From contig JAIELX010000003.1 in assembly GCA_019752635.1 (NCBI GenBank), positions 1 to 64,000 on the forward strand: a stretch of 64,000 bases of DNA, written 5' to 3'. A program made the position numbers and the translations under genes. Under the pieces are notes generated by a model. That model searched no databases, was not told the DNA's origin, and saw nothing but the letters and a program-made list of their open reading frames with translations. The DNA is from Candidatus Obscuribacterales bacterium. GTDB lineage: Bacteria; Cyanobacteriota; Vampirovibrionia; Obscuribacterales; Obscuribacteraceae. This document shows, one piece after another, positions 1-64,000 of this stretch (within the stretch, counting starts at the first letter, position 1; each line of letters starts with the position of its first letter).

Positions 1-304
1 GCTGGTTGATCGCCGGTCTTCGGAACGGTCGCCGCGGGAGTAGCGGGCTGGTCACCGGTCTTAGGCGTTGCAGCTGGGGTGGCTGGTTTGTCGGCGCCCG
101 GAAGCTTTGCGAAAGGATTTGCCGGTACCACCGGAGTTGAGGGCTGGTCGCCAGCCTTCTGAGTTGCCGCTGGCGTAGCTGGTTGATCGCCGGTCTTGGG
201 AGTCGCAGCAGGAGTAGCTGGTTGATCGCCGGTCTTCGGAACGGTCGCCGCGGGAGTAGCGGGCTGGTCACCGGTCTTAGGCGTTGCAGCTGGAGTGGCT
301 GGTT
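1..304. repeat. direct repeat inside the Pro/Ala/Thr repeat gene
   Basis: Bases 1-88 recur at 217-304 with a single mismatch (position 78 against 294), an offset of 216 bp or 72 codons. Shorter partial copies of the same unit lie between them (for example from about 178). The near identity at the DNA level suggests recent duplication or continuing copy-number change of the repeat block. The array probably continues past the left edge. Confidence 0.85.
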
Positions 305-827
305 GATCACCAGGGCGTCGCAGTGTTGCAAAAGGATTCTGTCTGGTGGGCGCCACTACTTGGGGGGGCGCATCGCCGGGCTTTATCTTTGGAAGAACTT
401 CGGATGTAGTTTCCGGGCCATGCTCGGCTTTGCCCGGTATCGGCTCCGGATGACCGTCCCTCTGTGGAGGAGAAGGTCGTCCGTCTGTAGCTCTCGGCTG
501 CGGCGCCACTGGCTTCATAGTTTCGACCGCTGGCGTTACCGGTTTTGTTTCGCCCACAGGATCCCCTGCTTTGCGGGCGCCTTGTCGCGCACGATACGCT
601 TGCACCGCTGGTGATTCACCGACGGTAACTGTTGCTGCGGGCACGGCCGGTGCATCCTTGGCTTCCTTGGGAGTTGCTGCTTTGTCTGCAACTACCTTCG
701 TGTCGGTCCCCGCCTTCGTATCGGCCTGAGCCAGCTGTACCGGTGTGATATCCAAAGAGTTCAGGGTGAATTTAGTAAGTTCGGCAAGCGGTGTCTGGTC
801 GGATCTATCCGATTCTGGTAAGCGCAT
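1..827 (-). CDS. Pro/Ala/Thr-rich repeat protein, C-terminus beyond the left edge
   Basis: The reading frame is open on the minus strand from an ATG at 827 to the window edge, so only the first 275 or so residues are visible. A GGGAG Shine-Dalgarno lies 7 nt upstream of the ATG. The first 65 residues are of mixed composition with no signal peptide or membrane segment. After that the protein is low-complexity, and from about residue 165 it consists of repeats of the type PKTGDQPATPAAT, interrupted once by a different stretch containing NPFAKLPGADKPATP. Such Pro/Ala/Thr segments are usually extended, disordered linkers or surface stalks. No enzymatic domain is seen and the function is unknown. 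The missing C-terminus could carry a folded domain. The coding assignment is supported by the repeat frame staying open; the role is open. Confidence 0.8.
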   Translation of the reverse strand, partial: MRLPESDRSDQTPLAELTKFTLNSLDITPVQLAQADTKAGTDTKVVADKAATPKEAKDAPAVPAATVTVGESPAVQAYRARQGARKAGDPVGETKPVTPAVETMKPVAPQPRATDGRPSPPQRDGHPEPIPGKAEHGPETTSEVLPKIKPGDAPPQVVAPTRQNPFATLRRPGDQPATPAATPKTGDQPATPAATVPKTGDQPATPAATPKTGDQPATPAATQKAGDQPSTPVVPANPFAKLPGADKPATPAATPKTGDQPATPAATVPKTGDQP

Positions 828-1058
828 TCGTGTCTCCCGAGTAAGCTGCGGCGGCTTGTCAGTATTAAACCCCTTTAATTGTGGAAAACTTGTGAAATAT
901 GAGTGGGGTTTCCCGCAATATCAATAATGTCGCCAAAATAAAACTCCGAAATGCGATGGACTGCTATCGCATCCGACCATCAAAAACGCCCATCTTTGCC
1001 TGCCAATCAGGCTAAAATATGATTAGCGACTACTACTACCTGCCACCGCAATAGCCAA

Positions 1059-1976
1059 GTGAAAGACCCCTCAGCGTGCGTTCTTATAGTTGATGACCAG
1101 CCAGCAGATGTAGCGCTGGTAGCAGAATTTCTGAAGGGATCAGGCATGACCGTGACGGTTGTTGCGGATGGATTCAAGGCGCTTGCCGCCTGCAAGGTTC
1201 GCACGCCGGACATCATCCTCCTGGACTTGCAGATGCCAATCATGAGTGGCACCGATGTGTTGAATCGCTTGACCGCGGAAGAAAAGACGAAGAATATTCC
1301 TGTGGTCTTTCTGCGCCCGGCGGAGGCGAAGTTGGCGCTGGCTAAGGAGCATGATGACTATCCGCTCCTGGTGAAGCCCTTGGAGCCGCAGGATGTGCTC
1401 TCGCTCGTCAAAACTGTTTTACGCGAAAAGACACTGAAAGACGAGCTAAAGAAGAAAGAGGCTCAGCTCAAAGAGTTGACGCTGACCGATCCGCTTACAT
1501 CGTGCCGCAACTCTCGCTACCTGATGGAGTTTTTGCGCACCGAGCTTCGTCAGTGCGTACGCTACGAGCACCCGTTATCGGTGCTGGTGATTGAGGTCGA
1601 CAGTGCTAAGGAATTGGCGCGTTTTTGGAATGCCTCCACGGGCACGGAGCCGTTGTTATCTCAGCTAGCAACGGTCATGAACCGCGGTAATCGAAAGGCC
1701 GATTTGCTTTCTCGGACCGGTCAAGCCGAGTTTGTGCTGGTGTTACCTTTCACCAACGCTGAAGGCGCGGTGGAAGTCGCCGAACGGGTTCGAACCGGCG
1801 TTGACCAAAATTCATTCATTTTTGGCGAAGATACTGAAAAATTCACCGTCAGCATTGGTGTGTGCCAGTTCAAACCGAAGATGGACACGACGGGCGAAAC
1901 CTTGCTGTCATTTGCTCGAGCTGCAATGCACCAGGCAAAAGAAGCTGGTGGAAATCAAACTTTTGTAGCTGAGTAA
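1059..1976 (+). CDS. response regulator with degenerate GGDEF domain
   Basis: 305 residues, GTG start. Residues 5-125 form a CheY-like receiver with the acidic pair DD12-13, phosphoacceptor D56 (LLDLQMP) and K106. The usual Thr/Ser switch position is Arg (FLR86). A short charged helix (about 125-140) leads to a GGDEF-type domain (about 140-305) starting with the typical LTLTDPLT. The active-site signature that should read GG(D/E)EF is TGQAEF (220-225), so diguanylate cyclase activity is unlikely; it may bind nucleotide or act by protein contacts. The protein at 4944-5861 is a same-length paralog with matching changes. No sensor kinase is adjacent. The receiver and GGDEF folds are clear; loss of activity is inferred from the motif. 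Confidence 0.92.
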   Translation: MKDPSACVLIVDDQPADVALVAEFLKGSGMTVTVVADGFKALAACKVRTPDIILLDLQMPIMSGTDVLNRLTAEEKTKNIPVVFLRPAEAKLALAKEHDDYPLLVKPLEPQDVLSLVKTVLREKTLKDELKKKEAQLKELTLTDPLTSCRNSRYLMEFLRTELRQCVRYEHPLSVLVIEVDSAKELARFWNASTGTEPLLSQLATVMNRGNRKADLLSRTGQAEFVLVLPFTNAEGAVEVAERVRTGVDQNSFIFGEDTEKFTVSIGVCQFKPKMDTTGETLLSFARAAMHQAKEAGGNQTFVAE

Positions 1977-2044
1977 TAGCCCGAAACAAAATTTCGTCTA
2001 AGGGCTTTTCAAGAGTGGGCGCCGTGCTAACATTACCTGTATAT

Positions 2045-2118
2045 CGGGGCGTAGCGCAGCTTGGTAGCGTGTCCGTTTCGGGTGCGGAAGGCCGGAGGTT
2101 CAAATCCTCTCGCCCCGA
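2045..2118 (+). tRNA. tRNA-Pro (anticodon CGG)
   Basis: The 7-bp acceptor stem CGGGGCG (2045-2051) pairs with CGCCCCG (2111-2117), followed by discriminator A. The anticodon stem TCCGT/GCGGA encloses loop TTCGGGT, with anticodon CGG at 2079-2081. The T loop is TTCAAAT. It is 74 nt long, and the 3' CCA is not encoded. It lies between the first receiver-GGDEF gene and ruvA. Confidence 0.95.
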
Positions 2119-2350
2119 TATTACTTCTAATTCCGCCAACTTATAAATGAAGTGCGTGTTGCTTCATTTTGGGTTTTGCGCACTTGTCAAAGAGTGGTCA
2201 ATCATTGCCGGAGCCTTTCGCATCACTGGTGGTGGCACTGTTGCGAAAGATTAGATCGAATTCGGCATACCGGCGGCAAAAGCAAGCTTTGAACGGTCTC
2301 TATTGCGGTATCCTAATTGCGAACTCAGCGCATTGGGAGTGGTTTTCCGC

Positions 2351-2974
2351 ATGGTTGTCGCTTTTTTACGTGGTACGCTCAGGACGCGAGATTTAAGCGG
2401 TTCGGCTGCAGAGCGAGTAGTCATTGAGGTGGCCGGGGTCGGTTTCGAGGTGTTGGTTAGTCGCGTTACGGCAGTCAGCCTAGGCGACGTAGGCAATGAA
2501 GCTACCGTGCACACATCTCTGGTCATCCGTGAAAACGAGTGGACTATGTTTGGCTTCGGCACACCGGAAGAGAAAGAGATTTTTACCCTACTTCAATCCG
2601 TCACGGGCGTCGGACCTAAGATGGCACTGTCACTAACCGGAACCTTAGGACCGGGCGGTGTGGTCGACGCCATAGCCGCGGAAGATGAGAAAACGTTGAG
2701 TCAGGCTCCCGGCGTCGGTCCCAAAGTGGCTCGGCGCATTATCTTGGAATTGAAATCCAAAACGGAGGAGTGGCAGCTTCGCAAAGGCTCAACCATTGCC
2801 CCTTACGTGGGCGGCGGCGTTAAGGATGAGGCGAAGTCGATCCTTGAATCACTTGGTTACACTGCTACCGAGATAAGCCATGCGTTCAAACAACTTTCGA
2901 GCGAAAGCGTCTCAGATGATGTAGAAATATGGGTGAGACAGAGTTTGAAGCTACTCGGATCGGCTGATCGCTAG
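2351..2974 (+). CDS. ruvA: Holliday junction branch migration complex subunit RuvA
   Basis: 207 residues, the usual RuvA length. RuvA tetramers bind four-way junctions and load the RuvB motor during recombination repair. The N-terminal OB fold starts with the family-typical pattern MVVAFLRGTL. Two helix-hairpin-helix motifs follow (TGVGPKMALSL and APGVGPKVARRI), then a linker and a C-terminal RuvB-binding domain (from about residue 155). The ATG at 2351 is chosen because the family N-terminus begins there and GGGAG lies upstream; an in-frame ATG at 2303 would add 16 unrelated residues. ruvB is in this window at 18.8 kb, not in an operon with ruvA; ruvC is not seen. Confidence 0.96.
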   Translation: MVVAFLRGTLRTRDLSGSAAERVVIEVAGVGFEVLVSRVTAVSLGDVGNEATVHTSLVIRENEWTMFGFGTPEEKEIFTLLQSVTGVGPKMALSLTGTLGPGGVVDAIAAEDEKTLSQAPGVGPKVARRIILELKSKTEEWQLRKGSTIAPYVGGGVKDEAKSILESLGYTATEISHAFKQLSSESVSDDVEIWVRQSLKLLGSADR

Positions 2975-3039
2975 GTTCCGGCACAAATACAAACTCGCGG
3001 CGCTACGGGAATCAAATTCCTTACCAGGTCGGAGTAATC

Positions 3040-3816
3040 ATGGATACAGAAGCTGTTCAACAGAAACCGCCTGCAACGAGGCGCCCGAGTATTCGTGCTG
3101 CCTTTCGAGTGGGAACATTGCAGGCAGTATTGGTGCTCTGCGGAATGATTTTTATTCGCCGAGATGTTTATTTGCAAGGCAACGTCGCTTCAGTTTTCCA
3201 GCACTGGCAGGAGGCTTGGGTCGTAGGTGCCATGTTTGTCGACGGTGTTATGCGTGGCGCGTACGGTCTGGGTCCTTACGTAAGTCCATTTCGAAAGCGC
3301 GTGCTTCGGCTGGGGCTTCCCGTAGCGCTTTTCTTCTATGCGGCCAGCGCCACATTGTGCACCAAGTTGAACGTTGGCGCGCTAGATTACGAGTGGGCGA
3401 GGAACATCGGCGTTGGTATTCTTGGGATTTCGCTAGTACTGAGTTTGTTCTCGAGCTTGAGCCTGCCGCTATTTGTTCGCGGAGATGAAAGTTGCACGGT
3501 CGTCACGCCTGTTGACAGTGATGATACTGACAGCCCTTCAATCGCGCCAAGTCAACCTGATTTCTCAGTAGAGAAGTTCGAAGTGCGAGGTATATGGCGC
3601 TTCTTGCGCTATCCCGACCGTTTCTCCATCATGGTGATGCTCGCTGGATTGACGCTGGCGCTTGGGACTTGGGTGCCTCTTCTCGGTCTTCCCGGTCTGT
3701 TCGTGGCTTTCAAGTGGGAGACCAGTGATCTGGAATCTTTCCGTATAAGCCAGTTTGGCGACGCGTACCTTAGCTACCGAAAAACCTCTTGTGCACTGCT
3801 TCCCTTCATTTATTAG
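3040..3816 (+). CDS. ICMT/phospholipid-methyltransferase-like membrane protein
   Basis: 258 residues with about five hydrophobic segments. The C-terminal third (about 185-258) follows the pattern of the isoprenylcysteine carboxyl methyltransferase / phospholipid methyltransferase superfamily: GIWRFLRYPDRF in place of the usual G-x-x-x-x-x-RHP-x-Y, a hydrophobic hairpin, then a glutamate and F-G-x-x-Y-x-x-Y-R near the end. The canonical His of RHP is Tyr here, so SAM binding may be altered. A short acidic loop (about residues 150-175) separates the two membrane halves. It starts 65 nt after ruvA. The substrate is unknown; membership is judged only from the C-terminal pattern. Confidence 0.6.
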   Translation: MDTEAVQQKPPATRRPSIRAAFRVGTLQAVLVLCGMIFIRRDVYLQGNVASVFQHWQEAWVVGAMFVDGVMRGAYGLGPYVSPFRKRVLRLGLPVALFFYAASATLCTKLNVGALDYEWARNIGVGILGISLVLSLFSSLSLPLFVRGDESCTVVTPVDSDDTDSPSIAPSQPDFSVEKFEVRGIWRFLRYPDRFSIMVMLAGLTLALGTWVPLLGLPGLFVAFKWETSDLESFRISQFGDAYLSYRKTSCALLPFIY

Positions 3817-4120
3817 TTCTTAGCGCAACTAGCTTGACGGTTAAGCAAAGCTGGACGGAGAGCTAGTTCTGGAAACATTAAATGCCGCAAAACCGCCACT
3901 GGTGAGCGATACCTAATTTACGATTGCGATGTCAAGGTCTTTACTTCTTGGCGTCTAGGACAAATACTGTTACTCGGTCAAGTTCGTTTGTGGCCTCGCA
4001 GAGGGAGCCGGTGGATCATTGCCGGGCTGCGCAGACACTGCAACGTGGTTTGCCTTACAAGAGTTGATTGTCGTGAGCGAGCCAAGAAGCCGCTTACGGA
4101 GCGTTGGAGGAAAAAACCTA
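3817..4120. other. intergenic region, 304 bp
   Basis: No convincing gene. An 8-bp inverted repeat, AACTAGCT (3827-3834) and AGCTAGTT (3861-3868), lies just after the membrane protein's stop codon, without a following T-run; it could be a weak transcript end. The rest probably holds the promoter of the small gene at 4121. Confidence 0.5.
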
Positions 4121-4345
4121 ATGGACGTTATGGAAGAAACCGTATTGAGCAAGGAAGAGAAGGCCTGCTTGCAAATGTGGTTCCGGCAGGCAATTGCGAA
4201 GATTGAAATTGAGGAATGTACTCGCGCACTGATGAAAGAACATGCCGCAGACAACGCTGCGCGCGTCGGTGGGCATCCTTCGATTTCGGTTCGTCGTGCT
4301 TCGCCACGCAGCCGACTGGCACGCATTGTGAAGCAACTGGTTTAG
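4121..4345 (+). CDS. small hypothetical protein, 74 residues
   Basis: An ATG at 4121 is preceded by GGAGG (4106-4110) at good spacing, and the frame encodes a charged, mostly helical protein beginning MDVMEETVLSKEEKACLQ. Its C-terminal third is basic (RRASPRSRLARIVKQLV). No signal peptide, membrane segment or known motif is recognised. The frame extends upstream to 4019, but that stretch lacks a ribosome binding site and looks non-coding. It stands alone between a membrane protein and a secreted protein. The function is unknown, and existence as a gene is moderately supported by the start site and composition. Confidence 0.6.
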   Translation: MDVMEETVLSKEEKACLQMWFRQAIAKIEIEECTRALMKEHAADNAARVGGHPSISVRRASPRSRLARIVKQLV

Positions 4346-4427
4346 TCGCTTAGCAAATCTAGTAAACTCGCAGCCATCTTGTTCGTTGCTCTCAGCAATC
4401 AAGGTGGCTGTTTTGTAAGGAGTGATT

Positions 4428-4802
4428 ATGGCAAAGTCTGGCTTTGGAATTGTCCTCGGCGCAGCGCTCGCTCTTGGAATTGCGACGCTTTCCGCTGATT
4501 CCGCTGACAAGAGTTGGGATGATTTCTGGCGCCAATTCAAACAAGCGATTCAGAACAACGATAAAGAAGCCGTGGCCAATATGACGAAACTGCCTTATCT
4601 GCTTGATTCTAAACAGTTGAATCGCAAGCAGTTTATTGCAAAGTACCAAGTGTTGTTTCCACCAAATGTGCGGCAGGGGCTGCTCAAAGAGAAACCGGTC
4701 GCCGATAAAGGCTCTTACATGGTTTTTATAGGTGAGGAGATCTTCGTGTTCTCCAAGCAAAAAGGTACTTACCTGTTCAGCGAGATTGGTGCTAACGACT
4801 GA
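4428..4802 (+). CDS. small secreted/periplasmic protein, unknown function
   Basis: 124 residues. The ATG at 4428 follows TAAGGAG by 5 nt. The N-terminus is a typical signal peptide: positively charged MAKSG, a hydrophobic core, and a possible cleavage after about residue 22-25. The mature part begins SWDDFWRQFKQAIQNNDKEAVANM, a pattern like small periplasmic proteins in which a helical segment precedes a beta-rich domain (the NTF2/DUF4864-like layout), followed by KLPYLLDSKQLNRKQF and a beta-rich C-terminus. No cysteine suggests a lipobox. I do not recognise a named family with certainty; a solute- or lipid-binding role would be a guess. Confidence 0.75.
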   Translation: MAKSGFGIVLGAALALGIATLSADSADKSWDDFWRQFKQAIQNNDKEAVANMTKLPYLLDSKQLNRKQFIAKYQVLFPPNVRQGLLKEKPVADKGSYMVFIGEEIFVFSKQKGTYLFSEIGAND

Positions 4803-4943
4803 TCTTGAATCGCCTGTCAGTAGGCTTCAACAGTTTGTGACATGGCAAGCTATTACAATCTGGAAAAAGGACAGTCCAGATCAATTACTATTGAAAGTCT
4901 CAGGGTAGATTTACTACAAGAGAAATTCTAGAGAGCGGGCAAC

Positions 4944-5861
4944 TTGGCAGGCGGCAAATCCAGTATCCTCGTGGTAGATGACGAGCAGGCGCAGATTGAC
5001 TTGATCAGCGAAGCTCTAAAGTCCGACGGCTACCTTGTAGCTGCGGCTACTGACGGTTTTAAGGCAATAGCTGCCTGCAAAGTGCGCATGCCGGACCTTA
5101 TTCTGCTGGATTTGCAAATGCCGCTGATGAGCGGCTTGGATGTCTTCAAACGGCTGCGCTCCGATGAGAAGACTCGTGACATTCCGATAATATTTCTGCG
5201 GCGAAAGGGCGAGAAGCCGAGCGAATTGGCCGAGGCCGCCGATGAGTATTGGGTGGTCTCCAAACCGGTCGCGCGTGAAGAGCTTCTCAGTCGTGTACGA
5301 ACATCTCTACGTGAGCACACGCTGAAGATTGAGCTTAAAAAGAAAGATCTTCAACTACGCGAGTTGTCTTTGACAGATCCGCTTACTGCGTTTCGCAGTC
5401 CAAGATATCTCGCTGAATTCTTGCGCGCTGAACTAACGCAATGTCGACGCTACAAGATTCCGCTTAGCCTTGTACTTTTGGAAATAGATAAGTACAGGGA
5501 AGTATTGGCCACGCGAGGTCAGGCTGGTTGCAACAACTTGATGTCGCAGATTGCAACGCTGGTGCACGCGCAGAATAGAGAAGCCGATATTCTTGTACGT
5601 CTTTCCGAATCAGAATTGGGACTGTTTCTCACGCACACGGACATGCAAGGTGCTGTTGAAGTGGCGGAGCGATTGCGCGAAGCAGTTGCTATAACCGAAT
5701 TCACTTCTATGGACCGGCAGTTCAATGCCACCGTGAGCATCGGTGTGTCGCAACTGTCGGACGTCATGGATGATACAGGCAAAGTTCTCATCTCCTACGC
5801 GCGCTCCGCCGCAGAGCAAGCGCGTACCGCCGGTGGCAACATGACGCTTATTGCCGAGTGA
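4944..5861 (+). CDS. response regulator with degenerate GGDEF domain (paralog of 1059-1976)
   Basis: 305 residues, TTG start. The receiver (residues 6-125) has DD12-13, phosphoacceptor D56 (LLDLQMP) and K107, but Arg at the switch position (FLR86), as in its paralog. The GGDEF-type domain begins LSLTDPLT at about 140; its active-site signature is replaced by SESEL (about 220-224), even further from GG(D/E)EF than the paralog. It is therefore probably catalytically inactive and used for binding or as a phosphorylation-controlled scaffold. The two genes are separated by tRNA-Pro, ruvA and three small genes, so this is a dispersed duplication. The matching non-canonical residues show they diverged after the losses. 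Confidence 0.92.
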   Translation: MAGGKSSILVVDDEQAQIDLISEALKSDGYLVAAATDGFKAIAACKVRMPDLILLDLQMPLMSGLDVFKRLRSDEKTRDIPIIFLRRKGEKPSELAEAADEYWVVSKPVAREELLSRVRTSLREHTLKIELKKKDLQLRELSLTDPLTAFRSPRYLAEFLRAELTQCRRYKIPLSLVLLEIDKYREVLATRGQAGCNNLMSQIATLVHAQNREADILVRLSESELGLFLTHTDMQGAVEVAERLREAVAITEFTSMDRQFNATVSIGVSQLSDVMDDTGKVLISYARSAAEQARTAGGNMTLIAE

Positions 5862-6216
5862 AGCACGTGATGCATGTCGCGAAGCTCGGACCGCTACCTT
5901 AGGAGCTCGCTGCAATTCGATTTGGATTACGACTTCTCGCGGTGCGCGATGCGCTGTTGTAGCGAGATCACGTCTTTCGTCGAATTCATTTGAAGACGGG
6001 TACTTGGCGGTGGTCGTGGTTATGGTGTTCTTCATGACCGTAGAAATCTCCAGCGCAAGCATAAAGAATGGCTGTCAAGGGCAAAAGCTTAGTAATCCTT
6101 AATGAATTCGCAACCTTCGCCGGGCTTAGGGATAGAGCGGATGGTGTTAAGTCTCCGGGAGAATCTCCCGATAAGCAGCTCGACTATACTGTCATCGATT
6201 TACTCGGGGACAGTGT
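5862..6216. promoter_or_regulatory. 355-bp intergenic region with two inverted repeats before a methyltransferase gene
   Basis: No supported gene. Near its right end lies a perfect palindrome CGGGAGAATCTCCCG (6156-6170). A second inverted repeat, ACTGTC (6188-6193) and GACAGT (6209-6214), ends 2 nt before the ATG of the downstream methyltransferase and overlaps its ribosome binding site (GGGGA, 6206-6210). Either could be an operator or an RNA hairpin controlling that gene; this is inference from position and symmetry. Confidence 0.45.
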
Positions 6217-6936
6217 ATGCGAATGAATGACTTCAACGGCAAAGAATTTCTTGCCGCCGTGCGCGGAAAAGACTATGCACACGCGGGTGAGGAAACAGCC
6301 ATTGAACTGCTGTTTCAGAATGTGCCAGTCGACGCGAATCGAAAAATTCTAGATGCGGGCTGCGGTCGAGGAGGCACTGCTGATTATGTGCATAAGCACG
6401 GATGGGGACAGGTTGTCGGAATAGATGTTGAAGCCAAGTCTATCGAGTATGCCAATGAGACTTTCCCTGATTCGCAGTTTCTTGCTTGCGATATCGCCGA
6501 TGTAGGCGGAACCTTTCCCGCAACGTTTGATCTGATTTACATGTTCAACGCGTTTTACGCTGTGCTGGACAAGGCTGGTGCAATGATCAGCCTGAGAGAC
6601 TCGGCCAAGTCCGGTGCGTCGCTCTTGGTGTTTGATTACATTACCTACAAAGCTAACGTGGCGCCGCCGGACGTATTATCGCAGCTGCCAGCAACACTGG
6701 ATGAATTCTCGAAATGGATGAAGCAAGCTGGGTGGCAGCTGAACGAGACACAAAATTTAGACAAGGAATATGCTGAATGGTATCGCGATTTTCTTCGCCG
6801 AGTAGATGAGTTAGCTTCGAAGAGATCCTATTCGGCTGAAATGATCGAACCTGTCAGGAAAAAATATAGCGATCTTCTGAATGCAATTGAGACGGGCGTA
6901 TTGGGTGGAGCGATACTGCGTGCTACCGCTGTTTGA
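6217..6936 (+). CDS. class I SAM-dependent methyltransferase
   Basis: 239 residues. Motif I is clear: ILDAGCGRGGTADYV at about residue 47, followed by the acidic end of beta-2 (VVGIDVEAKSIEYAN) and the D of the third strand (CDIADVGG). The layout (Rossmann core followed by a C-terminal helical part with YRDFLRRVDEL) resembles small-molecule N-methyltransferases of the phosphoethanolamine/sarcosine type, but the substrate cannot be read from sequence. The ATG at 6217 follows GGGGA by 6 nt; a second in-frame ATG lies 6 nt on. It stands alone, preceded by inverted repeats. Confidence 0.85.
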   Translation: MRMNDFNGKEFLAAVRGKDYAHAGEETAIELLFQNVPVDANRKILDAGCGRGGTADYVHKHGWGQVVGIDVEAKSIEYANETFPDSQFLACDIADVGGTFPATFDLIYMFNAFYAVLDKAGAMISLRDSAKSGASLLVFDYITYKANVAPPDVLSQLPATLDEFSKWMKQAGWQLNETQNLDKEYAEWYRDFLRRVDELASKRSYSAEMIEPVRKKYSDLLNAIETGVLGGAILRATAV

Positions 6937-6995
6937 AGGTTGCCGTAGCTTTTAGCTGCATAACGCCCGACAGACCCGAAATGCTCCGGAATAGC

Positions 6996-8117
6996 TTATT
7001 TACCCCAAATGATTTCTTCTAGTAACCGATGGGGCCATGGGAGAGAATAAGGTTCTACCGGCAGTTGATCAAAGTGGGACCAAGAAACGGAGGCTAATTT
7101 ATTCATCTCTGCAGCCTTTTCTGCATGGCCAGCCCGTTCTAGCATGTTTCCGTAATTCTCTAAGCAAATTATTGTGTGGCACGTATCGCGGTCATATACT
7201 GCCAGAGCCTTTTCGAAAAACTTTATTGCTTCGGGATACTTCTGAAGCTCTGAATAGACTAAAGCAAGATTGCTGTAGGCATTGGCCGTTAGGGCCTGGC
7301 TATCTATGCGGCGTATGCCCTCGCGCAGTAATAGAGTTCTTTTCAAGAGCTGCTCTGAGTCTTTATAGCGCTGTTCCTTGAAGCAAACCCAGGAGAGACC
7401 TTCAAAGCAATTCGCGACGGCGTAACTATCTATAAATGGAGCTGCCTCGTGAATTTCCAGAGCACGCTGGCATAGTTGGTTTGCTTTCGATGTTTTCCTC
7501 TGTCGTCGGAACAACTCAGCTAGCTGATCACAACTTTCTGCTACGCAAGGATGGCGTTCATCTAATCGTTCCGCCCGTGCCAAAGCGTCCAGAAACAGTG
7601 CTTCGGCTATTCCATACTCATTTTTTTGCATGGCAGACCGGCCGGTTTTGATGGTCTCCTCCCACGCTTCTTCAGTGTCGTGAGGCTCTCTAACAGTCAA
7701 TGGCGTGGTCACTCCCTCACGATCGTCGCTAACGAGGGGAATTTCGCCAGACCAGAATCCATTTAGGCGCTTCCACCAATAACTGGTTTCCGGCTGGAGA
7801 AAGTTGTTGAACCGATCCAGGCTGATGTTCTTGTTCAACGCTATATTCTGTAGGTCTTCAAGAAACCCGATCGTGGCTGCCTCTCTTACAAAAGAATCTC
7901 CGGATAAATGAAGCCGCTCTACAATAGCGAATACCGCCGGTAATTCGGACACGGTTCCTTTAGTTGCCAGCGCCGCTATATGGTGCGCAAACCTTCCAAG
8001 CCCGGTGTACAACGAAAACTCACCGAATTCGAAATTCCTGTCCTCCCACCATTTCGAAACGAATGAAGGACAAGCATGAAGCAGCAACGGCAGCACTTGT
8101 CTCTTTGATATTGCCAT
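6996..8117 (-). CDS. TPR-repeat protein with distinct N-terminal domain
   Basis: 373 residues. Residues 1-125 form a helical domain (LLLHACPSFVSKWWED, then FSLYTGLGRFAHHIAAL) that recalls the small DUF7674-type domain found in some toxin-immunity contexts; this match is tentative. From about 150 on there are at least four tetratricopeptide repeats, such as the one with AYSNLALVYSELQKYPEAIKF. TPRs mediate protein-protein contacts. No signal peptide. A ribosome binding site (AGGT) lies 8 nt upstream of the ATG. Its gene is followed by intergenic sequence on both sides and is not part of the operon upstream. Cytoplasmic scaffold is the likely role; the partner is unknown. Confidence 0.85.
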   Translation of the reverse strand: MAISKRQVLPLLLHACPSFVSKWWEDRNFEFGEFSLYTGLGRFAHHIAALATKGTVSELPAVFAIVERLHLSGDSFVREAATIGFLEDLQNIALNKNISLDRFNNFLQPETSYWWKRLNGFWSGEIPLVSDDREGVTTPLTVREPHDTEEAWEETIKTGRSAMQKNEYGIAEALFLDALARAERLDERHPCVAESCDQLAELFRRQRKTSKANQLCQRALEIHEAAPFIDSYAVANCFEGLSWVCFKEQRYKDSEQLLKRTLLLREGIRRIDSQALTANAYSNLALVYSELQKYPEAIKFFEKALAVYDRDTCHTIICLENYGNMLERAGHAEKAAEMNKLASVSWSHFDQLPVEPYSLPWPHRLLEEIIWGK

Positions 8118-8170
8118 GCGAACTACCTCAATTGAGTTGCAACTGCCAGTCTAATCGAATGAGGAATCGA

Positions 8171-8536
8171 TTACCCCGAAAGGGTTGAAGGCTCGATTCT
8201 GGGGGCACCGGGTACGGTGTCAGCGTTTGCTTTGATCGCTTGAATCGAATTCTGTGCGGCGCGGGCCAAATTATCCAACATAAATCCGCCGTAGCTTGGC
8301 AGAAAAGGCTGCACACGAGCGAGTCCACGGGTGAGCAACTTGAGCGCGCCGACACGATTGTCGCGACCGAGGTGAAGATATCCGACGGCGATCTGCAAGA
8401 CGCCTTGCGTTAGTTGCTTTTCCGGATCGACCTGTTCGTTCCAGAGATCTTCTAAGACTTCGTGGCATTCGAAAAACTCACCGGCGTTGAATAACTCAAT
8501 ACCGCTTAGCCACAAGTGGTTTTCATTGAGAGTCAT
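8171..8536 (-). CDS. DUF309 domain protein
   Basis: 121 residues. The segment FNAGEFFECHEVLEDLW (near residue 20) is the hallmark of the DUF309 family, small helical proteins of unknown function; GVLQIAVGYLHLGRDN and LLTRGL follow as expected. The ATG at 8536 overlaps the TGA of the preceding hydantoinase gene as ATGA, indicating translational coupling; a GTG 12 nt earlier is possible but lacks that logic. It is the last gene of a permease-hydantoinase-DUF309 operon, which suggests, without proving, a link to amide or oxoproline-type metabolism. Confidence 0.88.
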   Translation of the reverse strand: MTLNENHLWLSGIELFNAGEFFECHEVLEDLWNEQVDPEKQLTQGVLQIAVGYLHLGRDNRVGALKLLTRGLARVQPFLPSYGGFMLDNLARAAQNSIQAIKANADTVPGAPRIEPSTLSG

Positions 8537-10680
8537 GGGAGTGAGCACACGACAAGGGTTTTCGAGTCTTGCGGCACCGAGCCGAGTTCTGAGCGGGCCA
8601 TGGTTTGCACCTGCCAGGTGTCCAGCAGACCTGAAAGATCAATAATTTTGGCTCCGCACATAATCATGAAATCTGGAATTATCTTACCCGCATCGCCATA
8701 GGTGCTGTGTTCCTCGGCGAGCTCTCCGATCACCTTCTCTACTTCCGCGGCCGTACTTGCGCGCACAGCGCCGTTCTTGATTTTGAGTCTGATTACGCCG
8801 CGGCTGTCCATTACTCGCAACGTAGTATTTTTATTGCCGGCGAACGGGATGAACTTCTTCTCTTTCGTCTGGCAGCCCCAGACATCGAAGTAGTCGTTTG
8901 CGGCAAGAATGCGGGGCGGCTCTAGCTGATGCTTTATCGAAGAAGCTGCGAGTTTTGCTTTCTCATCGGCCGAGACAATGGCTGTACTTGCTGAATCAGA
9001 TGGCGAAGTCGCGCCGAAAGCGGTGGCGCGAATGACGTTGCTGCGCGGATCTATCTCAACGTGTATTTCTATGCTTGAAGGGTCTGCGCCCATGCGTGCA
9101 ACAGCGTTAAAGGCCTCCTCGCGGATGCGTATGAGGTCCTCTTGCTTTGGTTGGGGAATTTGACGTTCGATAGTTTCTCGCACCAAAGCTAGTGCGACGC
9201 CGATCGCGGAAATGACGTCCGCGTCTTTTGCCAGCGCGTGCTCCGCGCCGAGCTTCTCTGCCACGTAAGGTACGATTGCTGCCGCACCTCCGCCGCCGCC
9301 GATTAATGTAACCGAGTCTAAGTCTAGTTTGTATTCTTGTGCGAACTTTTTGACTACCGGTGTTACCTTGTCGTATGCGCTGTTTAAGACTTGCTCCGCA
9401 ATCTTTTCCGGCTGCGTTTTGCAGTGCTCTGCTAAAACATCAAATCCCCTCTGTACCAAATCTTTCTTGCCGAATGCGCAGTCCCCTTCAGGCACGTATC
9501 CGAGCAGGTTTGCCGCGCACGTCGTGGTCAAAGTCAGCTTGGCACCGTCGCTGGTGTCGATGGCGACGTAGTCGCTCGGATCACCTTCTTTTGGACTGAT
9601 GAGCGCAATCTTCGGTGCCTCCAGTCCTTCGGCGAAAGCGACATAGTGACGTCCGGCAATGTGCGCGCTGCGCGGACCAAGGTCTCTTACACCTGAATCG
9701 CTAACGCGAATCATTGAGCCTCCGGCGACTCCCAGAGTGTTCACATCCAGGGATCGCGCGTAAACTTTGTGTCCTCCGATTTCGGCATCTTTGACTAGCG
9801 CCTTGCCGTTTCTAATTACTGAGATATCCGTGCTGGTTCCGCCGACTTCAAGAAAGATGCCGTCTGAGATTCGCAAGTACATCATTGCTGCGGCAATTCC
9901 CGCAGCCGGACCGGACAAGCGGGTTAGAATGGGGCGCTGCCGCATTGCGTCGATGTCCATCACTCCGCCATCAGATCGCATGATCATCACCGGCGCTTTG
10001 ATGCCGGCCGATCTAACGCTGTCTTCCGTCATGTTTGCGGTTTCGATCATCTTCGGCAGCATTGCTGCATTGATTACCGCTGTTCTGGTCCGAACGCGCA
10101 GACCGTAAAGCTTGGTGACCTCTGAACCACATGTAGCAGTGTGACCAAGTCGACGCGCGATTTCGACAACTCGTTCCTCATTAACGGGCTCATCGACCCC
10201 GAAGGCCTCGCTAACAGCAATTGCCTTTGCGCCTGCGGTTGTTAGTGTTCTGAGGGCGTCTTGCACCGCTGCTTCTGTCGGCGGTTTGGTCGTATCAATA
10301 AAAACGAAGCTGGTTTGAAGAAACTTTCCTTTTGCCAGCTCAATTGATCCGATCTTCGTGGACATTTCGGCGAACCATCGGCTAGCTCCCTTGCCCATGC
10401 CAATGATGCCAACCGGTGCTACGTCCCCTTCCAGGAGCGCATTGGTGGCTTGAGTGGTGCTGTGGGCAATAAAGGTTACGCTCGATGGATCGACCTCGCC
10501 TTTGGCAAGCACCGCATGCAATGCGTCAATGATCCCTTTTGCTACACCTTCTGCGGCTGAGTGTGTCGTCGGTACTTTGGAGCGCGCGACCAACTGTAGA
10601 GTGTCTGCATTGATGGCCACTGCGTGTGTGAACGTACCGCCGACGTCGATGCCTATACGAAATGAAGCTGCTGAACTCAT
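8533..10680 (-). CDS. hydantoinase A / 5-oxoprolinase family protein
   Basis: 715 residues. The N-terminus FRIGIDVGGTFTHAVAI is the actin-like ATP-binding start of the hydantoinase/oxoprolinase family, followed by FIAHSTTQATNALLEG and the second phosphate-binding motif GGTSTDISVI (about 290). Family members couple ATP hydrolysis to opening of cyclic amides (5-oxoproline, hydantoins) or to acetone carboxylation. Most act with a HyuB-type partner, which is absent here. The C-terminal 200 residues have no assigned fold. The ATG at 10680 is chosen because it overlaps the upstream permease stop as ATGA and because IDVGGT then sits at the usual position; an upstream start at 10734 would read into the permease gene. 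Cytoplasmic; substrate unknown. Confidence 0.88.
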   Translation of the reverse strand: MSSAASFRIGIDVGGTFTHAVAINADTLQLVARSKVPTTHSAAEGVAKGIIDALHAVLAKGEVDPSSVTFIAHSTTQATNALLEGDVAPVGIIGMGKGASRWFAEMSTKIGSIELAKGKFLQTSFVFIDTTKPPTEAAVQDALRTLTTAGAKAIAVSEAFGVDEPVNEERVVEIARRLGHTATCGSEVTKLYGLRVRTRTAVINAAMLPKMIETANMTEDSVRSAGIKAPVMIMRSDGGVMDIDAMRQRPILTRLSGPAAGIAAAMMYLRISDGIFLEVGGTSTDISVIRNGKALVKDAEIGGHKVYARSLDVNTLGVAGGSMIRVSDSGVRDLGPRSAHIAGRHYVAFAEGLEAPKIALISPKEGDPSDYVAIDTSDGAKLTLTTTCAANLLGYVPEGDCAFGKKDLVQRGFDVLAEHCKTQPEKIAEQVLNSAYDKVTPVVKKFAQEYKLDLDSVTLIGGGGGAAAIVPYVAEKLGAEHALAKDADVISAIGVALALVRETIERQIPQPKQEDLIRIREEAFNAVARMGADPSSIEIHVEIDPRSNVIRATAFGATSPSDSASTAIVSADEKAKLAASSIKHQLEPPRILAANDYFDVWGCQTKEKKFIPFAGNKNTTLRVMDSRGVIRLKIKNGAVRASTAAEVEKVIGELAEEHSTYGDAGKIIPDFMIMCGAKIIDLSGLLDTWQVQTMARSELGSVPQDSKTLVVCSLP

Positions 10681-12077
10681 TTCGTATACCCCAGTATCAC
10701 GGCCAGCACCAATCCGCCGATTACCGCCAGCCAAGTGTAGAGAATAGTCTTACGAAGCAGCACCTGGGTATCGGTGCCCAGATAAGTTGCGATCCATACG
10801 TTGTGAGTGTTGGTCGGATCGCAGACACCTTGAAGTTGACCAACGGACAGAAGCATCGACATTGTTGCCGGACCGCCCAATGGTCCCTTGATCAATGCAA
10901 CCAATCCGCTGCCCATCCCCCACAAGCTAAGGGGACCACGGTACAGTGCCAGTGGTGCCAGAACAGTAAAAACCGCTACATATGCCAAGCCGGTTGTGGG
11001 AATAGCTGCCAGCAAAAGTGGTGCTATGGCCGCAGAAATGTTCTTGTGCATAACGGCATTGAGAAGCATCCCTATTCCCATCATAAGTATGACAGCAGGA
11101 ATTACTGACTGCGCACCTTCGATTATCGAACGGGTGAACATGTTGACGGAATCGCGGCGCCAGGCAACCAGTACACCAAATGTGATACCGGCAATGAAAG
11201 CTGAGATAATGTCCCACTTGCAAAACAACACAAGGGCAAGCGGAATGACGGGCGTTAAAAACGCTGCTGCCGGTAGCGTCTTCGCGTTGGAACGATGGCG
11301 CAATGCTGCGACAGCTATTAGTGCCGCCAGTGCAACGACCGCTCCAGTTAGTGATTCGGGCAACGGTCCGGGTGCTTGCTCCGCTTTCGTCGGAGTGAAC
11401 ATGCCGGATTGAACGGCGCTGAAACTCAGACCCGCTACTGCCAAAAGTGAGATTACGGCATATTTGATGTTCGATAGCTTGCGAAGCTCAATGGTGAGAA
11501 AGGCAATGATCACCGAAACAAGAATGGCCGAGAACGGTACCACGTAGGCAACTATGTCACCGCGAGGAATACCGAGTACATCCATGTACAGGGTCCAATT
11601 GGCCAGATTGAACATACCGCCCAAGCTAATGCCAAACAAAAACAAGCCGCCGGCCACCGGGGCGGATATTCCCAGAGAAAGCATCACTGGCAGTACTACT
11701 GTCCCAACCATAATTACGGCCCCCAGACCGCCAAGGGACGAGAATAGCAGCGCGGTCACCAACGTCATCAATAGTCCCAGCGCGTAAGGGCTATCACCGG
11801 AGAATTCTGCGACCCAGCGGACCATAGCTTTGGCTATTCCAAGTTTATTGATCAGCTCCGCCAGAATCGCACCGATCATGCTGGTTGTATATGCGTTGTG
11901 CAGCTTGGTTACACCACCGCTCACAACATCTTTGAGAATTTCAGTCGGCGGTATTTGTCCGATAGCGGCAATAATGACCGCCATTATCGGCAGTGCCAAC
12001 AGCGCCGAAATTCGGCGGCTGTACATAAGCGCCGCCATTATCAGGAAGACAACGAAACAGGCTATTCCTATTTCCAC
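10677..12077 (-). CDS. ion-transporter-superfamily permease (GntP/CitM-like)
   Basis: 466 residues and about 11-13 hydrophobic helices, from MEIGIACFVVFLIMAALMYS to a C-terminal helix LAVIGGLVLAVILGYTK. The organisation (N-terminal helices with SRRISALLALPIMA, a mid-protein cytoplasmic loop, then a second half) is that of the ion transporter superfamily, which moves organic acids such as gluconate, citrate or C4-dicarboxylates. It is the first gene of the operon with the hydantoinase-family gene, so uptake of that enzyme's substrate (a cyclic amide or carboxylate) is the simplest inference. The stop overlaps the next start by 4 nt. Family placement is by general pattern and is uncertain at subfamily level. 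Confidence 0.8.
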   Translation of the reverse strand: MEIGIACFVVFLIMAALMYSRRISALLALPIMAVIIAAIGQIPPTEILKDVVSGGVTKLHNAYTTSMIGAILAELINKLGIAKAMVRWVAEFSGDSPYALGLLMTLVTALLFSSLGGLGAVIMVGTVVLPVMLSLGISAPVAGGLFLFGISLGGMFNLANWTLYMDVLGIPRGDIVAYVVPFSAILVSVIIAFLTIELRKLSNIKYAVISLLAVAGLSFSAVQSGMFTPTKAEQAPGPLPESLTGAVVALAALIAVAALRHRSNAKTLPAAAFLTPVIPLALVLFCKWDIISAFIAGITFGVLVAWRRDSVNMFTRSIIEGAQSVIPAVILMMGIGMLLNAVMHKNISAAIAPLLLAAIPTTGLAYVAVFTVLAPLALYRGPLSLWGMGSGLVALIKGPLGGPATMSMLLSVGQLQGVCDPTNTHNVWIATYLGTDTQVLLRKTILYTWLAVIGGLVLAVILGYTK

Positions 12078-12227
12078 GAGTTTGTTTTCAGTGTCTTTCG
12101 TTCACGACCGGGACCGCACAGACAGTATAGCTGCATGTCATCCGACGCGCATTTTCTTCATGCGTGCCGGCACGAGCACTTTACGTGACTCTGTGTAAAC
12201 CGCCAATGGAGGGTGTGTACGCCGAAA

Positions 12228-12244
12228 CGCCCGAGCTCCGGGCG
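12228..12244 (-). terminator. possible weak intrinsic terminator after ftsY
   Basis: A 6-bp GC-rich stem CGCCCG/CGGGCG with a 5-nt loop begins 20 nt after the ftsY stop on the minus strand and is followed there by TTTCGG. The stem is strong but the T-run is short, so termination efficiency is uncertain. Confidence 0.45.
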
Positions 12245-12264
12245 GGTTGTTCGGATGTCAGGGC

Positions 12265-13308
12265 TTACTTCGAGAACAATGCTTCAACGAACATCTGGGG
12301 CTCGAAGTCACGCAAGTCGTCGATTTTTTCGCCCAGTCCGACAAGCTTCACCGGCAATTTTAAATCGCGCGCTATGCTGAAGACGATGCCGCCTTTGGCG
12401 CTGCCATCCAGCTTTGTTAGAATGACGCCGGTTAGGTTGCAAGTCTCTGCGAATACTTTGGCTTGTTGAAGGCCGTTTTGTCCTACAGACGCATCGACGA
12501 CGAGCAATACGTCAAGAGCGCAGTCGCTTCCGTTTTTCTCGATGATTTGGCGAATCTTTTTCAGTTCGGCCATTAGATTGTTCTTGTTGTGCAATCTACC
12601 GGCTGTGTCTATTACGAGAACGTCGTACTTCTCGCTGCGCGCGCGTTCGATAGATTTGAAAACTACCGCGCCCGGGTCGGTACCATCAGGCAGCCTGACG
12701 ATGTCTACACCTGCGCGCTCGGCCCAGATTTCCAATTGTGTCTCTGCTGCGGCGCGGAATGTATCGCCTGCTCCTAGCAAAACTTTCTTGCCTTCGTTCT
12801 TCAGACGCGCGCACAACTTGCCAATGCTAGTCGTTTTGCCGGTTCCGTTGACGCCTACCACTAGAATGATCGACAGCTGATCTTCTTTGATGTTTAGGGC
12901 ATTGCCCGGTGCGCTATCCAGAATCGTCTTGAATTCGCGCTGCAGAAATTTCTCAACGTCGCTATGGCTCCAAGCCTTGGACAGTGCTTCCTTGCGCATG
13001 TGCGACACTAGCAACTCAGCGGTCGATGCGCCGACATCAGCGCGAATCAGTTTTTCTTCGACGTCATCGAGATAATCCTGATTCACCGTGCGCGGTGGCT
13101 CCGCTTTCTTCATGGCGATCATCGGCTTCTTGGCCGCCGATATCGCAGCCGGTGTTTTCTGTACTTGTTCCGGCTGGGCGCCTTCGGACCCTTCTTCGCC
13201 TTCTACAATGGAATCCACCAGCGCCGACTTGGTGCGACCAAGCGCCGACTTGAATTTGGAAAGGGTCGAGCCCCAGAAGCCTCTCTTCGTTTCATCTTCG
13301 TCAGACAT
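12265..13308 (-). CDS. ftsY: signal recognition particle receptor FtsY
   Basis: 347 residues. FtsY is the SRP receptor GTPase that docks ribosome-nascent-chain complexes at the membrane. The NG domain (about 70-347) shows GVNGTGKTT (G1), [11 protein letters not shown] (G2), [13 protein letters not shown] (G3), [10 protein letters not shown] (G4) and the closing [14 protein letters not shown]. The N-terminal acidic A domain (residues 1-70) is short. GGGAGA lies 6 nt upstream of the ATG. It starts 10 nt after nusB in the same direction, an order common in cyanobacteria. Confidence 0.97.
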
Positions 13309-13318
13309 TGTTGTCTCC

Positions 13319-14110
13319 CTAATGTACTCTCGATTCGTCCGCTACTTCTGGTTCCGGCTCCCTTAGCGGATCGGGAAACTCGCCGGTTGATCTGAATTGT
13401 CTGGCACCAGGAGCGACATCCGACAAAATGCCGTTGATAAATTTGGCCGCTCGGTCGTCTGCAAAGCGATGTGCGAGTTCGACTGCTTCACTGATGGCGA
13501 CGTTCACCGGGATGTCATTCATGTAAAAAGCCTCGGTCAAGGCTAATCGCAAAATGTCACGGTCGATGCTGACCATTCGGTCGAACCGCCACTTGGTCTT
13601 TAATTTTGACAGGAAGTCGTCGATTTGTTCACGCTTGTCGAAGAATTCCTCGACCAGCCTAATGACAAAGTGTCGAATCTCTTCCGCATGGGGACGTTTG
13701 AGCATTGAATGCGATGTTTTGTTGCAGTGAGCACACAAAAAGTCGGTGGCGGATTGATCGGACGCCAAGGCCATTTCGGGAATGTCGAGAGCTTCTGAAA
13801 TCAACTGTACCGCTTGCTCCAATTGGGCAAGTTGTTCGCGCAGTTGCTGCGTTGTCATCGTAACCGACGCAATTTCGGTAGTCTGAAACTTGTTGTCCGG
13901 ATGTTCAAGTTCGATTTCGCCGACCGCATTTCTAGTCTTCATGATCTCGGCGTTAGCATCGGACAGACATTGCTTGGCGTGATCCGTAAGCATTTGTACG
14001 GACTTAGAAAGTAGTTGGTCGAAGTCTACCTTATCCAACTTGCCCTTGTCCTTGGGTAGTTGAGGCAGAATTATGACCGCTATCTCTCTTGCTATGCGGC
14101 GCGCGCTCAT
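13319..14110 (-). CDS. nusB: transcription antitermination protein NusB
   Basis: 263 residues, much longer than the 140 or so of typical NusB. The N-terminus MSARRIAREIAVIILPQLPK matches the cyanobacterial type. A long insert follows (about residues 25-150, with a coiled-coil-like stretch and a CAHC pair), then the conserved helical core: RLVEEFFDKREQIDDFL, MVSIDRDILRLALTEAF, IPVNVAISEAVELAHRFADD and KFINGILSDVA. NusB binds boxA RNA with NusE in rRNA antitermination. AGGAG lies 9 nt upstream of the ATG. It forms an operon with ftsY. Confidence 0.95.
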   Translation of the reverse strand: MSARRIAREIAVIILPQLPKDKGKLDKVDFDQLLSKSVQMLTDHAKQCLSDANAEIMKTRNAVGEIELEHPDNKFQTTEIASVTMTTQQLREQLAQLEQAVQLISEALDIPEMALASDQSATDFLCAHCNKTSHSMLKRPHAEEIRHFVIRLVEEFFDKREQIDDFLSKLKTKWRFDRMVSIDRDILRLALTEAFYMNDIPVNVAISEAVELAHRFADDRAAKFINGILSDVAPGARQFRSTGEFPDPLREPEPEVADESRVH

Positions 14111-14265
14111 TGATCTCGCTCCTGTGCGATGTGCGTTGCTTACACGAGGACCGTGGCCTGCGTGGCTGTCTGTGTAGCAAGTCGTTGGTATCCGTCACTG
14201 CTAATAGTATGACGGCGGTTCAACATGTTACCATGACAAGATGCTTGAGAGCGGAGATTGCAACA

Positions 14266-14832
14266 GTGCGCATTACTGGCGGAGAAGTACGCGGAAGGCG
14301 TGTTTCCGGACCCGAGGGGCTTGAAGTCCGTCCCACAGCTTCCAAAGTGAGGCAGGCTTTCTTTAACATTCTGGGGGCGCATCTTAAAGGATGTCGCTTC
14401 CTTGACCTGTGTGCCGGCTCGGGATTGATGGGCATTGAGGCCCTCAGTCGTGGCGCCGGCAGCCTTGTCTCCGTTGATGAAAAGCGCAAAATAGTACGGG
14501 CAATTGAGCTCAGTCTCATACAGCTTGACTTGAAGGGCCGGGTCATTTGCGCTGATCTGGGCGATGCGCTGGCGTCGTTTTCACCGGACAGCTTCGATGT
14601 CATCTTCGCGGATCCGCCTTACAAAGCCAATTTGGGGCGCAACATCGTGCAGTTGACCGCCAAACATAATCTGCTGTCCGCGCATGGTGTTCTTGTCATC
14701 GAACACCTTAAGACCCTTCCTCCGCCAGAGGCTGCGGGAAACTTGAGACTTGTCGATCAGCGCCACTACGGCCAGACCACTTTGAGTTTCTACCGCCTGC
14801 AGCAAGAGTCACCCGAATCAGAAATCGTTTAG
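14266..14832 (+). CDS. rsmD: 16S rRNA (guanine966-N2)-methyltransferase RsmD
   Basis: 188 residues from a GTG start, the usual RsmD length. The family N-terminus (V/M)RITGGEVRGRRV sits exactly at the GTG, which is preceded by GGAG at 9 nt; upstream in-frame ATGs at 14209 and 14233 would add atypical residues. SAM-binding motif I is FLDLCAGSGLMGIEALSRGA, and the catalytic NPPY-type motif reads ADPPY. RsmD methylates G966 of 16S rRNA in the assembled 30S subunit. It ends 5 nt before the converging HD-protein gene and is divergent from nusB. Confidence 0.95.
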   Translation: MRITGGEVRGRRVSGPEGLEVRPTASKVRQAFFNILGAHLKGCRFLDLCAGSGLMGIEALSRGAGSLVSVDEKRKIVRAIELSLIQLDLKGRVICADLGDALASFSPDSFDVIFADPPYKANLGRNIVQLTAKHNLLSAHGVLVIEHLKTLPPPEAAGNLRLVDQRHYGQTTLSFYRLQQESPESEIV

Positions 14833-14837
14833 TGAAC

Positions 14838-17129
14838 CTACTTATCGGAGACGACTTCTTCGCGAGTGGTTGTCACCGGGTCCAGTTTCTGGTCTGCTTT
14901 GACCACGTCTTCGTCCGGTCCACCGCAACATGATGCTTCTTCGATCGCTGCGCTGATTTTCGATTGGGGCTGTGCACCGTTGTCTGTCGTTGGTACTGCT
15001 TGCGGTGCGGCGGAGACGCTGCCATCTGCAGCTGCAGGCAGTGCCGCTGCCTGAAAAGCTCCTGGTGCGGGGGCGATTGGCATACGGCCGGTCGTCGTTG
15101 AAGGATATTTTAAGCGGTCATGGTGCAAGGTGCGCCAGACGCGCAAGAATCCGTGCTTGACGCGCTCAAGCTCTTCGATTGTCAACGTCGATTGATTGAA
15201 TTGCTCGTCTTCCCATCGGGCCTTAAACACTCGGGCAATCGCTTCTTCAACTTCTTCCTGGCTCGGATCTTTCATGCTGTGCGTGACGGCCTCAGAAACA
15301 TCGGCAAGCATCACTATGGCGCTTTCCTTTGTCTGTGGCTTGGGACCGGGGTAGCGGTAATCGATTTGGCGAACATTATCGGAGCCGTCACGCAAACAAG
15401 CTTTGTGATAGAAATAGGCCATGACAGTGGTCCCCTGGTGTTCAGGGATGAACGCTTGCACAGCTTTGGGGAGACCGTACTTTTGCGCTAGAGCCAGGCC
15501 GTTGGTAACGTGGGCCAGCACTTTGGCTCGGGACTCTTCCGGCGCAATGAAATCATGCGGATTCTTGTCGCCCAGTTGATTCTCGATGAAGAATCGAGGC
15601 GTCACCATCTTGCCTATGTCGTGATACATGGCGCCGGTGCGTACGAGGCTCACGTCCGCTCCGATGGCTCGGGCTCCGCCTTCCGCGAGGTTGGCCACCG
15701 CCAGGGAATGTTGATAGGTGCCTGGTGCGTTCTCTTCCAATTGCCGCATTAAGGGCTGATCCGGTTCGGCCAGTTCGGCAATTCTGTAGGGCGTGAGAAT
15801 GCCGAAAATACTCTCGAGAAAAGGCAAGCAGCCTATGGCGAGGACGGAAGAGAACAGTCCGCCGGCTACTTCCAACGGAAGGTCTACAGCGAAGTTTATC
15901 GTGGTGCCCTTGCTCAGACCGCAGGCGACTGCGATTAGATAGCCGAACATTTGCACGAAGCCGATCAGGAAACCGGTCAGCATCAGGTCCTTTCTGCGCT
16001 TTACGCGCATGACGAGAGTGACTGCCGCCGCCAATGAAAGCGCCACCAAATGCGCACCGGTCACAAACTCGGAGACGCTAAGAAACAGCGCTATTAATGC
16101 CACTATCACAGCTGTAACGCGCTTGCCGTAAGTCAAAGAGAGTGTGAGAGTCGCTGCGGGAAGCGGTATGAACTGTGGAATATCAGAACCGAAAGGCGAG
16201 GCGGCGATCGCACAAACTACTATGCCGACAGTAGACATCATTGCTAACGCAGACGGTGAGAAGAACAACTTTGGTGCGTACTGGTGAAGGAAAATGCCCA
16301 CTAAGCCGAAGGCCGCACTCAGCGCTACGGCAATCAAAGTGGCAAGGTTGGGATCCCTCATGTTCGTGATGCCTGCGGCATGAAGTGTCTCCAGGTTTTC
16401 CCTGGTGATGGTGTCACCGCGCACCACAATTAGTTGACCGACCTCAATCTGGCGCATGACCGGTTTCACAGCAGCAACTGCGGCCTGCAGCGCTTTCTCC
16501 GTGGCCGTCTGATCCATGGAAACGTTTGGACCCAGTGCACCTAGCAACAAAGAGGCCGTAGCCGAGCGTTTCTTCTCATCCCAATTGTCCGGGAGGAATT
16601 CAACAAGTTGCAATCGCCATTGATTTCGATCGTCGTAGGGATGCAAATCGATGCGATTGACGAAACGTTCGGCCGTGGAAGTTACTTCGCTGCGGAATTG
16701 AGCGAAGTCCGGGCAATGAGCCGCCAGGTATTGGCTCGCCGCCGCTAGATCAGCGCTTGTTGCATCCGTGGACTTCGGGACTGTTTCGCCCTTTTGAATT
16801 CTTCCAATTAAGTCAAGCCGCGCATCTATGTTGTTCAGTATCGCGCGAACTCTTTCAGGATCGCGTGTTACGACCGGGCGAATCTCCAGCGCCGCGCCTT
16901 CCCGCGCTTTCGTTGTTGCTTTCTCGTCCACTACAGACGATATTCTTAAAGCGCGTAGATCAGATTCAGCCTGGTCTCCGACTTTTATAGAATGTCCGAA
17001 AAAGTGGGGACCGCAAAGAACGAACAGCAAAATGACGAAGCTCAGACTTACTACAATGCACCAGCCTACGATGCCGAATACCGAGTTAGCGGTACCGGGA
17101 GGCTTTGCCTGAGTATCGGTTGCAGTCAT
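14838..17129 (-). CDS. 7TM-HD phosphohydrolase, PgpH-like (cyclic-di-AMP phosphodiesterase family)
   Basis: 763 residues. The domain order fits the 7TMR-HD/PgpH (YqfF) family: an N-terminal membrane helix (about 25-45), a large extracytoplasmic domain (about 55-280), seven membrane helices (about 285-465) and a cytoplasmic HD domain (about 480-680). The HD motif is MYHDIGKM, with upstream H in GTYQHSLAVANLAE and a downstream EHQGT. PgpH proteins hydrolyse cyclic-di-AMP. The C-terminal tail (about 690-763) is disordered, with a CCGG motif. The start is set at ATG 17129, one codon inside a possible TTG. No diadenylate cyclase is in the window. Confidence 0.93.
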   Translation of the reverse strand: MTATDTQAKPPGTANSVFGIVGWCIVVSLSFVILLFVLCGPHFFGHSIKVGDQAESDLRALRISSVVDEKATTKAREGAALEIRPVVTRDPERVRAILNNIDARLDLIGRIQKGETVPKSTDATSADLAAASQYLAAHCPDFAQFRSEVTSTAERFVNRIDLHPYDDRNQWRLQLVEFLPDNWDEKKRSATASLLLGALGPNVSMDQTATEKALQAAVAAVKPVMRQIEVGQLIVVRGDTITRENLETLHAAGITNMRDPNLATLIAVALSAAFGLVGIFLHQYAPKLFFSPSALAMMSTVGIVVCAIAASPFGSDIPQFIPLPAATLTLSLTYGKRVTAVIVALIALFLSVSEFVTGAHLVALSLAAAVTLVMRVKRRKDLMLTGFLIGFVQMFGYLIAVACGLSKGTTINFAVDLPLEVAGGLFSSVLAIGCLPFLESIFGILTPYRIAELAEPDQPLMRQLEENAPGTYQHSLAVANLAEGGARAIGADVSLVRTGAMYHDIGKMVTPRFFIENQLGDKNPHDFIAPEESRAKVLAHVTNGLALAQKYGLPKAVQAFIPEHQGTTVMAYFYHKACLRDGSDNVRQIDYRYPGPKPQTKESAIVMLADVSEAVTHSMKDPSQEEVEEAIARVFKARWEDEQFNQSTLTIEELERVKHGFLRVWRTLHHDRLKYPSTTTGRMPIAPAPGAFQAAALPAAADGSVSAAPQAVPTTDNGAQPQSKISAAIEEASCCGGPDEDVVKADQKLDPVTTTREEVVSDK

Positions 17130-17412
17130 CAATCCCAGTAGTTACAAGCATTGGCTCAGTCGGGATAACACACATAGTACCCTTTAAATTGATTAGCGTA
17201 ACTCGTGCATTTCTTTTTTAGTCGCACGGCGGATATCGCTTGAAGCTCTTCGCCTAGCCGCGGTCTACTCCCGGTTCAGGGCGTAAGGGCTTGTTTGGCT
17301 TGAGCTTGAGTCGTATAAGTGCTTATTTTGGCTCAAAAACATGATCATCGAAGTGAAGTCGAAGTGCTCCCGACCTCGGTCCTAGCTTGTTTGTTAGGGA
17401 TTGCCGGATGGC

Positions 17413-18477
17413 TTACGGAGCAAAGGTCATCGGTTCCAGCGGCTCGTCGTCGGGAGCATTCAGAACGCTTTTGACTATATAAATAGACTTGTTTTGCGAC
17501 TCGTGGTACGTACGGACGTTGATCTCGGCAAGCAGGCCCATAAAGATGAATTGGACGCCGAGCAGGAAGCACATCGCAATCAGGACGGGCAGTGGTGTCT
17601 CAATGAATGAGGTGGCATAGAAAAGCTTCAAAACCACCATCCAGCTGAAAGCCAGTAGTCCGGCTGCGAGCGATGCTAGACCCATGCCACCGAAAATGTG
17701 GATCGGCTTGGTCGCATAAGATGAAAGAAACTTTACCAGGATAAGGTCAAGCACTACTTTTACAGTACGGGAAAGTCCGTATTTGGATTGACCGAACTGG
17801 CGAGCATGATGAACCACTGGAATTTCAGTCACCTTGGCGCCCATCCAGCTTGCGTATATAGGAACGAAGCGGTGCATCTCGCCGTAGAGGCGGACATCCT
17901 TGATGACTTCCCTGCGATACGCTTTGAGGGAGCAACCGTAGTCATGTAGACGGACTCCGCTTATTACCGAGATTATCTTATTTGCGGTCCACGAAGGAAT
18001 CAGACGGGTGAAGAGCTCATCCTGTCTATCCTTGCGCCATCCGCTGACCACGTCGAAGCCCTGGTCGAGTTTTTGAAGCAGATTGATGATGTCGCTCGGG
18101 TCGTTTTGCAGGTCGGCGTCCATCGGAATAATTATCTCGCCGGTGGCGTAGTCGATGCCGGCCGATAGGGCGGCCGTTTGACCGAAGTTACGAACGAATC
18201 GCACGCAGCGAACGCGCTGGTCTTGTGCGGCAATGTCCTGTAGAAGTTCCCAGGAACGATCTTTTGAGCCGTCGTCTATTAAGATTAGCTCCCAGCTTCG
18301 GCCGAGTTTGCCAAGTGACTCGACCAGCTTCTGGTAGAGGTGAGGCAAGCTCTCCTCTTCGTTGTAAACGGGTATGACAACCGACAGCTCGGGGCTGACG
18401 CGCGCCGACTGTTGTGTCTTCTGCTCAGCTGAGCGGCTGAAGGTTGCGGTATTTCGGGGGAGAGTCTGGGATTTCAT
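17413..18477 (-). CDS. polyprenyl-phosphate glycosyltransferase (GT2, GtrB/ArnC/DPM1-like)
   Basis: 354 residues. A GT2 catalytic domain (about 30-265) has the N-terminal LSVVIPVYNEEESLPHLY, LILIDDGSKDRSWELL and the metal-binding DADLQNDP. Two C-terminal membrane helices (about 270-335) follow, as in enzymes that transfer a sugar from a nucleotide donor to undecaprenyl phosphate at the inner membrane. The ATG at 18477 is chosen; the frame is open upstream for another 94 codons, but that part is not protein-like and would approach the divergent ruvB start. Sugar and pathway are not readable; neighbours are housekeeping genes. Confidence 0.92.
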   Translation of the reverse strand: MKSQTLPRNTATFSRSAEQKTQQSARVSPELSVVIPVYNEEESLPHLYQKLVESLGKLGRSWELILIDDGSKDRSWELLQDIAAQDQRVRCVRFVRNFGQTAALSAGIDYATGEIIIPMDADLQNDPSDIINLLQKLDQGFDVVSGWRKDRQDELFTRLIPSWTANKIISVISGVRLHDYGCSLKAYRREVIKDVRLYGEMHRFVPIYASWMGAKVTEIPVVHHARQFGQSKYGLSRTVKVVLDLILVKFLSSYATKPIHIFGGMGLASLAAGLLAFSWMVVLKLFYATSFIETPLPVLIAMCFLLGVQFIFMGLLAEINVRTYHESQNKSIYIVKSVLNAPDDEPLEPMTFAP

Positions 18478-18751
18478 GATGCCGATTATAAGCTGGCAAG
18501 CAGAAACTGTTCCTTGAGTTCTTTTCAGCTTCTGAACTTCTCGTTGTCCGCGGGGCGTAAGAGTCCCGTCCTTAATGACATCCGCGACTTTTCTCCCCGC
18601 ACCGCTCCCTTCAAATAACAAATTGCATCTTCCGTTTAACAAAATTTGCAACGCGATCACCGGTGCAGATGGTCTAATTATGTTTACTTCCGCCCGATGG
18701 CTGCCTCTGAAGCTATTTGAAAGCGAGCGTAATTTTGCTCGGGATTCTGTT

Positions 18752-19867
18752 ATGACCATAGTGCCAACCTCACACGACGGTGAAAATCCGTTGGAGAAGC
18801 GAACCGAAAAACGTTCCGATGCAAAGGAACGGCGTACGGGCGTGCTCTCGGCGAAGGAAAGCCTTTCCGATAAGAAGTCCGATCAGAGCTTGCGTCCAAA
18901 AATGCTCGCGGAGTACATCGGACAGGCGCGCACGCGCGCCATGTTGGAAATGTCTATCGCTGCTGCTAAGACTCGGGGGGATGCGCTCGACCACATATTA
19001 TTCTACGGACCGCCGGGGCTTGGCAAAACTTCACTGTCAAATGTCATAGCAAACGAAATGGGGGCGCGAATCCATCTCAGCTCGGGACCGAGTCTCGAGC
19101 GCCCGCGCGATATCATCGGATTGCTCAATCAGGTTGAAACCGGTGATGTCTTGTTCATCGATGAAATTCACCGCTTGAGCAGAATTGCTGAAGAGTTGCT
19201 CTACCCTGCGATGGAAGATTATGTAATTGATTTGACCGCAGGCAAAGGACATGCCACACGCACCATGCGTTTGGCGCTGCCGAAGTTTACTTTGATCGGT
19301 GCTACTACGAAAGCGGCAATGCTGTCCAACGCGCTGCGCGATCGTTTCGGGTTTGTATGTCGCCTGGATTTTTATACCGTGGAGGAGCTCGCTCTGATAG
19401 TCGCGCGTACGGCGGGCATTCTCAGTGTCTCTTGTGAAGATGCCGCGGTGACAATGGTGGCGTCACGGGCGCGCGGAACGCCTCGAATTGCAAACCGCCT
19501 TGTACGACTTGTACGCGATTTTGCGCAGTACAAGGGCCATGAAGTTGTGACTGAAGATATTGCAAAACAAGCTTTGGAGACTTATCAAGTCGATGTGCAA
19601 GGGCTTGATCCTACGGATCGCCGACTGCTGACCATCTTGATCGACAGTTATGGTGGCGGTCCTGTGGGCATCGAAACGTTGGCTGCGACGCTAGGTGAAG
19701 ACAGCGATACTGTAGAGGACGTTTACGAGCCCTACCTTATTCAATGCGGATACATCCAACGCACTCCGCGCGGAAGAATTGCTACGCCTTCAGCGTACGC
19801 GCATGTTGGCAGAACTGCTCCCGGAGGGCAGCTCAGCCTCAATTTACAGCCCGGTCAGAACATCTAG
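18752..19867 (+). CDS. ruvB: Holliday junction branch migration ATPase RuvB
   Basis: 371 residues. RuvB is the hexameric AAA+ motor that drives branch migration with RuvA. Walker A is FYGPPGLGKTSL, Walker B is VLFIDEIHRLS, sensor 1 lies in LIGATTKAAML and the arginine-finger/sensor 2 region in RGTPRIANRLVRLVRDF. The C-terminal winged helix has DRRLLTILIDSYGGGPVG and PYLIQCGYIQRTPRGR. The ATG at 18752 leaves a 48-residue charged leader before LRPKMLAEYIGQ, longer than usual; in-frame ATGs at 18680 and 18575 add unlikely sequence. It heads a ruvB-yibE/F-small ORF-cdsA operon. Confidence 0.96.
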   Translation: MTIVPTSHDGENPLEKRTEKRSDAKERRTGVLSAKESLSDKKSDQSLRPKMLAEYIGQARTRAMLEMSIAAAKTRGDALDHILFYGPPGLGKTSLSNVIANEMGARIHLSSGPSLERPRDIIGLLNQVETGDVLFIDEIHRLSRIAEELLYPAMEDYVIDLTAGKGHATRTMRLALPKFTLIGATTKAAMLSNALRDRFGFVCRLDFYTVEELALIVARTAGILSVSCEDAAVTMVASRARGTPRIANRLVRLVRDFAQYKGHEVVTEDIAKQALETYQVDVQGLDPTDRRLLTILIDSYGGGPVGIETLAATLGEDSDTVEDVYEPYLIQCGYIQRTPRGRIATPSAYAHVGRTAPGGQLSLNLQPGQNI

Positions 19868-19881
19868 AAACGGAGCTACAG

Positions 19882-21408
19882 ATGCGGTATCAGCCTTCAA
19901 GACTGGTTAGCACTGCTAAGCAAATATCAGATCGCCTTCTATCGTCAATTGTGTCGACGCTGCGAGACGGTCATCATTTTTCGAGCGTTGAAGATTGCGT
20001 GGTCGAAGCGGGCCGGAGCCCCGCGCTTCCGGGCGCGAACCCGCTCTGGACTGCAATTTCACTGGTCCGGCCAGGACCAGGTCAGTGGCGTTTTTTTTGC
20101 AATTGCCTTTTCGCCGCGGTTTCATTGGTGTCCTTTGCTGTTGTCCCAGTGGGGGCGCAAGAGCCGCGGGGCGAGGGCGCCGTCGTTGTTCGCGACATGC
20201 CGCCCAAGATTAACGAAGAGTTTGTCGTGGGCAAGGTCAGGAGTGTTTCTGCTCCTAGAATGAATGATTTGCTCATGCACAGCGCCGGCATAGTAAGCCG
20301 AAAGCAGATTGTGGATCTGGAAGTTCTTGAGGGGCCGCTGAAGGGACGGAGTTTCGTTATTCAAAATGAGTTGACCGATAATCCCTCGCTCAATATAGAT
20401 GCACGTCCGGGGCGCGAAGTGGTGTTATCGGTGGTGAGCGAAAATGGTCGCGAGCCGGAAGTGAATATAGCCGATTACCACAGAGCTCCCGCGCTGTTCG
20501 TGCTTACAGCGATCTTTTTGATTAGCTACATTGCTCTTGGCGGCAAGAGTGGATTGAAATCTCTATTCGGTCTGATCGCGGCAATTAGTTTGATTGGCTT
20601 CGTGCTGCTTCCGCTTAGCCTCCAGGGATACGACCCTTTGCTAACAAGTGCGGGGATCTGTGCTTGCGCGGGAATGGCGACAATTTTGTGCGTCGGCGGA
20701 TTCTCGCGCAAATCACTGGCTGCGCTCATAGGCACCATTGGTGGTGTGATTATTGCTGGTACGGCGGCGCACATAGTAATTGGAGCTGCGCCGCTTACAG
20801 GGCTGTCTTCCGAGGAGGCGCAAATTTTGCGCGGATCGGTTCTGTCGCAACCGCCAGCTTTCTTTGCCGGATTGTTGGCGGCATCAATGCTGATTGGTGC
20901 GCTCGGTGTGATTATGGACGTAGCTATTTCTGTTGCTTCGTCTGTGCGCGAGCTTAGCCTGGCCGATGCCAAATTGGACGCTAATGAGTTGTATCGACGC
21001 GGAATGAATGTTGGTCGAGACATAATGGGAAGCATGACCAGCACTCTGGTGCTGGCGTATGCAGGCGGTGCGCTTCCATTGCTAATGTTGATGGCTCGCG
21101 AACCTTCCATCAAGTTTCTCAACCTGGACCTGGTGGCGACTGAAGTTGCGTCGGCTCTGACTGGAAGTCTGGGGTTGGTTTGGACCATACCAATAACCGC
21201 TTTTGCCGCTTCCAGACTGATGACCGGACATGGAGGCGGTCCGCATGGCAATGGAAGCCGTAAGGATGTTTTTGAAGATTTTCCCCAAGTTACGGAATTG
21301 TCGCCGGAATCCAAACAAGACGCGCGGCAAAACGCACGAGTAAACTCGACAAATGCGATTGCCGGGCGCAGAACCAGGACGAGTACTATTCGAGGCGGAG
21401 CAGGATAG
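19882..21408 (+). CDS. YibE/F-like membrane protein
   Basis: 508 residues. After an N-terminal region with a hydrophobic segment ending in a signal-like FAVVPVGAQ (about 75-95), there is an extracytoplasmic beta domain (about 100-200) and then about eight membrane helices from LFVLTAIFLISYIALGG onward, with the conserved IGALGVIMDVAISVASSVREL. This matches the YibE/F family, multipass proteins of unknown transport role. GGAG lies 6 nt before the ATG, 14 nt after ruvB. The mature protein ends in a charged cytoplasmic tail. Family placement is good; biochemical function is unknown. Confidence 0.85.
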   Translation: MRYQPSRLVSTAKQISDRLLSSIVSTLRDGHHFSSVEDCVVEAGRSPALPGANPLWTAISLVRPGPGQWRFFCNCLFAAVSLVSFAVVPVGAQEPRGEGAVVVRDMPPKINEEFVVGKVRSVSAPRMNDLLMHSAGIVSRKQIVDLEVLEGPLKGRSFVIQNELTDNPSLNIDARPGREVVLSVVSENGREPEVNIADYHRAPALFVLTAIFLISYIALGGKSGLKSLFGLIAAISLIGFVLLPLSLQGYDPLLTSAGICACAGMATILCVGGFSRKSLAALIGTIGGVIIAGTAAHIVIGAAPLTGLSSEEAQILRGSVLSQPPAFFAGLLAASMLIGALGVIMDVAISVASSVRELSLADAKLDANELYRRGMNVGRDIMGSMTSTLVLAYAGGALPLLMLMAREPSIKFLNLDLVATEVASALTGSLGLVWTIPITAFAASRLMTGHGGGPHGNGSRKDVFEDFPQVTELSPESKQDARQNARVNSTNAIAGRRTRTSTIRGGAG

Positions 21409-21519
21409 ATGAGCGCCGTAGCGACATTGGCGGCTAAGCCTTGCATCGGATGCGGGGAGCGCGGGCGTCCCGCTCGCGCTGGGATCACGTGGTGTCCGGA
21501 GGATGTGTCCGGTGTCTAA
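21409..21519 (+). CDS. candidate 36-residue CxxC small protein between yibE/F and cdsA
   Basis: An ATG directly follows the TAG of the yibE/F gene, with GGAG 8 nt upstream, and the frame runs 36 codons to a TAA that overlaps the proposed cdsA start by 8 nt. The peptide contains CIGCGERGR and a later Cys (TWCP), reminiscent of half of a small zinc ribbon. The exact fill of the gap and the two couplings favour a real gene or a translated leader that opens the cdsA ribosome binding site. Too short to classify; a chance frame is possible. Confidence 0.4.
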   Translation: MSAVATLAAKPCIGCGERGRPARAGITWCPEDVSGV

Positions 21520-22411
21520 GCGGATAGTTTATGGAGTCACCCTGTTTGCTCTGGCGGTGGCTGCACTTGTCGGCGGCGGTCTAATTTGGGCGGTTGCGCT
21601 TGGTGCCGCGGCCTACATCGGCGGCGAAGAATTTATGGGTATGACCAAAGCGAAAGGAATGGCTCCCTCTCCCAGAATCACTCGCTTCATGATTGTGGCG
21701 TTTTTTGTGCTGGCTGCGTCTCCTGAGATCCCCGGGCTTGGCATACCACATGACTTTCCACTGGCTCATTTCCCGATACTTCTTACCATTGGCGTCTGCA
21801 TGTCTTTCTTTCGGCTGCTTTTCCGGACGGAGAACCCGCCTGCAACAATTGCCGACATCGCGACGACAATTCTAGGCTTCATTTATCTCGGTTGGCTGCC
21901 GAGCCATCTTGTATTACTGCGGAACCTGGTGCCGCCGGGGCAGGTCGAGGCCTCGAATCCTCTTCAGCAAGCCGGTTTGGCTTATGTTTGGGCGAGCCTT
22001 TTCATGATTTGGGCTACTGACGTTTTTGCGTACTACGCCGGCAAAAAATTCGGCAAACGCTTGCTCTATCCGCAAGTGAGTCCAAAGAAGACTGTCGAGG
22101 GGGCCGTTGGCGGCTTCGTGGCGTCGATTTTTTGGGCTTTTGTGGTTGTGTATATGGCCGACAATTATTTCTTTCCCAACCACCCCTTTCAGGGCAAACT
22201 CTGGCAGGCGCCAATTATGGGTGCTCTGGTCTCCATCGCTTCTCAGCTTGGCGACCTATGCGAATCGCTTCTCAAGCGTGATGCCGGCCTCAAGGATTCC
22301 GGCAACCTCATTCCCGGGCACGGCGGCATGTTGGATCGCGGTGATGGGCTGATCTTCGGCGGTGCCATTAGTTATTATTGGGTTTGCATGGTCGTTTTGG
22401 GCATCCTGTAG
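21512..22411 (+). CDS. cdsA: phosphatidate cytidylyltransferase
   Basis: 299 residues and about eight membrane helices. CdsA makes CDP-diacylglycerol from phosphatidate and CTP, the branch point of phospholipid synthesis. The C-terminal family signature is complete: SLLKRDAGLKDSGNLIPGHG continuing into GMLDRGDG. The GTG at 21512 is preferred because GGAGG (21498-21502) lies 9 nt upstream; the in-frame ATG at 21503 abuts that site and would be poorly placed. It is the last gene of the ruvB operon. Confidence 0.95.
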   Translation: MSKRIVYGVTLFALAVAALVGGGLIWAVALGAAAYIGGEEFMGMTKAKGMAPSPRITRFMIVAFFVLAASPEIPGLGIPHDFPLAHFPILLTIGVCMSFFRLLFRTENPPATIADIATTILGFIYLGWLPSHLVLLRNLVPPGQVEASNPLQQAGLAYVWASLFMIWATDVFAYYAGKKFGKRLLYPQVSPKKTVEGAVGGFVASIFWAFVVVYMADNYFFPNHPFQGKLWQAPIMGALVSIASQLGDLCESLLKRDAGLKDSGNLIPGHGGMLDRGDGLIFGGAISYYWVCMVVLGIL

Positions 22412-22522
22412 AGCCCGGATTAGACGCGCTTAACCGCTCCCGATTTTGAAGAATCTGTTCGGGGCTCGTTGGGCATACTGCCGGTCATGCTATAGTTTTA
22501 GTTAGTCCCGTGACGGGATCTT

Positions 22523-22612
22523 GGAGAGGTGGCTGAGTGGTCGAAAGCGGCTTCCTGCTAAGAAGTTGTACGGTCAAAAACTGTACCGTGGGTTCAAATC
22601 CCACCCTCTCCG
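22523..22612 (+). tRNA. tRNA-Ser (anticodon GCT)
   Basis: Acceptor stem GGAGAGG (22523-22529) pairs with CCTCTCC (22605-22611), discriminator G. The anticodon stem GCTTC/GAAGT encloses CTGCTAA, with anticodon GCT at 22557-22559. A long variable arm, as expected for serine tRNAs, and a T arm GTGGG-TTCAAAT-CCCAC follow. The CCA end is not encoded. 90 nt. Confidence 0.96.
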
Positions 22613-22767
22613 CTCTAACTTTTGAATTAACTAAGTAACCCGCCTGTCGGAAGATTGAACGATCACTCTTCCTGTGTGGTAAGGGCGCGTTTTTACCATT
22701 GGTGAACTGCTATGCACGCGATGCCATCAAATCTGGTGTCGCAAGCTCATTGAATCAATTAAACTGG

Positions 22768-23661
22768 CTAAGATTGTGTCAGCTGCACAGTGAGCCCGCC
22801 TGCAACAATCAACAGGATGCCGCAGAATCTCACTAAGTTGAACTTTTCGCCTAAGAAAAGCAAAGCAAAGAAGTACATCAGCAGGGGATAACATCCCGTT
22901 ATGGTGATGACGTAGGACGCCGACGCCATGGACAATGCCTGCAAGTAGCACAGTCCACCGGTGGCAAGAGCAAGTGCGGACATGCCGCAATAGAGCCACG
23001 TCTTTCGATCGCGCAGGTGAATGGAGATTTTGCGAGCGCGAGCAATAGTAAGCAACAACGCTAAAGCCACTACATCCCATAATCGCTGAATGAAATAAAC
23101 TTCCAATGGACTGCCTGTTGCGAGCGCTTTCTTGTCGAAAAGCCCATAAACGCCCCAGCAGAGAGTTGCAATCGCAACCAGCAGCCAGACTAATAACTGA
23201 GCTCTGTCATTTTGAGCAGAGGGTGGTTGTTTCTCAGTTGAGCCGCCGATCAAGATCAGCCCTGAAGCAATAATGACTGAACCCAAGAGCCGTTCGGGCA
23301 CAAGCGCTTCATTCAGAAAGAACGTGGCCAGAAATTGCAATACGAGCGGGTAGCTTGCAGTGATTCCCAGCACATAACTAGCCTCGGTGCGCTTCATTGC
23401 TTCGATATAGGCAAACATCGCGCCCAGATAGGTAGCTGCCGCGCAACCGGTCCAAAAGAGCGTTTGCGTGTCAGGGCGCCAGCCGGGGGTGGAGATGATC
23501 TGTGCTGCTCCGGCAAATGGAACCAGCACAACGGTACACATGTATAGGCACAGAATTACGTCGAACTGTTTAGCTACATGCAATGCCTTCTTGTCGGCAA
23601 TTCCCCAAAGCCCCCAGCAGACAAGGGTTACAAGAATGTTCAGATTGAGGCTCATGTCCAT
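22768..23661 (-). CDS. EamA/DMT-family transporter
   Basis: 297 residues with ten predicted membrane helices in two five-helix halves, the layout of drug/metabolite exporters of the EamA family. The first half begins LNILVTLVCWGLWGIADKKA; the second contains a matching LCWGVYGLFDKKALATG, showing the internal duplication. Late helices include SYVITITGCYPLLMYFFALLFLGEK, typical for the family. Substrate unknown. ATGs at 23661 and 23655 are both possible; the ribosome binding site is weak. It lies downstream of a methyltransferase gene on the same strand, separated by 134 bp with hairpins. Confidence 0.9.
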   Translation of the reverse strand: MDMSLNLNILVTLVCWGLWGIADKKALHVAKQFDVILCLYMCTVVLVPFAGAAQIISTPGWRPDTQTLFWTGCAAATYLGAMFAYIEAMKRTEASYVLGITASYPLVLQFLATFFLNEALVPERLLGSVIIASGLILIGGSTEKQPPSAQNDRAQLLVWLLVAIATLCWGVYGLFDKKALATGSPLEVYFIQRLWDVVALALLLTIARARKISIHLRDRKTWLYCGMSALALATGGLCYLQALSMASASYVITITGCYPLLMYFFALLFLGEKFNLVRFCGILLIVAGGLTVQLTQS

Positions 23662-23718
23662 GCGTTAATTATGACCGCCTCGCCTGCGAGTATCCAGAGT
23701 TCGGTCGCACAACAATGC

Positions 23719-23762
23719 GGAGTTTGTGACAAACTCCGATGGGTTTGGATAGTCGGAGTTTC
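23719..23762. repeat. two overlapping, mutually exclusive hairpins
   Basis: CGGAGTTTG (23719-23727) pairs perfectly with CAAACTCCG (23731-23739) around a 3-nt loop. The same middle segment AAACTCCGA (23732-23740) also pairs perfectly with TCGGAGTTT (23754-23762). A related CTCCGA follows at about 23772. Both 9-bp stems cannot form together. There is no T-run, so it does not look like a standard terminator. Confidence 0.7.
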
Positions 23763-23795
23763 GGCCAAATCTCCGACCGCCAGTGCGAGCCATCG

Positions 23796-24425
23796 CTAGT
23801 GCTCGTTTTTGCTTCGTTTCATCGCAAGAATAACTACGTAGAAATCGCCCGTGTCGTGGAACAGCTCCAGCTCCGCACCAATTTCGCTCTGGCACCACTG
23901 TTGCAAATCTTCCAATGACGGCAGCAGGCGCAGCACCAGTTCGGGCTCGCTTTCACTCAGACCCGTCAAGAAGTTGTTGCCCAAAGGATGGCTGATGACA
24001 ATCCGTCCGCGCGAAGACAACAGTTTGCTTGTGTTCTGCAGTGTGGAAACGGGGTTGTACATGTTGCCGAAGCAGCCGTTAAAAAATGCCACGTCGAACG
24101 GCTCGCCAGCTGCCGGAAACTCGTCTATGTCCGAGTGCACGAACGTGACTGAAGGATAACGTTGTTTCGCTTCATCGAGCATTTCTTTGCTCAGGTCGCA
24201 TCCCGTTATCGCTTGCGGTGGAACCCCGAATTCAAGAAAGTACTGAATCAATACGCCAGTGCCCGTTCCTACGTCCAGAATCTTGTCGGACGCTTTGATG
24301 TCAGCAATGCGCACTATCTCACGTGTGCGTTTATCAATATCTTCCGGCAGTGGCTGGCGAAAGAAATCTACCGCCCGCTTGAAATACGAACGTTGAAATT
24401 CTCTGTGCTCGGACCTTGATTTCAT
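23796..24425 (-). CDS. class I SAM-dependent methyltransferase
   Basis: 209 residues. Motif I is ILDVGTGTGVLIQYF (about residue 50), followed by ITGCDLSKEMLDEAK (motif II acid) and FVHSDIDEFP. The rest fits the Methyltransf_11/25-type Rossmann fold, with the C-terminal strand pair FYVVILAMKR. It is unrelated in detail to the methyltransferase at 6217. AGGA lies 5 nt upstream of the ATG. The substrate is unknown; the neighbouring EamA exporter gives no firm clue. Confidence 0.87.
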   Translation of the reverse strand: MKSRSEHREFQRSYFKRAVDFFRQPLPEDIDKRTREIVRIADIKASDKILDVGTGTGVLIQYFLEFGVPPQAITGCDLSKEMLDEAKQRYPSVTFVHSDIDEFPAAGEPFDVAFFNGCFGNMYNPVSTLQNTSKLLSSRGRIVISHPLGNNFLTGLSESEPELVLRLLPSLEDLQQWCQSEIGAELELFHDTGDFYVVILAMKRSKNEH

Positions 24426-24653
24426 TTTGTCCTAATCTAATTTCGGGAACGGACTCGTCAACCTACCGTCGTCAGAATCCAAGAATTAATTGTAGAGGCG
24501 AAGATTCATGATTTTACGTCTGGCTAGAGTTGATTAAACTTGATATGTTTCATCTTATGTGACGTCAAACTAGTCGGAAACTGTCCTGATCTTGGCCTTT
24601 TCATTGAATCCGCAGGGGCATTCTTGACTCTGAGAAGCAAATTGGAGCGCTAA

Positions 24654-25439
24654 ATGAAAACTGAAGCTGCTGCCGTTTGGGCACGCACTACCTTTTCAAC
24701 AACCAAAACCTTCGCCATCATTATAGGGTTTGTGGTTCTTTCAATGATTCTGCGCGAAGTGCCACTTCTAGGACTCATTTTGCAACCGCTGGAGACATTC
24801 GAGACCGCTGTTCACGAAATGGGGCACGCTCTGGCGTGTATCGCCACCGGTGGTTTTGTAGACGGGCTTACCATTGTTGACGATGGCGAAGGCCACGGCG
24901 GACTAACATACTGCAAAGGCGGTTGGCCGCTTATCTATTCGCAAGCCGGCTATATCGGTGAAGCTCTGTTTGGAAGCACACTTATATTGCTCTCACGCTT
25001 TCAAAAGCTTTCTAGAGCGATTCTTATCTTTCTTGGTGTAGCAATCGGGTTGGGCGCCATTCTCTTGATGCCTGGCACGATCATTCACGAGGGTGACTGG
25101 AAGTCCGGCCTGATGAGCATGCTCTCCGGTCTGCTCATTGCCGGCGCGTTTGTTTTCTCCGGAGCCAAGCTTAAGGATAAGTGGGCGCACCTGCTGCTAT
25201 TGTTCATTGCCGTGCAGTCATCATTGAGTTCGCTCTCGGGCATCTGGGTGCTCTTGCTTCAGTCCTTCGGCATGTTCCCCGGTACCTGGTCCGATGCGAC
25301 GAACATGGAAAAGATGACTCATATTCCAGCGTTTCTCTGGGGCATAGGCTGGGCTATCTTCTCGATTGGTTCTCTGGCCGGCACTATGTGGTTGACATAC
25401 CAGCTGGATAAGATGGATCAGAAGAAAGTCCTGCTGTAG
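24654..25439 (+). CDS. M50-like membrane metallopeptidase
   Basis: 261 residues, six or so membrane helices. HEMGH (about residue 58) is the zinc-binding HExxH of the M50B-like peptidase family and lies at the start of a membrane helix as expected; ETFETAVHEMGHALACI precedes a glycine-rich segment with GLTIVDDGEGHGGL. Later helices include GLMSMLSGLLIAGAFVF. Family members cleave or bind membrane proteins; whether this one is catalytic cannot be told, as the third zinc ligand is not obvious. GGAG lies 6 nt upstream. Stands alone. Confidence 0.82.
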   Translation: MKTEAAAVWARTTFSTTKTFAIIIGFVVLSMILREVPLLGLILQPLETFETAVHEMGHALACIATGGFVDGLTIVDDGEGHGGLTYCKGGWPLIYSQAGYIGEALFGSTLILLSRFQKLSRAILIFLGVAIGLGAILLMPGTIIHEGDWKSGLMSMLSGLLIAGAFVFSGAKLKDKWAHLLLLFIAVQSSLSSLSGIWVLLLQSFGMFPGTWSDATNMEKMTHIPAFLWGIGWAIFSIGSLAGTMWLTYQLDKMDQKKVLL

Positions 25440-25475
25440 TTTGTAGGCCTTAAACTTAGACCAAGCGCAGCTCGA

Positions 25476-25493
25476 GCGGCGGTTTACCGCCGC
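25476..25493 (+). terminator. GC-rich hairpin after the M50-like gene
   Basis: A perfect 7-bp stem GCGGCGG/CCGCCGC with loop TTTA begins 37 nt after the stop codon. It has no T-run (AAATGGGG follows), so it may be a weak transcript end or a stabilising 3' hairpin. Confidence 0.4.
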
Positions 25494-25624
25494 AAATGGG
25501 GATGCGTCGCGGTCTAGGCGCGGAGGCGACGAGGCTTGCCGACGAGCCGGGGCGCCTGTAAAGATTCTCCTGCCGTTGCTATAATCGGGCGGTTCGCCGT
25601 TGTCGTGCAGGAGTAAGAGTCATT

Positions 25625-27322
25625 ATGCGTCTTGTTGAGTGCGTTCCCAACTTCAGTGAAGGGCGAAATCCGAAGGTGATCGACGCAATTGCCGAAGCTA
25701 TTCGCGCTGTGGAAGGAGCTAATCTGCTGGATGTCGACCCCGGCAAATCAACAAACCGCACTGTTTTTACTTTTGTCGGTGAACCCGAACCGATTTTGGA
25801 AGCTGCCTTCCAGGCAATTCGTAAGGCCTCGACCCTCATTGACATGAGAAAGCACAGCGGTGCACACCCTCGCATGGGCGCTACTGATGTTTGTCCTTTC
25901 ATTCCTGTTTCCGGTATCTCGATGGAAGAATGCGCCGAGTTGGCTCGTCGTCTGGGACGCCGAGTCGGGGAAGAACTCGGAATCCCGGTCTATCTCTATG
26001 CCGAGGCTGCCGCTTCCCCTGCTCGCAAGAGCCTCGCTGATGTCAGACAAGGCGAGTATGAGGGATTGGCGGAGAGAATGAAAAACGGATTCACTCCGGA
26101 TTTTGGACCGGCCGACTTTAATGCTGCGGCTGGCGCCACCGTAATTGGTGCGCGCCCGTTTTTGATTGCATACAACGTTAATCTCAATACGAGATCACAA
26201 AAGCTAGCGAATGAGATTGCTCTGAACATCCGCGAAGGCGGTCGTGCCAAGCGTGATGCCAGCGGTGCCATTATGAAGGATGCTTCCGGAGCAACAGTTA
26301 AGTTGCCTGGTTTGTTAAAGGCCTGCCGCGCTGTTGGCTGGTACGTTGATGAATATGGTCAGGCTCAAATTTCGATCAATCTGGTGGACTACGCGAAAAC
26401 GTCAGTCGAACACGCCTTTGATGAGTGCTGCAATCAGGCGTCCAAGCTGGGGCTGCGAGTCACCGGTAGCGAGATTGTCGGCATGATTCCGCTTGAGCCG
26501 ATCCTGCAAGCAGGTAGGCATTATCTCAAGAAACAGGGACGATGCGAAGGCGTATCGGAAAAAGAGTTGGTCGATACGGCCGTTGTATCGTTGGGACTCG
26601 CTGATGTCGCGGCATTCGAGCCTTCGAAGAAAATTATCGAATATGCCATTGCGCCTCAAGAAAAATTACTGCGCGACATGAGAATTGTCGATTTTGCCGA
26701 TGAGCTGGCCTCCGAGTCTCCTGCGCCCGGCGGCGGCAGCGTCGCTGCGCTTTGCGGTACGCTGTCCGCTTCGCTGAGCGCCATGGTGGCGAATCTGACG
26801 CACGGCAAAAAAGGTTTCGAGCACCTCAATGATGAAATGAATCAGCACGCCGTTCACGGTCAATTGCTCAAGAGCGGATTTCTCAAGGCCATTGACGCTG
26901 ACACTCGCGCCTTCAACAAGATCGCCGATGCGCGTCGCATGCCTAAGGACAGCGATGTGGCTAAAGCCGCACGGTTGGCTGCTATCGAAGAAGCCAATAA
27001 AGAAGCGACCTCTGTGCCGTTTGCCGTTGTGAATCTAGCGTTGGGTGCAATTCAACTTGCCGAGAAAGTGGCGGAACGCGGCAACCCCAACACGTTAAGC
27101 GACGCCGGTGTGGCCGGCATGACAGCGCGCACGGCCGGCGAGGCTGCCTACTACAATGTTTTGATCAATTTGCCGTCAATTGAAGATCGCGAGTTTCGCG
27201 ACAGCATCGGACGCAAAGTTGAAGTTGCAATTGCAGACATTCGCAGCCGAAGCCAAAGTCTTCACGAGAAGATTACGAAGAAATTGCAAGCCGAAGCCGG
27301 CTTAGTAACCGCCGCTCGTTAA
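25625..27322 (+). CDS. ftcD: bifunctional glutamate formiminotransferase / formimidoyl-THF cyclodeaminase
   Basis: 565 residues, the full fused form. Residues 1-300 are the formiminotransferase: MRLVECVPNFSEGRNPKVID, the GAHPRMGATDVCPFIP loop with the catalytic His, and FLIAYNVNLNT. Residues about 345-565 are the cyclodeaminase: FADELASESPAPGGGSVAAL and SDAGVAGMTARTAGEAAYYN. The enzyme moves the formimino group from formiminoglutamate (histidine degradation) to tetrahydrofolate and releases ammonia, giving methenyl-THF. No hut genes are nearby. The stop codon overlaps that of the converging phosphatase gene (27319-27322). Confidence 0.95.
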   Translation: MRLVECVPNFSEGRNPKVIDAIAEAIRAVEGANLLDVDPGKSTNRTVFTFVGEPEPILEAAFQAIRKASTLIDMRKHSGAHPRMGATDVCPFIPVSGISMEECAELARRLGRRVGEELGIPVYLYAEAAASPARKSLADVRQGEYEGLAERMKNGFTPDFGPADFNAAAGATVIGARPFLIAYNVNLNTRSQKLANEIALNIREGGRAKRDASGAIMKDASGATVKLPGLLKACRAVGWYVDEYGQAQISINLVDYAKTSVEHAFDECCNQASKLGLRVTGSEIVGMIPLEPILQAGRHYLKKQGRCEGVSEKELVDTAVVSLGLADVAAFEPSKKIIEYAIAPQEKLLRDMRIVDFADELASESPAPGGGSVAALCGTLSASLSAMVANLTHGKKGFEHLNDEMNQHAVHGQLLKSGFLKAIDADTRAFNKIADARRMPKDSDVAKAARLAAIEEANKEATSVPFAVVNLALGAIQLAEKVAERGNPNTLSDAGVAGMTARTAGEAAYYNVLINLPSIEDREFRDSIGRKVEVAIADIRSRSQSLHEKITKKLQAEAGLVTAAR

Positions 27323-28143
27323 CGCAGGCGTACATCCGGTGCGGTAGCGGCCTGCCGCGCCAGCAGGGTAACCAGCCGTTCCAGCAATTCGTGGAGTTTC
27401 TCGGGTGTTTCGACTCGAAAACGAGCCGTGCTGTCAACGCCGTCATTGCCTACTTTGACGCTAACTCCGTTGTGGCGATTAACCCAATCAAAGGCACATT
27501 CATCGGCCTCGGAGTCGCCAAAGAAAACAGGGATGAAGTCTGTGCCCATGTTTTCGCGAATACGATCAAGCGCATTCGACTTGTCCCATTCCACCGGCGG
27601 GAAAAACTCATAACTGGTTGGACGCGGCACTAATTTGATACCGCTGGACTTGCTCATCACGTCTAGAACAAGACTATGGACATGTGGAAGAAATTCTTTC
27701 GGAGTCATGTGCCAGTGTGCACACAATGAGAATCTGTGATCTTCTAGAATTACGTTCCATTCGGGTTGTAACCGCGCTGTTAGTTCGTCGCGCACACCGA
27801 CCAGGTGCGGGCGTGCTTGCAGAGCCGAACTCTGAATGTCCCAACTGCCATCGGGATAACTGATCTCGAGCCCGTAATTGCCGGCAATGATAATGGCGTT
27901 CTCGCCAAAATCCTCGACAAGACTATGAACAGGACGGGCGCTTACGGTTGCTACTGTCACGTGGGACAACATTGCCAACCATTCCAGCTGCTCTCGCACC
28001 CTGAGCGGCATGACGGCATCTTCCGGATTATCCTCGTAAGGGACCAGCGTGCCGTCGCGATCCGTTGCTAGCAGAAGCGGACCATAGCTGTTGTGCCTAT
28101 TCTCACAGATATTGGCCAGAGCTTTCCAAAGATCCTCCATCAT
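27319..28143 (-). CDS. HAD-superfamily phosphatase, trehalose-phosphatase-like
   Basis: 274 residues. HAD motif I is ATDRDGTLVPYEDNP (nucleophile D28, acid D30), motif II lies in VTVATVSARP, and motifs III/IV are in WDKSNALDRI and FFGDSEADECAFDW. GNYGLEISYPDG and CAHWHMT belong to the cap domain, as in the OtsB/trehalose-6-phosphate phosphatase branch. It is the last gene of an operon after a GT4 glycosyltransferase, overlapping its stop (TAATG), which suggests dephosphorylation of a sugar phosphate made by that enzyme. The exact substrate (trehalose-P, glucosylglycerol-P or another) is not determined. A second ATG lies 3 nt inside. Confidence 0.85.
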   Translation of the reverse strand: MMEDLWKALANICENRHNSYGPLLLATDRDGTLVPYEDNPEDAVMPLRVREQLEWLAMLSHVTVATVSARPVHSLVEDFGENAIIIAGNYGLEISYPDGSWDIQSSALQARPHLVGVRDELTARLQPEWNVILEDHRFSLCAHWHMTPKEFLPHVHSLVLDVMSKSSGIKLVPRPTSYEFFPPVEWDKSNALDRIRENMGTDFIPVFFGDSEADECAFDWVNRHNGVSVKVGNDGVDSTARFRVETPEKLHELLERLVTLLARQAATAPDVRLR

Positions 28144-29210
28144 TAACCTCGAAGAGGGGCTGACATGAGCGTACGTACGCAAAGTTGCTCGTACACTCGC
28201 GCATAGGCCGTTGCCATATGCTCTTTACTAAATAAACTTCTAGCACGATCTCGGCAGGCCTGCTCTGCTATTGCTTCGATTTCTGAAAATCGTTGAATAA
28301 GTTCTTCGACTGAGCTTCCGATTACCGCCGTTTCGCCGTCGGCCAATACTTCGCGCACGGAGCCGCGATCGAGCGCCAGTACGGGCGTTCCTGCGGCCAT
28401 TGCTTCTGCCATCACTAGACCGAACGGTTCTTCGAATGCGATGGGATAAACCACTGCCGCCGCTTCACTGTATAGCTTCGCTTTTTCGACGGGACCGACT
28501 TCACCGATGTACTCGGCTCCGGAATACCTTGCCAGCGCCGGTTTGACTTTCTCTTCATAGTAGACTCGATCGCTGACGTCTACTTTTCCGGCAATCGTGA
28601 GCGGCAGACCTAGCGCTTCGGCAATGCGAATGGCCTCGACCGCCCCTTTTACCGCGGAAATTCTGCCAATGAAGAGCAGGTGATCTCTTTTCTGTCCTCT
28701 AGGAGTTTGGTACAGCGAAAGATCAATGCCATTGTATACGGTGGCAACGTAGTTCAATTCGTCACCGAAATTGAAGCGCCTGAAAGCATCACTTATGGAC
28801 ACGTAGTTTGCAGTGCTGTAGGTTCGGTAGATCTCCTTACAGTAATACAAGAGAGGATTGTGATTCGTCGTAACCATGGGTAGCTTCAGCGTCTCCGCAA
28901 ACGGAAGCGCTTGCCAGCCCATATGGTTGTGGACGATATCAAACTCCTTCTCCAGCCCACGCAGCTGAAGCAACATGTTAATGTCGTAGGCTGCCCAGCG
29001 ATGGCGGTCGTTGTTTTCGATCTTGCGCAAGTATTCCGGCGCGCCGGAGATCAATCTTGCTGACGTTTGTGAATCGCCGCTGGCAAACAATGTCACTTCG
29101 TGACCTTGCTTGATTAGTTCTTCCGTGAGTAAATGTACGACCAGCTCGGTTCCGCCATATCCCTCCGGTGGAACGCTCTCGACCAACGGCGCTAGTTGGG
29201 CAATACGCAT
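28143..29210 (-). CDS. GT4-family glycosyltransferase
   Basis: 355 residues. GT-B fold: N-terminal MRIAQLAPLVESVPPEGYGG with the GGTE nucleotide-binding turn, and a C-terminal domain with LLFIGRISAVKGAVEAIRIA and the E-x7-E motif in EEPFGLVMAEAMAAGTPVLA. These are retaining transferases that use nucleotide sugars. AGGAG lies 9 nt before the ATG at 29210, 23 nt after the debranching-enzyme gene; the frame continues upstream into that gene and is not used. Middle gene of a three-gene sugar operon. Confidence 0.92.
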   Translation of the reverse strand: MRIAQLAPLVESVPPEGYGGTELVVHLLTEELIKQGHEVTLFASGDSQTSARLISGAPEYLRKIENNDRHRWAAYDINMLLQLRGLEKEFDIVHNHMGWQALPFAETLKLPMVTTNHNPLLYYCKEIYRTYSTANYVSISDAFRRFNFGDELNYVATVYNGIDLSLYQTPRGQKRDHLLFIGRISAVKGAVEAIRIAEALGLPLTIAGKVDVSDRVYYEEKVKPALARYSGAEYIGEVGPVEKAKLYSEAAAVVYPIAFEEPFGLVMAEAMAAGTPVLALDRGSVREVLADGETAVIGSSVEELIQRFSEIEAIAEQACRDRARSLFSKEHMATAYARVYEQLCVRTLMSAPLRG

Positions 29211-29233
29211 GGAAGCTTTCTCCTCTTTCTTCT

Positions 29234-31435
29234 TTAGTTCTCGACGATCACTTTCAGGTTGCCGGATTTTCTGAGCAGTTGGCAAAATGTAGTGCCGCTG
29301 CGCGATGCCAGGCTCAGGTCGAAGGTGGCGTTGCCTACGCGTAAACCGCGGATTGTCAGGTTCTCCAGCCAATCCGGTAAAGACGGTTCGACTATGCGCA
29401 CGCGATTGTTACAAGCGTCGGGCTGCAGGTTGATGCATGCTTTTAAGAGTTGGAACATACTACCGGCCGCCCATGCTTGTGGCGAGCATGACACCGGGTA
29501 GTTAATCGGACTGTTTGCGCCTTCGCGTTCGAAGCCGCAAACTAGCTCAGGTAAACGGAAGTCGGGTTCGTTTTGCGCCATGTCGAACAGTGCTTTCATT
29601 ATTTTGTGAACGTCGTCAATGCGACCCAATTTGCGGAACCCTTCCGCAATCATCGTATTGTCGTGAGGCCAGATTGAACCGTTGTGGTAGCTCATCGGGT
29701 TGAACGCCACCGTGTTGGTGGACAGTGTGCGAATACCCCAGTCGGTGAGCATTTCACGGTTCAGCAGTCGGTCTGCTACCAGATTGGCCTTGTCGTCATC
29801 CAGAATTCCGGTGAACAAGCAATGCCCCGGATTGGACGAAATGACACCAACTTGCTTGCGGTTGGCATCGAGCGCAAGGGCGATGAATTGTTCTGCTTCC
29901 ATCCAAAAGTCGCGCTGAAATGCCGCTTTCAGCTCGTCGGCTTGCTGCTCTAGTCTTGTTGCCGCCGCGTTGTGACCAAGCAGTTTTGCCAACTGAGAAA
30001 TCTCGGCACGTGCAGCGTACAAGTAAGCCTGCGCTTCGCAGATCGCGATGGGCGGTTGAGCCAAGGTACCGTCGGGATACATTACCGAATCGCCGGAGTC
30101 TTTCCAGCCTTGATTCTCAAGCCCTTCAGCGCTCAAACGTCGGTAGGTGATGTAGTCGTCGACCGCAACCTCATCCAGCCAGTTGATGGCAAGTTTTACC
30201 GCCGGCCACATTTCTTGTGCGAATGCGAGGTCGCCGGTCCATTGCACATACTGGGCAAGTAAAATCAGCCAAAGCTGTGTTGAATCAACGGCTCCGAAGT
30301 ACGGGCCGTGCGGTATATGATTGGTGCGCGCCAGTTCTCCAAATCGAACCTCGTGCATGATCCTGCCAGGCATCTCCGCCCTGAATTCATCTTGTACTTG
30401 TCCTTGATAGGCCGCAAGAACTTCGATACATTCTCGGGCCACGGTAGGGGCAAAGGGCAATACCTGCATCGCTGTGATTGCTGAGTCCCGACCGAAGACA
30501 GCACAATACCAAGGCACACCGGCACCGAAGCCGAATCCTTTCGGGGTCGGCTGACGCAAGATATAAATGTCGCGAAGACCTCGCTGCAGAGATCTGTTGA
30601 ACAACTGGTTGCTTGAATATATGTCGGTGACTTGCTGGTACCAATTGCGGCACCGCTCTTCGGCAACTTCCTTAGCGGTCGTAAAGCTGTGTTCGCCATG
30701 TCCAGGGGCCGATTGCCGACCGCCCCACTTAGTTGCGATGCGAATCTCAAAGGTGCGGCGCTGCTTAACAGGAAGGTCGATGTTGAACGTAAGTTCACCA
30801 TCGTTGATGTCGTCAGGCAAGATATCCATGAACTCAATGGCTGTTTCAAGCAACATGCCGTCTTCGCCGCGATAAGCAAGATAAAGACTGCGCCCTTTTG
30901 TGGTGGAAAGCGGTAGCATTCTTTCTCCGCGATTTTTTCTGTTCAGTCCCCGCACCTCAAACATGTCTGCAAAGTCTGACTGAAAGCGCATTTTGAGTTG
31001 AAATGAAAGTGGTTCCGTGTGAAAGTTTTGCAGAACGAAACGCTCCCAGAGCAGATCAGCGAGAACGATGTCTCTGGTAACCGTGATTTTCTGTTGCGGC
31101 AGATTCGTTGTTTGCGGATTGGTGTAGAGAAATGTGCCCATAAAGCCGCCTTCCGACGAGCTTGATAGCAGCGACGGTGCGACGTTGTCGATTAAGATTT
31201 CCCACTGGCTCAGATGCCTGGTGTCATAGCGATAGTAGCCATAACCAAGCGTATTACTGGCTGGAATATTGCCGGACTGGTCCAGAACCAGGAAATGACT
31301 GCCGTGTTTGAGAACCGTTCGCGGGTGCGCCTCGTCGGTCAAAACGAATTGCGTCCCTTCATTCATGGGACGAGTGTCAACCTCATACGGGGAATCAAAT
31401 CCCCCTATGGTTTCCCTTTCGATTTGATCGGTCAT
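29234..31435 (-). CDS. glycogen-debranching / amylo-alpha-1,6-glucosidase family protein
   Basis: 733 residues. The N-terminal domain (about 40-260; SHFLVLDQSGNIP, YRYDTRHLSQWEI) is the GDE_N_bis type, and the rest is an (alpha/alpha)6 barrel of the amylo-alpha-1,6-glucosidase clan, with PWYCAVFGRDSAITAMQ, YFGAVDSTQLWLILLAQY, GWKDSGDSVMYPDG and the closing NGSIWPHDNTMIAEGF. Members hydrolyse alpha-glucosides or act on compatible-solute glycosides. First gene of an operon with a GT4 and a HAD phosphatase. GGAGAA lies 8 nt before the ATG. Confidence 0.9.
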   Translation of the reverse strand: MTDQIERETIGGFDSPYEVDTRPMNEGTQFVLTDEAHPRTVLKHGSHFLVLDQSGNIPASNTLGYGYYRYDTRHLSQWEILIDNVAPSLLSSSSEGGFMGTFLYTNPQTTNLPQQKITVTRDIVLADLLWERFVLQNFHTEPLSFQLKMRFQSDFADMFEVRGLNRKNRGERMLPLSTTKGRSLYLAYRGEDGMLLETAIEFMDILPDDINDGELTFNIDLPVKQRRTFEIRIATKWGGRQSAPGHGEHSFTTAKEVAEERCRNWYQQVTDIYSSNQLFNRSLQRGLRDIYILRQPTPKGFGFGAGVPWYCAVFGRDSAITAMQVLPFAPTVARECIEVLAAYQGQVQDEFRAEMPGRIMHEVRFGELARTNHIPHGPYFGAVDSTQLWLILLAQYVQWTGDLAFAQEMWPAVKLAINWLDEVAVDDYITYRRLSAEGLENQGWKDSGDSVMYPDGTLAQPPIAICEAQAYLYAARAEISQLAKLLGHNAAATRLEQQADELKAAFQRDFWMEAEQFIALALDANRKQVGVISSNPGHCLFTGILDDDKANLVADRLLNREMLTDWGIRTLSTNTVAFNPMSYHNGSIWPHDNTMIAEGFRKLGRIDDVHKIMKALFDMAQNEPDFRLPELVCGFEREGANSPINYPVSCSPQAWAAGSMFQLLKACINLQPDACNNRVRIVEPSLPDWLENLTIRGLRVGNATFDLSLASRSGTTFCQLLRKSGNLKVIVEN

Positions 31436-31791
31436 TCACATTCTCCGCTCGCTAGGCTGCCAAAAACGGGATGCACTGATCGGCGGTAGTCTCATTGTAC
31501 ACCCCCCGGGCTACGCCAGACTTATGAGCAGACGTGTCGGGACCGGGCTTTGTTTCGCCCGAACACTGGACCGGATTTCCGAGACGCGGCGCTGTCAAGG
31601 GCTTGCGGCGGAGGGGGCTCCATCGGGCTTTGTTGCATAGATTAATCCGTTCCGGCAAAGTTCACGCCGAATTGGACGGTTGTTAAGTGATGCCTGTCTC
31701 GCCTATGTTCTATATCTCATACGTTTTGCGCCAAAATTTGCTTCAATATATACCCCTGATAGTTGGTCGGGCATGAACAGAAGGTCAACAC
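31436..31791. promoter_or_regulatory. 356-bp divergent intergenic region
   Basis: Must hold the promoters of the debranching-enzyme operon (leftward) and the dehydrogenase gene (rightward). The right half is AT-rich just before the dehydrogenase. I see no clear -35/-10 pair, repeat or RNA structure. Confidence 0.5.
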
Positions 31792-33087
31792 ATGAGCAAG
31801 ACAGTCGACAAAATACCTGAGTATTCCATCCTGAAGAATGAGTGGGAAAATGAGGATTTCCTGATGGCGCAAACGCGCCTGGACAAAGCTGCTGTATTGC
31901 TGAAGTTGGACCCTAATCTGTACGCGCCGATGCGCAATCCCAAACGTTGTCTAACCGTAACCGTACCGGCCCGAATGGACGACGGCTCGGTTCGTTCCTT
32001 CGTCGGATATCGCGTTCATCACGATATCGCTCTTGGACCGGGGAAAGGCGGGATTCGCCTTCATGGCTCGGTCAATCTCGGTGAAGTTGCTTCCATGGCA
32101 ATGTTAATGACCTGGAAATGCGCTTTGATGGATTTGCCTTTCGGTGGAGCTCACGGCGGTATTGCCCTGGACCCGCACAAGATCAGCCAGCCTGAAACAG
32201 AAAGAATTATTCGTCGTTACACGTCCGAAATTCTCTCGATGATTGGTCCGGACCAAGACGTTCCCGGCCCGGACCTCCATACGAATCAACAAACCATGGC
32301 ATGGGTGATGGACACCTATAGCGTCAACGTCGGGCGGACCGTGCCGTCAATTGTGACCGGAAAACCGAAATGCATTGGTGGTTCGCTGGGCATGCTAGCT
32401 GCCACCGGATATGGTGTGTCATTGTGCGCTCGTCTTGCTGCTGAACGATATCAGCTTGATCGAAAATCTCCTCGAGTCGTCATTCAAGGTTTGGGACAAG
32501 TGGGTTCGGTTGTGGCCGCAAGCCTGAGCGAAGCCGGCTTTACCGTTATTGCCGTCTCCGACAGTACCGGTGGCATCTACAATAAAGATGGTCTTAATGT
32601 GGCAGGATTGGCCGCACATGTCGAGAAACATGGTTCAGTGCAGAACTTTCCCGATGCTCAGCATGTGACCAATGACGAGCTGTTGGAGCTGGATTGCGAC
32701 ATCCTTGCCCCGTGCGCTGTTACCAATGTCATCACCGCGGCCAATGCCGGCAAACTGAAATGCAAGATGGTGGTTGAAGGAGCCAATTCTCCCGTTACTC
32801 CCGAGGCTGACGCCATTTTGACTGAACGCGGAATCATTGTCGTTCCGGACGTCATCGCCAACGCTTCCGGTGTTACCGCCGGGTATTTCGAATGGGTACA
32901 GGGGCTGATGCGCCTGCTCTGGGATGAAGCGGAAGTTTACGAGCGTTTGGAGAAACTGGTTAAACGCGCTTGCGTTCGGATGTTCCAACGGGCGGATGAA
33001 AGCGGTGCCGATTTGCGTACCAGCGCGATTTCGCTTGCCATTGAGCGTTTGTTCGAGGCTCGTAAGTTGCGCGGACTCTATCCGTAG
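31792..33087 (+). CDS. Glu/Leu/Phe/Val dehydrogenase family protein with altered catalytic lysine
   Basis: 431 residues, family length. The substrate-binding region has LGPGKGGIRLH, AMLMTWKCALMDLPFGG and the acidic VPGPDLHTNQQTMAW. The Rossmann domain has VVIQGLGQVGSVVAASL. In the catalytic motif GGAKGG the lysine is His (GGAHGG; codon CAC at about 32151). This Lys (K125 in Clostridium symbiosum GDH, K126 in bovine) is needed for catalysis, so normal glutamate deamination is doubtful; the other lysines and the Asp are kept. It could be a regulatory subunit or an altered enzyme. The gene is single, converging with the kinase pair. Confidence 0.9.
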   Translation: MSKTVDKIPEYSILKNEWENEDFLMAQTRLDKAAVLLKLDPNLYAPMRNPKRCLTVTVPARMDDGSVRSFVGYRVHHDIALGPGKGGIRLHGSVNLGEVASMAMLMTWKCALMDLPFGGAHGGIALDPHKISQPETERIIRRYTSEILSMIGPDQDVPGPDLHTNQQTMAWVMDTYSVNVGRTVPSIVTGKPKCIGGSLGMLAATGYGVSLCARLAAERYQLDRKSPRVVIQGLGQVGSVVAASLSEAGFTVIAVSDSTGGIYNKDGLNVAGLAAHVEKHGSVQNFPDAQHVTNDELLELDCDILAPCAVTNVITAANAGKLKCKMVVEGANSPVTPEADAILTERGIIVVPDVIANASGVTAGYFEWVQGLMRLLWDEAEVYERLEKLVKRACVRMFQRADESGADLRTSAISLAIERLFEARKLRGLYP

Positions 33088-33105
33088 TATCAAAAACTAT
33101 CGACC

Positions 33106-36100
33106 TCAGGGCGCTGATTCCAGCAGCAGGCTGTTAGCTCTGCTGAGGTGAGTCGCCGTTCGAGCTCCGCCCGCCTGCAGCACTGGCAATGCGGTTCTTA
33201 GCAGCTGTTCGGCCAGCGTCTTCTCTACGCCGGCAGTTAGAAGCGCTGCAGCGAAATTCAATCGAAAAACGGCGGATTCTGTTTTGTCGAGCGCGTCCGC
33301 TGATGCCAGGCACTGGGTGAACAGCTTCTTTGACTCTTCGATTCGGTTTTCTTTCACGTAAAATTCAGTGAGTTGATTTTGTAGTCGTACTCTGCCCAAT
33401 TGAATATCCGTAGCCTTTGCAGCCGGCAGATCCTTGGAATCGGGAAGTTGGCGCAGAGCATCCTCCAGTAGAATGATGCCTTGTTTGATTCTCTGGTCTT
33501 CGCACAGCCACCGCGCTTTGAGCACTTGCAAATCTGCTCGACTGGCGTAGTTGTCCTTAAGTCTGTTGCTAGCCTTGTTCATGATTTCCATGCTGGTTTG
33601 CTTTTCGCCGGTATCTCGAAAATGAGTTGCCAGCCTTAACTCTAGTGCTGCTAATGCCAGTGGAGACACAGGCGGGGACGGCATCTGCTCTAAGCTAATG
33701 ACTGCGGTGTGCAGCTGTTGATAGATCTTATTTCGCTTTGGTTCGTCAGGCTCAATTAACAGCGCTGCTTGCAGACTCTCGCAATGACGTTCTGCTGCAA
33801 TCGGCGCGACTTTGATAGTAGAAATCACTTTTGTTGCGCGTTCCAGACATTGCTTTGCCTTGTCAATCTCGCCAAGTTCGTTGTACATGTGGCAAAGGCG
33901 GATCAAAACTTCAGATAGCCTGGTAGGACTCGGCCGTGGCAATTTATTGCTAAGAGCATCGAGCAAGGCAGCCGCTTTCGCCTTGTTATTTGTGGCATCT
34001 TCCAAACAAGACCATATAATAGTCAGGTCAAGGTAAGGGCTCCAAAAACCGTTATCTTCGCACCACTGCGTTGTTCGTTCTAGCGCCGCTACCGCTGTAG
34101 CTTTGTCGCCGTCGACTCTGGCGCAATCCACAAGTTGAGAACAGGCCTCCGCAGCCAGGGCGCCCGAAGCCTTGTCTTCGCCCGAGCTGAGGATGTTGTT
34201 CAAAGCAAGTTGAAAATACTGACTTGCTTGCCGGCTGGTGATTTGGTTCTCGATATCGGCTAATCGCAGATAGATAATGCCCCGAGTGATGGGATCTTTG
34301 GCTTTAGTCAGCAGCCCTTGAAAGAATGTGCGGCACTGCGTTCGTCGTTGCTCGAGTCCAAGCTCTAGGGACAGGTATCGTCGCAGACCGTCATCGAATT
34401 GCTTGCGATCGATTCTGTTCATTTCTTGACTCAATAGCGAGATCAAAGATTTTCGCAGAGAGTCAGAGGCATCTTTCGGTCGCCCCTCCGATAAAAAGCT
34501 GGTAGCAATAAATGCATAGAGCAGGGCTTCGCTGTTTTGCGTGTCCTGTGGAATCTTGGGACTGAGTAGCAGATTGCTGTATTGTTTGCGACTTTCGGCA
34601 AATCGTTTTTGGTCATTCAGGAACGCCGCATATACAAGAGCCGCGTCAAACGCTTCCCGGGGATGCCCGGCTCGCTTGATCGCAAGCTTGTATGCTTCTT
34701 CCGCGTGGCTCTTGTCATTGATTTTGTTAAACGATTTTGCAATGGATTCAAGGCTATTTGCTGCCGTCTGAGGGTTAATGTTCGGGCTGTGCATTGCCTT
34801 GAGCAGCCATTGTTGCGCTTCAACTTTTCTATCTTGATTGCTATAGATATCGACCAGGCTAAGTATTGGATCGCTGACATCCATGGATTGCGTTTCACCA
34901 AATTTGATCGCTTTGATGAGGTAGGTTTCAGCCATCTTTTGGTCATCACAGCGCAAGTGCAATTCTCCAATGGTCTTTAAACATCGGGCCTGGCTGTTTG
35001 CAGCTTGTTCATATGTTTTTTCGCCATCCAGTACTTCGACTATCGCATCAAGCTGGCGGGCCAGAGAAAGAAGTGTCGACTTGCTCTTCGACGTTTCGAC
35101 CTTAGCTAACCAGCAGAGAGCTTCGGCTTTGAGCACGGCTGTCGCTTTCTTATGTTCTATGATCAATCGAAATAGCGGCTTGCCCTTCTCCGGTTGTTTC
35201 AATGCCACATAGGATTCAGCTTGCATGAGTCTGGAGTTCAGGCAATCGATGTCCATTGTTGCGTTTGGGTTCTTCGCAAACCAGTCCTCACACAAAGCAA
35301 TCACTGTTGCGAATGAATTTTTCTTGCACTCATTAGTGCAGAGAAGGTGCAGGTGCTGTGAACCGAGTACAACTTGTGAACGTATACTTGCACGGGGCAG
35401 ATCGAGTTTCGGTTTTGTGTTCTGAAAATGTGGAAGCGAGACCGCTGCCATTAAAGCCAGTCCAAGTATGGTGGCACTGCAAACAACCACCCCCGGCATT
35501 TTCGGTTGAGATTTATCACTCTGTTCTGTCGGGCGTTCCCGTTTGCATTTCTCGAAATCTTGCCGAAGCGCTTCGATATCCTGATAGCGTTCGAGAACAT
35601 TTTTCTGTAGGCAACGCGAAATTAGTGCGGCAACCGATGCCGGCATTTTGTCCAGATGTTTGAGTTTCGAAACGGAATCGTTGAGGTGCTTGTACATTAC
35701 GTCGTAGGTACTTTCACCATGATAGGGAGGCTGTCCCGTTAAGGCCTCATACATCACGCATCCAAGCGAGTAAATGTCGGAGCGGGCGTCGACGTGTTTT
35801 CCGATGCATTGCTCCGGACTCATATAGGAACTGGTTCCTTGAATCGTTCCAGTGGCGGTAAGTGTTTGGTTCGACGCCCTCTCCGGATTGATTATCTTGG
35901 CGATTCCGAAATCCACAATATATGCGCTCTCTGTATCATTACTAACAATCACGTTTCCGGGTTTAATGTCGCGATGAACGACGCCGGCGGCATGGGCGTA
36001 TTGTAGTGCCGACAATAAACAGGCAAAAATTTTGAAGAATTGCTCCACTTGTAGAGGACCAATGGCAAGCATTGATGAGAGCGGCTGCCCGTCGATGTAA

Positions 36101-36408
36101 TCCATCACTAAGTAGAGATCTTTGTTTGTTGCGGCGCTTGCCGAAAAAACTTTGGCAATGAACGGATGTTCAAGTACGCCTCCTGTGATGTATTCTCGCT
36201 TGAAACGTTTGCGAATTTCATCGTCATTAGAGAGGTGATCGTGCAACAACTTAACAGCCACATCACGATCGAGTATTAGGTGTCGAGCACGGTAGACGCG
36301 TCCGGTAGCACCAGTTCCCAGAAGTTCTTTGATTTCAAATTTCTCGTCGAGAGTTGTTCCGACAAGGGGGTCTTGCGCCTCGACCGATTGGGTGAGCGGT
36401 TCGTTCAT
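33106..36408 (-). CDS. Ser/Thr protein kinase with membrane anchor and TPR-rich C-terminus
   Basis: 1100 residues. Kinase domain about 24-290: Gly loop GTGATG (31-36), K53, HRD (145-147, VVHRDIKPGN), DFG (166-168), and YMSPEQCIGKHVDARSDIYS, so it should be active. One membrane helix lies at about 305-326. The remaining 770 residues are helical repeats of TPR type and probably lie outside the membrane. Its start overlaps the stop of the upstream kinase gene (ATGA, 36405-36408), so the two are co-translated. The kinase parts are strongly similar (for example CVMYEALTGQPPY and VMYKHLNDS), indicating a tandem duplication with diverged C-termini. Confidence 0.93.
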   Translation of the reverse strand: MNEPLTQSVEAQDPLVGTTLDEKFEIKELLGTGATGRVYRARHLILDRDVAVKLLHDHLSNDDEIRKRFKREYITGGVLEHPFIAKVFSASAATNKDLYLVMDYIDGQPLSSMLAIGPLQVEQFFKIFACLLSALQYAHAAGVVHRDIKPGNVIVSNDTESAYIVDFGIAKIINPERASNQTLTATGTIQGTSSYMSPEQCIGKHVDARSDIYSLGCVMYEALTGQPPYHGESTYDVMYKHLNDSVSKLKHLDKMPASVAALISRCLQKNVLERYQDIEALRQDFEKCKRERPTEQSDKSQPKMPGVVVCSATILGLALMAAVSLPHFQNTKPKLDLPRASIRSQVVLGSQHLHLLCTNECKKNSFATVIALCEDWFAKNPNATMDIDCLNSRLMQAESYVALKQPEKGKPLFRLIIEHKKATAVLKAEALCWLAKVETSKSKSTLLSLARQLDAIVEVLDGEKTYEQAANSQARCLKTIGELHLRCDDQKMAETYLIKAIKFGETQSMDVSDPILSLVDIYSNQDRKVEAQQWLLKAMHSPNINPQTAANSLESIAKSFNKINDKSHAEEAYKLAIKRAGHPREAFDAALVYAAFLNDQKRFAESRKQYSNLLLSPKIPQDTQNSEALLYAFIATSFLSEGRPKDASDSLRKSLISLLSQEMNRIDRKQFDDGLRRYLSLELGLEQRRTQCRTFFQGLLTKAKDPITRGIIYLRLADIENQITSRQASQYFQLALNNILSSGEDKASGALAAEACSQLVDCARVDGDKATAVAALERTTQWCEDNGFWSPYLDLTIIWSCLEDATNNKAKAAALLDALSNKLPRPSPTRLSEVLIRLCHMYNELGEIDKAKQCLERATKVISTIKVAPIAAERHCESLQAALLIEPDEPKRNKIYQQLHTAVISLEQMPSPPVSPLALAALELRLATHFRDTGEKQTSMEIMNKASNRLKDNYASRADLQVLKARWLCEDQRIKQGIILLEDALRQLPDSKDLPAAKATDIQLGRVRLQNQLTEFYVKENRIEESKKLFTQCLASADALDKTESAVFRLNFAAALLTAGVEKTLAEQLLRTALPVLQAGGARTATHLSRANSLLLESAP

Positions 36409-39400
36409 AGCGCACGCAACTGCTTCCGAATCGCAGCGGCCTCTGCGCTCGAATCAGGTAACCAGTCCAAATGTTCTTGCAGGCAGCCTTCCAAATTGGC
36501 GCGCGCTCGTGGACCGAGAGCGGCATAGTCGGCTTCTGCTTGTTGGTACAACGCTGTCGCTTTGGTTTTTTCGCCTTCTTTAGCTTTGATTAGCGCTTGT
36601 GCTGCGATCAGATCGGCCTTCTTCACGAGGCACGAAAAGCTTGGTTTTGAAATGGTGCTGAGGAAATCCAGACCCTTTCGGGCGGACTCCGCCGCCTTCG
36701 CGAAATTCTTGCGCGCAATCTGAATCAGTGTTAACTCCAGACAAATCTTTGCTTTCAGATCCGTCCTTTCCGGCAAGTTGATTATCAATTTCAGCGCTTG
36801 CTCCGCCGCATCTTCGGCTTTCTGCAATTCTTGCGCACGTTTGTACATCATTGATTTGCCAATGATGAATTCCGCCGCCACGCAGTTGTTTATCTGTTTC
36901 TCCAGGGCCGTTTTTATTGCCAGATCGACGTGCGTGAACGCCTTCGCTTTTTCAGTGCGTTCCTCCGCCAATGCTAGCTCGAAGTACGCTTGAGCAAGCT
37001 GTGCGCTATCGCATGAGGTGAGATCGATTGCTTGCCACTCCCGCAGTCCTTGCTCGAGATATTTTGTGCCGCGCGGGTCAAGCTTCCTAAGTAGAAGCGT
37101 ACCATAGGACCTATGGAGCTTTGCCCTCAATATTTTCGAGGATGTTGTAGCCGGCAGGTGTTTGACGGACTGCAGCGCCTTTAGTAGTGGCTCTTCCGGA
37201 TTGTGGCCGGGGAGATCGCCATAAATTTGCGATTGAATGAGCAAGAACTGAACCTTTGTTTCCGGTTCAAGAGCGGCCAGGCGCAGTACCTGTTTCGTCA
37301 TCGCGTCCGCATCCGCATACTGCTTTGAGGCGAGGGCGAGACCGATGCGAGCAGCCATGCACTGCACGTATTTTGCTCGAAACATCGGAAGCGCAGCTTC
37401 CGCAGCCAGGCGATATCGTCGATCGGCGCTTTCAGATTCGCCCATGCGAGTATCCATTTCTGCAAGACTCATTAGACACATTACTCTTGATCCAAGCTGA
37501 GCCGAAAGTACATCGCTCTTTTCGAATGCGGCGTTTGCTATCTCAAAGAGCTTGCGTGCTTCTTCGTAGTTTCGTTGCCTGAAGTATAGTTGCGCCATCC
37601 AAAAAGTCATGAGACCTTCCTGTTGCCAGTCGATCCGCTGTCGCCGGGAGTAGGCGTCGATGAGATACTGTCCGGTCGGCGTGTAATCGATGGCCAGCTT
37701 GGCGGTCATCAATTCAAGCAGCGAGCTGTAGAGGGCATAGTCGCTGAAAACACGGGGGCGCTTCAGTTTGTGGAATTCCTCCAAACATTGAATTGCTGCG
37801 CTGCTAGCCTGTTGATTCCGCTTGTGGCTGTGTTCGCAACGTGCCAGTTCGAATAGTGTTACCAGATGAGCCGACGATTGGCGATCGCCCGAACGGGTAT
37901 CTTCGTCAAGCAACGTTTGGTAAATCGCAATTGCTTTTTCTGCTTGATGCGTTCGCTCGAAAATGGATGCTCGGAGGTTGCGTGAGTTCCTGAGCGCGAG
38001 AGCATTCGAGCTGTCGGTTTTGAGACTGGCTTCCGTTTGATCGAGAAGTTTCACGGCCTTGTCGTTCTGCCCGTGCTCCGCTAACCAGTTTGCAAAAGTT
38101 ATGCGCTCTCCGTAGGCGCTTTCAGGGACGTTGTTAATCATGTCGTCAACGACTTGCAGTGACTCCTTTCTCCGTCCCAGCTTCCACAGCGCCGATGCCA
38201 AATTGATGCCATATGGTACGGGACCGGTGGGTTGTTTACTCAGGTTGATTGCGTCAAAGAGCGCCAGGCGCGCGTACTTTTCCGCGTCGCTCAGGCGTTC
38301 CTGACGGGAGCACAGCTCATAGAGGCGGTTTGCAATTTCGCGCTCAACGGTAAAACGCTGAAATGATCGGGGCAGTTTAGATGATTGAGCCAGGAGCTGT
38401 TCGTAAACCGAGATCCTAACGGCATCGTCCTTGTACTTCGACTCTTTCAGTGTCGCTGCAAGATGCTTTGCCTGTACTTCCGCGAGTGTGCCCGGCTTGA
38501 TGTGTCTAAGGGCCGATTCCACGTAGCGCATTGCTTGTTCGGCGCGTTTCGTGTTAATGCTGTCCTTCACCCTTGCTCGCTTTTGCAATTCCCTGACCAT
38601 CTGCAACTGAACTTCGAAAATATCTTCTTCCGATTGTTGTCTCTTACTCAACCAGCTCTCGCCTGTCTGGATTGCTTGATCAAGCTGGCCGTTTAGCGCG
38701 AGCATTTTTATGCGTTCGATTGCTTGTGCTCGGGTAGATGGAGTGTATGAAGACCATACGGAGGATGGTGTTTTTGGCGGTATTGGTGTTTGTGAATCGC
38801 GTTGTCGGGTTTTGAAAGCAACAATGACAAGCATGGCCATGGCAGCGAAAAGCAGTAACAGGAGTGGTGCGGATTTCCAAAAGCTTCGCGGACGTAGCTT
38901 CTCTTGTTGCTCTTGTAGATTGAGCAAATCGTATTCGAGCTGTTCGATGTCTTGATACCGTTCGGACGGCGCTTTCTTTAGGCAGCAGTTAATTACTCGA
39001 GCCAACGGACCGGGAAGCGTGAACATGCCGCTCAGTTTCGACAGTGAATCGTTCAAATGCTTGTACATAACTTCGTAGGAGCTCGCTCCGGAAAAGACAG
39101 GCTTTCCCGTCAACGACTCGTACATGACACAGCCCAGCGAATAGATGTCGGAGCGTTGGTCGACGTGACCGGCCGCGCACTGTTCGGGACTCATGTAAGT
39201 GCTGGTTCCGCGTATGGCTGCTGTTTGAGTCTCCTGCTGATTCAAATCCGCAGTCTGTACGAATTTGGCTAGACCGAAATCAACCAACTTTACAAATTCA
39301 ATAGTTTGATTTGTGGACTGTGCCACCATGATGTTGCTTGGTTTTACATCGCGATGAACAATCCCCTGGTCGTGGGCATGTTTCAGTGCTGAGATTAAGG

Positions 39401-39866
39401 GGAGGAACACGGCGAAGAACTCGCTCACGCCTAGCTTTCCGCGCTGAGCAATGTAGTTGTCCAGCGGCGTTCCTTCAAAGAGATCCATCGCGATGTACGG
39501 CCTTCCGTCTGCTAAGACACCGGCTCCGATGACGGTGACGATGCTCGGGTGGCGCAGAGAGGTGGCTGTCGCCACCTCTCTGCGCCACAGCTCCATGCCT
39601 TTGTTCACGTCGGAAGTGTTGCGGTGGAGGACCTTCACTGCAATCGGTCTGTCCAGCATGAGATGTCGGGCACGATAAACCGTGCCGGTTGCGCCGTTGC
39701 CGATTACGGAAGTTATTCGGTACTTGTCTTCAATCACAAACCCGTCTGCAAGAAGATCCGATAGTTCGGATTCTTGAGACTCGTTGCTATCTGATTGCGA
39801 AGGCTTTGCCGTCGAGCCGTCCGGTGCAGCAATCCCGTCTTCCAGCTCGGTGTCGTTTTTCGCCAT
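36405..39866 (-). CDS. Ser/Thr protein kinase with membrane anchor and TPR-rich C-terminus
   Basis: 1153 residues, first of a coupled pair. An acidic leader (1-45) precedes the kinase domain (about 50-315): GNGATG (56-61), K78, HRD (171-173), DFG (196-198) and YMSPEQCAAGHVDQRSDIYS. A membrane helix lies at about 334-351, followed by about 800 residues of helical repeats. Domain order equals that of the downstream paralog. The likely role is sensing through the repeat region and phosphorylating cytoplasmic targets; no phosphatase or substrate gene is adjacent. No clear Shine-Dalgarno precedes the ATG. Confidence 0.93.
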   Translation of the reverse strand: MAKNDTELEDGIAAPDGSTAKPSQSDSNESQESELSDLLADGFVIEDKYRITSVIGNGATGTVYRARHLMLDRPIAVKVLHRNTSDVNKGMELWRREVATATSLRHPSIVTVIGAGVLADGRPYIAMDLFEGTPLDNYIAQRGKLGVSEFFAVFLPLISALKHAHDQGIVHRDVKPSNIMVAQSTNQTIEFVKLVDFGLAKFVQTADLNQQETQTAAIRGTSTYMSPEQCAAGHVDQRSDIYSLGCVMYESLTGKPVFSGASSYEVMYKHLNDSLSKLSGMFTLPGPLARVINCCLKKAPSERYQDIEQLEYDLLNLQEQQEKLRPRSFWKSAPLLLLLFAAMAMLVIVAFKTRQRDSQTPIPPKTPSSVWSSYTPSTRAQAIERIKMLALNGQLDQAIQTGESWLSKRQQSEEDIFEVQLQMVRELQKRARVKDSINTKRAEQAMRYVESALRHIKPGTLAEVQAKHLAATLKESKYKDDAVRISVYEQLLAQSSKLPRSFQRFTVEREIANRLYELCSRQERLSDAEKYARLALFDAINLSKQPTGPVPYGINLASALWKLGRRKESLQVVDDMINNVPESAYGERITFANWLAEHGQNDKAVKLLDQTEASLKTDSSNALALRNSRNLRASIFERTHQAEKAIAIYQTLLDEDTRSGDRQSSAHLVTLFELARCEHSHKRNQQASSAAIQCLEEFHKLKRPRVFSDYALYSSLLELMTAKLAIDYTPTGQYLIDAYSRRQRIDWQQEGLMTFWMAQLYFRQRNYEEARKLFEIANAAFEKSDVLSAQLGSRVMCLMSLAEMDTRMGESESADRRYRLAAEAALPMFRAKYVQCMAARIGLALASKQYADADAMTKQVLRLAALEPETKVQFLLIQSQIYGDLPGHNPEEPLLKALQSVKHLPATTSSKILRAKLHRSYGTLLLRKLDPRGTKYLEQGLREWQAIDLTSCDSAQLAQAYFELALAEERTEKAKAFTHVDLAIKTALEKQINNCVAAEFIIGKSMMYKRAQELQKAEDAAEQALKLIINLPERTDLKAKICLELTLIQIARKNFAKAAESARKGLDFLSTISKPSFSCLVKKADLIAAQALIKAKEGEKTKATALYQQAEADYAALGPRARANLEGCLQEHLDWLPDSSAEAAAIRKQLRAL

Positions 39867-39995
39867 CGGGTCGGACTCTTACCGCGGTAGACGCTTTCAG
39901 TGTCTTTGTACCCGCCCGGGAGCAGAATCCTTACCCCTGTTGAGTTGATCGCAAAAATGGCAGCCTTCAATCGACTTTATTGTACCGGGCAAAAC

Positions 39996-40937
39996 TCAGG
40001 ACGACGCGAAAGCAAGCTCTTCCAAACGCGGATGCACCTTGACGTTACGCACGTACTCTTCAATTTGAGCTTCGCCGCGCAAAATGCCTTCATCCGTTAC
40101 CAGCCCTGCGATCCAGGTGAATGGCACCAGTTCGAATTGGTGATTGAGCACTTTTACGCCTTGGGGCGGATTCTTCCAGGTCTCGTCACCGGGGCGCTCG
40201 TGGTCTTCAAAGGCGAAGAATACGTCGTCCGGCACGAATTTTTCAGTGCCGGCCAGCGCGTACAGGGGAATGTTGAGTTCGCGGCAAGCAAGACCGAGCA
40301 TCCAAGAACCAACTTTGTTGACCAATCCCGGTCGACCTACGCAATCGACACCCATGAACGCCACGCGACACGTTGGCAGAATCAGTCCCAGTGACATGTC
40401 AAAACTGTGCATCACCTCAAGTCCGCCGGATGCGAGCATTGTTGCCAGACGGCGACCTTCGTTGCTAGGCCGTGCTTCGGTGCATACGGCACGGAAAAAC
40501 TTTTTCTGGCTGCGTGCCGATAATAAACTCGACACCACCGTTGAGCTGAACGAATATGCAAAGACCTGCTCACCGGGCGGAATCAAGTCATAAACCAAGT
40601 CAGCGATACGCGAGGCGCTCGAGCATAACTTGGTTTCAAAGCGTGTCAGCGCTTCTCCGCATTTTGTGTTGAGTTCTTCGATACTACCGGCTGTGTCTGC
40701 TGCATTCAGCACTTCGGTGCCAAGATTGTACATCGGGGCCATGGCCGGATGGGCCCTGACAATCGCGCGAGCCGTGTCGGTTAGTCTTTCTCGTGCCTCC
40801 GCCAGCGAGTCCGTCCCGCAATCAGTCAAAGTAGTGCGAAAAATGTTGATGGCTCGCAATGCCAACTCTGCTGCGCCGGACGAAAGGTCATCAGCAATGG
40901 CGGATACCATCTTTTCGACTTCTTCACTCAGTCTCAT
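39996..40937 (-). CDS. eIF2B alpha/beta/delta-like protein
   Basis: 313 residues. The C-terminal half shows the IF-2B family pattern: AYSFSSTVVSSLLSA, CTEARPSNEGRRLA, FMGVDCVGRPGLVNKVGSWM and IPLYALAGTEKF. Bacterial and archaeal relatives include ribose-1,5-bisphosphate isomerase and methylthioribose-1-phosphate isomerase. The N-terminal 130 residues are helical. The family's invariant catalytic Cys/Asp pair of MtnA is only partly matched, so the substrate is unclear. The ATG at 40937 follows AGGAGAGGA; the frame extends upstream but is unlikely to be used. Confidence 0.8.
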   Translation of the reverse strand: MRLSEEVEKMVSAIADDLSSGAAELALRAINIFRTTLTDCGTDSLAEARERLTDTARAIVRAHPAMAPMYNLGTEVLNAADTAGSIEELNTKCGEALTRFETKLCSSASRIADLVYDLIPPGEQVFAYSFSSTVVSSLLSARSQKKFFRAVCTEARPSNEGRRLATMLASGGLEVMHSFDMSLGLILPTCRVAFMGVDCVGRPGLVNKVGSWMLGLACRELNIPLYALAGTEKFVPDDVFFAFEDHERPGDETWKNPPQGVKVLNHQFELVPFTWIAGLVTDEGILRGEAQIEEYVRNVKVHPRLEELAFASS

Positions 40938-41154
40938 AAGTAGTCCTCTCCTAACGGCTTTTACTCTTGCCAATAAGACCGGAGCGACCTCTTTCAGCGG
41001 TCGCGCGGCGTTGCTTGTTGAGCCTCTGTTGGCACTTTTGCGCAGCACCACAGACCTCCTAAATATATCGGCTTTGCAACCCTGCCGGTTGCCAATAGAA
41101 CCCAATCATATTCTTTTAATAAGGAAGAATTCGGCCAAGTCCAGCTTGAGCGCC

Positions 41155-42783
41155 CTACGGGGAGTTTGCGGACCCGGCGCCGGCAACCGCCAGTTCTTCG
41201 GCGTTGCGACTGTGTTTCACCAGCATTCCCTGACGAAGTGTATCGGTCAGGTGCGACCAGGGCAATACTTCGTCGTAGGGTTTGTTGGCGTATATAAAAA
41301 AGTCTGCGGGCGGGCAACCTTTCGGCTGATTGCGCCAGGCTTTCTTCCACGCGCCGAGATTGGCGCTGGCTTCCGCGGCGGCGAGCAGGCTAGGGGTGAT
41401 GCGGCGATCTCCACGCGAGAGATAAGCCTGTACATCGCTCCAGTTATGGCTCTCCGGTCGCACCTCGATGCCTGTCCTCGCCAGATTTTTCCGCATGAAC
41501 TCAAGCTTTTTGGCACTTTGTTTATCGCGCCCGAACCATTGGAATGGTGTCTGCGCTTTCGGTACAAATGAGCTGACACCAAATGTGATGCGCAGTCGCT
41601 TGTGCTTCTTCTTTAAGAAGGTGAGCAGGCGCACTGTTTCTTGCAGGTCATCATCCGTTTCGCCGGGCAAACCGACTATGCCGTAAAACTTGATTGCCTC
41701 AAGACCGCTCTGTTCGATTAGCTCGCAGCCCTTTAGAATCTCTGCTTCGCTCAGGTTCTTTTTCATGATTGAGCGTAACCGTTCCGACCCGGATTCCAGT
41801 GCGACGGTTACTGATTTTTGTCCGAGTTCGACCAGCATGCGAAGCACAAGAGGATCGACCGTATCCATCCGAATTGAGGCGATGGACAAGTCCAGATCGC
41901 CGTGGCCGCGAGCCAGAAGGCGTTCGGCAATCTCGGCGAAACGAGGGTGTTCGGTTACTGAGGGACCGAGTAACCCGACCTTTCGCGTGTATTGCAGACC
42001 GAGATCGATCTTCTGCATCAAAGTGTCGACATTTGCTGAGCGGAATGGGCGAGTAAGGTAGCTGGCCAGACAGAATCGACACTCTTGCGGGCAACTGCGG
42101 GCAACTTCAACAAGAAACATATTCACCCAACTCGATGCATCGCTCAAGATCACCGAATGCGCAACGTAGTCGTCCGGGGGCGTGAATACTTGACGCAAGG
42201 GAAACCCGATAGTGTCGTCGATGGGGGCGATTGCTACCAGCGCACCACCGTCGGTGTAAGTGCAGTTGTAGAGTGACGGAACGTAGACACCGGATACAGT
42301 GGCAAGCTCTCGTAATCGATTCTCTCGACCTGCGAGATTGCTACATTCTCGCCATTTTGCCAGTAAGGCTGGAATGGTGGCTTCGGCATCGCCGAGCAAG
42401 ACAACGTCAAATATTGCGGCAAATGGTTCCGGATTGGCGGACAGAACCGGTCCCCCGCCAAAGATTAAGGGAGCGTCGTCGCTGCGCTCGGCCGAAAGAG
42501 CGGGAATTGCGGCTTTTCGAAGTATCTGCAGGACATTAGCGTAGTCAAGCTCCCATGACAAGGTGAAGCCCAGCAGTTTGGCATCTTCCCACCCTGGTTC
42601 GACCATGTCGGAGAAGACTCGATAGGTTGAGACATCGGGTTGCTGCTCCAGCAACCACCAGACAAGCTGATACCCCAATCCGGCCATGCCCACCGCATAC
42701 GAATTGGGGTAAGCCCATGCCACTTTGATGGCATCGGGTGCTTTGGGCGGTGGCTTTACGAGTAGCTTTTCGCCGGGAAACAT
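41155..42783 (-). CDS. B12-binding-type radical SAM protein
   Basis: 542 residues. An N-terminal Rossmann-like domain (about 1-175) contains PLIFGGGPVLSANPEP and FDVVLLGDAEATIPALL, like the vitamin B12-binding part of TIGR03960-type proteins. The radical SAM cluster motif follows at about 240: ARSCPQECRFCLASYL (CxxxCxxC). Later parts show SIASIRMDTVDPLVL, TVALESGSERLRS and FYGIVGLPGETDDDL, all typical of this radical SAM branch. The target is unknown; TIGR03960 proteins are often near a DUF2344 protein, which is not here. GGAGG lies 11 nt before the ATG. Confidence 0.88.
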   Translation of the reverse strand: MFPGEKLLVKPPPKAPDAIKVAWAYPNSYAVGMAGLGYQLVWWLLEQQPDVSTYRVFSDMVEPGWEDAKLLGFTLSWELDYANVLQILRKAAIPALSAERSDDAPLIFGGGPVLSANPEPFAAIFDVVLLGDAEATIPALLAKWRECSNLAGRENRLRELATVSGVYVPSLYNCTYTDGGALVAIAPIDDTIGFPLRQVFTPPDDYVAHSVILSDASSWVNMFLVEVARSCPQECRFCLASYLTRPFRSANVDTLMQKIDLGLQYTRKVGLLGPSVTEHPRFAEIAERLLARGHGDLDLSIASIRMDTVDPLVLRMLVELGQKSVTVALESGSERLRSIMKKNLSEAEILKGCELIEQSGLEAIKFYGIVGLPGETDDDLQETVRLLTFLKKKHKRLRITFGVSSFVPKAQTPFQWFGRDKQSAKKLEFMRKNLARTGIEVRPESHNWSDVQAYLSRGDRRITPSLLAAAEASANLGAWKKAWRNQPKGCPPADFFIYANKPYDEVLPWSHLTDTLRQGMLVKHSRNAEELAVAGAGSANSP

Positions 42784-42872
42784 TATTGCAACTACCTCCG
42801 CTCACAGTGTAGCAGAGGCGCTTGGCTACCGTGGCGGGCGTGAACGTTTGCAAATAGTTTGTTATCGGATTT

Positions 42873-43319
42873 CTACGAGCGAGCGCGCTGGGTGCGCTTG
42901 CTACGCTCCGGCAAGAATCGATGCCAGTCCGAGTCTAATTGCGAAAAAAACTTATGGGCGTCAAGCACATCGTCGTATGAGATTGGAGAGCCACTCGATA
43001 GACGTTTTATATCGGACTTGCTCCAGTCAGGCGGATGCTCCGATGCTATGTGTTGTCCGCGCAGCCTTGCCGGTGCTTTATCGCTGGAGTTCTTGCTGCT
43101 GACGCCTACGAGCGCTATGCCAAGCGGCTCGCCGCAAGCGGCGCATGAAACCCGCACCACCATGATCCCGGGTTCTTGTCGTACCAGTTCGATACCTTCC
43201 GGAGCGTAATTTGTGCAACAGTGCCGGCAACTTCTCTGTTGGAAGTATTCGCGAATCAGTTGCAGTCCATTGCCGTGGTAACTCCCTTCGTGGAAATTTC
43301 CGCCGCAAGACTCAATCAT
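42873..43319 (-). CDS. hypothetical zinc-ribbon protein
   Basis: 148 residues. Two Cys pairs, CRHCC (about 32-36) and CAAC (about 59-62), spaced as in zinc ribbons, suggest a metal-binding module in the N-terminal half. The C-terminus (SYDDVLDAHKFFSQLDSDWHRF) is helical and hints at a conserved small domain, but I do not recognise the family. The ATG at 43319 is used; a TTG precedes it. It follows the radical SAM gene in position but is upstream of it on the same strand, 89 nt apart, so it may be co-transcribed. Confidence 0.65.
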   Translation of the reverse strand: MIESCGGNFHEGSYHGNGLQLIREYFQQRSCRHCCTNYAPEGIELVRQEPGIMVVRVSCAACGEPLGIALVGVSSKNSSDKAPARLRGQHIASEHPPDWSKSDIKRLSSGSPISYDDVLDAHKFFSQLDSDWHRFLPERSKRTQRARS

Positions 43320-45424
<2,105 letters not shown>

Positions 45425-45448
45425 CTCATACCGTTTGGATCAAAAACT

Positions 45449-45478
45449 GAAAGCGGGAGCGCCATCGCTCCCGCTTTC
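45449..45478. terminator. intrinsic terminator between eno and the converging secreted-protein gene
   Basis: A perfect 13-bp stem GAAAGCGGGAGCG/CGCTCCCGCTTTC with a 4-nt loop CCAT lies 24 nt after the eno stop. The flanks are AT-rich on both sides (AAAAACT before, AAAATTTT after), so it could serve both genes, which converge here. Confidence 0.9.
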
Positions 45479-45506
45479 AAAATTTTGCTCTTGGCGTTGC
45501 CGGTAG

Positions 45507-46133
45507 TTACGGTCTCAACGCTACGCTGGTTGAATCGCTAATCTTTATAAGTACCGAGCGCGTGCAATAGCGACCGACATAGCGTCCGTCTATATATTGA
45601 TCGATTTCGCTGGTAGCCAAAACTTTGTTGCCTTCCAGCAAATTGTATGAATCGCGGGAGCGAGTTGCCCAGGAGCCGCTTCGGTCTCCGAAGTAATAGC
45701 TGGTGCGATCGATCATGAAGCTATCTGCCGACGTTACCGTGACCGATGCTTGCGATTCACGCCACCCTGGTTGCTCCCACTTTGCGTAAAGATGTCCGTC
45801 GTTGGATTGTGCAAACTCCATGGTGGACACCACGCGTTGCCCGGCCGAAACGGTTGGGACCAGGGAGTCGGTTACCACTGTGATCGCCTGCCAGGTGCCT
45901 TGAAAGCGGCTGACGGGGCTTCTCTTTTCCTGATGCGCAGCTACGACCGGCGGGACTTGTTGTTGAACGTGTGCTTGCAGTGCGGTCGACGGCGTGGCGC
46001 CGTCCTCGTTTACGTGTCCATAAAGTAATGGGGTTGCAGGCGATGAACTGGCGCACAAGCAAGCGGCGAATGCAGCGAAGAATGCTGCGTTTGTCGCTTT
46101 TGAAATCTTGCCAACTGTGAAGCCTGCTGCCAT
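45507..46133 (-). CDS. secreted protein of unknown function
   Basis: 208 residues. The ATG at 46133 follows AAGGGA and begins a clear signal peptide: MAAGFTVGKISK, then the hydrophobic AAFFAAFAACLCASSS. The Cys in the h-region could make it a lipoprotein, but a clean lipobox is not evident. The mature part is beta-rich, with FQGTWQAITVVTDSLVPTVS and MIDRTSYYFGDRSGSW, and may be a small lipocalin- or DUF-like binding domain. No family recognised. The frame upstream to 46271 has no start signals. Converges on eno. Confidence 0.75.
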   Translation of the reverse strand: MAAGFTVGKISKATNAAFFAAFAACLCASSSPATPLLYGHVNEDGATPSTALQAHVQQQVPPVVAAHQEKRSPVSRFQGTWQAITVVTDSLVPTVSAGQRVVSTMEFAQSNDGHLYAKWEQPGWRESQASVTVTSADSFMIDRTSYYFGDRSGSWATRSRDSYNLLEGNKVLATSEIDQYIDGRYVGRYCTRSVLIKISDSTSVALRP

Positions 46134-47804
<1,671 letters not shown>

Positions 47805-47829
47805 TTCGCTGATACCGTATTTGGTGAAG

Positions 47830-47858
47830 AGCGGCGCTGTGTTATCAGCGCCGCTTTT
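47830..47858 (+). terminator. intrinsic terminator after ahcY
   Basis: A perfect 10-bp stem AGCGGCGCTG/CAGCGCCGCT with loop TGTTAT, ending in TTTT, begins 26 nt after the ahcY stop. Confidence 0.92.
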
Positions 47859-47916
47859 CGTTTGAAGCGTCTCGTCGGCAAAGCCTCCGCTCGTGGATGA
47901 CAGGTGCCTGGAATGA

Positions 47917-47949
47917 GAAACAGCGCCTGCATTACGCTGGCGCTGTTTC
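47917..47949 (-). terminator. intrinsic terminator after rpaB
   Basis: An 11-bp stem GAAACAGCGCC/GGCGCTGTTTC with an 11-nt loop lies 32 nt past the rpaB stop on the minus strand. Its T-content is modest (TTTCTCATT on the minus strand), but position and stem support termination. Confidence 0.7.
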
Positions 47950-47980
47950 AATATAAGCGTTGAACTGGCTGGCTTGTTCT

Positions 47981-48757
47981 TTAATTGATCTTCTGGAACA
48001 TATAGCCGATACCGCGAGCGGTCAAAATCAGGTCAGGATTGGAGGAATCGTCCTCAAGTTTTGAGCGCAGGCGGCTGATGTGAACGTCGACCACGCGGGT
48101 ATCAATGCGGTGATCGGGGGGATACGCCCACACTTGCTGAAGGATTTCGCTGCGCGAAAACGGTTTGCCCGAGTTTGTTACCAGCAATTCCAGCAAGCTG
48201 AATTCCATGCCCGTCAAACGGATGCGCTCATTCTTCTTAGTAACCTGACGCTTGTTCAAATCGATTTTGAGGTTTCCGATACTAATTACGTTGGTTGTTT
48301 TGCTGGTGGACGCATCTTGCGTGCGTTCTACCGTTCGGCGCAAAACTGCTTTGATACGCGCTTCCAGCTCGCTGGGGCTGAAGGGTTTTACGACGTAGTC
48401 GTCGGCACCGATTTCCAAACCTTGAATGCGATTTGAGACATCGGCTACGGCCGTAAGCATGATGATCGGCGTGTCTGATGTCTTGCGAATTTCGCGACAA
48501 ACTTCATATCCGTCGAGCTTGGGAAGCATTACGTCGAGGATGACCAGGTCGGGCTGAAATGCGTTGAATTGATCTAGTGCTTCTTGTCCATCTGCTGCTG
48601 TCGCGACGTTGTAACCCGCCATTTTTAGGCGTGTTTCCAGGATGCGACGAATTGAAGCTTCATCGTCTACGACCAGTATCTTTTCCTGAGTGTTTTGTTC
48701 TACCACTTCTCGACTTTCTCCTGTTGGCTTCATGTGATTGTTGGCAGAGTTCAACAT
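47981..48757 (-). CDS. rpaB: OmpR-family response regulator, RpaB/Ycf27 type
   Basis: About 258 residues. The receiver has KILVVDDEASIRRILETRL, LVILDVMLPKLDGYEV and DYVVKPFSPSELEARI. The DNA-binding domain has GNLKIDLNKRQVTKKNERIR, TGMEFSLLELLV, PFSRSEILQQVW, RVVDVHISRLRSKLEDD and LILTARGIGYMF. In cyanobacteria RpaB, with the kinase NblS, controls photosynthesis and stress genes; its presence in a lineage without visible photosynthesis genes suggests a general stress role. ATGs at 48757 and 48733 are both possible. No kinase is adjacent. Confidence 0.93.
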   Translation of the reverse strand: MLNSANNHMKPTGESREVVEQNTQEKILVVDDEASIRRILETRLKMAGYNVATAADGQEALDQFNAFQPDLVILDVMLPKLDGYEVCREIRKTSDTPIIMLTAVADVSNRIQGLEIGADDYVVKPFSPSELEARIKAVLRRTVERTQDASTSKTTNVISIGNLKIDLNKRQVTKKNERIRLTGMEFSLLELLVTNSGKPFSRSEILQQVWAYPPDHRIDTRVVDVHISRLRSKLEDDSSNPDLILTARGIGYMFQKIN

Positions 48758-49710
48758 GAAAGCGTCTTCAATACGGCGGTGTTTGGACCAGTTTATATGT
48801 ATCACAATTGGCCTAAGCTTGAAAGTTGTATCGTGTGATGTTCCGCAGATTCATTGGCTGCGCGGCGAAGCAGTCATCCCCCTTCCTCCGCGCGGGAAGC
48901 GGCACGGCGGCGGCAATGCTATTCCAAAAACTAAAAAAGAATTGAGTTAGTTGTTCGCCGGAATTCTAATGGCAACCTCATCTGCATTCCTTTTATAGGC
49001 CGTTCACAGAACGTATGGATGCAAAGTCTGTCAATTCTTTCTGTCATCGGTCCTACCTCTTTGATTCCGCTAGTTAGGCTGTGCGGTGCATGCGGATCGG
49101 TGAGCAGAAGATCGCAGTTGTCGGGAGGCGTTGTCTGTTTGCGGAGATTGAAAAAAAATGAAACGCAGCGGATTTATCGCACTCTTGACACCGCAGGTGA
49201 CACCGCGCCGGAAGCGACTTTTGGCGTTGTCAGTCCCTTGACTGACCGATAACCACCCCATTTTCCAAATTGTTCCCCGTTTGATCCACTTTCCCCCTAT
49301 CTCACTCGGGAAAATCTTGTTATTATCCAGCCACGATATGGGGGGATGCCGCCAACGTCCTTGACATTTGCAAAACGGGCTCCTAAAAAGGCACCATATG
49401 TGGTTGTCACGGCAGCGTTGAAATTAGATGAAGGAAAATACATTCCTTCGGATTCTGAAAGGAATCCAGAAAACCGGCAGATAGCTCAGATCGACCGAAT
49501 GGAGATACCGAGGAATAATCGGACATATACGAAGGCCACCTCAAAAGCACCCGGAGTAAAACCGTTTTCGTTCTTCGAACTTTCAACACACAATAGGTTT
49601 ATGTCAAAAACAAATTGAGTCATTCTGATCGTCGTGCTAAGCTTCTTGGCTGAACGGAATGGTTGTGTCTCCTTAAAAGCACGTAGAGGTAGGAAAGAGG
49701 AAGGATTTAT
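48758..49710. other. 953-bp intergenic region upstream of the secretin gene
   Basis: No convincing gene; short frames at 49019-49252 and 49346-49618 lack support. It contains a direct repeat TGACACCGC (about 49183 and 49195) and an inverted repeat GTCAGTC/GACTGAC (49229-49246), possible regulator sites for the secretin gene. The last 100 bases are AT-rich. Confidence 0.45.
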
Positions 49711-52164
49711 ATGAACAAGCCCCAGTTGTGCCTATCACTAGCGTTTACTGTTGCACTTCTGCAGGCTAACTTACTACAGGCGAGTGCTTCTCCGGCCTCA
49801 CCGGCGATCTGGGAAAAACTGGCCGGAGTGAAAAGTTCCGATACTCACTCCAAAGTTAGTCGCAAACCTGTCGCTAAGCAGAGTGCCGTACAGCATGCAG
49901 CTCGCCCTGCAGTAGCGTTAGCAGGAACGTACAACGCCGCTGGTGTCACCAGCAGTGGCGCAAGTGGTCAGGTCATGCTTTTGTTCGGCAAAGATAAAGA
50001 TGCCGCCGGACAGAAAGCCCCAGCCGCAGCGCTTACCATCCACTCCTCCATGCCCGAGCAAGAGTCGGCGCCCGCGGTAGCAAGCGAGCCCCAGCCCAAA
50101 CTCGTAGCAATGGATACGGCAGTGGCCACGGACGCAGTACCTGTTGCGACCAGTCTGGGTTCCAAGCAGTTACTAGCTCAGCTCGCTCCCGACCAGATTA
50201 TGTCGGGTGCTGAAACCGCTACCACGCCAATTCCGCCAGTGGTATCCGGCACCGTAGACCTTGAAGAGTTCAAGCCGAGCAACACGATTGACCTCAAGGT
50301 TTCGCAGTCTCGTACATTCAAACTGCGCAATAAAATCATCAGAACATCTATCAGTGATCCGGCAATCGCCGAGCCGGTAGTCGTAGCCGAGAACCAAATG
50401 GTTATGCTCGGTAAGGCTCCTGGTGGCGCAACCCTGGTAATTTGGGATGACGCCGGTAACTCCGTTGCGCTAGACATTAAAGTAAGCAGAGATTACTCGC
50501 AACTACAAGCGATGCTTCGCGAAATCGATCCGCGCATCATCGTTAAGCCTTTCTCCGTCGGCGGTGCTGATCGCGTAGTCCTTATGGGCGACGTCGACCA
50601 CGCTGAATCCGTCATCCGCGCTTTTGCTGTAGCAAACGCTTTCATGGATGACCGTGGTCTCAATATCACGGTTGCTAATGGACGTGTCCTCGGCACAAGA
50701 CCGGGTGAGCAAGGCGGTGCCGCAGCCGGTGGACAACAAGCCGGTGCCCTGTCGGCTATCGGACAAGTTGACCGATACACTTTCTTCGGCAACCAAAACA
50801 ACAACATCAGCAAAGCTCAAACCATCCTCAGCGACGGTGGTCGCGTAACTGGTTTGATTCAAGTGCGCAAAACGCCTTTGATTGTGTTGCACACGACGTT
50901 CATGGAAATGAACTCCGCGTCGGCTAGAGAATTGGGTCTGCAACTTGGTATCGGTTTTACCAGCCAGAGCTTCGGATTCAACATCGGTGGTAACTCTGCT
51001 GCACCGCTAGTCAACGCTGGTCTATTGGCCAGTTCACCGGGTATCAACGGTACTTTCGGTACCGCTGCAAATCCGTTGTCGATCGCACAAGGTGGTGGAA
51101 CCGCAGTTTTCACTCCGCAAGTTAACGTCAACGGCGGTGGTGCAGCAGGCATCAACGTGCTGACTAACCCGCTCGGTGGATTCCTCGGTCAGCCCTTCTT
51201 TGTCGGACCTGGTAAGAACGCATTTTACGGAGCCACAACTTCGCCTGTTAACTTCCTGGCGAACGGTGCTGGCGGCGTCCCGACCAACCTTGGTCTGGGT
51301 GTTATCAACGGACCTCCCACCCTGCTAGCTGGACAATCTCTGTTCGGTAACCCCGGTGGTGCTGCGTTTACCGTAGGCGATCTGGCCAACATGTTCCAAG
51401 CCGTGTCTAACTTCGCTTCCGGCAACGCATCGCGTTGGTCAATCAACCCGACAGTACAAGGCACAATCGGTTACTCCAGAGCTCGTGTTCTTGCCGAACC
51501 GACCCTGGTGACCATCTCCGGTGAAAGAGCTTCGTTCCTCGCCGGTGGTGAAATCCCGATTCTGCAATCTATCGCAACTGCAGGTACAGCTGCTCAGTCA
51601 ATCGTGTTCGAACCTTACGGTTTGAGACTGAACATGATTCCGATTCTTCTAGAGAACGGAACCATCAACCTGCAAGTATCTCCGGAAGAACGTCTACTTG
51701 ACCGAGCCAACGCATTCACCCTGCCCGCGCAGGCTGCAGGCGCCGCTCCTTCAGTAGTTCCAGCGTTCGTAACTCGTAAGTGTCAAACCACTGTAGAGTT
51801 GAAGCCAGGACAAGAGTTGTTCATCTCTGGATTGGTATCGCAAAACAGCGGTCGCCAAATGCAGAAAACACCTATGCTTGGTGAAGTACCGGTACTCGGC
51901 GCTCTCTATCGTTCGAAAGCATTCGCCAAGAACGAAAGCGAACTTATCATCGCAGTCCGTCCCGAAGTCATTCTGCCCGGCAGCCCCGGACAGCTCAAGA
52001 TACCGGGCGAACTCAACAAGATGGAAGCCGTCCGCGATACGAACATCTTCCAAGTTGAGCCTAGCGTAATCGACGAATCGCAATACAGAAGCGGTCTCGT
52101 TGAGAAGAGTTTCCAAATTCCGAACACTCTTCCTGCTGGCGCTCCGATTCCGGACTCCAAATAA
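49711..52164 (+). CDS. secretin, CpaC/PilQ-like outer-membrane channel
   Basis: 817 residues. A signal peptide (about 1-27) precedes a disordered Ala-rich stretch (to about 180), then a pilus-type N-domain (about 185-260; NTIDLKVSQSRTFKLRNKII, IIRTSISDPAIAEPVVV) and a BON-like linker (RDYSQLQAMLREIDPRI, GDVDHAESVIRAF), as in Tad/CpaC secretins. The C-terminal secretin domain (about 370-770) has RVLAEPTLVTISGERASFLAGGEIPIL and the closing PMLGEVPVLGALYRS. An inserted Gly/Asn-rich region lies at about 420-560. No other secretion or pilus gene is nearby, which is unusual. Confidence 0.93.
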   Translation: MNKPQLCLSLAFTVALLQANLLQASASPASPAIWEKLAGVKSSDTHSKVSRKPVAKQSAVQHAARPAVALAGTYNAAGVTSSGASGQVMLLFGKDKDAAGQKAPAAALTIHSSMPEQESAPAVASEPQPKLVAMDTAVATDAVPVATSLGSKQLLAQLAPDQIMSGAETATTPIPPVVSGTVDLEEFKPSNTIDLKVSQSRTFKLRNKIIRTSISDPAIAEPVVVAENQMVMLGKAPGGATLVIWDDAGNSVALDIKVSRDYSQLQAMLREIDPRIIVKPFSVGGADRVVLMGDVDHAESVIRAFAVANAFMDDRGLNITVANGRVLGTRPGEQGGAAAGGQQAGALSAIGQVDRYTFFGNQNNNISKAQTILSDGGRVTGLIQVRKTPLIVLHTTFMEMNSASARELGLQLGIGFTSQSFGFNIGGNSAAPLVNAGLLASSPGINGTFGTAANPLSIAQGGGTAVFTPQVNVNGGGAAGINVLTNPLGGFLGQPFFVGPGKNAFYGATTSPVNFLANGAGGVPTNLGLGVINGPPTLLAGQSLFGNPGGAAFTVGDLANMFQAVSNFASGNASRWSINPTVQGTIGYSRARVLAEPTLVTISGERASFLAGGEIPILQSIATAGTAAQSIVFEPYGLRLNMIPILLENGTINLQVSPEERLLDRANAFTLPAQAAGAAPSVVPAFVTRKCQTTVELKPGQELFISGLVSQNSGRQMQKTPMLGEVPVLGALYRSKAFAKNESELIIAVRPEVILPGSPGQLKIPGELNKMEAVRDTNIFQVEPSVIDESQYRSGLVEKSFQIPNTLPAGAPIPDSK

Positions 52165-52191
52165 TCCGGCATATCAATTCAATGGTAACGA

Positions 52192-52217
52192 GGGGAAGGC
52201 AATTGCCTTCCCCTTTT
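52192..52217 (+). terminator. intrinsic terminator after the secretin gene
   Basis: A perfect 22-nt palindrome (52192-52213; arms GGGGAAGGCA and TGCCTTCCCC) followed by TTTT begins 28 nt after the stop codon. Confidence 0.93.
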
Positions 52218-52303
52218 ACTCTGCGCCTATGAGGACTTCGATGCGGGAGAGTGAGCCAAAACGCTTGCTGGATAAGGGGGTAGCCATTGCGCCGTGCGGT
52301 AAA

Positions 52304-52354
52304 GCCGCTACAGAAAAACCTCGCTTCACGGTTAAGCGGAGCTTTTCTGTAGCG
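52304..52354. repeat. 51-nt near-perfect hairpin
   Basis: CCGCTACAGAAAA (52304-52316) pairs perfectly with TTTTCTGTAGCGG (52342-52354). Inside it, CGCTT (321-325) pairs with AAGCG (333-337). It lies 20 bp beyond the stop of the Spy-like gene, but without a T-run on either side, and looks more like a REP/MITE-type element than a terminator. Confidence 0.75.
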
Positions 52355-52373
52355 GGCGATGAGTTTTTCAACG

Positions 52374-52979
52374 CTAAAGTGGCGGTAGTGGATGCTGCCC
52401 GACCGGACCTCGGGGCGGACGCTCTGCCCCTATCGTTGTAGGAAAAGGCATTGGATGTTTTGCGCATGGTCCGAATGCCGCCGGTGGCGGCGGTATCATT
52501 AGCGGTGGCATGCACATCATCCGTTTCACGATTAGGGAACGTGTTTGCTTGCGTTGCTCCGGGGTCAGAAGCTCTGCGTGATCGAGCATCATGTCTTCCC
52601 GCGCGGCTGATAGCTCCGTCTCTAGTTTCGTAATTTCAGCAGCGGTTCTTCTAATTTTGTCCTTGTCCAATGAGTCATTGGAGCATAGAAGACCCGCTAT
52701 TCTTCGTAAGTGCTTGAGCTGAACTTGCTTGGGAGTCGTGATGGCGGCATACTTGTCATGGAGGTCCATCCATTTCTCCATTTGTTCTTCACTAAGTCCC
52801 AACGCGAATGGCGGGAATTCCGGAGCGCCGTCGGGCTTCCATGGGACAGGCCTGAGATCGACCGAGGCTGCTAGTAGCGTTTCCGATTTTGGGGGAGATT
52901 CGCCAGGCGCGGCTATGCAACTAGTAGTGGTTGCAAACGCCAGCAGACCGTACGCGAATGCTCTCAGAAATTTATTCAT
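52374..52979 (-). CDS. Spy/CpxP-like periplasmic protein
   Basis: 201 residues. A signal peptide (about 1-24; LRAFAYGLLAFATTTSCIAA) precedes a helical domain with LGLSEEQMEKWMDLHDKYAA, a long helix (KIRRTAAEITKLETELSAARE) and LLTPEQRKQ, the LTxxQ pattern of the Spy/CpxP family of periplasmic chaperones/stress sensors. The C-terminal 50 residues are Pro-rich and unlike classical Spy. It is divergent from the sensor kinase gene across 137 bp, as in Cpx regulons where CpxP/Spy is controlled by the neighbouring two-component system. Confidence 0.8.
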   Translation of the reverse strand: MNKFLRAFAYGLLAFATTTSCIAAPGESPPKSETLLAASVDLRPVPWKPDGAPEFPPFALGLSEEQMEKWMDLHDKYAAITTPKQVQLKHLRRIAGLLCSNDSLDKDKIRRTAAEITKLETELSAAREDMMLDHAELLTPEQRKQTRSLIVKRMMCMPPLMIPPPPAAFGPCAKHPMPFPTTIGAERPPRGPVGQHPLPPL

Positions 52980-53116
52980 ATCAAACCTTTAGTGAGACTT
53001 CCTAATTGAATGATGATTGGCGACGGTTAAGCTATTGTTTGAGTCCACCATGCGTTTGTAAGCGAAGTGTAAAGAGGTCTAATCTCGCGTGTTAGACTGG
53101 ATTCGAGGGCAATACG

Positions 53117-54616
53117 ATGCGACTTCGAATTCCACTGTTCGCACAGACTGCGTTGGTTTTGCTGACAAACATAGCGCTCATAGCGTTGATACTGTTGGCA
53201 CCATTCAATTCTGCGTTTCAATTCTCAGCGGAAGATTTCATTTTCGGTCCCGCCGCGAGAACGTTGCACAAGATGGTGTTTGCGCTAGAACGCCAGCTAA
53301 TCCTGGCTCCAGCTACCAATTGGGATTCGATTCTTTCGGAGTATTCGCAGTTTTACGGGGTAACCCTGCGGTTGCTTGATCAAAGCGGTCGTAAGATAGC
53401 TGGACCCGGGGGCGACTTACCGCCGGAAGTGACACTGGCGGCAGCCCGATTACTCACGCCACACGGAAACTTTCACTCGGAGCCACCCGAGACGGCTTTA
53501 GGCAAGCATCCCTGGCCAACTATTCCACATTTTTTTCTACGAACTTCCAATCCGGATCTGTTTTGGATTGGCATCCTAATGCCTTTTCCACCGCCATCGG
53601 CTGTTGCAATTCCGGAGCCTCGCCTTTTAATGAGACCCGGTCGGAAGGGGGGCACGCTGCTCTGCTCTACTGCGAACTTTTGGCAGTCTTCGTTGGCGGA
53701 GGAGGTGCGCAACAACGTTTTGACAATCTCACTGATCGTCATTGCGACTTTGCTGATTTGGTATTTGTTCGTCTACCGCATCACGAAGTCCATTACCTCT
53801 CTTCGAGACACGACCCGTGTTATTGCCGGAGGTCACTTCGATGCGGTTGGGAAACCGAGTACCATAACGGAGATCGAGGAACTCAATCAAGACATTTTGG
53901 CAATGAGTTCTCAAATCAGAGAACATTTGAATGGCCAGAAACGTTTTCTTGCAGATATTGCTCATGAGCTTTGCTCACCGCTGGCCCGACTGCAAGTCGC
54001 TATTGAACTGTTGGTGCAGGACAGCGACGATGCCAAACGCGACCTCGTAGCAGACATCCGCGAAGAAGTGGAGCAGATGTCTAGTCTGCTGAACGAACTA
54101 CTGGCATTTTCTAAGGCCGCGATCACAGGTGTGGGGCGTGAGGACTTAGTCGTGGTCAATGTATGCCAGCTGTTGAGATTGGCTTTGGAAAAACAGAAAG
54201 TCGATGCTAAGACGGATTTTGAGGAGGGCGACCTCTTTTGTCAGGGCGATGAAGTATTGCTGTCGCGTGCATTTGGCAACATTCTGAGAAACTCATTAAG
54301 GTATGCTGGAACTGCGAATCCTGTTGAAGTTAGTGTTAAGAGGGGGCACGGTCAGCTGTTGGTAGCGATTGCCGATCATGGTCCTGGTGTGCCGGCAGAA
54401 TCGTTGCCGAAGCTGGGTCAGCCATTTTATCGCCCTGAAGCGGCCAGAACGAGAGAAACAGGTGGCATAGGGCTTGGATTGGCAATTGTGAGAAGCTGTG
54501 TTGAGGCATGCAATGGTGGGCTGTCTGTCAGGAATCGTGTACCGCACGGGCTTGTAGTTGAAATAACGTTGCCGTGTGACGATGAAGGCACACGCGCGGG
54601 GGCTCTCAATGATTAG
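53117..54616 (+). CDS. sensor histidine kinase (CpxA-like)
   Basis: 499 residues. Membrane helices at about 11-30 and 203-220 flank a periplasmic domain of about 170 residues; a HAMP linker (221-275) follows. The H-box is FLADIAHELCSPLARLQ with H283, the N-box NILRNSLRYA, G1 DHGPGVP, G2 GGIGLGLAI. Structure and neighbours resemble CpxA, an envelope-stress kinase. It converges with its presumed response regulator gene, the two stop codons overlapping by 4 nt (54613-54616), an unusual arrangement. GAGGG lies 8 nt before the ATG. Confidence 0.93.
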   Translation: MRLRIPLFAQTALVLLTNIALIALILLAPFNSAFQFSAEDFIFGPAARTLHKMVFALERQLILAPATNWDSILSEYSQFYGVTLRLLDQSGRKIAGPGGDLPPEVTLAAARLLTPHGNFHSEPPETALGKHPWPTIPHFFLRTSNPDLFWIGILMPFPPPSAVAIPEPRLLMRPGRKGGTLLCSTANFWQSSLAEEVRNNVLTISLIVIATLLIWYLFVYRITKSITSLRDTTRVIAGGHFDAVGKPSTITEIEELNQDILAMSSQIREHLNGQKRFLADIAHELCSPLARLQVAIELLVQDSDDAKRDLVADIREEVEQMSSLLNELLAFSKAAITGVGREDLVVVNVCQLLRLALEKQKVDAKTDFEEGDLFCQGDEVLLSRAFGNILRNSLRYAGTANPVEVSVKRGHGQLLVAIADHGPGVPAESLPKLGQPFYRPEAARTRETGGIGLGLAIVRSCVEACNGGLSVRNRVPHGLVVEITLPCDDEGTRAGALND

Positions 54617-55371
54617 CTAGACTTGCTTGTTTGGCCAATATCCTTACTGAGCATGTAACCTGCACTTCGCACCGTTTTTATGATGCTGCTGTTTTTGGGA
54701 TCATCGCGCAACTTTCTCCTTAGACCGGAAATGTGCACATCGATCGACCGATCATATACGTCATAGTTTCGATCGCGTACTTCGTTCATAAGTGCTTCTC
54801 TGGAGCGCACTACGCCTGGATTTCGCGCTAGGGCGAGAAGCAACTCGTACTCAACTGGAGTTAGTAGCAATATCTCGCCGTCGAGGCTTACCGTCCGCGC
54901 GAGCGTATCGATTTCTAATGAACCAATGACTATCTCCTCGCGCGCAATCTCGCGCTCTTGCTCGGTGTACACGCTTCGTCTGATTAGTGCTCTCAGTCGG
55001 GCGAGTAACTCTCTGGGGGATGCTGTTTTTGGTAGATAGTCGTCGGCACCCATTTCCAGACCGATAATACGATCTGCTTCGTCACCCATAGCCGTCAGCA
55101 TCAGAACGGGGACGGTAGATACTTGACGAATTGACTTCAGAACTGCGAATCCATCACATTGAGGAAGCATCACATCTAGTACTATGGCTTTCCAGTCCGC
55201 CGTCGCCGCGCGAATTTTGCCATCAGCTCCATTGTGTACAGTTTCGACTGAGAAGCCAAATCCACTAAGATAGCTGGAGATCAAACGGCAGAATTTCATG
55301 TCGTCGTCAATCAATAAAATGTTGGTGATGTCGTCGCTCGGCGGCAAGGTGCACCTCTGAGAAAAGTTCAC
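54613..55371 (-). CDS. OmpR-family response regulator (CpxR-like)
   Basis: 252 residues. The receiver has NILLIDDDMKFCRLI and D66 (VLDVMLPQCDGFAVL); the conserved KP motif is KT (YLPKTASPREL), a variant also known in CpxR-like proteins. The winged helix (about 145-240) has TPVEYELLLALARNPGVVRSR, VYDRSIDVHISGLRRKLRDDP and IIKTVRSAGYM. The start is GTG 55371; a TTG at 55347 with AGAGG at 6 nt upstream is a good alternative. It lies 5 nt after a large secreted-protein gene on the same strand, so it is probably the second gene of that operon. Confidence 0.9.
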   Translation of the reverse strand: MNFSQRCTLPPSDDITNILLIDDDMKFCRLISSYLSGFGFSVETVHNGADGKIRAATADWKAIVLDVMLPQCDGFAVLKSIRQVSTVPVLMLTAMGDEADRIIGLEMGADDYLPKTASPRELLARLRALIRRSVYTEQEREIAREEIVIGSLEIDTLARTVSLDGEILLLTPVEYELLLALARNPGVVRSREALMNEVRDRNYDVYDRSIDVHISGLRRKLRDDPKNSSIIKTVRSAGYMLSKDIGQTSKSS

Positions 55372-55376
55372 GCGAT

Positions 55377-57554
55377 CTATGGAATGCGTGTTGCGTTCCC
55401 TGTTCTGATCTTACTAGAAACAGAAGTTACTGCCAGCGGGCGAACTGACACCTTAAGGCGATCGCCCTGCACGAGCTCTAGTTCTTCCCCCTTTAAAATC
55501 AATGCGGCTAGCATCGCCCCCCCGGGCATCGCACCTGATGCGCCTAGCACAAAGCGTTTCCCCGCGGGCGTTCGGTCATCTTCTATTGGTTTGGTCGCGA
55601 CCAAGCGTGGATCAATCACGCTTGCCGCGCCCATTACCAATGGAAAAACTCCAAATGAGGCCACTCCTCCTAGACTCTGTTGCAATCCACTTTTCGCGAG
55701 CGTTAGTGCCGAGCTCGATATTGGATCAGATTGAGCGTTGATATCCTGTATTCCGTGTATCTCACCAAGCGAATTCACTTGCACAACTTTAAACTTACCG
55801 GAGTTATTAAAGAGCGTGCGCTGTTCCGGACAAGCTCCAGCTATGGCCAGGGTGTCGTCTGCAGTGACGATTCGTGAAAAGTGCATAGCAAGGGAACCAT
55901 TGCGCACCCTGGACTTACGATCGACAATTGAGCTGCCCATCCTTCGCGCTCGTCGGAACCCACTTATGCGACCATACAGCAGCGCACCGCCAGGGACCTT
56001 GCAATCTCCTATTACGGCGTCCTTAATAAGTTTCGCTTTTACGGTCTGCCCGACGTAACAATTTTCGGAGGAGCGGTGGTCCAAAAGCTCTACCTCGATT
56101 TCAACCGCTCCGTCTTTGCTGTTCTCCACCGGTCCGGTGAGCGGTAGACTATCGGGCAACGGATCTTCGCTAAGTAAGCAGAGCGTAACTTCTAACTCGT
56201 CATCGATATCTATACTAAACTTGCGTCGAAGGTGCAGAGCTCTTGCGAGATTCGGCCGGGAACTGAATGCGGGGGCGCTAGGCGGTGATGATGCCATATC
56301 CTCTGGTATCTCGTTTTTGTCAACGGATGGATCAAAGCGTTCCACATCGGGCCTAGCTTCTGGAGGAAGACCGAATGTTCGGGCGTGAAGTTGGACGGGA
56401 AACGCTCCCTGCGCTCCGATTGGAAGACCGTGAGGATGTGGTTGCATTCCGGAGCCTTTTCGTACGGGATGGACGACAGCGCCTGCAACGGGTCTGACCA
56501 GCGGGATCATCGCGGGTAGCAGGGGCATCAATAGTCCAACCCCAGGGGCTGGCAAAGCGCCGGGACTCATTCCCTCAAGTCGCATCCCAAGCAGTGGAAG
56601 CCGACCAGGCAGAAGCCCGCCGCCAGGGGGGCCGAAAGCACCGCTGCCAGAGGGGCCGAAAGCACCGCCGCCAGGGGGACCGAAAGCACCGCCGCCAGGG
56701 GGACCGAAACCTCCTCCAGACCATCGAGAAACAGAATCACCAGGACGATTAAGATACAGTGGCACGAGTTCTTTGCCTGCGCTGAGGATGGTGGGAAACC
56801 ACTGCATTAAGAGCTGATAGTTTAGCCCCCCGCCAAGCCCGGGAGGAGGCGCGAATCCCGCGCGCTTCGGGAAGATTCCTGAGGCAGCACCGAGTGGAAG
56901 TGTTCCCTTTCCGGAAAAATTCGCAGGTGGTCCACCTATAAAACCAGCTGGCAGACCGCCTCGAGGCCCGCCGCTTCTGAAGCTAGACGACAATGCGGAC
57001 ATTGCTGCGCGATCAACAAGATTGGAAAGTGCTTCATAACGTTCAAAGCGCTCCTTATCCGTCATGAATAGCGGCATAAGCTCTATCAAACATCCGTGGT
57101 CATCTATGTGCGCATGCTTCATTCCACCGTTGCAGCTAAATGTTCCTAGTTGTGGTCGAAGCGTACCCTTCACCGGGAGCCGTTTTCCAAGGGGCGTTTC
57201 GATGTAGTTAAAAGTGACGCGCATCAGTGATTCTTTTTTGTAGATGCAATCGGATACTTCCAAATGACCTACCAACAGGGAGCCTTGTGGTGCGACGACT
57301 TTTGATCCAAGCGAGAGTGTTCCATCAATCCTTGCTTTGACGGTGGTTCCCGGCGGCGAGTTTGTCCCCTGTAAGGGCGTAGTAAACGAGACTGGGATTT
57401 TGACCACCATCCCCTTTCCGGCATCGTCAGGTTCGTCCGTCGCCACCGCTGTCATGCTCGTAAGTCCGCCGAAAGCAACTGCCAAGATTAGGAAGCGGCA
57501 GAACTGTGTGACGGGCCGAATGTTCTGTGATTTGAGTGTCGGGCGGATATACAT
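55377..57554 (-). CDS. large secreted protein with two similar beta domains and a Gly/Pro-rich middle
   Basis: 725 residues. A signal-like segment (about 18-38) is followed by a beta domain with TTVKARIDGTLSLGSKVVAP and GSLLVGHLEVSDC (about 60-140). The middle (about 200-440) is Gly/Pro-rich with four tandem GGAFGPPG-type units (56617-56712). A second, similar beta domain follows (about 470-570; GQTVKAKLIKDAVIGDCKVP, GALLYGRISGFRRAR). The shared pattern recalls the VirB10/TrbI beta barrel's 'allowed range, lower the barrier' loops but is not a firm match. A third, shorter match closes the protein. It shares an operon with the CpxR-like regulator, suggesting an envelope role. Confidence 0.75.
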   Translation of the reverse strand: MYIRPTLKSQNIRPVTQFCRFLILAVAFGGLTSMTAVATDEPDDAGKGMVVKIPVSFTTPLQGTNSPPGTTVKARIDGTLSLGSKVVAPQGSLLVGHLEVSDCIYKKESLMRVTFNYIETPLGKRLPVKGTLRPQLGTFSCNGGMKHAHIDDHGCLIELMPLFMTDKERFERYEALSNLVDRAAMSALSSSFRSGGPRGGLPAGFIGGPPANFSGKGTLPLGAASGIFPKRAGFAPPPGLGGGLNYQLLMQWFPTILSAGKELVPLYLNRPGDSVSRWSGGGFGPPGGGAFGPPGGGAFGPSGSGAFGPPGGGLLPGRLPLLGMRLEGMSPGALPAPGVGLLMPLLPAMIPLVRPVAGAVVHPVRKGSGMQPHPHGLPIGAQGAFPVQLHARTFGLPPEARPDVERFDPSVDKNEIPEDMASSPPSAPAFSSRPNLARALHLRRKFSIDIDDELEVTLCLLSEDPLPDSLPLTGPVENSKDGAVEIEVELLDHRSSENCYVGQTVKAKLIKDAVIGDCKVPGGALLYGRISGFRRARRMGSSIVDRKSRVRNGSLAMHFSRIVTADDTLAIAGACPEQRTLFNNSGKFKVVQVNSLGEIHGIQDINAQSDPISSSALTLAKSGLQQSLGGVASFGVFPLVMGAASVIDPRLVATKPIEDDRTPAGKRFVLGASGAMPGGAMLAALILKGEELELVQGDRLKVSVRPLAVTSVSSKIRTGNATRIP
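56617..56712 (-). repeat. four tandem 24-bp repeats inside the 725-residue gene
   Basis: Four consecutive 24-bp copies, each coding one GGAFGPPG-type unit (copies at 56617-56640, 56641-56664, 56665-56688, 56689-56712) with a few changes, for example Ser for Pro in the second. In-frame, so copy number could vary without breaking the gene. Confidence 0.9.
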
Positions 57555-57570
57555 TTTTGCGATTTATTGC

Positions 57571-58194
57571 TTATTGATGAACCGAGAGTACCTTATCCCC
57601 TGTTTTTCCCACTCGCGCTGCATGCCACTGGCATGCTTCCTCGCAAAGCATTCCATCTTGCCCCGAATATCCGATATGGTTAAATCCAGTCTTTCGTGCC
57701 AGCGATGTTCTGATTATGTATGAAACGTAGTCGCAGGAGTTTAGCTTTGGCTCGCTTTCCAACACCTGCCACGATTCACTACGGGTGATACCACCTGCAT
57801 AGTTGTGTAAAACGTTTGTCATGCAAATGTCGAGGTCCTCGGCTAGAGCTTTCTCTAGCATCTCTGCGACAAACGCGCAGGTGTAGAGGTTATCTAGATT
57901 GGAAAATGTGCAGTACCTTGTTTCGACCTTATTGAAGAGTATCCACCTTCTCCAATATGAGCCAAACTCTCCCTCTGGACGTTTCTCTTCCATTTCGATG
58001 AATTCGAAGCGCTCGTCTCCGGCGGTTAAGTACTCGAAATGCTTTCGCAGGTCGATTCGAGCGGGTCCGTCATGCACAATCAGACAGCAAAAATCTTTTC
58101 TGGTCTGACACTGTAGAGTTCCTACGAATGCGCTGAGGTGTGCGTTCGAATGCGCGGCGTAGGTGCTAACTACAAAAGTGAGTTTGTAACTCAA
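57571..58194 (-). CDS. GT2-like glycosyltransferase
   Basis: 207 residues from a TTG at 58194 placed 5 nt after GGAGG. The N-terminus LSYKLTFVVSTYAAHSNAHLS is the typical beta-1 of GT-A enzymes, with CTFSNLDNLYTCAFV as the likely metal-binding/acceptor region (YCTFSNLDN in place of a classic DxD). It is shorter than most GT2 enzymes, ending at VLSVHQ, and may be a divergent or minimal form. Upstream in-frame GTG 58230 and ATG 58218 have no ribosome binding site. It is upstream of the large secreted protein gene on the same strand, 16 nt apart, and divergent from the WbdD-like gene. Confidence 0.72.
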   Translation of the reverse strand: MSYKLTFVVSTYAAHSNAHLSAFVGTLQCQTRKDFCCLIVHDGPARIDLRKHFEYLTAGDERFEFIEMEEKRPEGEFGSYWRRWILFNKVETRYCTFSNLDNLYTCAFVAEMLEKALAEDLDICMTNVLHNYAGGITRSESWQVLESEPKLNSCDYVSYIIRTSLARKTGFNHIGYSGQDGMLCEEACQWHAARVGKTGDKVLSVHQ

Positions 58195-58357
58195 CAGCCC
58201 CTCCTTCTCTCTTGCCATGAGTTTGGACACTCAACGTATCATGTCCATTTCCGTCGGTTTTACAGTTCGCTTACAAAAGGTGGACTGGCTCATACAATTG
58301 CTTTACGGGGATGCGCCATCATAAGTTAGCAAAAGCAGACACCATTGGGTTTTGAAG

Positions 58358-60040
58358 ATGCAAGCAACGTATAACCGAAATAGATTTACAGATATGAGAA
58401 GAAGATTCGAAAACCTGCTCATGAGCAATTGTTCTAGCGAAATCGGTGAAAACCTGTCCGAGCAAGTGTCTATTTACGACGACTCGGCCGTTGTCTCCGG
58501 TCCTGAGAAGTTCATGTTCGGCCAGACCTGTGCCATTCCGATAGACTCCGGCTTGACAGCGGTTTCGAGAATAGTTGAGCCCTTTTTCTCCAGGCTGCAT
58601 GCTGCTAACAAGACCTTCTTAGAAATTGAGGGTTGTTCCATTTTTCATAGTTTGAGAGCGCTTGAAGCCGGGGCCTCAAGCAGCGTCATTGTTGATGGTT
58701 CCGGTGCGTTGCAGGATCAGGTGCGTACTGCTCGCGGAAAATTTTCTCTGTCTCGACTCCATTCAATAAAGCTACCGGTGCAGCAGATCAGAACTCGGTT
58801 TGATCGAGTTTTAGTTCTTTCATCCGCAGATGATCATGCCAAATTGATTGAACAGTCTGGCGGTGTTTCTGGCCTGGTACTTAAGCTCGCACAACTTACA
58901 CGTGGATTTTGTATTCTTGGTTGGCGCCTTACCGAGCAGAGTGCGGATGTAACTCATGAGCCTCAGATTTTTGAACTACTGGAAAAGTATTTCGCAAAAG
59001 TAGATGTAATTGGTAGAACGGAAAACATAGTTATTTTTGTGGCGTTTGCTTCACGAGAAGTCTTTCTGCTTGGTGACGAACTCACTGGTGCTAAGACTGA
59101 CGCTCCTCTTGCAATGACAAAAGTCATTCGCAGAAAAGACCTGTGCAAGTCGCATGTTGTCCGCGCTTTCGACTGTTCCGACCACTGGCTTAAGCAATAC
59201 AACACAACCGAGGCGTTGCGGACAGAACAGATAGTAAGGTCCCTTCCCGCTGGTGCAGCTCCTGCAATTTTAGATGTTGGCACCGAAGCAGAATCGTCTT
59301 ATATCTGCATTGAAAAAGTGGAGACGTTTACTATGGATTCCCTTCGGAGGGCGCTTGACACTGACGAAAAATATTTGCGATTTGCGGTTTCGCTCCTGCT
59401 GTCGCTGGAATCATTGCGCGACCGAGGATTTATTCAACGCAGCGTTGGACTGGACAATGTGACCCTCCGAAGCGGTCAGGTAGTCTTCTATGAATTCGAC
59501 AGCATTGACGACTATGATCCGCATGCATGCGGTGCGCCCGATCTGCGCTCCGGGGGGGAGTTGCTGCGATCGGTGAACGCCGGTCGGTTCATGCGGTTTC
59601 ACAAGATTGAAGAACTCATGCTCGCAGATCCGGTCAGGGAAAACAGACTTTCGCCGTCAGATTTCATCGCTCTGATTGCTTTGATCGATTCGTCCTCTTT
59701 GGCGGAAAGTTCCGATAAGCAATTGCTTGATTTGCTTGCAAAGCTGCTCTCGGTTACTTATGAGTTCAATCAATGCATTCGACAGCGGCAATGCCTGGTG
59801 GAATCACAACTTCACGAAATCGATCAGACCAAAATACGCATCGATTTGCAGTCTAAGTTACTGGAGGAAGTGAGAGCGATGGCAGAGGCCGTATTATGCA
59901 AAGTCGAGCGACTGGAAATAGAGCAACGACAAATATTACAAAGTCGCAGTTGGAGGATTGCCGTTACTCTTCAAAAGCTAAATCAACAGATGCGCACACC
60001 GCTACGGTTGTTATCGTCAAAGCTATCGGTCGTCAGGTAA
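58358..60040 (+). CDS. WbdD-like protein: degenerate methyltransferase, pseudokinase and coiled coil
   Basis: 560 residues. N-terminal third (about 75-240): a methyltransferase-like fold in which motif I (D/E-x-G-x-G-x-G) is degraded (FLEIEGCSIFHSLRALEAGA). Middle (about 260-440): a kinase-like fold resembling the LPS-kinase branch; the catalytic loop (GDxRPWN in WbdD) reads QRSVGLDN and the metal motif DFGSI reads EFDSI. C-terminal: a coiled coil (about 470-530), then SRSWRIAVTLQKLNQQ, a segment common at the ends of glycan enzymes. The order equals that of WbdD, which caps and measures O-antigen chains. Both catalytic centres appear damaged, so a scaffold or length-control role is inferred. 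Followed directly by a GT2. Confidence 0.7.
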   Translation: MQATYNRNRFTDMRRRFENLLMSNCSSEIGENLSEQVSIYDDSAVVSGPEKFMFGQTCAIPIDSGLTAVSRIVEPFFSRLHAANKTFLEIEGCSIFHSLRALEAGASSSVIVDGSGALQDQVRTARGKFSLSRLHSIKLPVQQIRTRFDRVLVLSSADDHAKLIEQSGGVSGLVLKLAQLTRGFCILGWRLTEQSADVTHEPQIFELLEKYFAKVDVIGRTENIVIFVAFASREVFLLGDELTGAKTDAPLAMTKVIRRKDLCKSHVVRAFDCSDHWLKQYNTTEALRTEQIVRSLPAGAAPAILDVGTEAESSYICIEKVETFTMDSLRRALDTDEKYLRFAVSLLLSLESLRDRGFIQRSVGLDNVTLRSGQVVFYEFDSIDDYDPHACGAPDLRSGGELLRSVNAGRFMRFHKIEELMLADPVRENRLSPSDFIALIALIDSSSLAESSDKQLLDLLAKLLSVTYEFNQCIRQRQCLVESQLHEIDQTKIRIDLQSKLLEEVRAMAEAVLCKVERLEIEQRQILQSRSWRIAVTLQKLNQQMRTPLRLLSSKLSVVR

Positions 60041-60045
60041 GGAGC

Positions 60046-60918
60046 ATGTCGATATCCCTCGGTGTTGGTATCGTCACCTACAATAATTCGAACAAGCAGA
60101 TTGCGACAGCGCTTTCTTCCCTATGCAAGTCCATGGACAGAGCTGGAAACTGTCACAGTATCGATTCTGTGATTCTAATTGCTCAAAACGGTTCGGAGAG
60201 CAATCAGAACTTGATCGACGTTGTTTGTGCCGCACAGAGAGTCGTTCAGCTATCTGCGACCGGAAATATCGGCTTTGGCAGTGCGATGAATGAGTTGATG
60301 CGTACTGCATTCTGTGAAATCGGGACCGACTACTTCTTTGCTCTCAATCCTGATACATACACTCATCCCGACGCTATTTCCAATCTAGTAAGAGCCGCAA
60401 TAACAAATGCAGATTCTGTGATAGAAGCACGGCAGTTTCCCGACGAGCATCCAAAGTATTACTCGCCTGAGACTGGTGAGACCGATTGGGCCTCAGGGGC
60501 CTGCATGATGTTGCCGCGTTCCGTTTACGATGCTACTGACGGGTTTGACAGCAATTTTTTTATGTACATGGAAGACGTTGATTTAAGTTGGAGAGCCAGG
60601 GTTGCTGGCGCAAGAATACTGTACTGTGCTAGCGCACTGATTGGGCACCAGACCGCCGATAGGGATTATTCTTCGTCATCCGAGCGCTTGATGTTTGAGT
60701 CCGGTCTCTATTTGGGGTGCAAATGGCAACACCAGTCGTTTCAGCAATGGTGCGCAGAGGAACTTCAACACCGATGTGGATTGGCGCCCTTGCAAGTTCG
60801 ATCGATCCATCGGGCAAGTTTGAAGCGCTGCGAGTTATTGCCAGCAAAATGGCGTACAACCGGAAGCTCTGTCGCAAACTTCGACCATTATTTCTCGTTT
60901 GCACGCACGCGGTGGTAA
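60046..60918 (+). CDS. GT2 glycosyltransferase, rhamnosyltransferase-like
   Basis: 290 residues. SISLGVGIVTYNNSNKQIAT begins the GT-A fold; FFALNPDTYTHPDAI gives the NPD metal motif, and ASGACMMLPRSVYDATDGFD with MYMEDVDLSWRARVAGARI matches the acceptor/ED loops of rhamnosyl-type GT2 enzymes of O-antigen synthesis. TAAGGAG overlaps the stop of the WbdD-like gene and lies close to the ATG at 60046; the frame extends upstream into that gene and is not used. Part of a glycan cluster. Confidence 0.9.
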   Translation: MSISLGVGIVTYNNSNKQIATALSSLCKSMDRAGNCHSIDSVILIAQNGSESNQNLIDVVCAAQRVVQLSATGNIGFGSAMNELMRTAFCEIGTDYFFALNPDTYTHPDAISNLVRAAITNADSVIEARQFPDEHPKYYSPETGETDWASGACMMLPRSVYDATDGFDSNFFMYMEDVDLSWRARVAGARILYCASALIGHQTADRDYSSSSERLMFESGLYLGCKWQHQSFQQWCAEELQHRCGLAPLQVRSIHRASLKRCELLPAKWRTTGSSVANFDHYFSFARTRW

Positions 60919-60924
60919 AGGATC

Positions 60925-61578
60925 ATGGGAATTTGCGTACAGCTCCTGCTGGACAATGCTGAACCGGAAGAGCTTCTCCGGAATCGAATATTTTCGGTTG
61001 CTATAAGTCATTTGGAGGAATCAGATCACATAAATCTTGTGGCCTCGGCAGAAGGCGCGGCTGAGCGCGGGGCTCAACTAATCAAGGATTACCTTGTAGA
61101 ACTCAACTCTGCATTTCAGCCCACTGTTACATTAGTCGACCGGTTCAATCTTAAACAAACGATTCGTCGAATAGCCGAGGTTTGCCAAGGTGATGCGGTT
61201 TGCTTTTCTTGTCCGCAAGAGATTGTGTATCACTCCACTTATGTACGCCTTGTATCTGTGATCCGGCGAATGCAACGCGAAGTCGCTCTGGGTGCGTTTA
61301 GAGTCGCCCTTGTCTCAAATTCGGGGGCAGACCATTACGTACTGGGCAAAGAGAGTTTCTCGGTCGCCCAGTACGATGACACCGAACGGATTCGAGCTGT
61401 CTTTCCACTTTCGGCGGGCGCAATAAGCAGCCGAGAACTGTTGGCTCGTTCGCAGGACAGTTGGAGTAAGGAAGGGAATCTGGCTGACGCACTCAAAGAC
61501 ATGCTACTGAGTGTTCGGCCGAGAGGTTTCGAATTGTCGAATTTACCCTGTGCCGATCTGCTAGCAAAGAGCTTCTGA
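60925..61578 (+). CDS. hypothetical protein of the glycan cluster
   Basis: 217 residues starting 6 nt after the GT2. The pattern VQLLLDNAEPEELLRNRIFSV, a Rossmann-like alternation, NLVASAEGAAERGAQLIKDY and DAVCFSCPQEIVYHSTYVRL suggests a divergent GT-A-like or nucleotide-binding fold, but no motif confirms it. No signal peptide or membrane helix. The position implies a role in the same surface-glycan pathway; unknown otherwise. Confidence 0.7.
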   Translation: MGICVQLLLDNAEPEELLRNRIFSVAISHLEESDHINLVASAEGAAERGAQLIKDYLVELNSAFQPTVTLVDRFNLKQTIRRIAEVCQGDAVCFSCPQEIVYHSTYVRLVSVIRRMQREVALGAFRVALVSNSGADHYVLGKESFSVAQYDDTERIRAVFPLSAGAISSRELLARSQDSWSKEGNLADALKDMLLSVRPRGFELSNLPCADLLAKSF

Positions 61579-61602
61579 CGGGAGTCGGAACGTTTGGCAC
61601 AA

Positions 61603-62013
61603 TTAGCGGCGTTTGGGAGCCGCTTTCTTTGCGGAGGCTTTGGGCGCGGGCCGGGTATTCATGTAGTGAACAGATTCATCAGGAAACTCTTCGAAGAAAA
61701 TGTCGAGGACCCGTGAGACTACCACTTGGGTGAAATCATCGCGCGACAACTCAGGGGTATAGCAGTTGGCTAAGCCTGCCTTGTCTACGATGCGGAGAAT
61801 GCCCTTTTCCGCCAGGCGTACCATGGTCGTCATGACAGTGGTATAGGCGATTTGCCTTTGTTGGCGTAGTACATCGTAGATATCTCGCACCGTTACGGTC
61901 GGGTCGGCCTTCTTCCAAACCAGTTCCATGATGTCGACTTCCAAGTCGCCCATGAACTTGCGCAAACCCTCTTGATTGAAACGAAACGAGGCATTGTCAT
62001 CTTCGAGTCGCAT
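61603..62013 (-). CDS. BlaI/MecI/CopY-type repressor
   Basis: 136 residues. The winged helix-turn-helix LEVDIMELVWKKADPTVTVRD, YTTVMTTMVRLAEKGILRIVDK is typical of BlaI/MecI/CopY. The C-terminal ARPAPKASAKKAAPKRR tail is basic and probably helps DNA binding. The usual partner (a BlaR1-type protease/sensor) is absent. It is divergent from gmhB across 164 bp, which may be its operator region, but no symmetrical site is evident. Confidence 0.88.
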   Translation of the reverse strand: MRLEDDNASFRFNQEGLRKFMGDLEVDIMELVWKKADPTVTVRDIYDVLRQQRQIAYTTVMTTMVRLAEKGILRIVDKAGLANCYTPELSRDDFTQVVVSRVLDIFFEEFPDESVHYMNTRPAPKASAKKAAPKRR

Positions 62014-62177
62014 GTTTTGCTTCCCTTAGTACTACTTCAAGTAACATGCTAGCACGAAGACCCTCATATGGGGAGATGGAAGTTTAGCGAAGCTCGTAAC
62101 ACTCGGCCCGCAAGGGGGTACACGGAGGTCGCTTCGGGCTTAGTATACTGTTGTCCGGGACGGGAGCGGAGTTTGAA

Positions 62178-62777
62178 ATGAAGCCGGTAGTATTTTTGGA
62201 CCGCGATGGCACTCTCAATGAAGAGATTGGCTATATAAGAGATGTAAGTAAGCTGGCCTTGATCAAAGGCGCTGCCGCGGCACTGAAGCGGTTGAATGAA
62301 GCCGGTGTGGCCGCCATTCTCGTCACCAACCAAACTGGTGCTGCAAGAGGCTACTATGGTGAAGAACACATCCATCGGTTGAACGACCGATTGCAGGAGT
62401 TGCTGGCACTGGAAGGTGCTCGCCTCGACGCTGTCTATTACTGCCCCCACCTGGAAGGCGCGCCTGTTGATCCTTTCGGGATTAAGTGTCAATGCCGTAA
62501 ACCGGAAGTCGGAATGGTTGAGGAGGCCTTTGCAAAGAGTCCCGACCTCGATCGCCAGCGCAGCTACGTTGTTGGTGATAAGTCGACTGATGTGGAATTG
62601 GCGCGCAACTGCGGTGCTAAGGGAGTATTGGTGCGCACCGGATACGGTGAAGCCGTACTAAAGGGCGAGTATCAGTGGAAAGTGGAACCGGATTTTGAAG
62701 CGGGCGACATTGTCTCCGCTATCGACTGGATCCTGACTGATTTGGGCGCACGAAAGGCTGACGCCGGACCTGTGTAG
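62178..62777 (+). CDS. gmhB: D-glycero-beta-D-manno-heptose 1,7-bisphosphate 7-phosphatase family (GmhB)
   Basis: 199 residues. HAD nucleophile motif FLDRDGTLNEE (D8, D10), motif II VTNQTGAARGYY, the zinc-binding CPHLEGAPVDPFGIKCQCRKP loop and motif IV VGDKSTDVELA fit GmhB. It removes the 7-phosphate in heptose synthesis for LPS or S-layer glycans, consistent with the nearby glycan genes; related HADs act on other sugar bisphosphates. The ATG at 62178 with GGAG upstream gives the family start; an ATG at 62151 is less likely. Confidence 0.88.
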   Translation: MKPVVFLDRDGTLNEEIGYIRDVSKLALIKGAAAALKRLNEAGVAAILVTNQTGAARGYYGEEHIHRLNDRLQELLALEGARLDAVYYCPHLEGAPVDPFGIKCQCRKPEVGMVEEAFAKSPDLDRQRSYVVGDKSTDVELARNCGAKGVLVRTGYGEAVLKGEYQWKVEPDFEAGDIVSAIDWILTDLGARKADAGPV

Positions 62778-62814
62778 TTGATTCGTGCCAGTTAAGCAGC
62801 GGCCGGAGTAGCCA

Positions 62815-64000
62815 CTAAATTCGGTGCCTGCTGCGCAATAATAAACTGACTTCCGACAACAAAGACGGCATGTCGAAAGGCTTCGGCATGTAAAGGTCGG
62901 CTCCGGATTCAAGCGCCAATGCTTGATCCGGATTTGACGTGACCATGACCACCCAGCAGTGATTGAATTCGATATCTTCTTTGAAGAGCCGGCAAAGTCC
63001 CCAGCCATCAATACGGCGATCAGCTAGATTCGATTCCAGCAGTATTAAGTCCGGGTGCATGTCTTTTGCTTTGTGCAAGGCATCATTGGCGGAACTCGTG
63101 ACCTCCACCATGTAGCCTTCCAGCGATAGAATTTCTTGCAGCAGGCAAGCCATCGCGCCGTCCGGTTCGACGACCAAAATAGTAGACCTGCTGCTGTGTT
63201 CCTTCCAGGGGCAACATTGTTTCTGCGAAGTGCCCTCTTCGAACCATCCGTGCTGGAACTCCTGTTTGGCCCGATAGCGTGCATCGCGCGACACGGTGAG
63301 GACATCGACATAGCTTTGAAAACGGCGATTGGTACTGGATACGATACCAATCGCCAGCGATATCAAAGGCACTCGTCGCCTGATGCCGCCGCGACCGGTT
63401 GAGATCAAATAGCCGCGATCGGTGACTTCGGAGGGGTAAAAACGGCGGCTCATTTCGTTGAACTGCCGGTGAATCGTTTCTGCAATCTGGATTCGTCGTT
63501 CAACCGACGTGATCAGTAAAAAGTCATCCGCCTCGATGTGTCCGGCAAACTCATTTTCGCCGATCATGGACATGCAGACGGCACCGAGCGCTTTGATCAA
63601 TTGATCGCCGGCTAAGTCGCCGTAAGTTTCGTTGTAGACGCGCAGGTTGTTTAGATCGATCGAGAGCGCGGCCCACGGCTTATCCTGGGATAGTTGTTGC
63701 TCCAGCATCCGGCGAATCATGTTGGCGCCCGGCATCTGGGTCAGCGGATGGCAGAGTTCTTCCTGGCGGCGGCGCAAGTGAGCAAGTATGCGAATAGCCA
63801 ACTCGCTGCGATTGATGTCTTCGCCCAGTACATCATCGGCTCCGAAACGAAAGCAGTTGATGCGCTCGTTCACGTCGTTGGAGTGGTGCATCAACACCAG
63901 CACTGGACGCGGATGGGTGAGAGTTGCTCTGATTTGTTGGCAGTAAAGACGCCCGTCTCCATCTTGCATGCGCGCTGCCATCAAGATCAAGTCGGGGTGC
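62815..64000 (-). CDS. receiver-GGDEF-receiver protein, all three domains degenerate, N-terminus beyond the right edge
   Basis: The visible 395 residues are the C-terminal part of a larger protein; the frame is open through the right edge. The first receiver shows HPDLILMAARMQDGDG, with Ala at the phosphoacceptor position. The GGDEF domain follows (about residues 85-255) with GHIEADDFLLI instead of GG(D/E)EF. A second receiver closes the protein; its phosphoacceptor is Glu (LLESNL), a residue often mimicking phosphorylated Asp. It is probably a scaffold or a ligand-binding regulator. No cyclase with an intact motif is in the window. Confidence 0.88.
   Translation of the reverse strand, partial: HPDLILMAARMQDGDGRLYCQQIRATLTHPRPVLVLMHHSNDVNERINCFRFGADDVLGEDINRSELAIRILAHLRRRQEELCHPLTQMPGANMIRRMLEQQLSQDKPWAALSIDLNNLRVYNETYGDLAGDQLIKALGAVCMSMIGENEFAGHIEADDFLLITSVERRIQIAETIHRQFNEMSRRFYPSEVTDRGYLISTGRGGIRRRVPLISLAIGIVSSTNRRFQSYVDVLTVSRDARYRAKQEFQHGWFEEGTSQKQCCPWKEHSSRSTILVVEPDGAMACLLQEILSLEGYMVEVTSSANDALHKAKDMHPDLILLESNLADRRIDGWGLCRLFKEDIEFNHCWVVMVTSNPDQALALESGADLYMPKPFDMPSLLSEVSLLLRSRHRI

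Follow-up and report, generated by a model that had tools for sequence, protein, structure and literature searches.

A three-gene cassette in the window (the whole 64,000-nucleotide stretch of DNA analysed here) is present a second time in the same genome. In the window copy, the first gene has kept an open frame and has lost the motifs of both of its catalytic centres. Its predicted product has the domain order of the glycan-capping protein WbdD, and the paralogue in the second copy has all the catalytic motifs intact. We tentatively read the pair as a duplicated cassette in which gene 1 may now be a non-catalytic scaffold for an active GT2 glycosyltransferase. Bifunctional methyltransferase-kinases set the length of many bacterial surface glycans. 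A genome with both an intact copy and a doubly dead one, and a separate GT2 for each, would naturally set catalysis apart from a ruler or scaffold function, a separation that in E. coli is approachable by mutation only. The two copies make it directly testable whether the coil and the dead domains alone organise glycosyltransferases.

The window cassette and its second copy

The features of the window cassette are as follows.

58270-58298: weak promoter-like site upstream of gene 1, no better than the chance level of the scan
58358-60040, + strand: gene 1 (P0001), WbdD-type methyltransferase-kinase-helical protein, both catalytic centres lost
58490-59062, + strand: methyltransferase-like domain of gene 1 (residues ~47-237), 28% identical to the methyltransferase domain of the paralogue P0005
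58622-58642, + strand: degraded SAM motif I, EIEGCSI; P0005 has DLGANAG at the aligned columns
58826-58834, + strand: Ala-Asp-Asp; P0005 has VHW, and WbdD has F-H132-H133, essential for the methyltransferase
59105-59686, + strand: kinase-like domain of gene 1 (residues ~252-445)
59435-59458, + strand: degraded catalytic loop QRSVGLDN, catalytic Asp replaced by Ser; P0005 has HRDLHADN and WbdD HDDVRPWN
59492-59500, + strand: EFD at the DFG position; P0005 has DFS and WbdD DFG
59714-60037, + strand: predicted helical C-terminus of gene 1, Pro-free through residue 545, with a basic QSRSWRIAVTLQKL element at its end
60046-60918, + strand: gene 2 (P0002), GT2 glycosyltransferase, NPD and MEDVDLSWRAR motifs conserved
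60925-61578, + strand: gene 3 (P0003), 217 aa, a degraded, shortened GT2, by sequence and synteny homology
61204-61233, + strand: FSCPQEIVYH in gene 3, where the DxDD site is lost; P0008 has FLDYDDVLYH and P0007 (the C17 copy) FLKADEALYH
61605-61624, + strand: terminator-like hairpin 3′ of gene 3, no better than the chance level of the scan

The frame of gene 1 comprises 560 codons from the ATG at 58358, or 562 from a TTG at 58352, and ends with the stop at 60040. Its GC content at the three codon positions (0.56/0.40/0.48) shows the same coding pattern as in the neighbouring genes. A sequence-only reading of this region had proposed a protein with methyltransferase-like, kinase-like and coiled-coil parts in that order; the ORF and the order are confirmed, with a predicted helical C-terminus as the third part. 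The same reading had rightly placed a GT2 after gene 1; the most likely start of this GT2 is the ATG at 60046, five bases past the gene 1 stop, and not 59896. Gene 3 begins six bases past the stop of gene 2.

When gene 1 was used to search its own genome, one other locus was found (G000:C17:79425-81041, E 6e-29). The protein encoded there, P0005 (604 aa, G000:C17:79404-81218), is 25% identical to gene 1 over 550 residues (E 7e-37), with 28% identity in the methyltransferase domain, 27% and 31% in the two kinase lobes, and 23% in the tail. It is followed by a GT2 that is 38% identical to the window GT2, and then by a third protein that matches the 217-aa protein (E 1e-6); order, strand and close spacing are as in the window. 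Since each of the three genes has a C17 counterpart in the same order, the whole cassette is present twice in the genome. The three-gene unit that had been supposed is supported.

A search for the same three-gene set in related genomes had been suggested; it yielded the second copy in the same genome and none in the related genomes searched. There was no further copy in 60 near, 382 class and 386 phylum genomes (overlapping sets, ~770 genomes of the phylum), nor in plasmid, phage and viral collections. Two scans of 84,980 species also gave no further copy, although the short peptide patterns used make these weak negatives. Either the cassette is rare, then, or its other carriers are unsampled.

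The rest of the window, read by eye, consists mostly of housekeeping genes. No O-antigen ABC (Wzm/Wzt) exporter lies within it, and neither cassette has a polymerase or exporter beside it. The sole Wzt_C exporter of the genome belongs to a cluster on contig C53, and the 19 kb read there contained no WbdD-like gene near that cluster. A divergent GT2-like gene adjoins the window cassette (57571-58230, − strand). A search of 40 near genomes at E 1e-6 gave no relative, and its membership in the cassette is not supported, there being no copy beside P0005. Elsewhere in the genome, at G000:C1 ~129017-129199 (L054), we observed a stop-free frame of 18,420 codons encoding a giant protein; a 4000-residue piece of it matched the FHA domain five times and otherwise few known domains.

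Active sites of the three genes

The motifs EIEGCSI, QRSVGLDN and EFD are present in gene 1 as the sequence-only reading had quoted them. At the aligned columns, P0005 and gene 1 read VLDLGANAGYF and FLEIEGCSIFH, HRDLHADN and QRSVGLDN, and IDFSW and YEFDS, respectively. Because P0005 is intact at these columns, the changes in gene 1 are losses and not a guess of the alignment. Intact motifs at shifted positions, which would have spoken against such losses, were looked for in gene 1, and none was present; the sole ILDVG, at residue 306, belongs to the kinase N-lobe.

The positions of WbdD D351, N356 and D369 are occupied in gene 1 by Ser, Asn and Glu, while P0005 has the required kinase residues. 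(The WbdD numbering was checked on the sequence for H132, H133, D82, D351, W355, N356 and D369.) At H132/H133, gene 1 has Asp/Asp; P0005, in which motif I is intact, has one His there, in VHW. Four essential or metal-binding residues of WbdD (D351, H132, H133 and D369) are therefore replaced in gene 1. In WbdD, the D351A, D351E, H132A and H133A mutants are inactive, and a strain with kinase-dead WbdD lacks surface O-antigen (PMC3482155). From these residues we infer that both catalytic centres of gene 1 are inactive. Its kinase-like domain has kept the β3 Lys, the catalytic-loop Asn and the αF Asp positions and, in our reading of the direct alignment, a Glu aligned with WbdD E274; since these remain, nucleotide binding without normal catalysis is possible.

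P0005, in turn, apparently is an active methyltransferase-kinase. In Pfam it matches Pkinase (2.3e-6, under the curated cut-off) and PrmA (6.8e-6, over the cut-off), and Pfam methyltransferase families at 1.3e-5. A chance kinase resemblance of gene 1 is ruled out by P0005.

Gene 2 matches Glyco_tranf_2_3 in Pfam (E 9.5e-8) and has the GT-A motifs NPD and ED..L.WR. NPD and MEDVDLSWRAR are kept, with small variations, in gene 2 and in all four aligned relatives, and the GT2 motifs are retained in both cassette copies. In G012 and G119, which belong to another genus of the family, a second GT2 comes immediately after the gene 2 orthologue, and its site is intact (FLDYDDVLYH or FLDHDDVVYH). The third genes of both cassettes are related to this second GT2, and a two-copy profile of gene 3, run over 60 genomes, retrieves exactly that syntenic gene in G012. 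Gene 3, previously described as an unknown 217-residue protein, is therefore recognisable as a degraded GT2. It lacks the DxD metal site, and the degradation is further advanced in the window than in the C17 cassette. A more distant gene 2 orthologue (L044, 7288-8190, genome G014) lies among acyltransferases and membrane proteins, with neither a second GT2 nor a WbdD-like gene.

Selection on the cassette and its possible role

To estimate what unselected evolution would have done to gene 1, neutral drift of P0005 DNA was simulated. Drift to 27% protein identity produced ~22 stops, with a minimum of 13 in 60 simulations, and drift to only 60% identity already produced 12. The gene 1 frame has no stop or frameshift in 562 codons, which rules out a pseudogene with breaks. 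Because no stops are found against ~22 expected, and because the similarity to P0005 is spread over all domains, we conclude that during most of its history selection has maintained gene 1, though for something other than catalysis. A recent relaxation of selection is possible, since none of the genomes searched adds a second species with the gene, and relaxation after long selection would fit part of the open-frame evidence.

The same data bear on whether the cassette is a redundant duplicate being lost, with genes 1 and 3 unselected and open by chance. Two of the three genes lack catalytic sites, gene 3 is shorter than its relatives, and the cassette is missing elsewhere in the family, including the one further genome sampled from the genus, which is 66% complete; all of this would suit such a loss. 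The absence of stops and frameshifts, the even similarity over all domains (23-31% per domain), the full conservation of gene 2 and the preserved close gene spacing argue against it, and we consider this explanation unlikely.

Our working model for gene 1 is an oligomeric, membrane-near platform. A three-gene cassette, consisting of a WbdD-type methyltransferase-kinase-coil protein, a GT2 and a second GT2, was duplicated in the lineage. The C17 copy apparently stayed active, and its product presumably phosphorylates and methylates the end of a glycan. Gene 1 of the window copy has lost the SAM loop, both phosphate-binding His, the catalytic Asp and the Asp of DFG; gene 3 has lost the GT2 metal site, and gene 2 has remained intact. 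Gene 1 would then most likely have become a non-catalytic scaffold. With its helical C-terminus and basic end the protein would sit at the membrane as an oligomer, and the dead domains would bind glycan or hold the sole active glycosyltransferase in position. It may also mix with active P0005, lowering or tuning capping. In WbdD the C-terminal helix makes a trimer, and coil-bearing terminators organise polymerases (PMC11231755). The intact C17 paralogue, the relation to WbdD, the open frame, the spacing of five and six bases and the complete motifs of gene 2 are consistent with the scaffold. Against it stand the mean pLDDT of 36 (gene 1) and 35 (gene 3), since single-sequence structure predictions at this level are too low in confidence for use, the tail of ~100 residues, the missing adjacent exporter or polymerase, and a pocket that keeps Lys, Asn and Glu, so that nucleotide binding or another chemistry is possible. 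Nor did the genomes searched include a second species with a conserved pseudoenzyme. A more specific version, which we regard as somewhat unlikely, makes gene 1 a dedicated pseudoenzyme that, with the dead GT2, would serve a single active glycosyltransferase as a non-catalytic platform and would tune P0005, so that glycan ends or length would be set by competition and not by catalysis.

Gene 1 could also be an enzyme with changed chemistry, its methyltransferase fold perhaps binding a non-SAM ligand; this we hold to be quite unlikely. Kinase-fold proteins without the HRD Asp can still transfer AMP or glutamate, SelO and SidJ being examples, and gene 1 has retained the β3 Lys, the catalytic-loop Asn, the αF Asp and Glu at the positions of WbdD E274 and D369. 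Polyglutamylation by a bacterial pseudokinase is cited in PMC9758233. The SAM loop is, however, destroyed outright, which means that the methyltransferase half would need a wholly new role, and D351E and D351A abolish WbdD activity (PMC3482155).

The suggested role of gene 1 as a chain-length ruler that sets glycan length is conjectural. Its predicted C-terminal helices span only ~100 residues, the heptad periodicity of the tail is not above shuffles (199 of 1000 were equally strong), no exporter or polymerase is adjacent, and the mean pLDDT is 36. Elements of the type HSRSWRVTAPLRR, resembling the basic end of gene 1, were seen in L045 and L047. Together with L046 (all of genus g23), these are proteins of ~1040-1080 residues that, by eye, contain a sulfotransferase-like part, a helical stretch ending in a SRSWRVTAPLRR-like element and two GT2 domains; beside them lie even longer proteins built of repeated NPLxHFL..G units.

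The short coil and the lack of a polymerase or exporter beside either cassette would also fit a unit whose product is no polymer but a short oligosaccharide of defined structure, linked to lipid or protein. Neither copy would then concern chain length, and gene 1 in both would decorate or scaffold a single-sugar step. The g12 GT2 orthologues sit with a second GT2 and an initiating sugar-phosphate transferase-like protein, and with no WbdD-like gene, in keeping with such a product. The methyltransferase-kinase-coil proteins of known function, on the other hand, cap long O-antigen chains (PMC3482155, PMC11231755), and this alternative seems improbable to us.

Comparison with WbdD and other known systems

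Gene 1 alone has no significant match in Pfam, NCBIfam or PDB, and its proposed homology to WbdD emerges only through P0005 and the two-copy profile of both proteins. The best PDB match of this profile is WbdD (4UW0/4AZW, E 1.3e-5), with both domains collinear. Rho kinases rank closely behind in the same search; the kinase half, taken by itself, therefore does not point specifically to WbdD. In single hhalign comparisons with two WbdD fragments, the profile gave E 2.9e-5 for the methyltransferase and 8.9e-8 for the kinase. An N-terminal class I methyltransferase followed by an ePK-like kinase, in WbdD order, is found in P0005 by Pfam and in gene 1 by end-to-end alignment.

Like WbdD of E. coli O9a and Klebsiella O3 (4AZS, 4AZW, 4UW0), gene 1 runs from a methyltransferase through a kinase to a C-terminal helix or coil, and it is associated with glycosyltransferase genes. 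Unlike WbdD, it lacks the SAM loop and the equivalents of D351, H132, H133 and D369, has no Wzm/Wzt beside it, and is shorter (~560 against 708 residues) with a much shorter coil; overall identity is very low. By architecture, gene 1 appears to derive from a WbdD-type protein; it is not filed as WbdD because it failed the catalytic and genomic-context tests. From P0005 it differs in its catalytic motifs, which are all intact only in the C17 copy, and it shares with it the three-gene order and close spacing.

The methyltransferase half of P0005 is closer to that of the kinase-first protein L030 (32% over 151 aa, E 6e-13) than to that of WbdD, and gene 1 and P0005 may therefore form a separate family that shares the WbdD domain order. 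In L030 (703-2067, genome G410), the order is the reverse of that of WbdD: a kinase-like loop, DGHPWNVFF...FLDWGSF, comes first and the methyltransferase second, resembling the Lani_1194/NoeA type. Kinase-first families were rejected as the closest kin of the whole protein, only the methyltransferase half matching and the domain order being reversed.

The papers searched described no WbdD-type protein that is dead. The Lcin_0519 and Lani_1194/NoeA families and Klebsiella O7 ORF6 resemble gene 1 in combining a kinase with a methyltransferase, in many cases together with a coil, and in lying in loci for envelope glycans; their authors set them apart from WbdD, and their active-site residues are largely preserved (PMC9758233, PMC11231755). 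That a kinase without catalytic activity can take part in exopolysaccharide synthesis has a precedent in EcpK of Myxococcus (PMC12004946), which differs from gene 1 in being of the BY tyrosine-kinase type, in serving a Wzx/Wzy pathway, and in its unrelated fold and partners.
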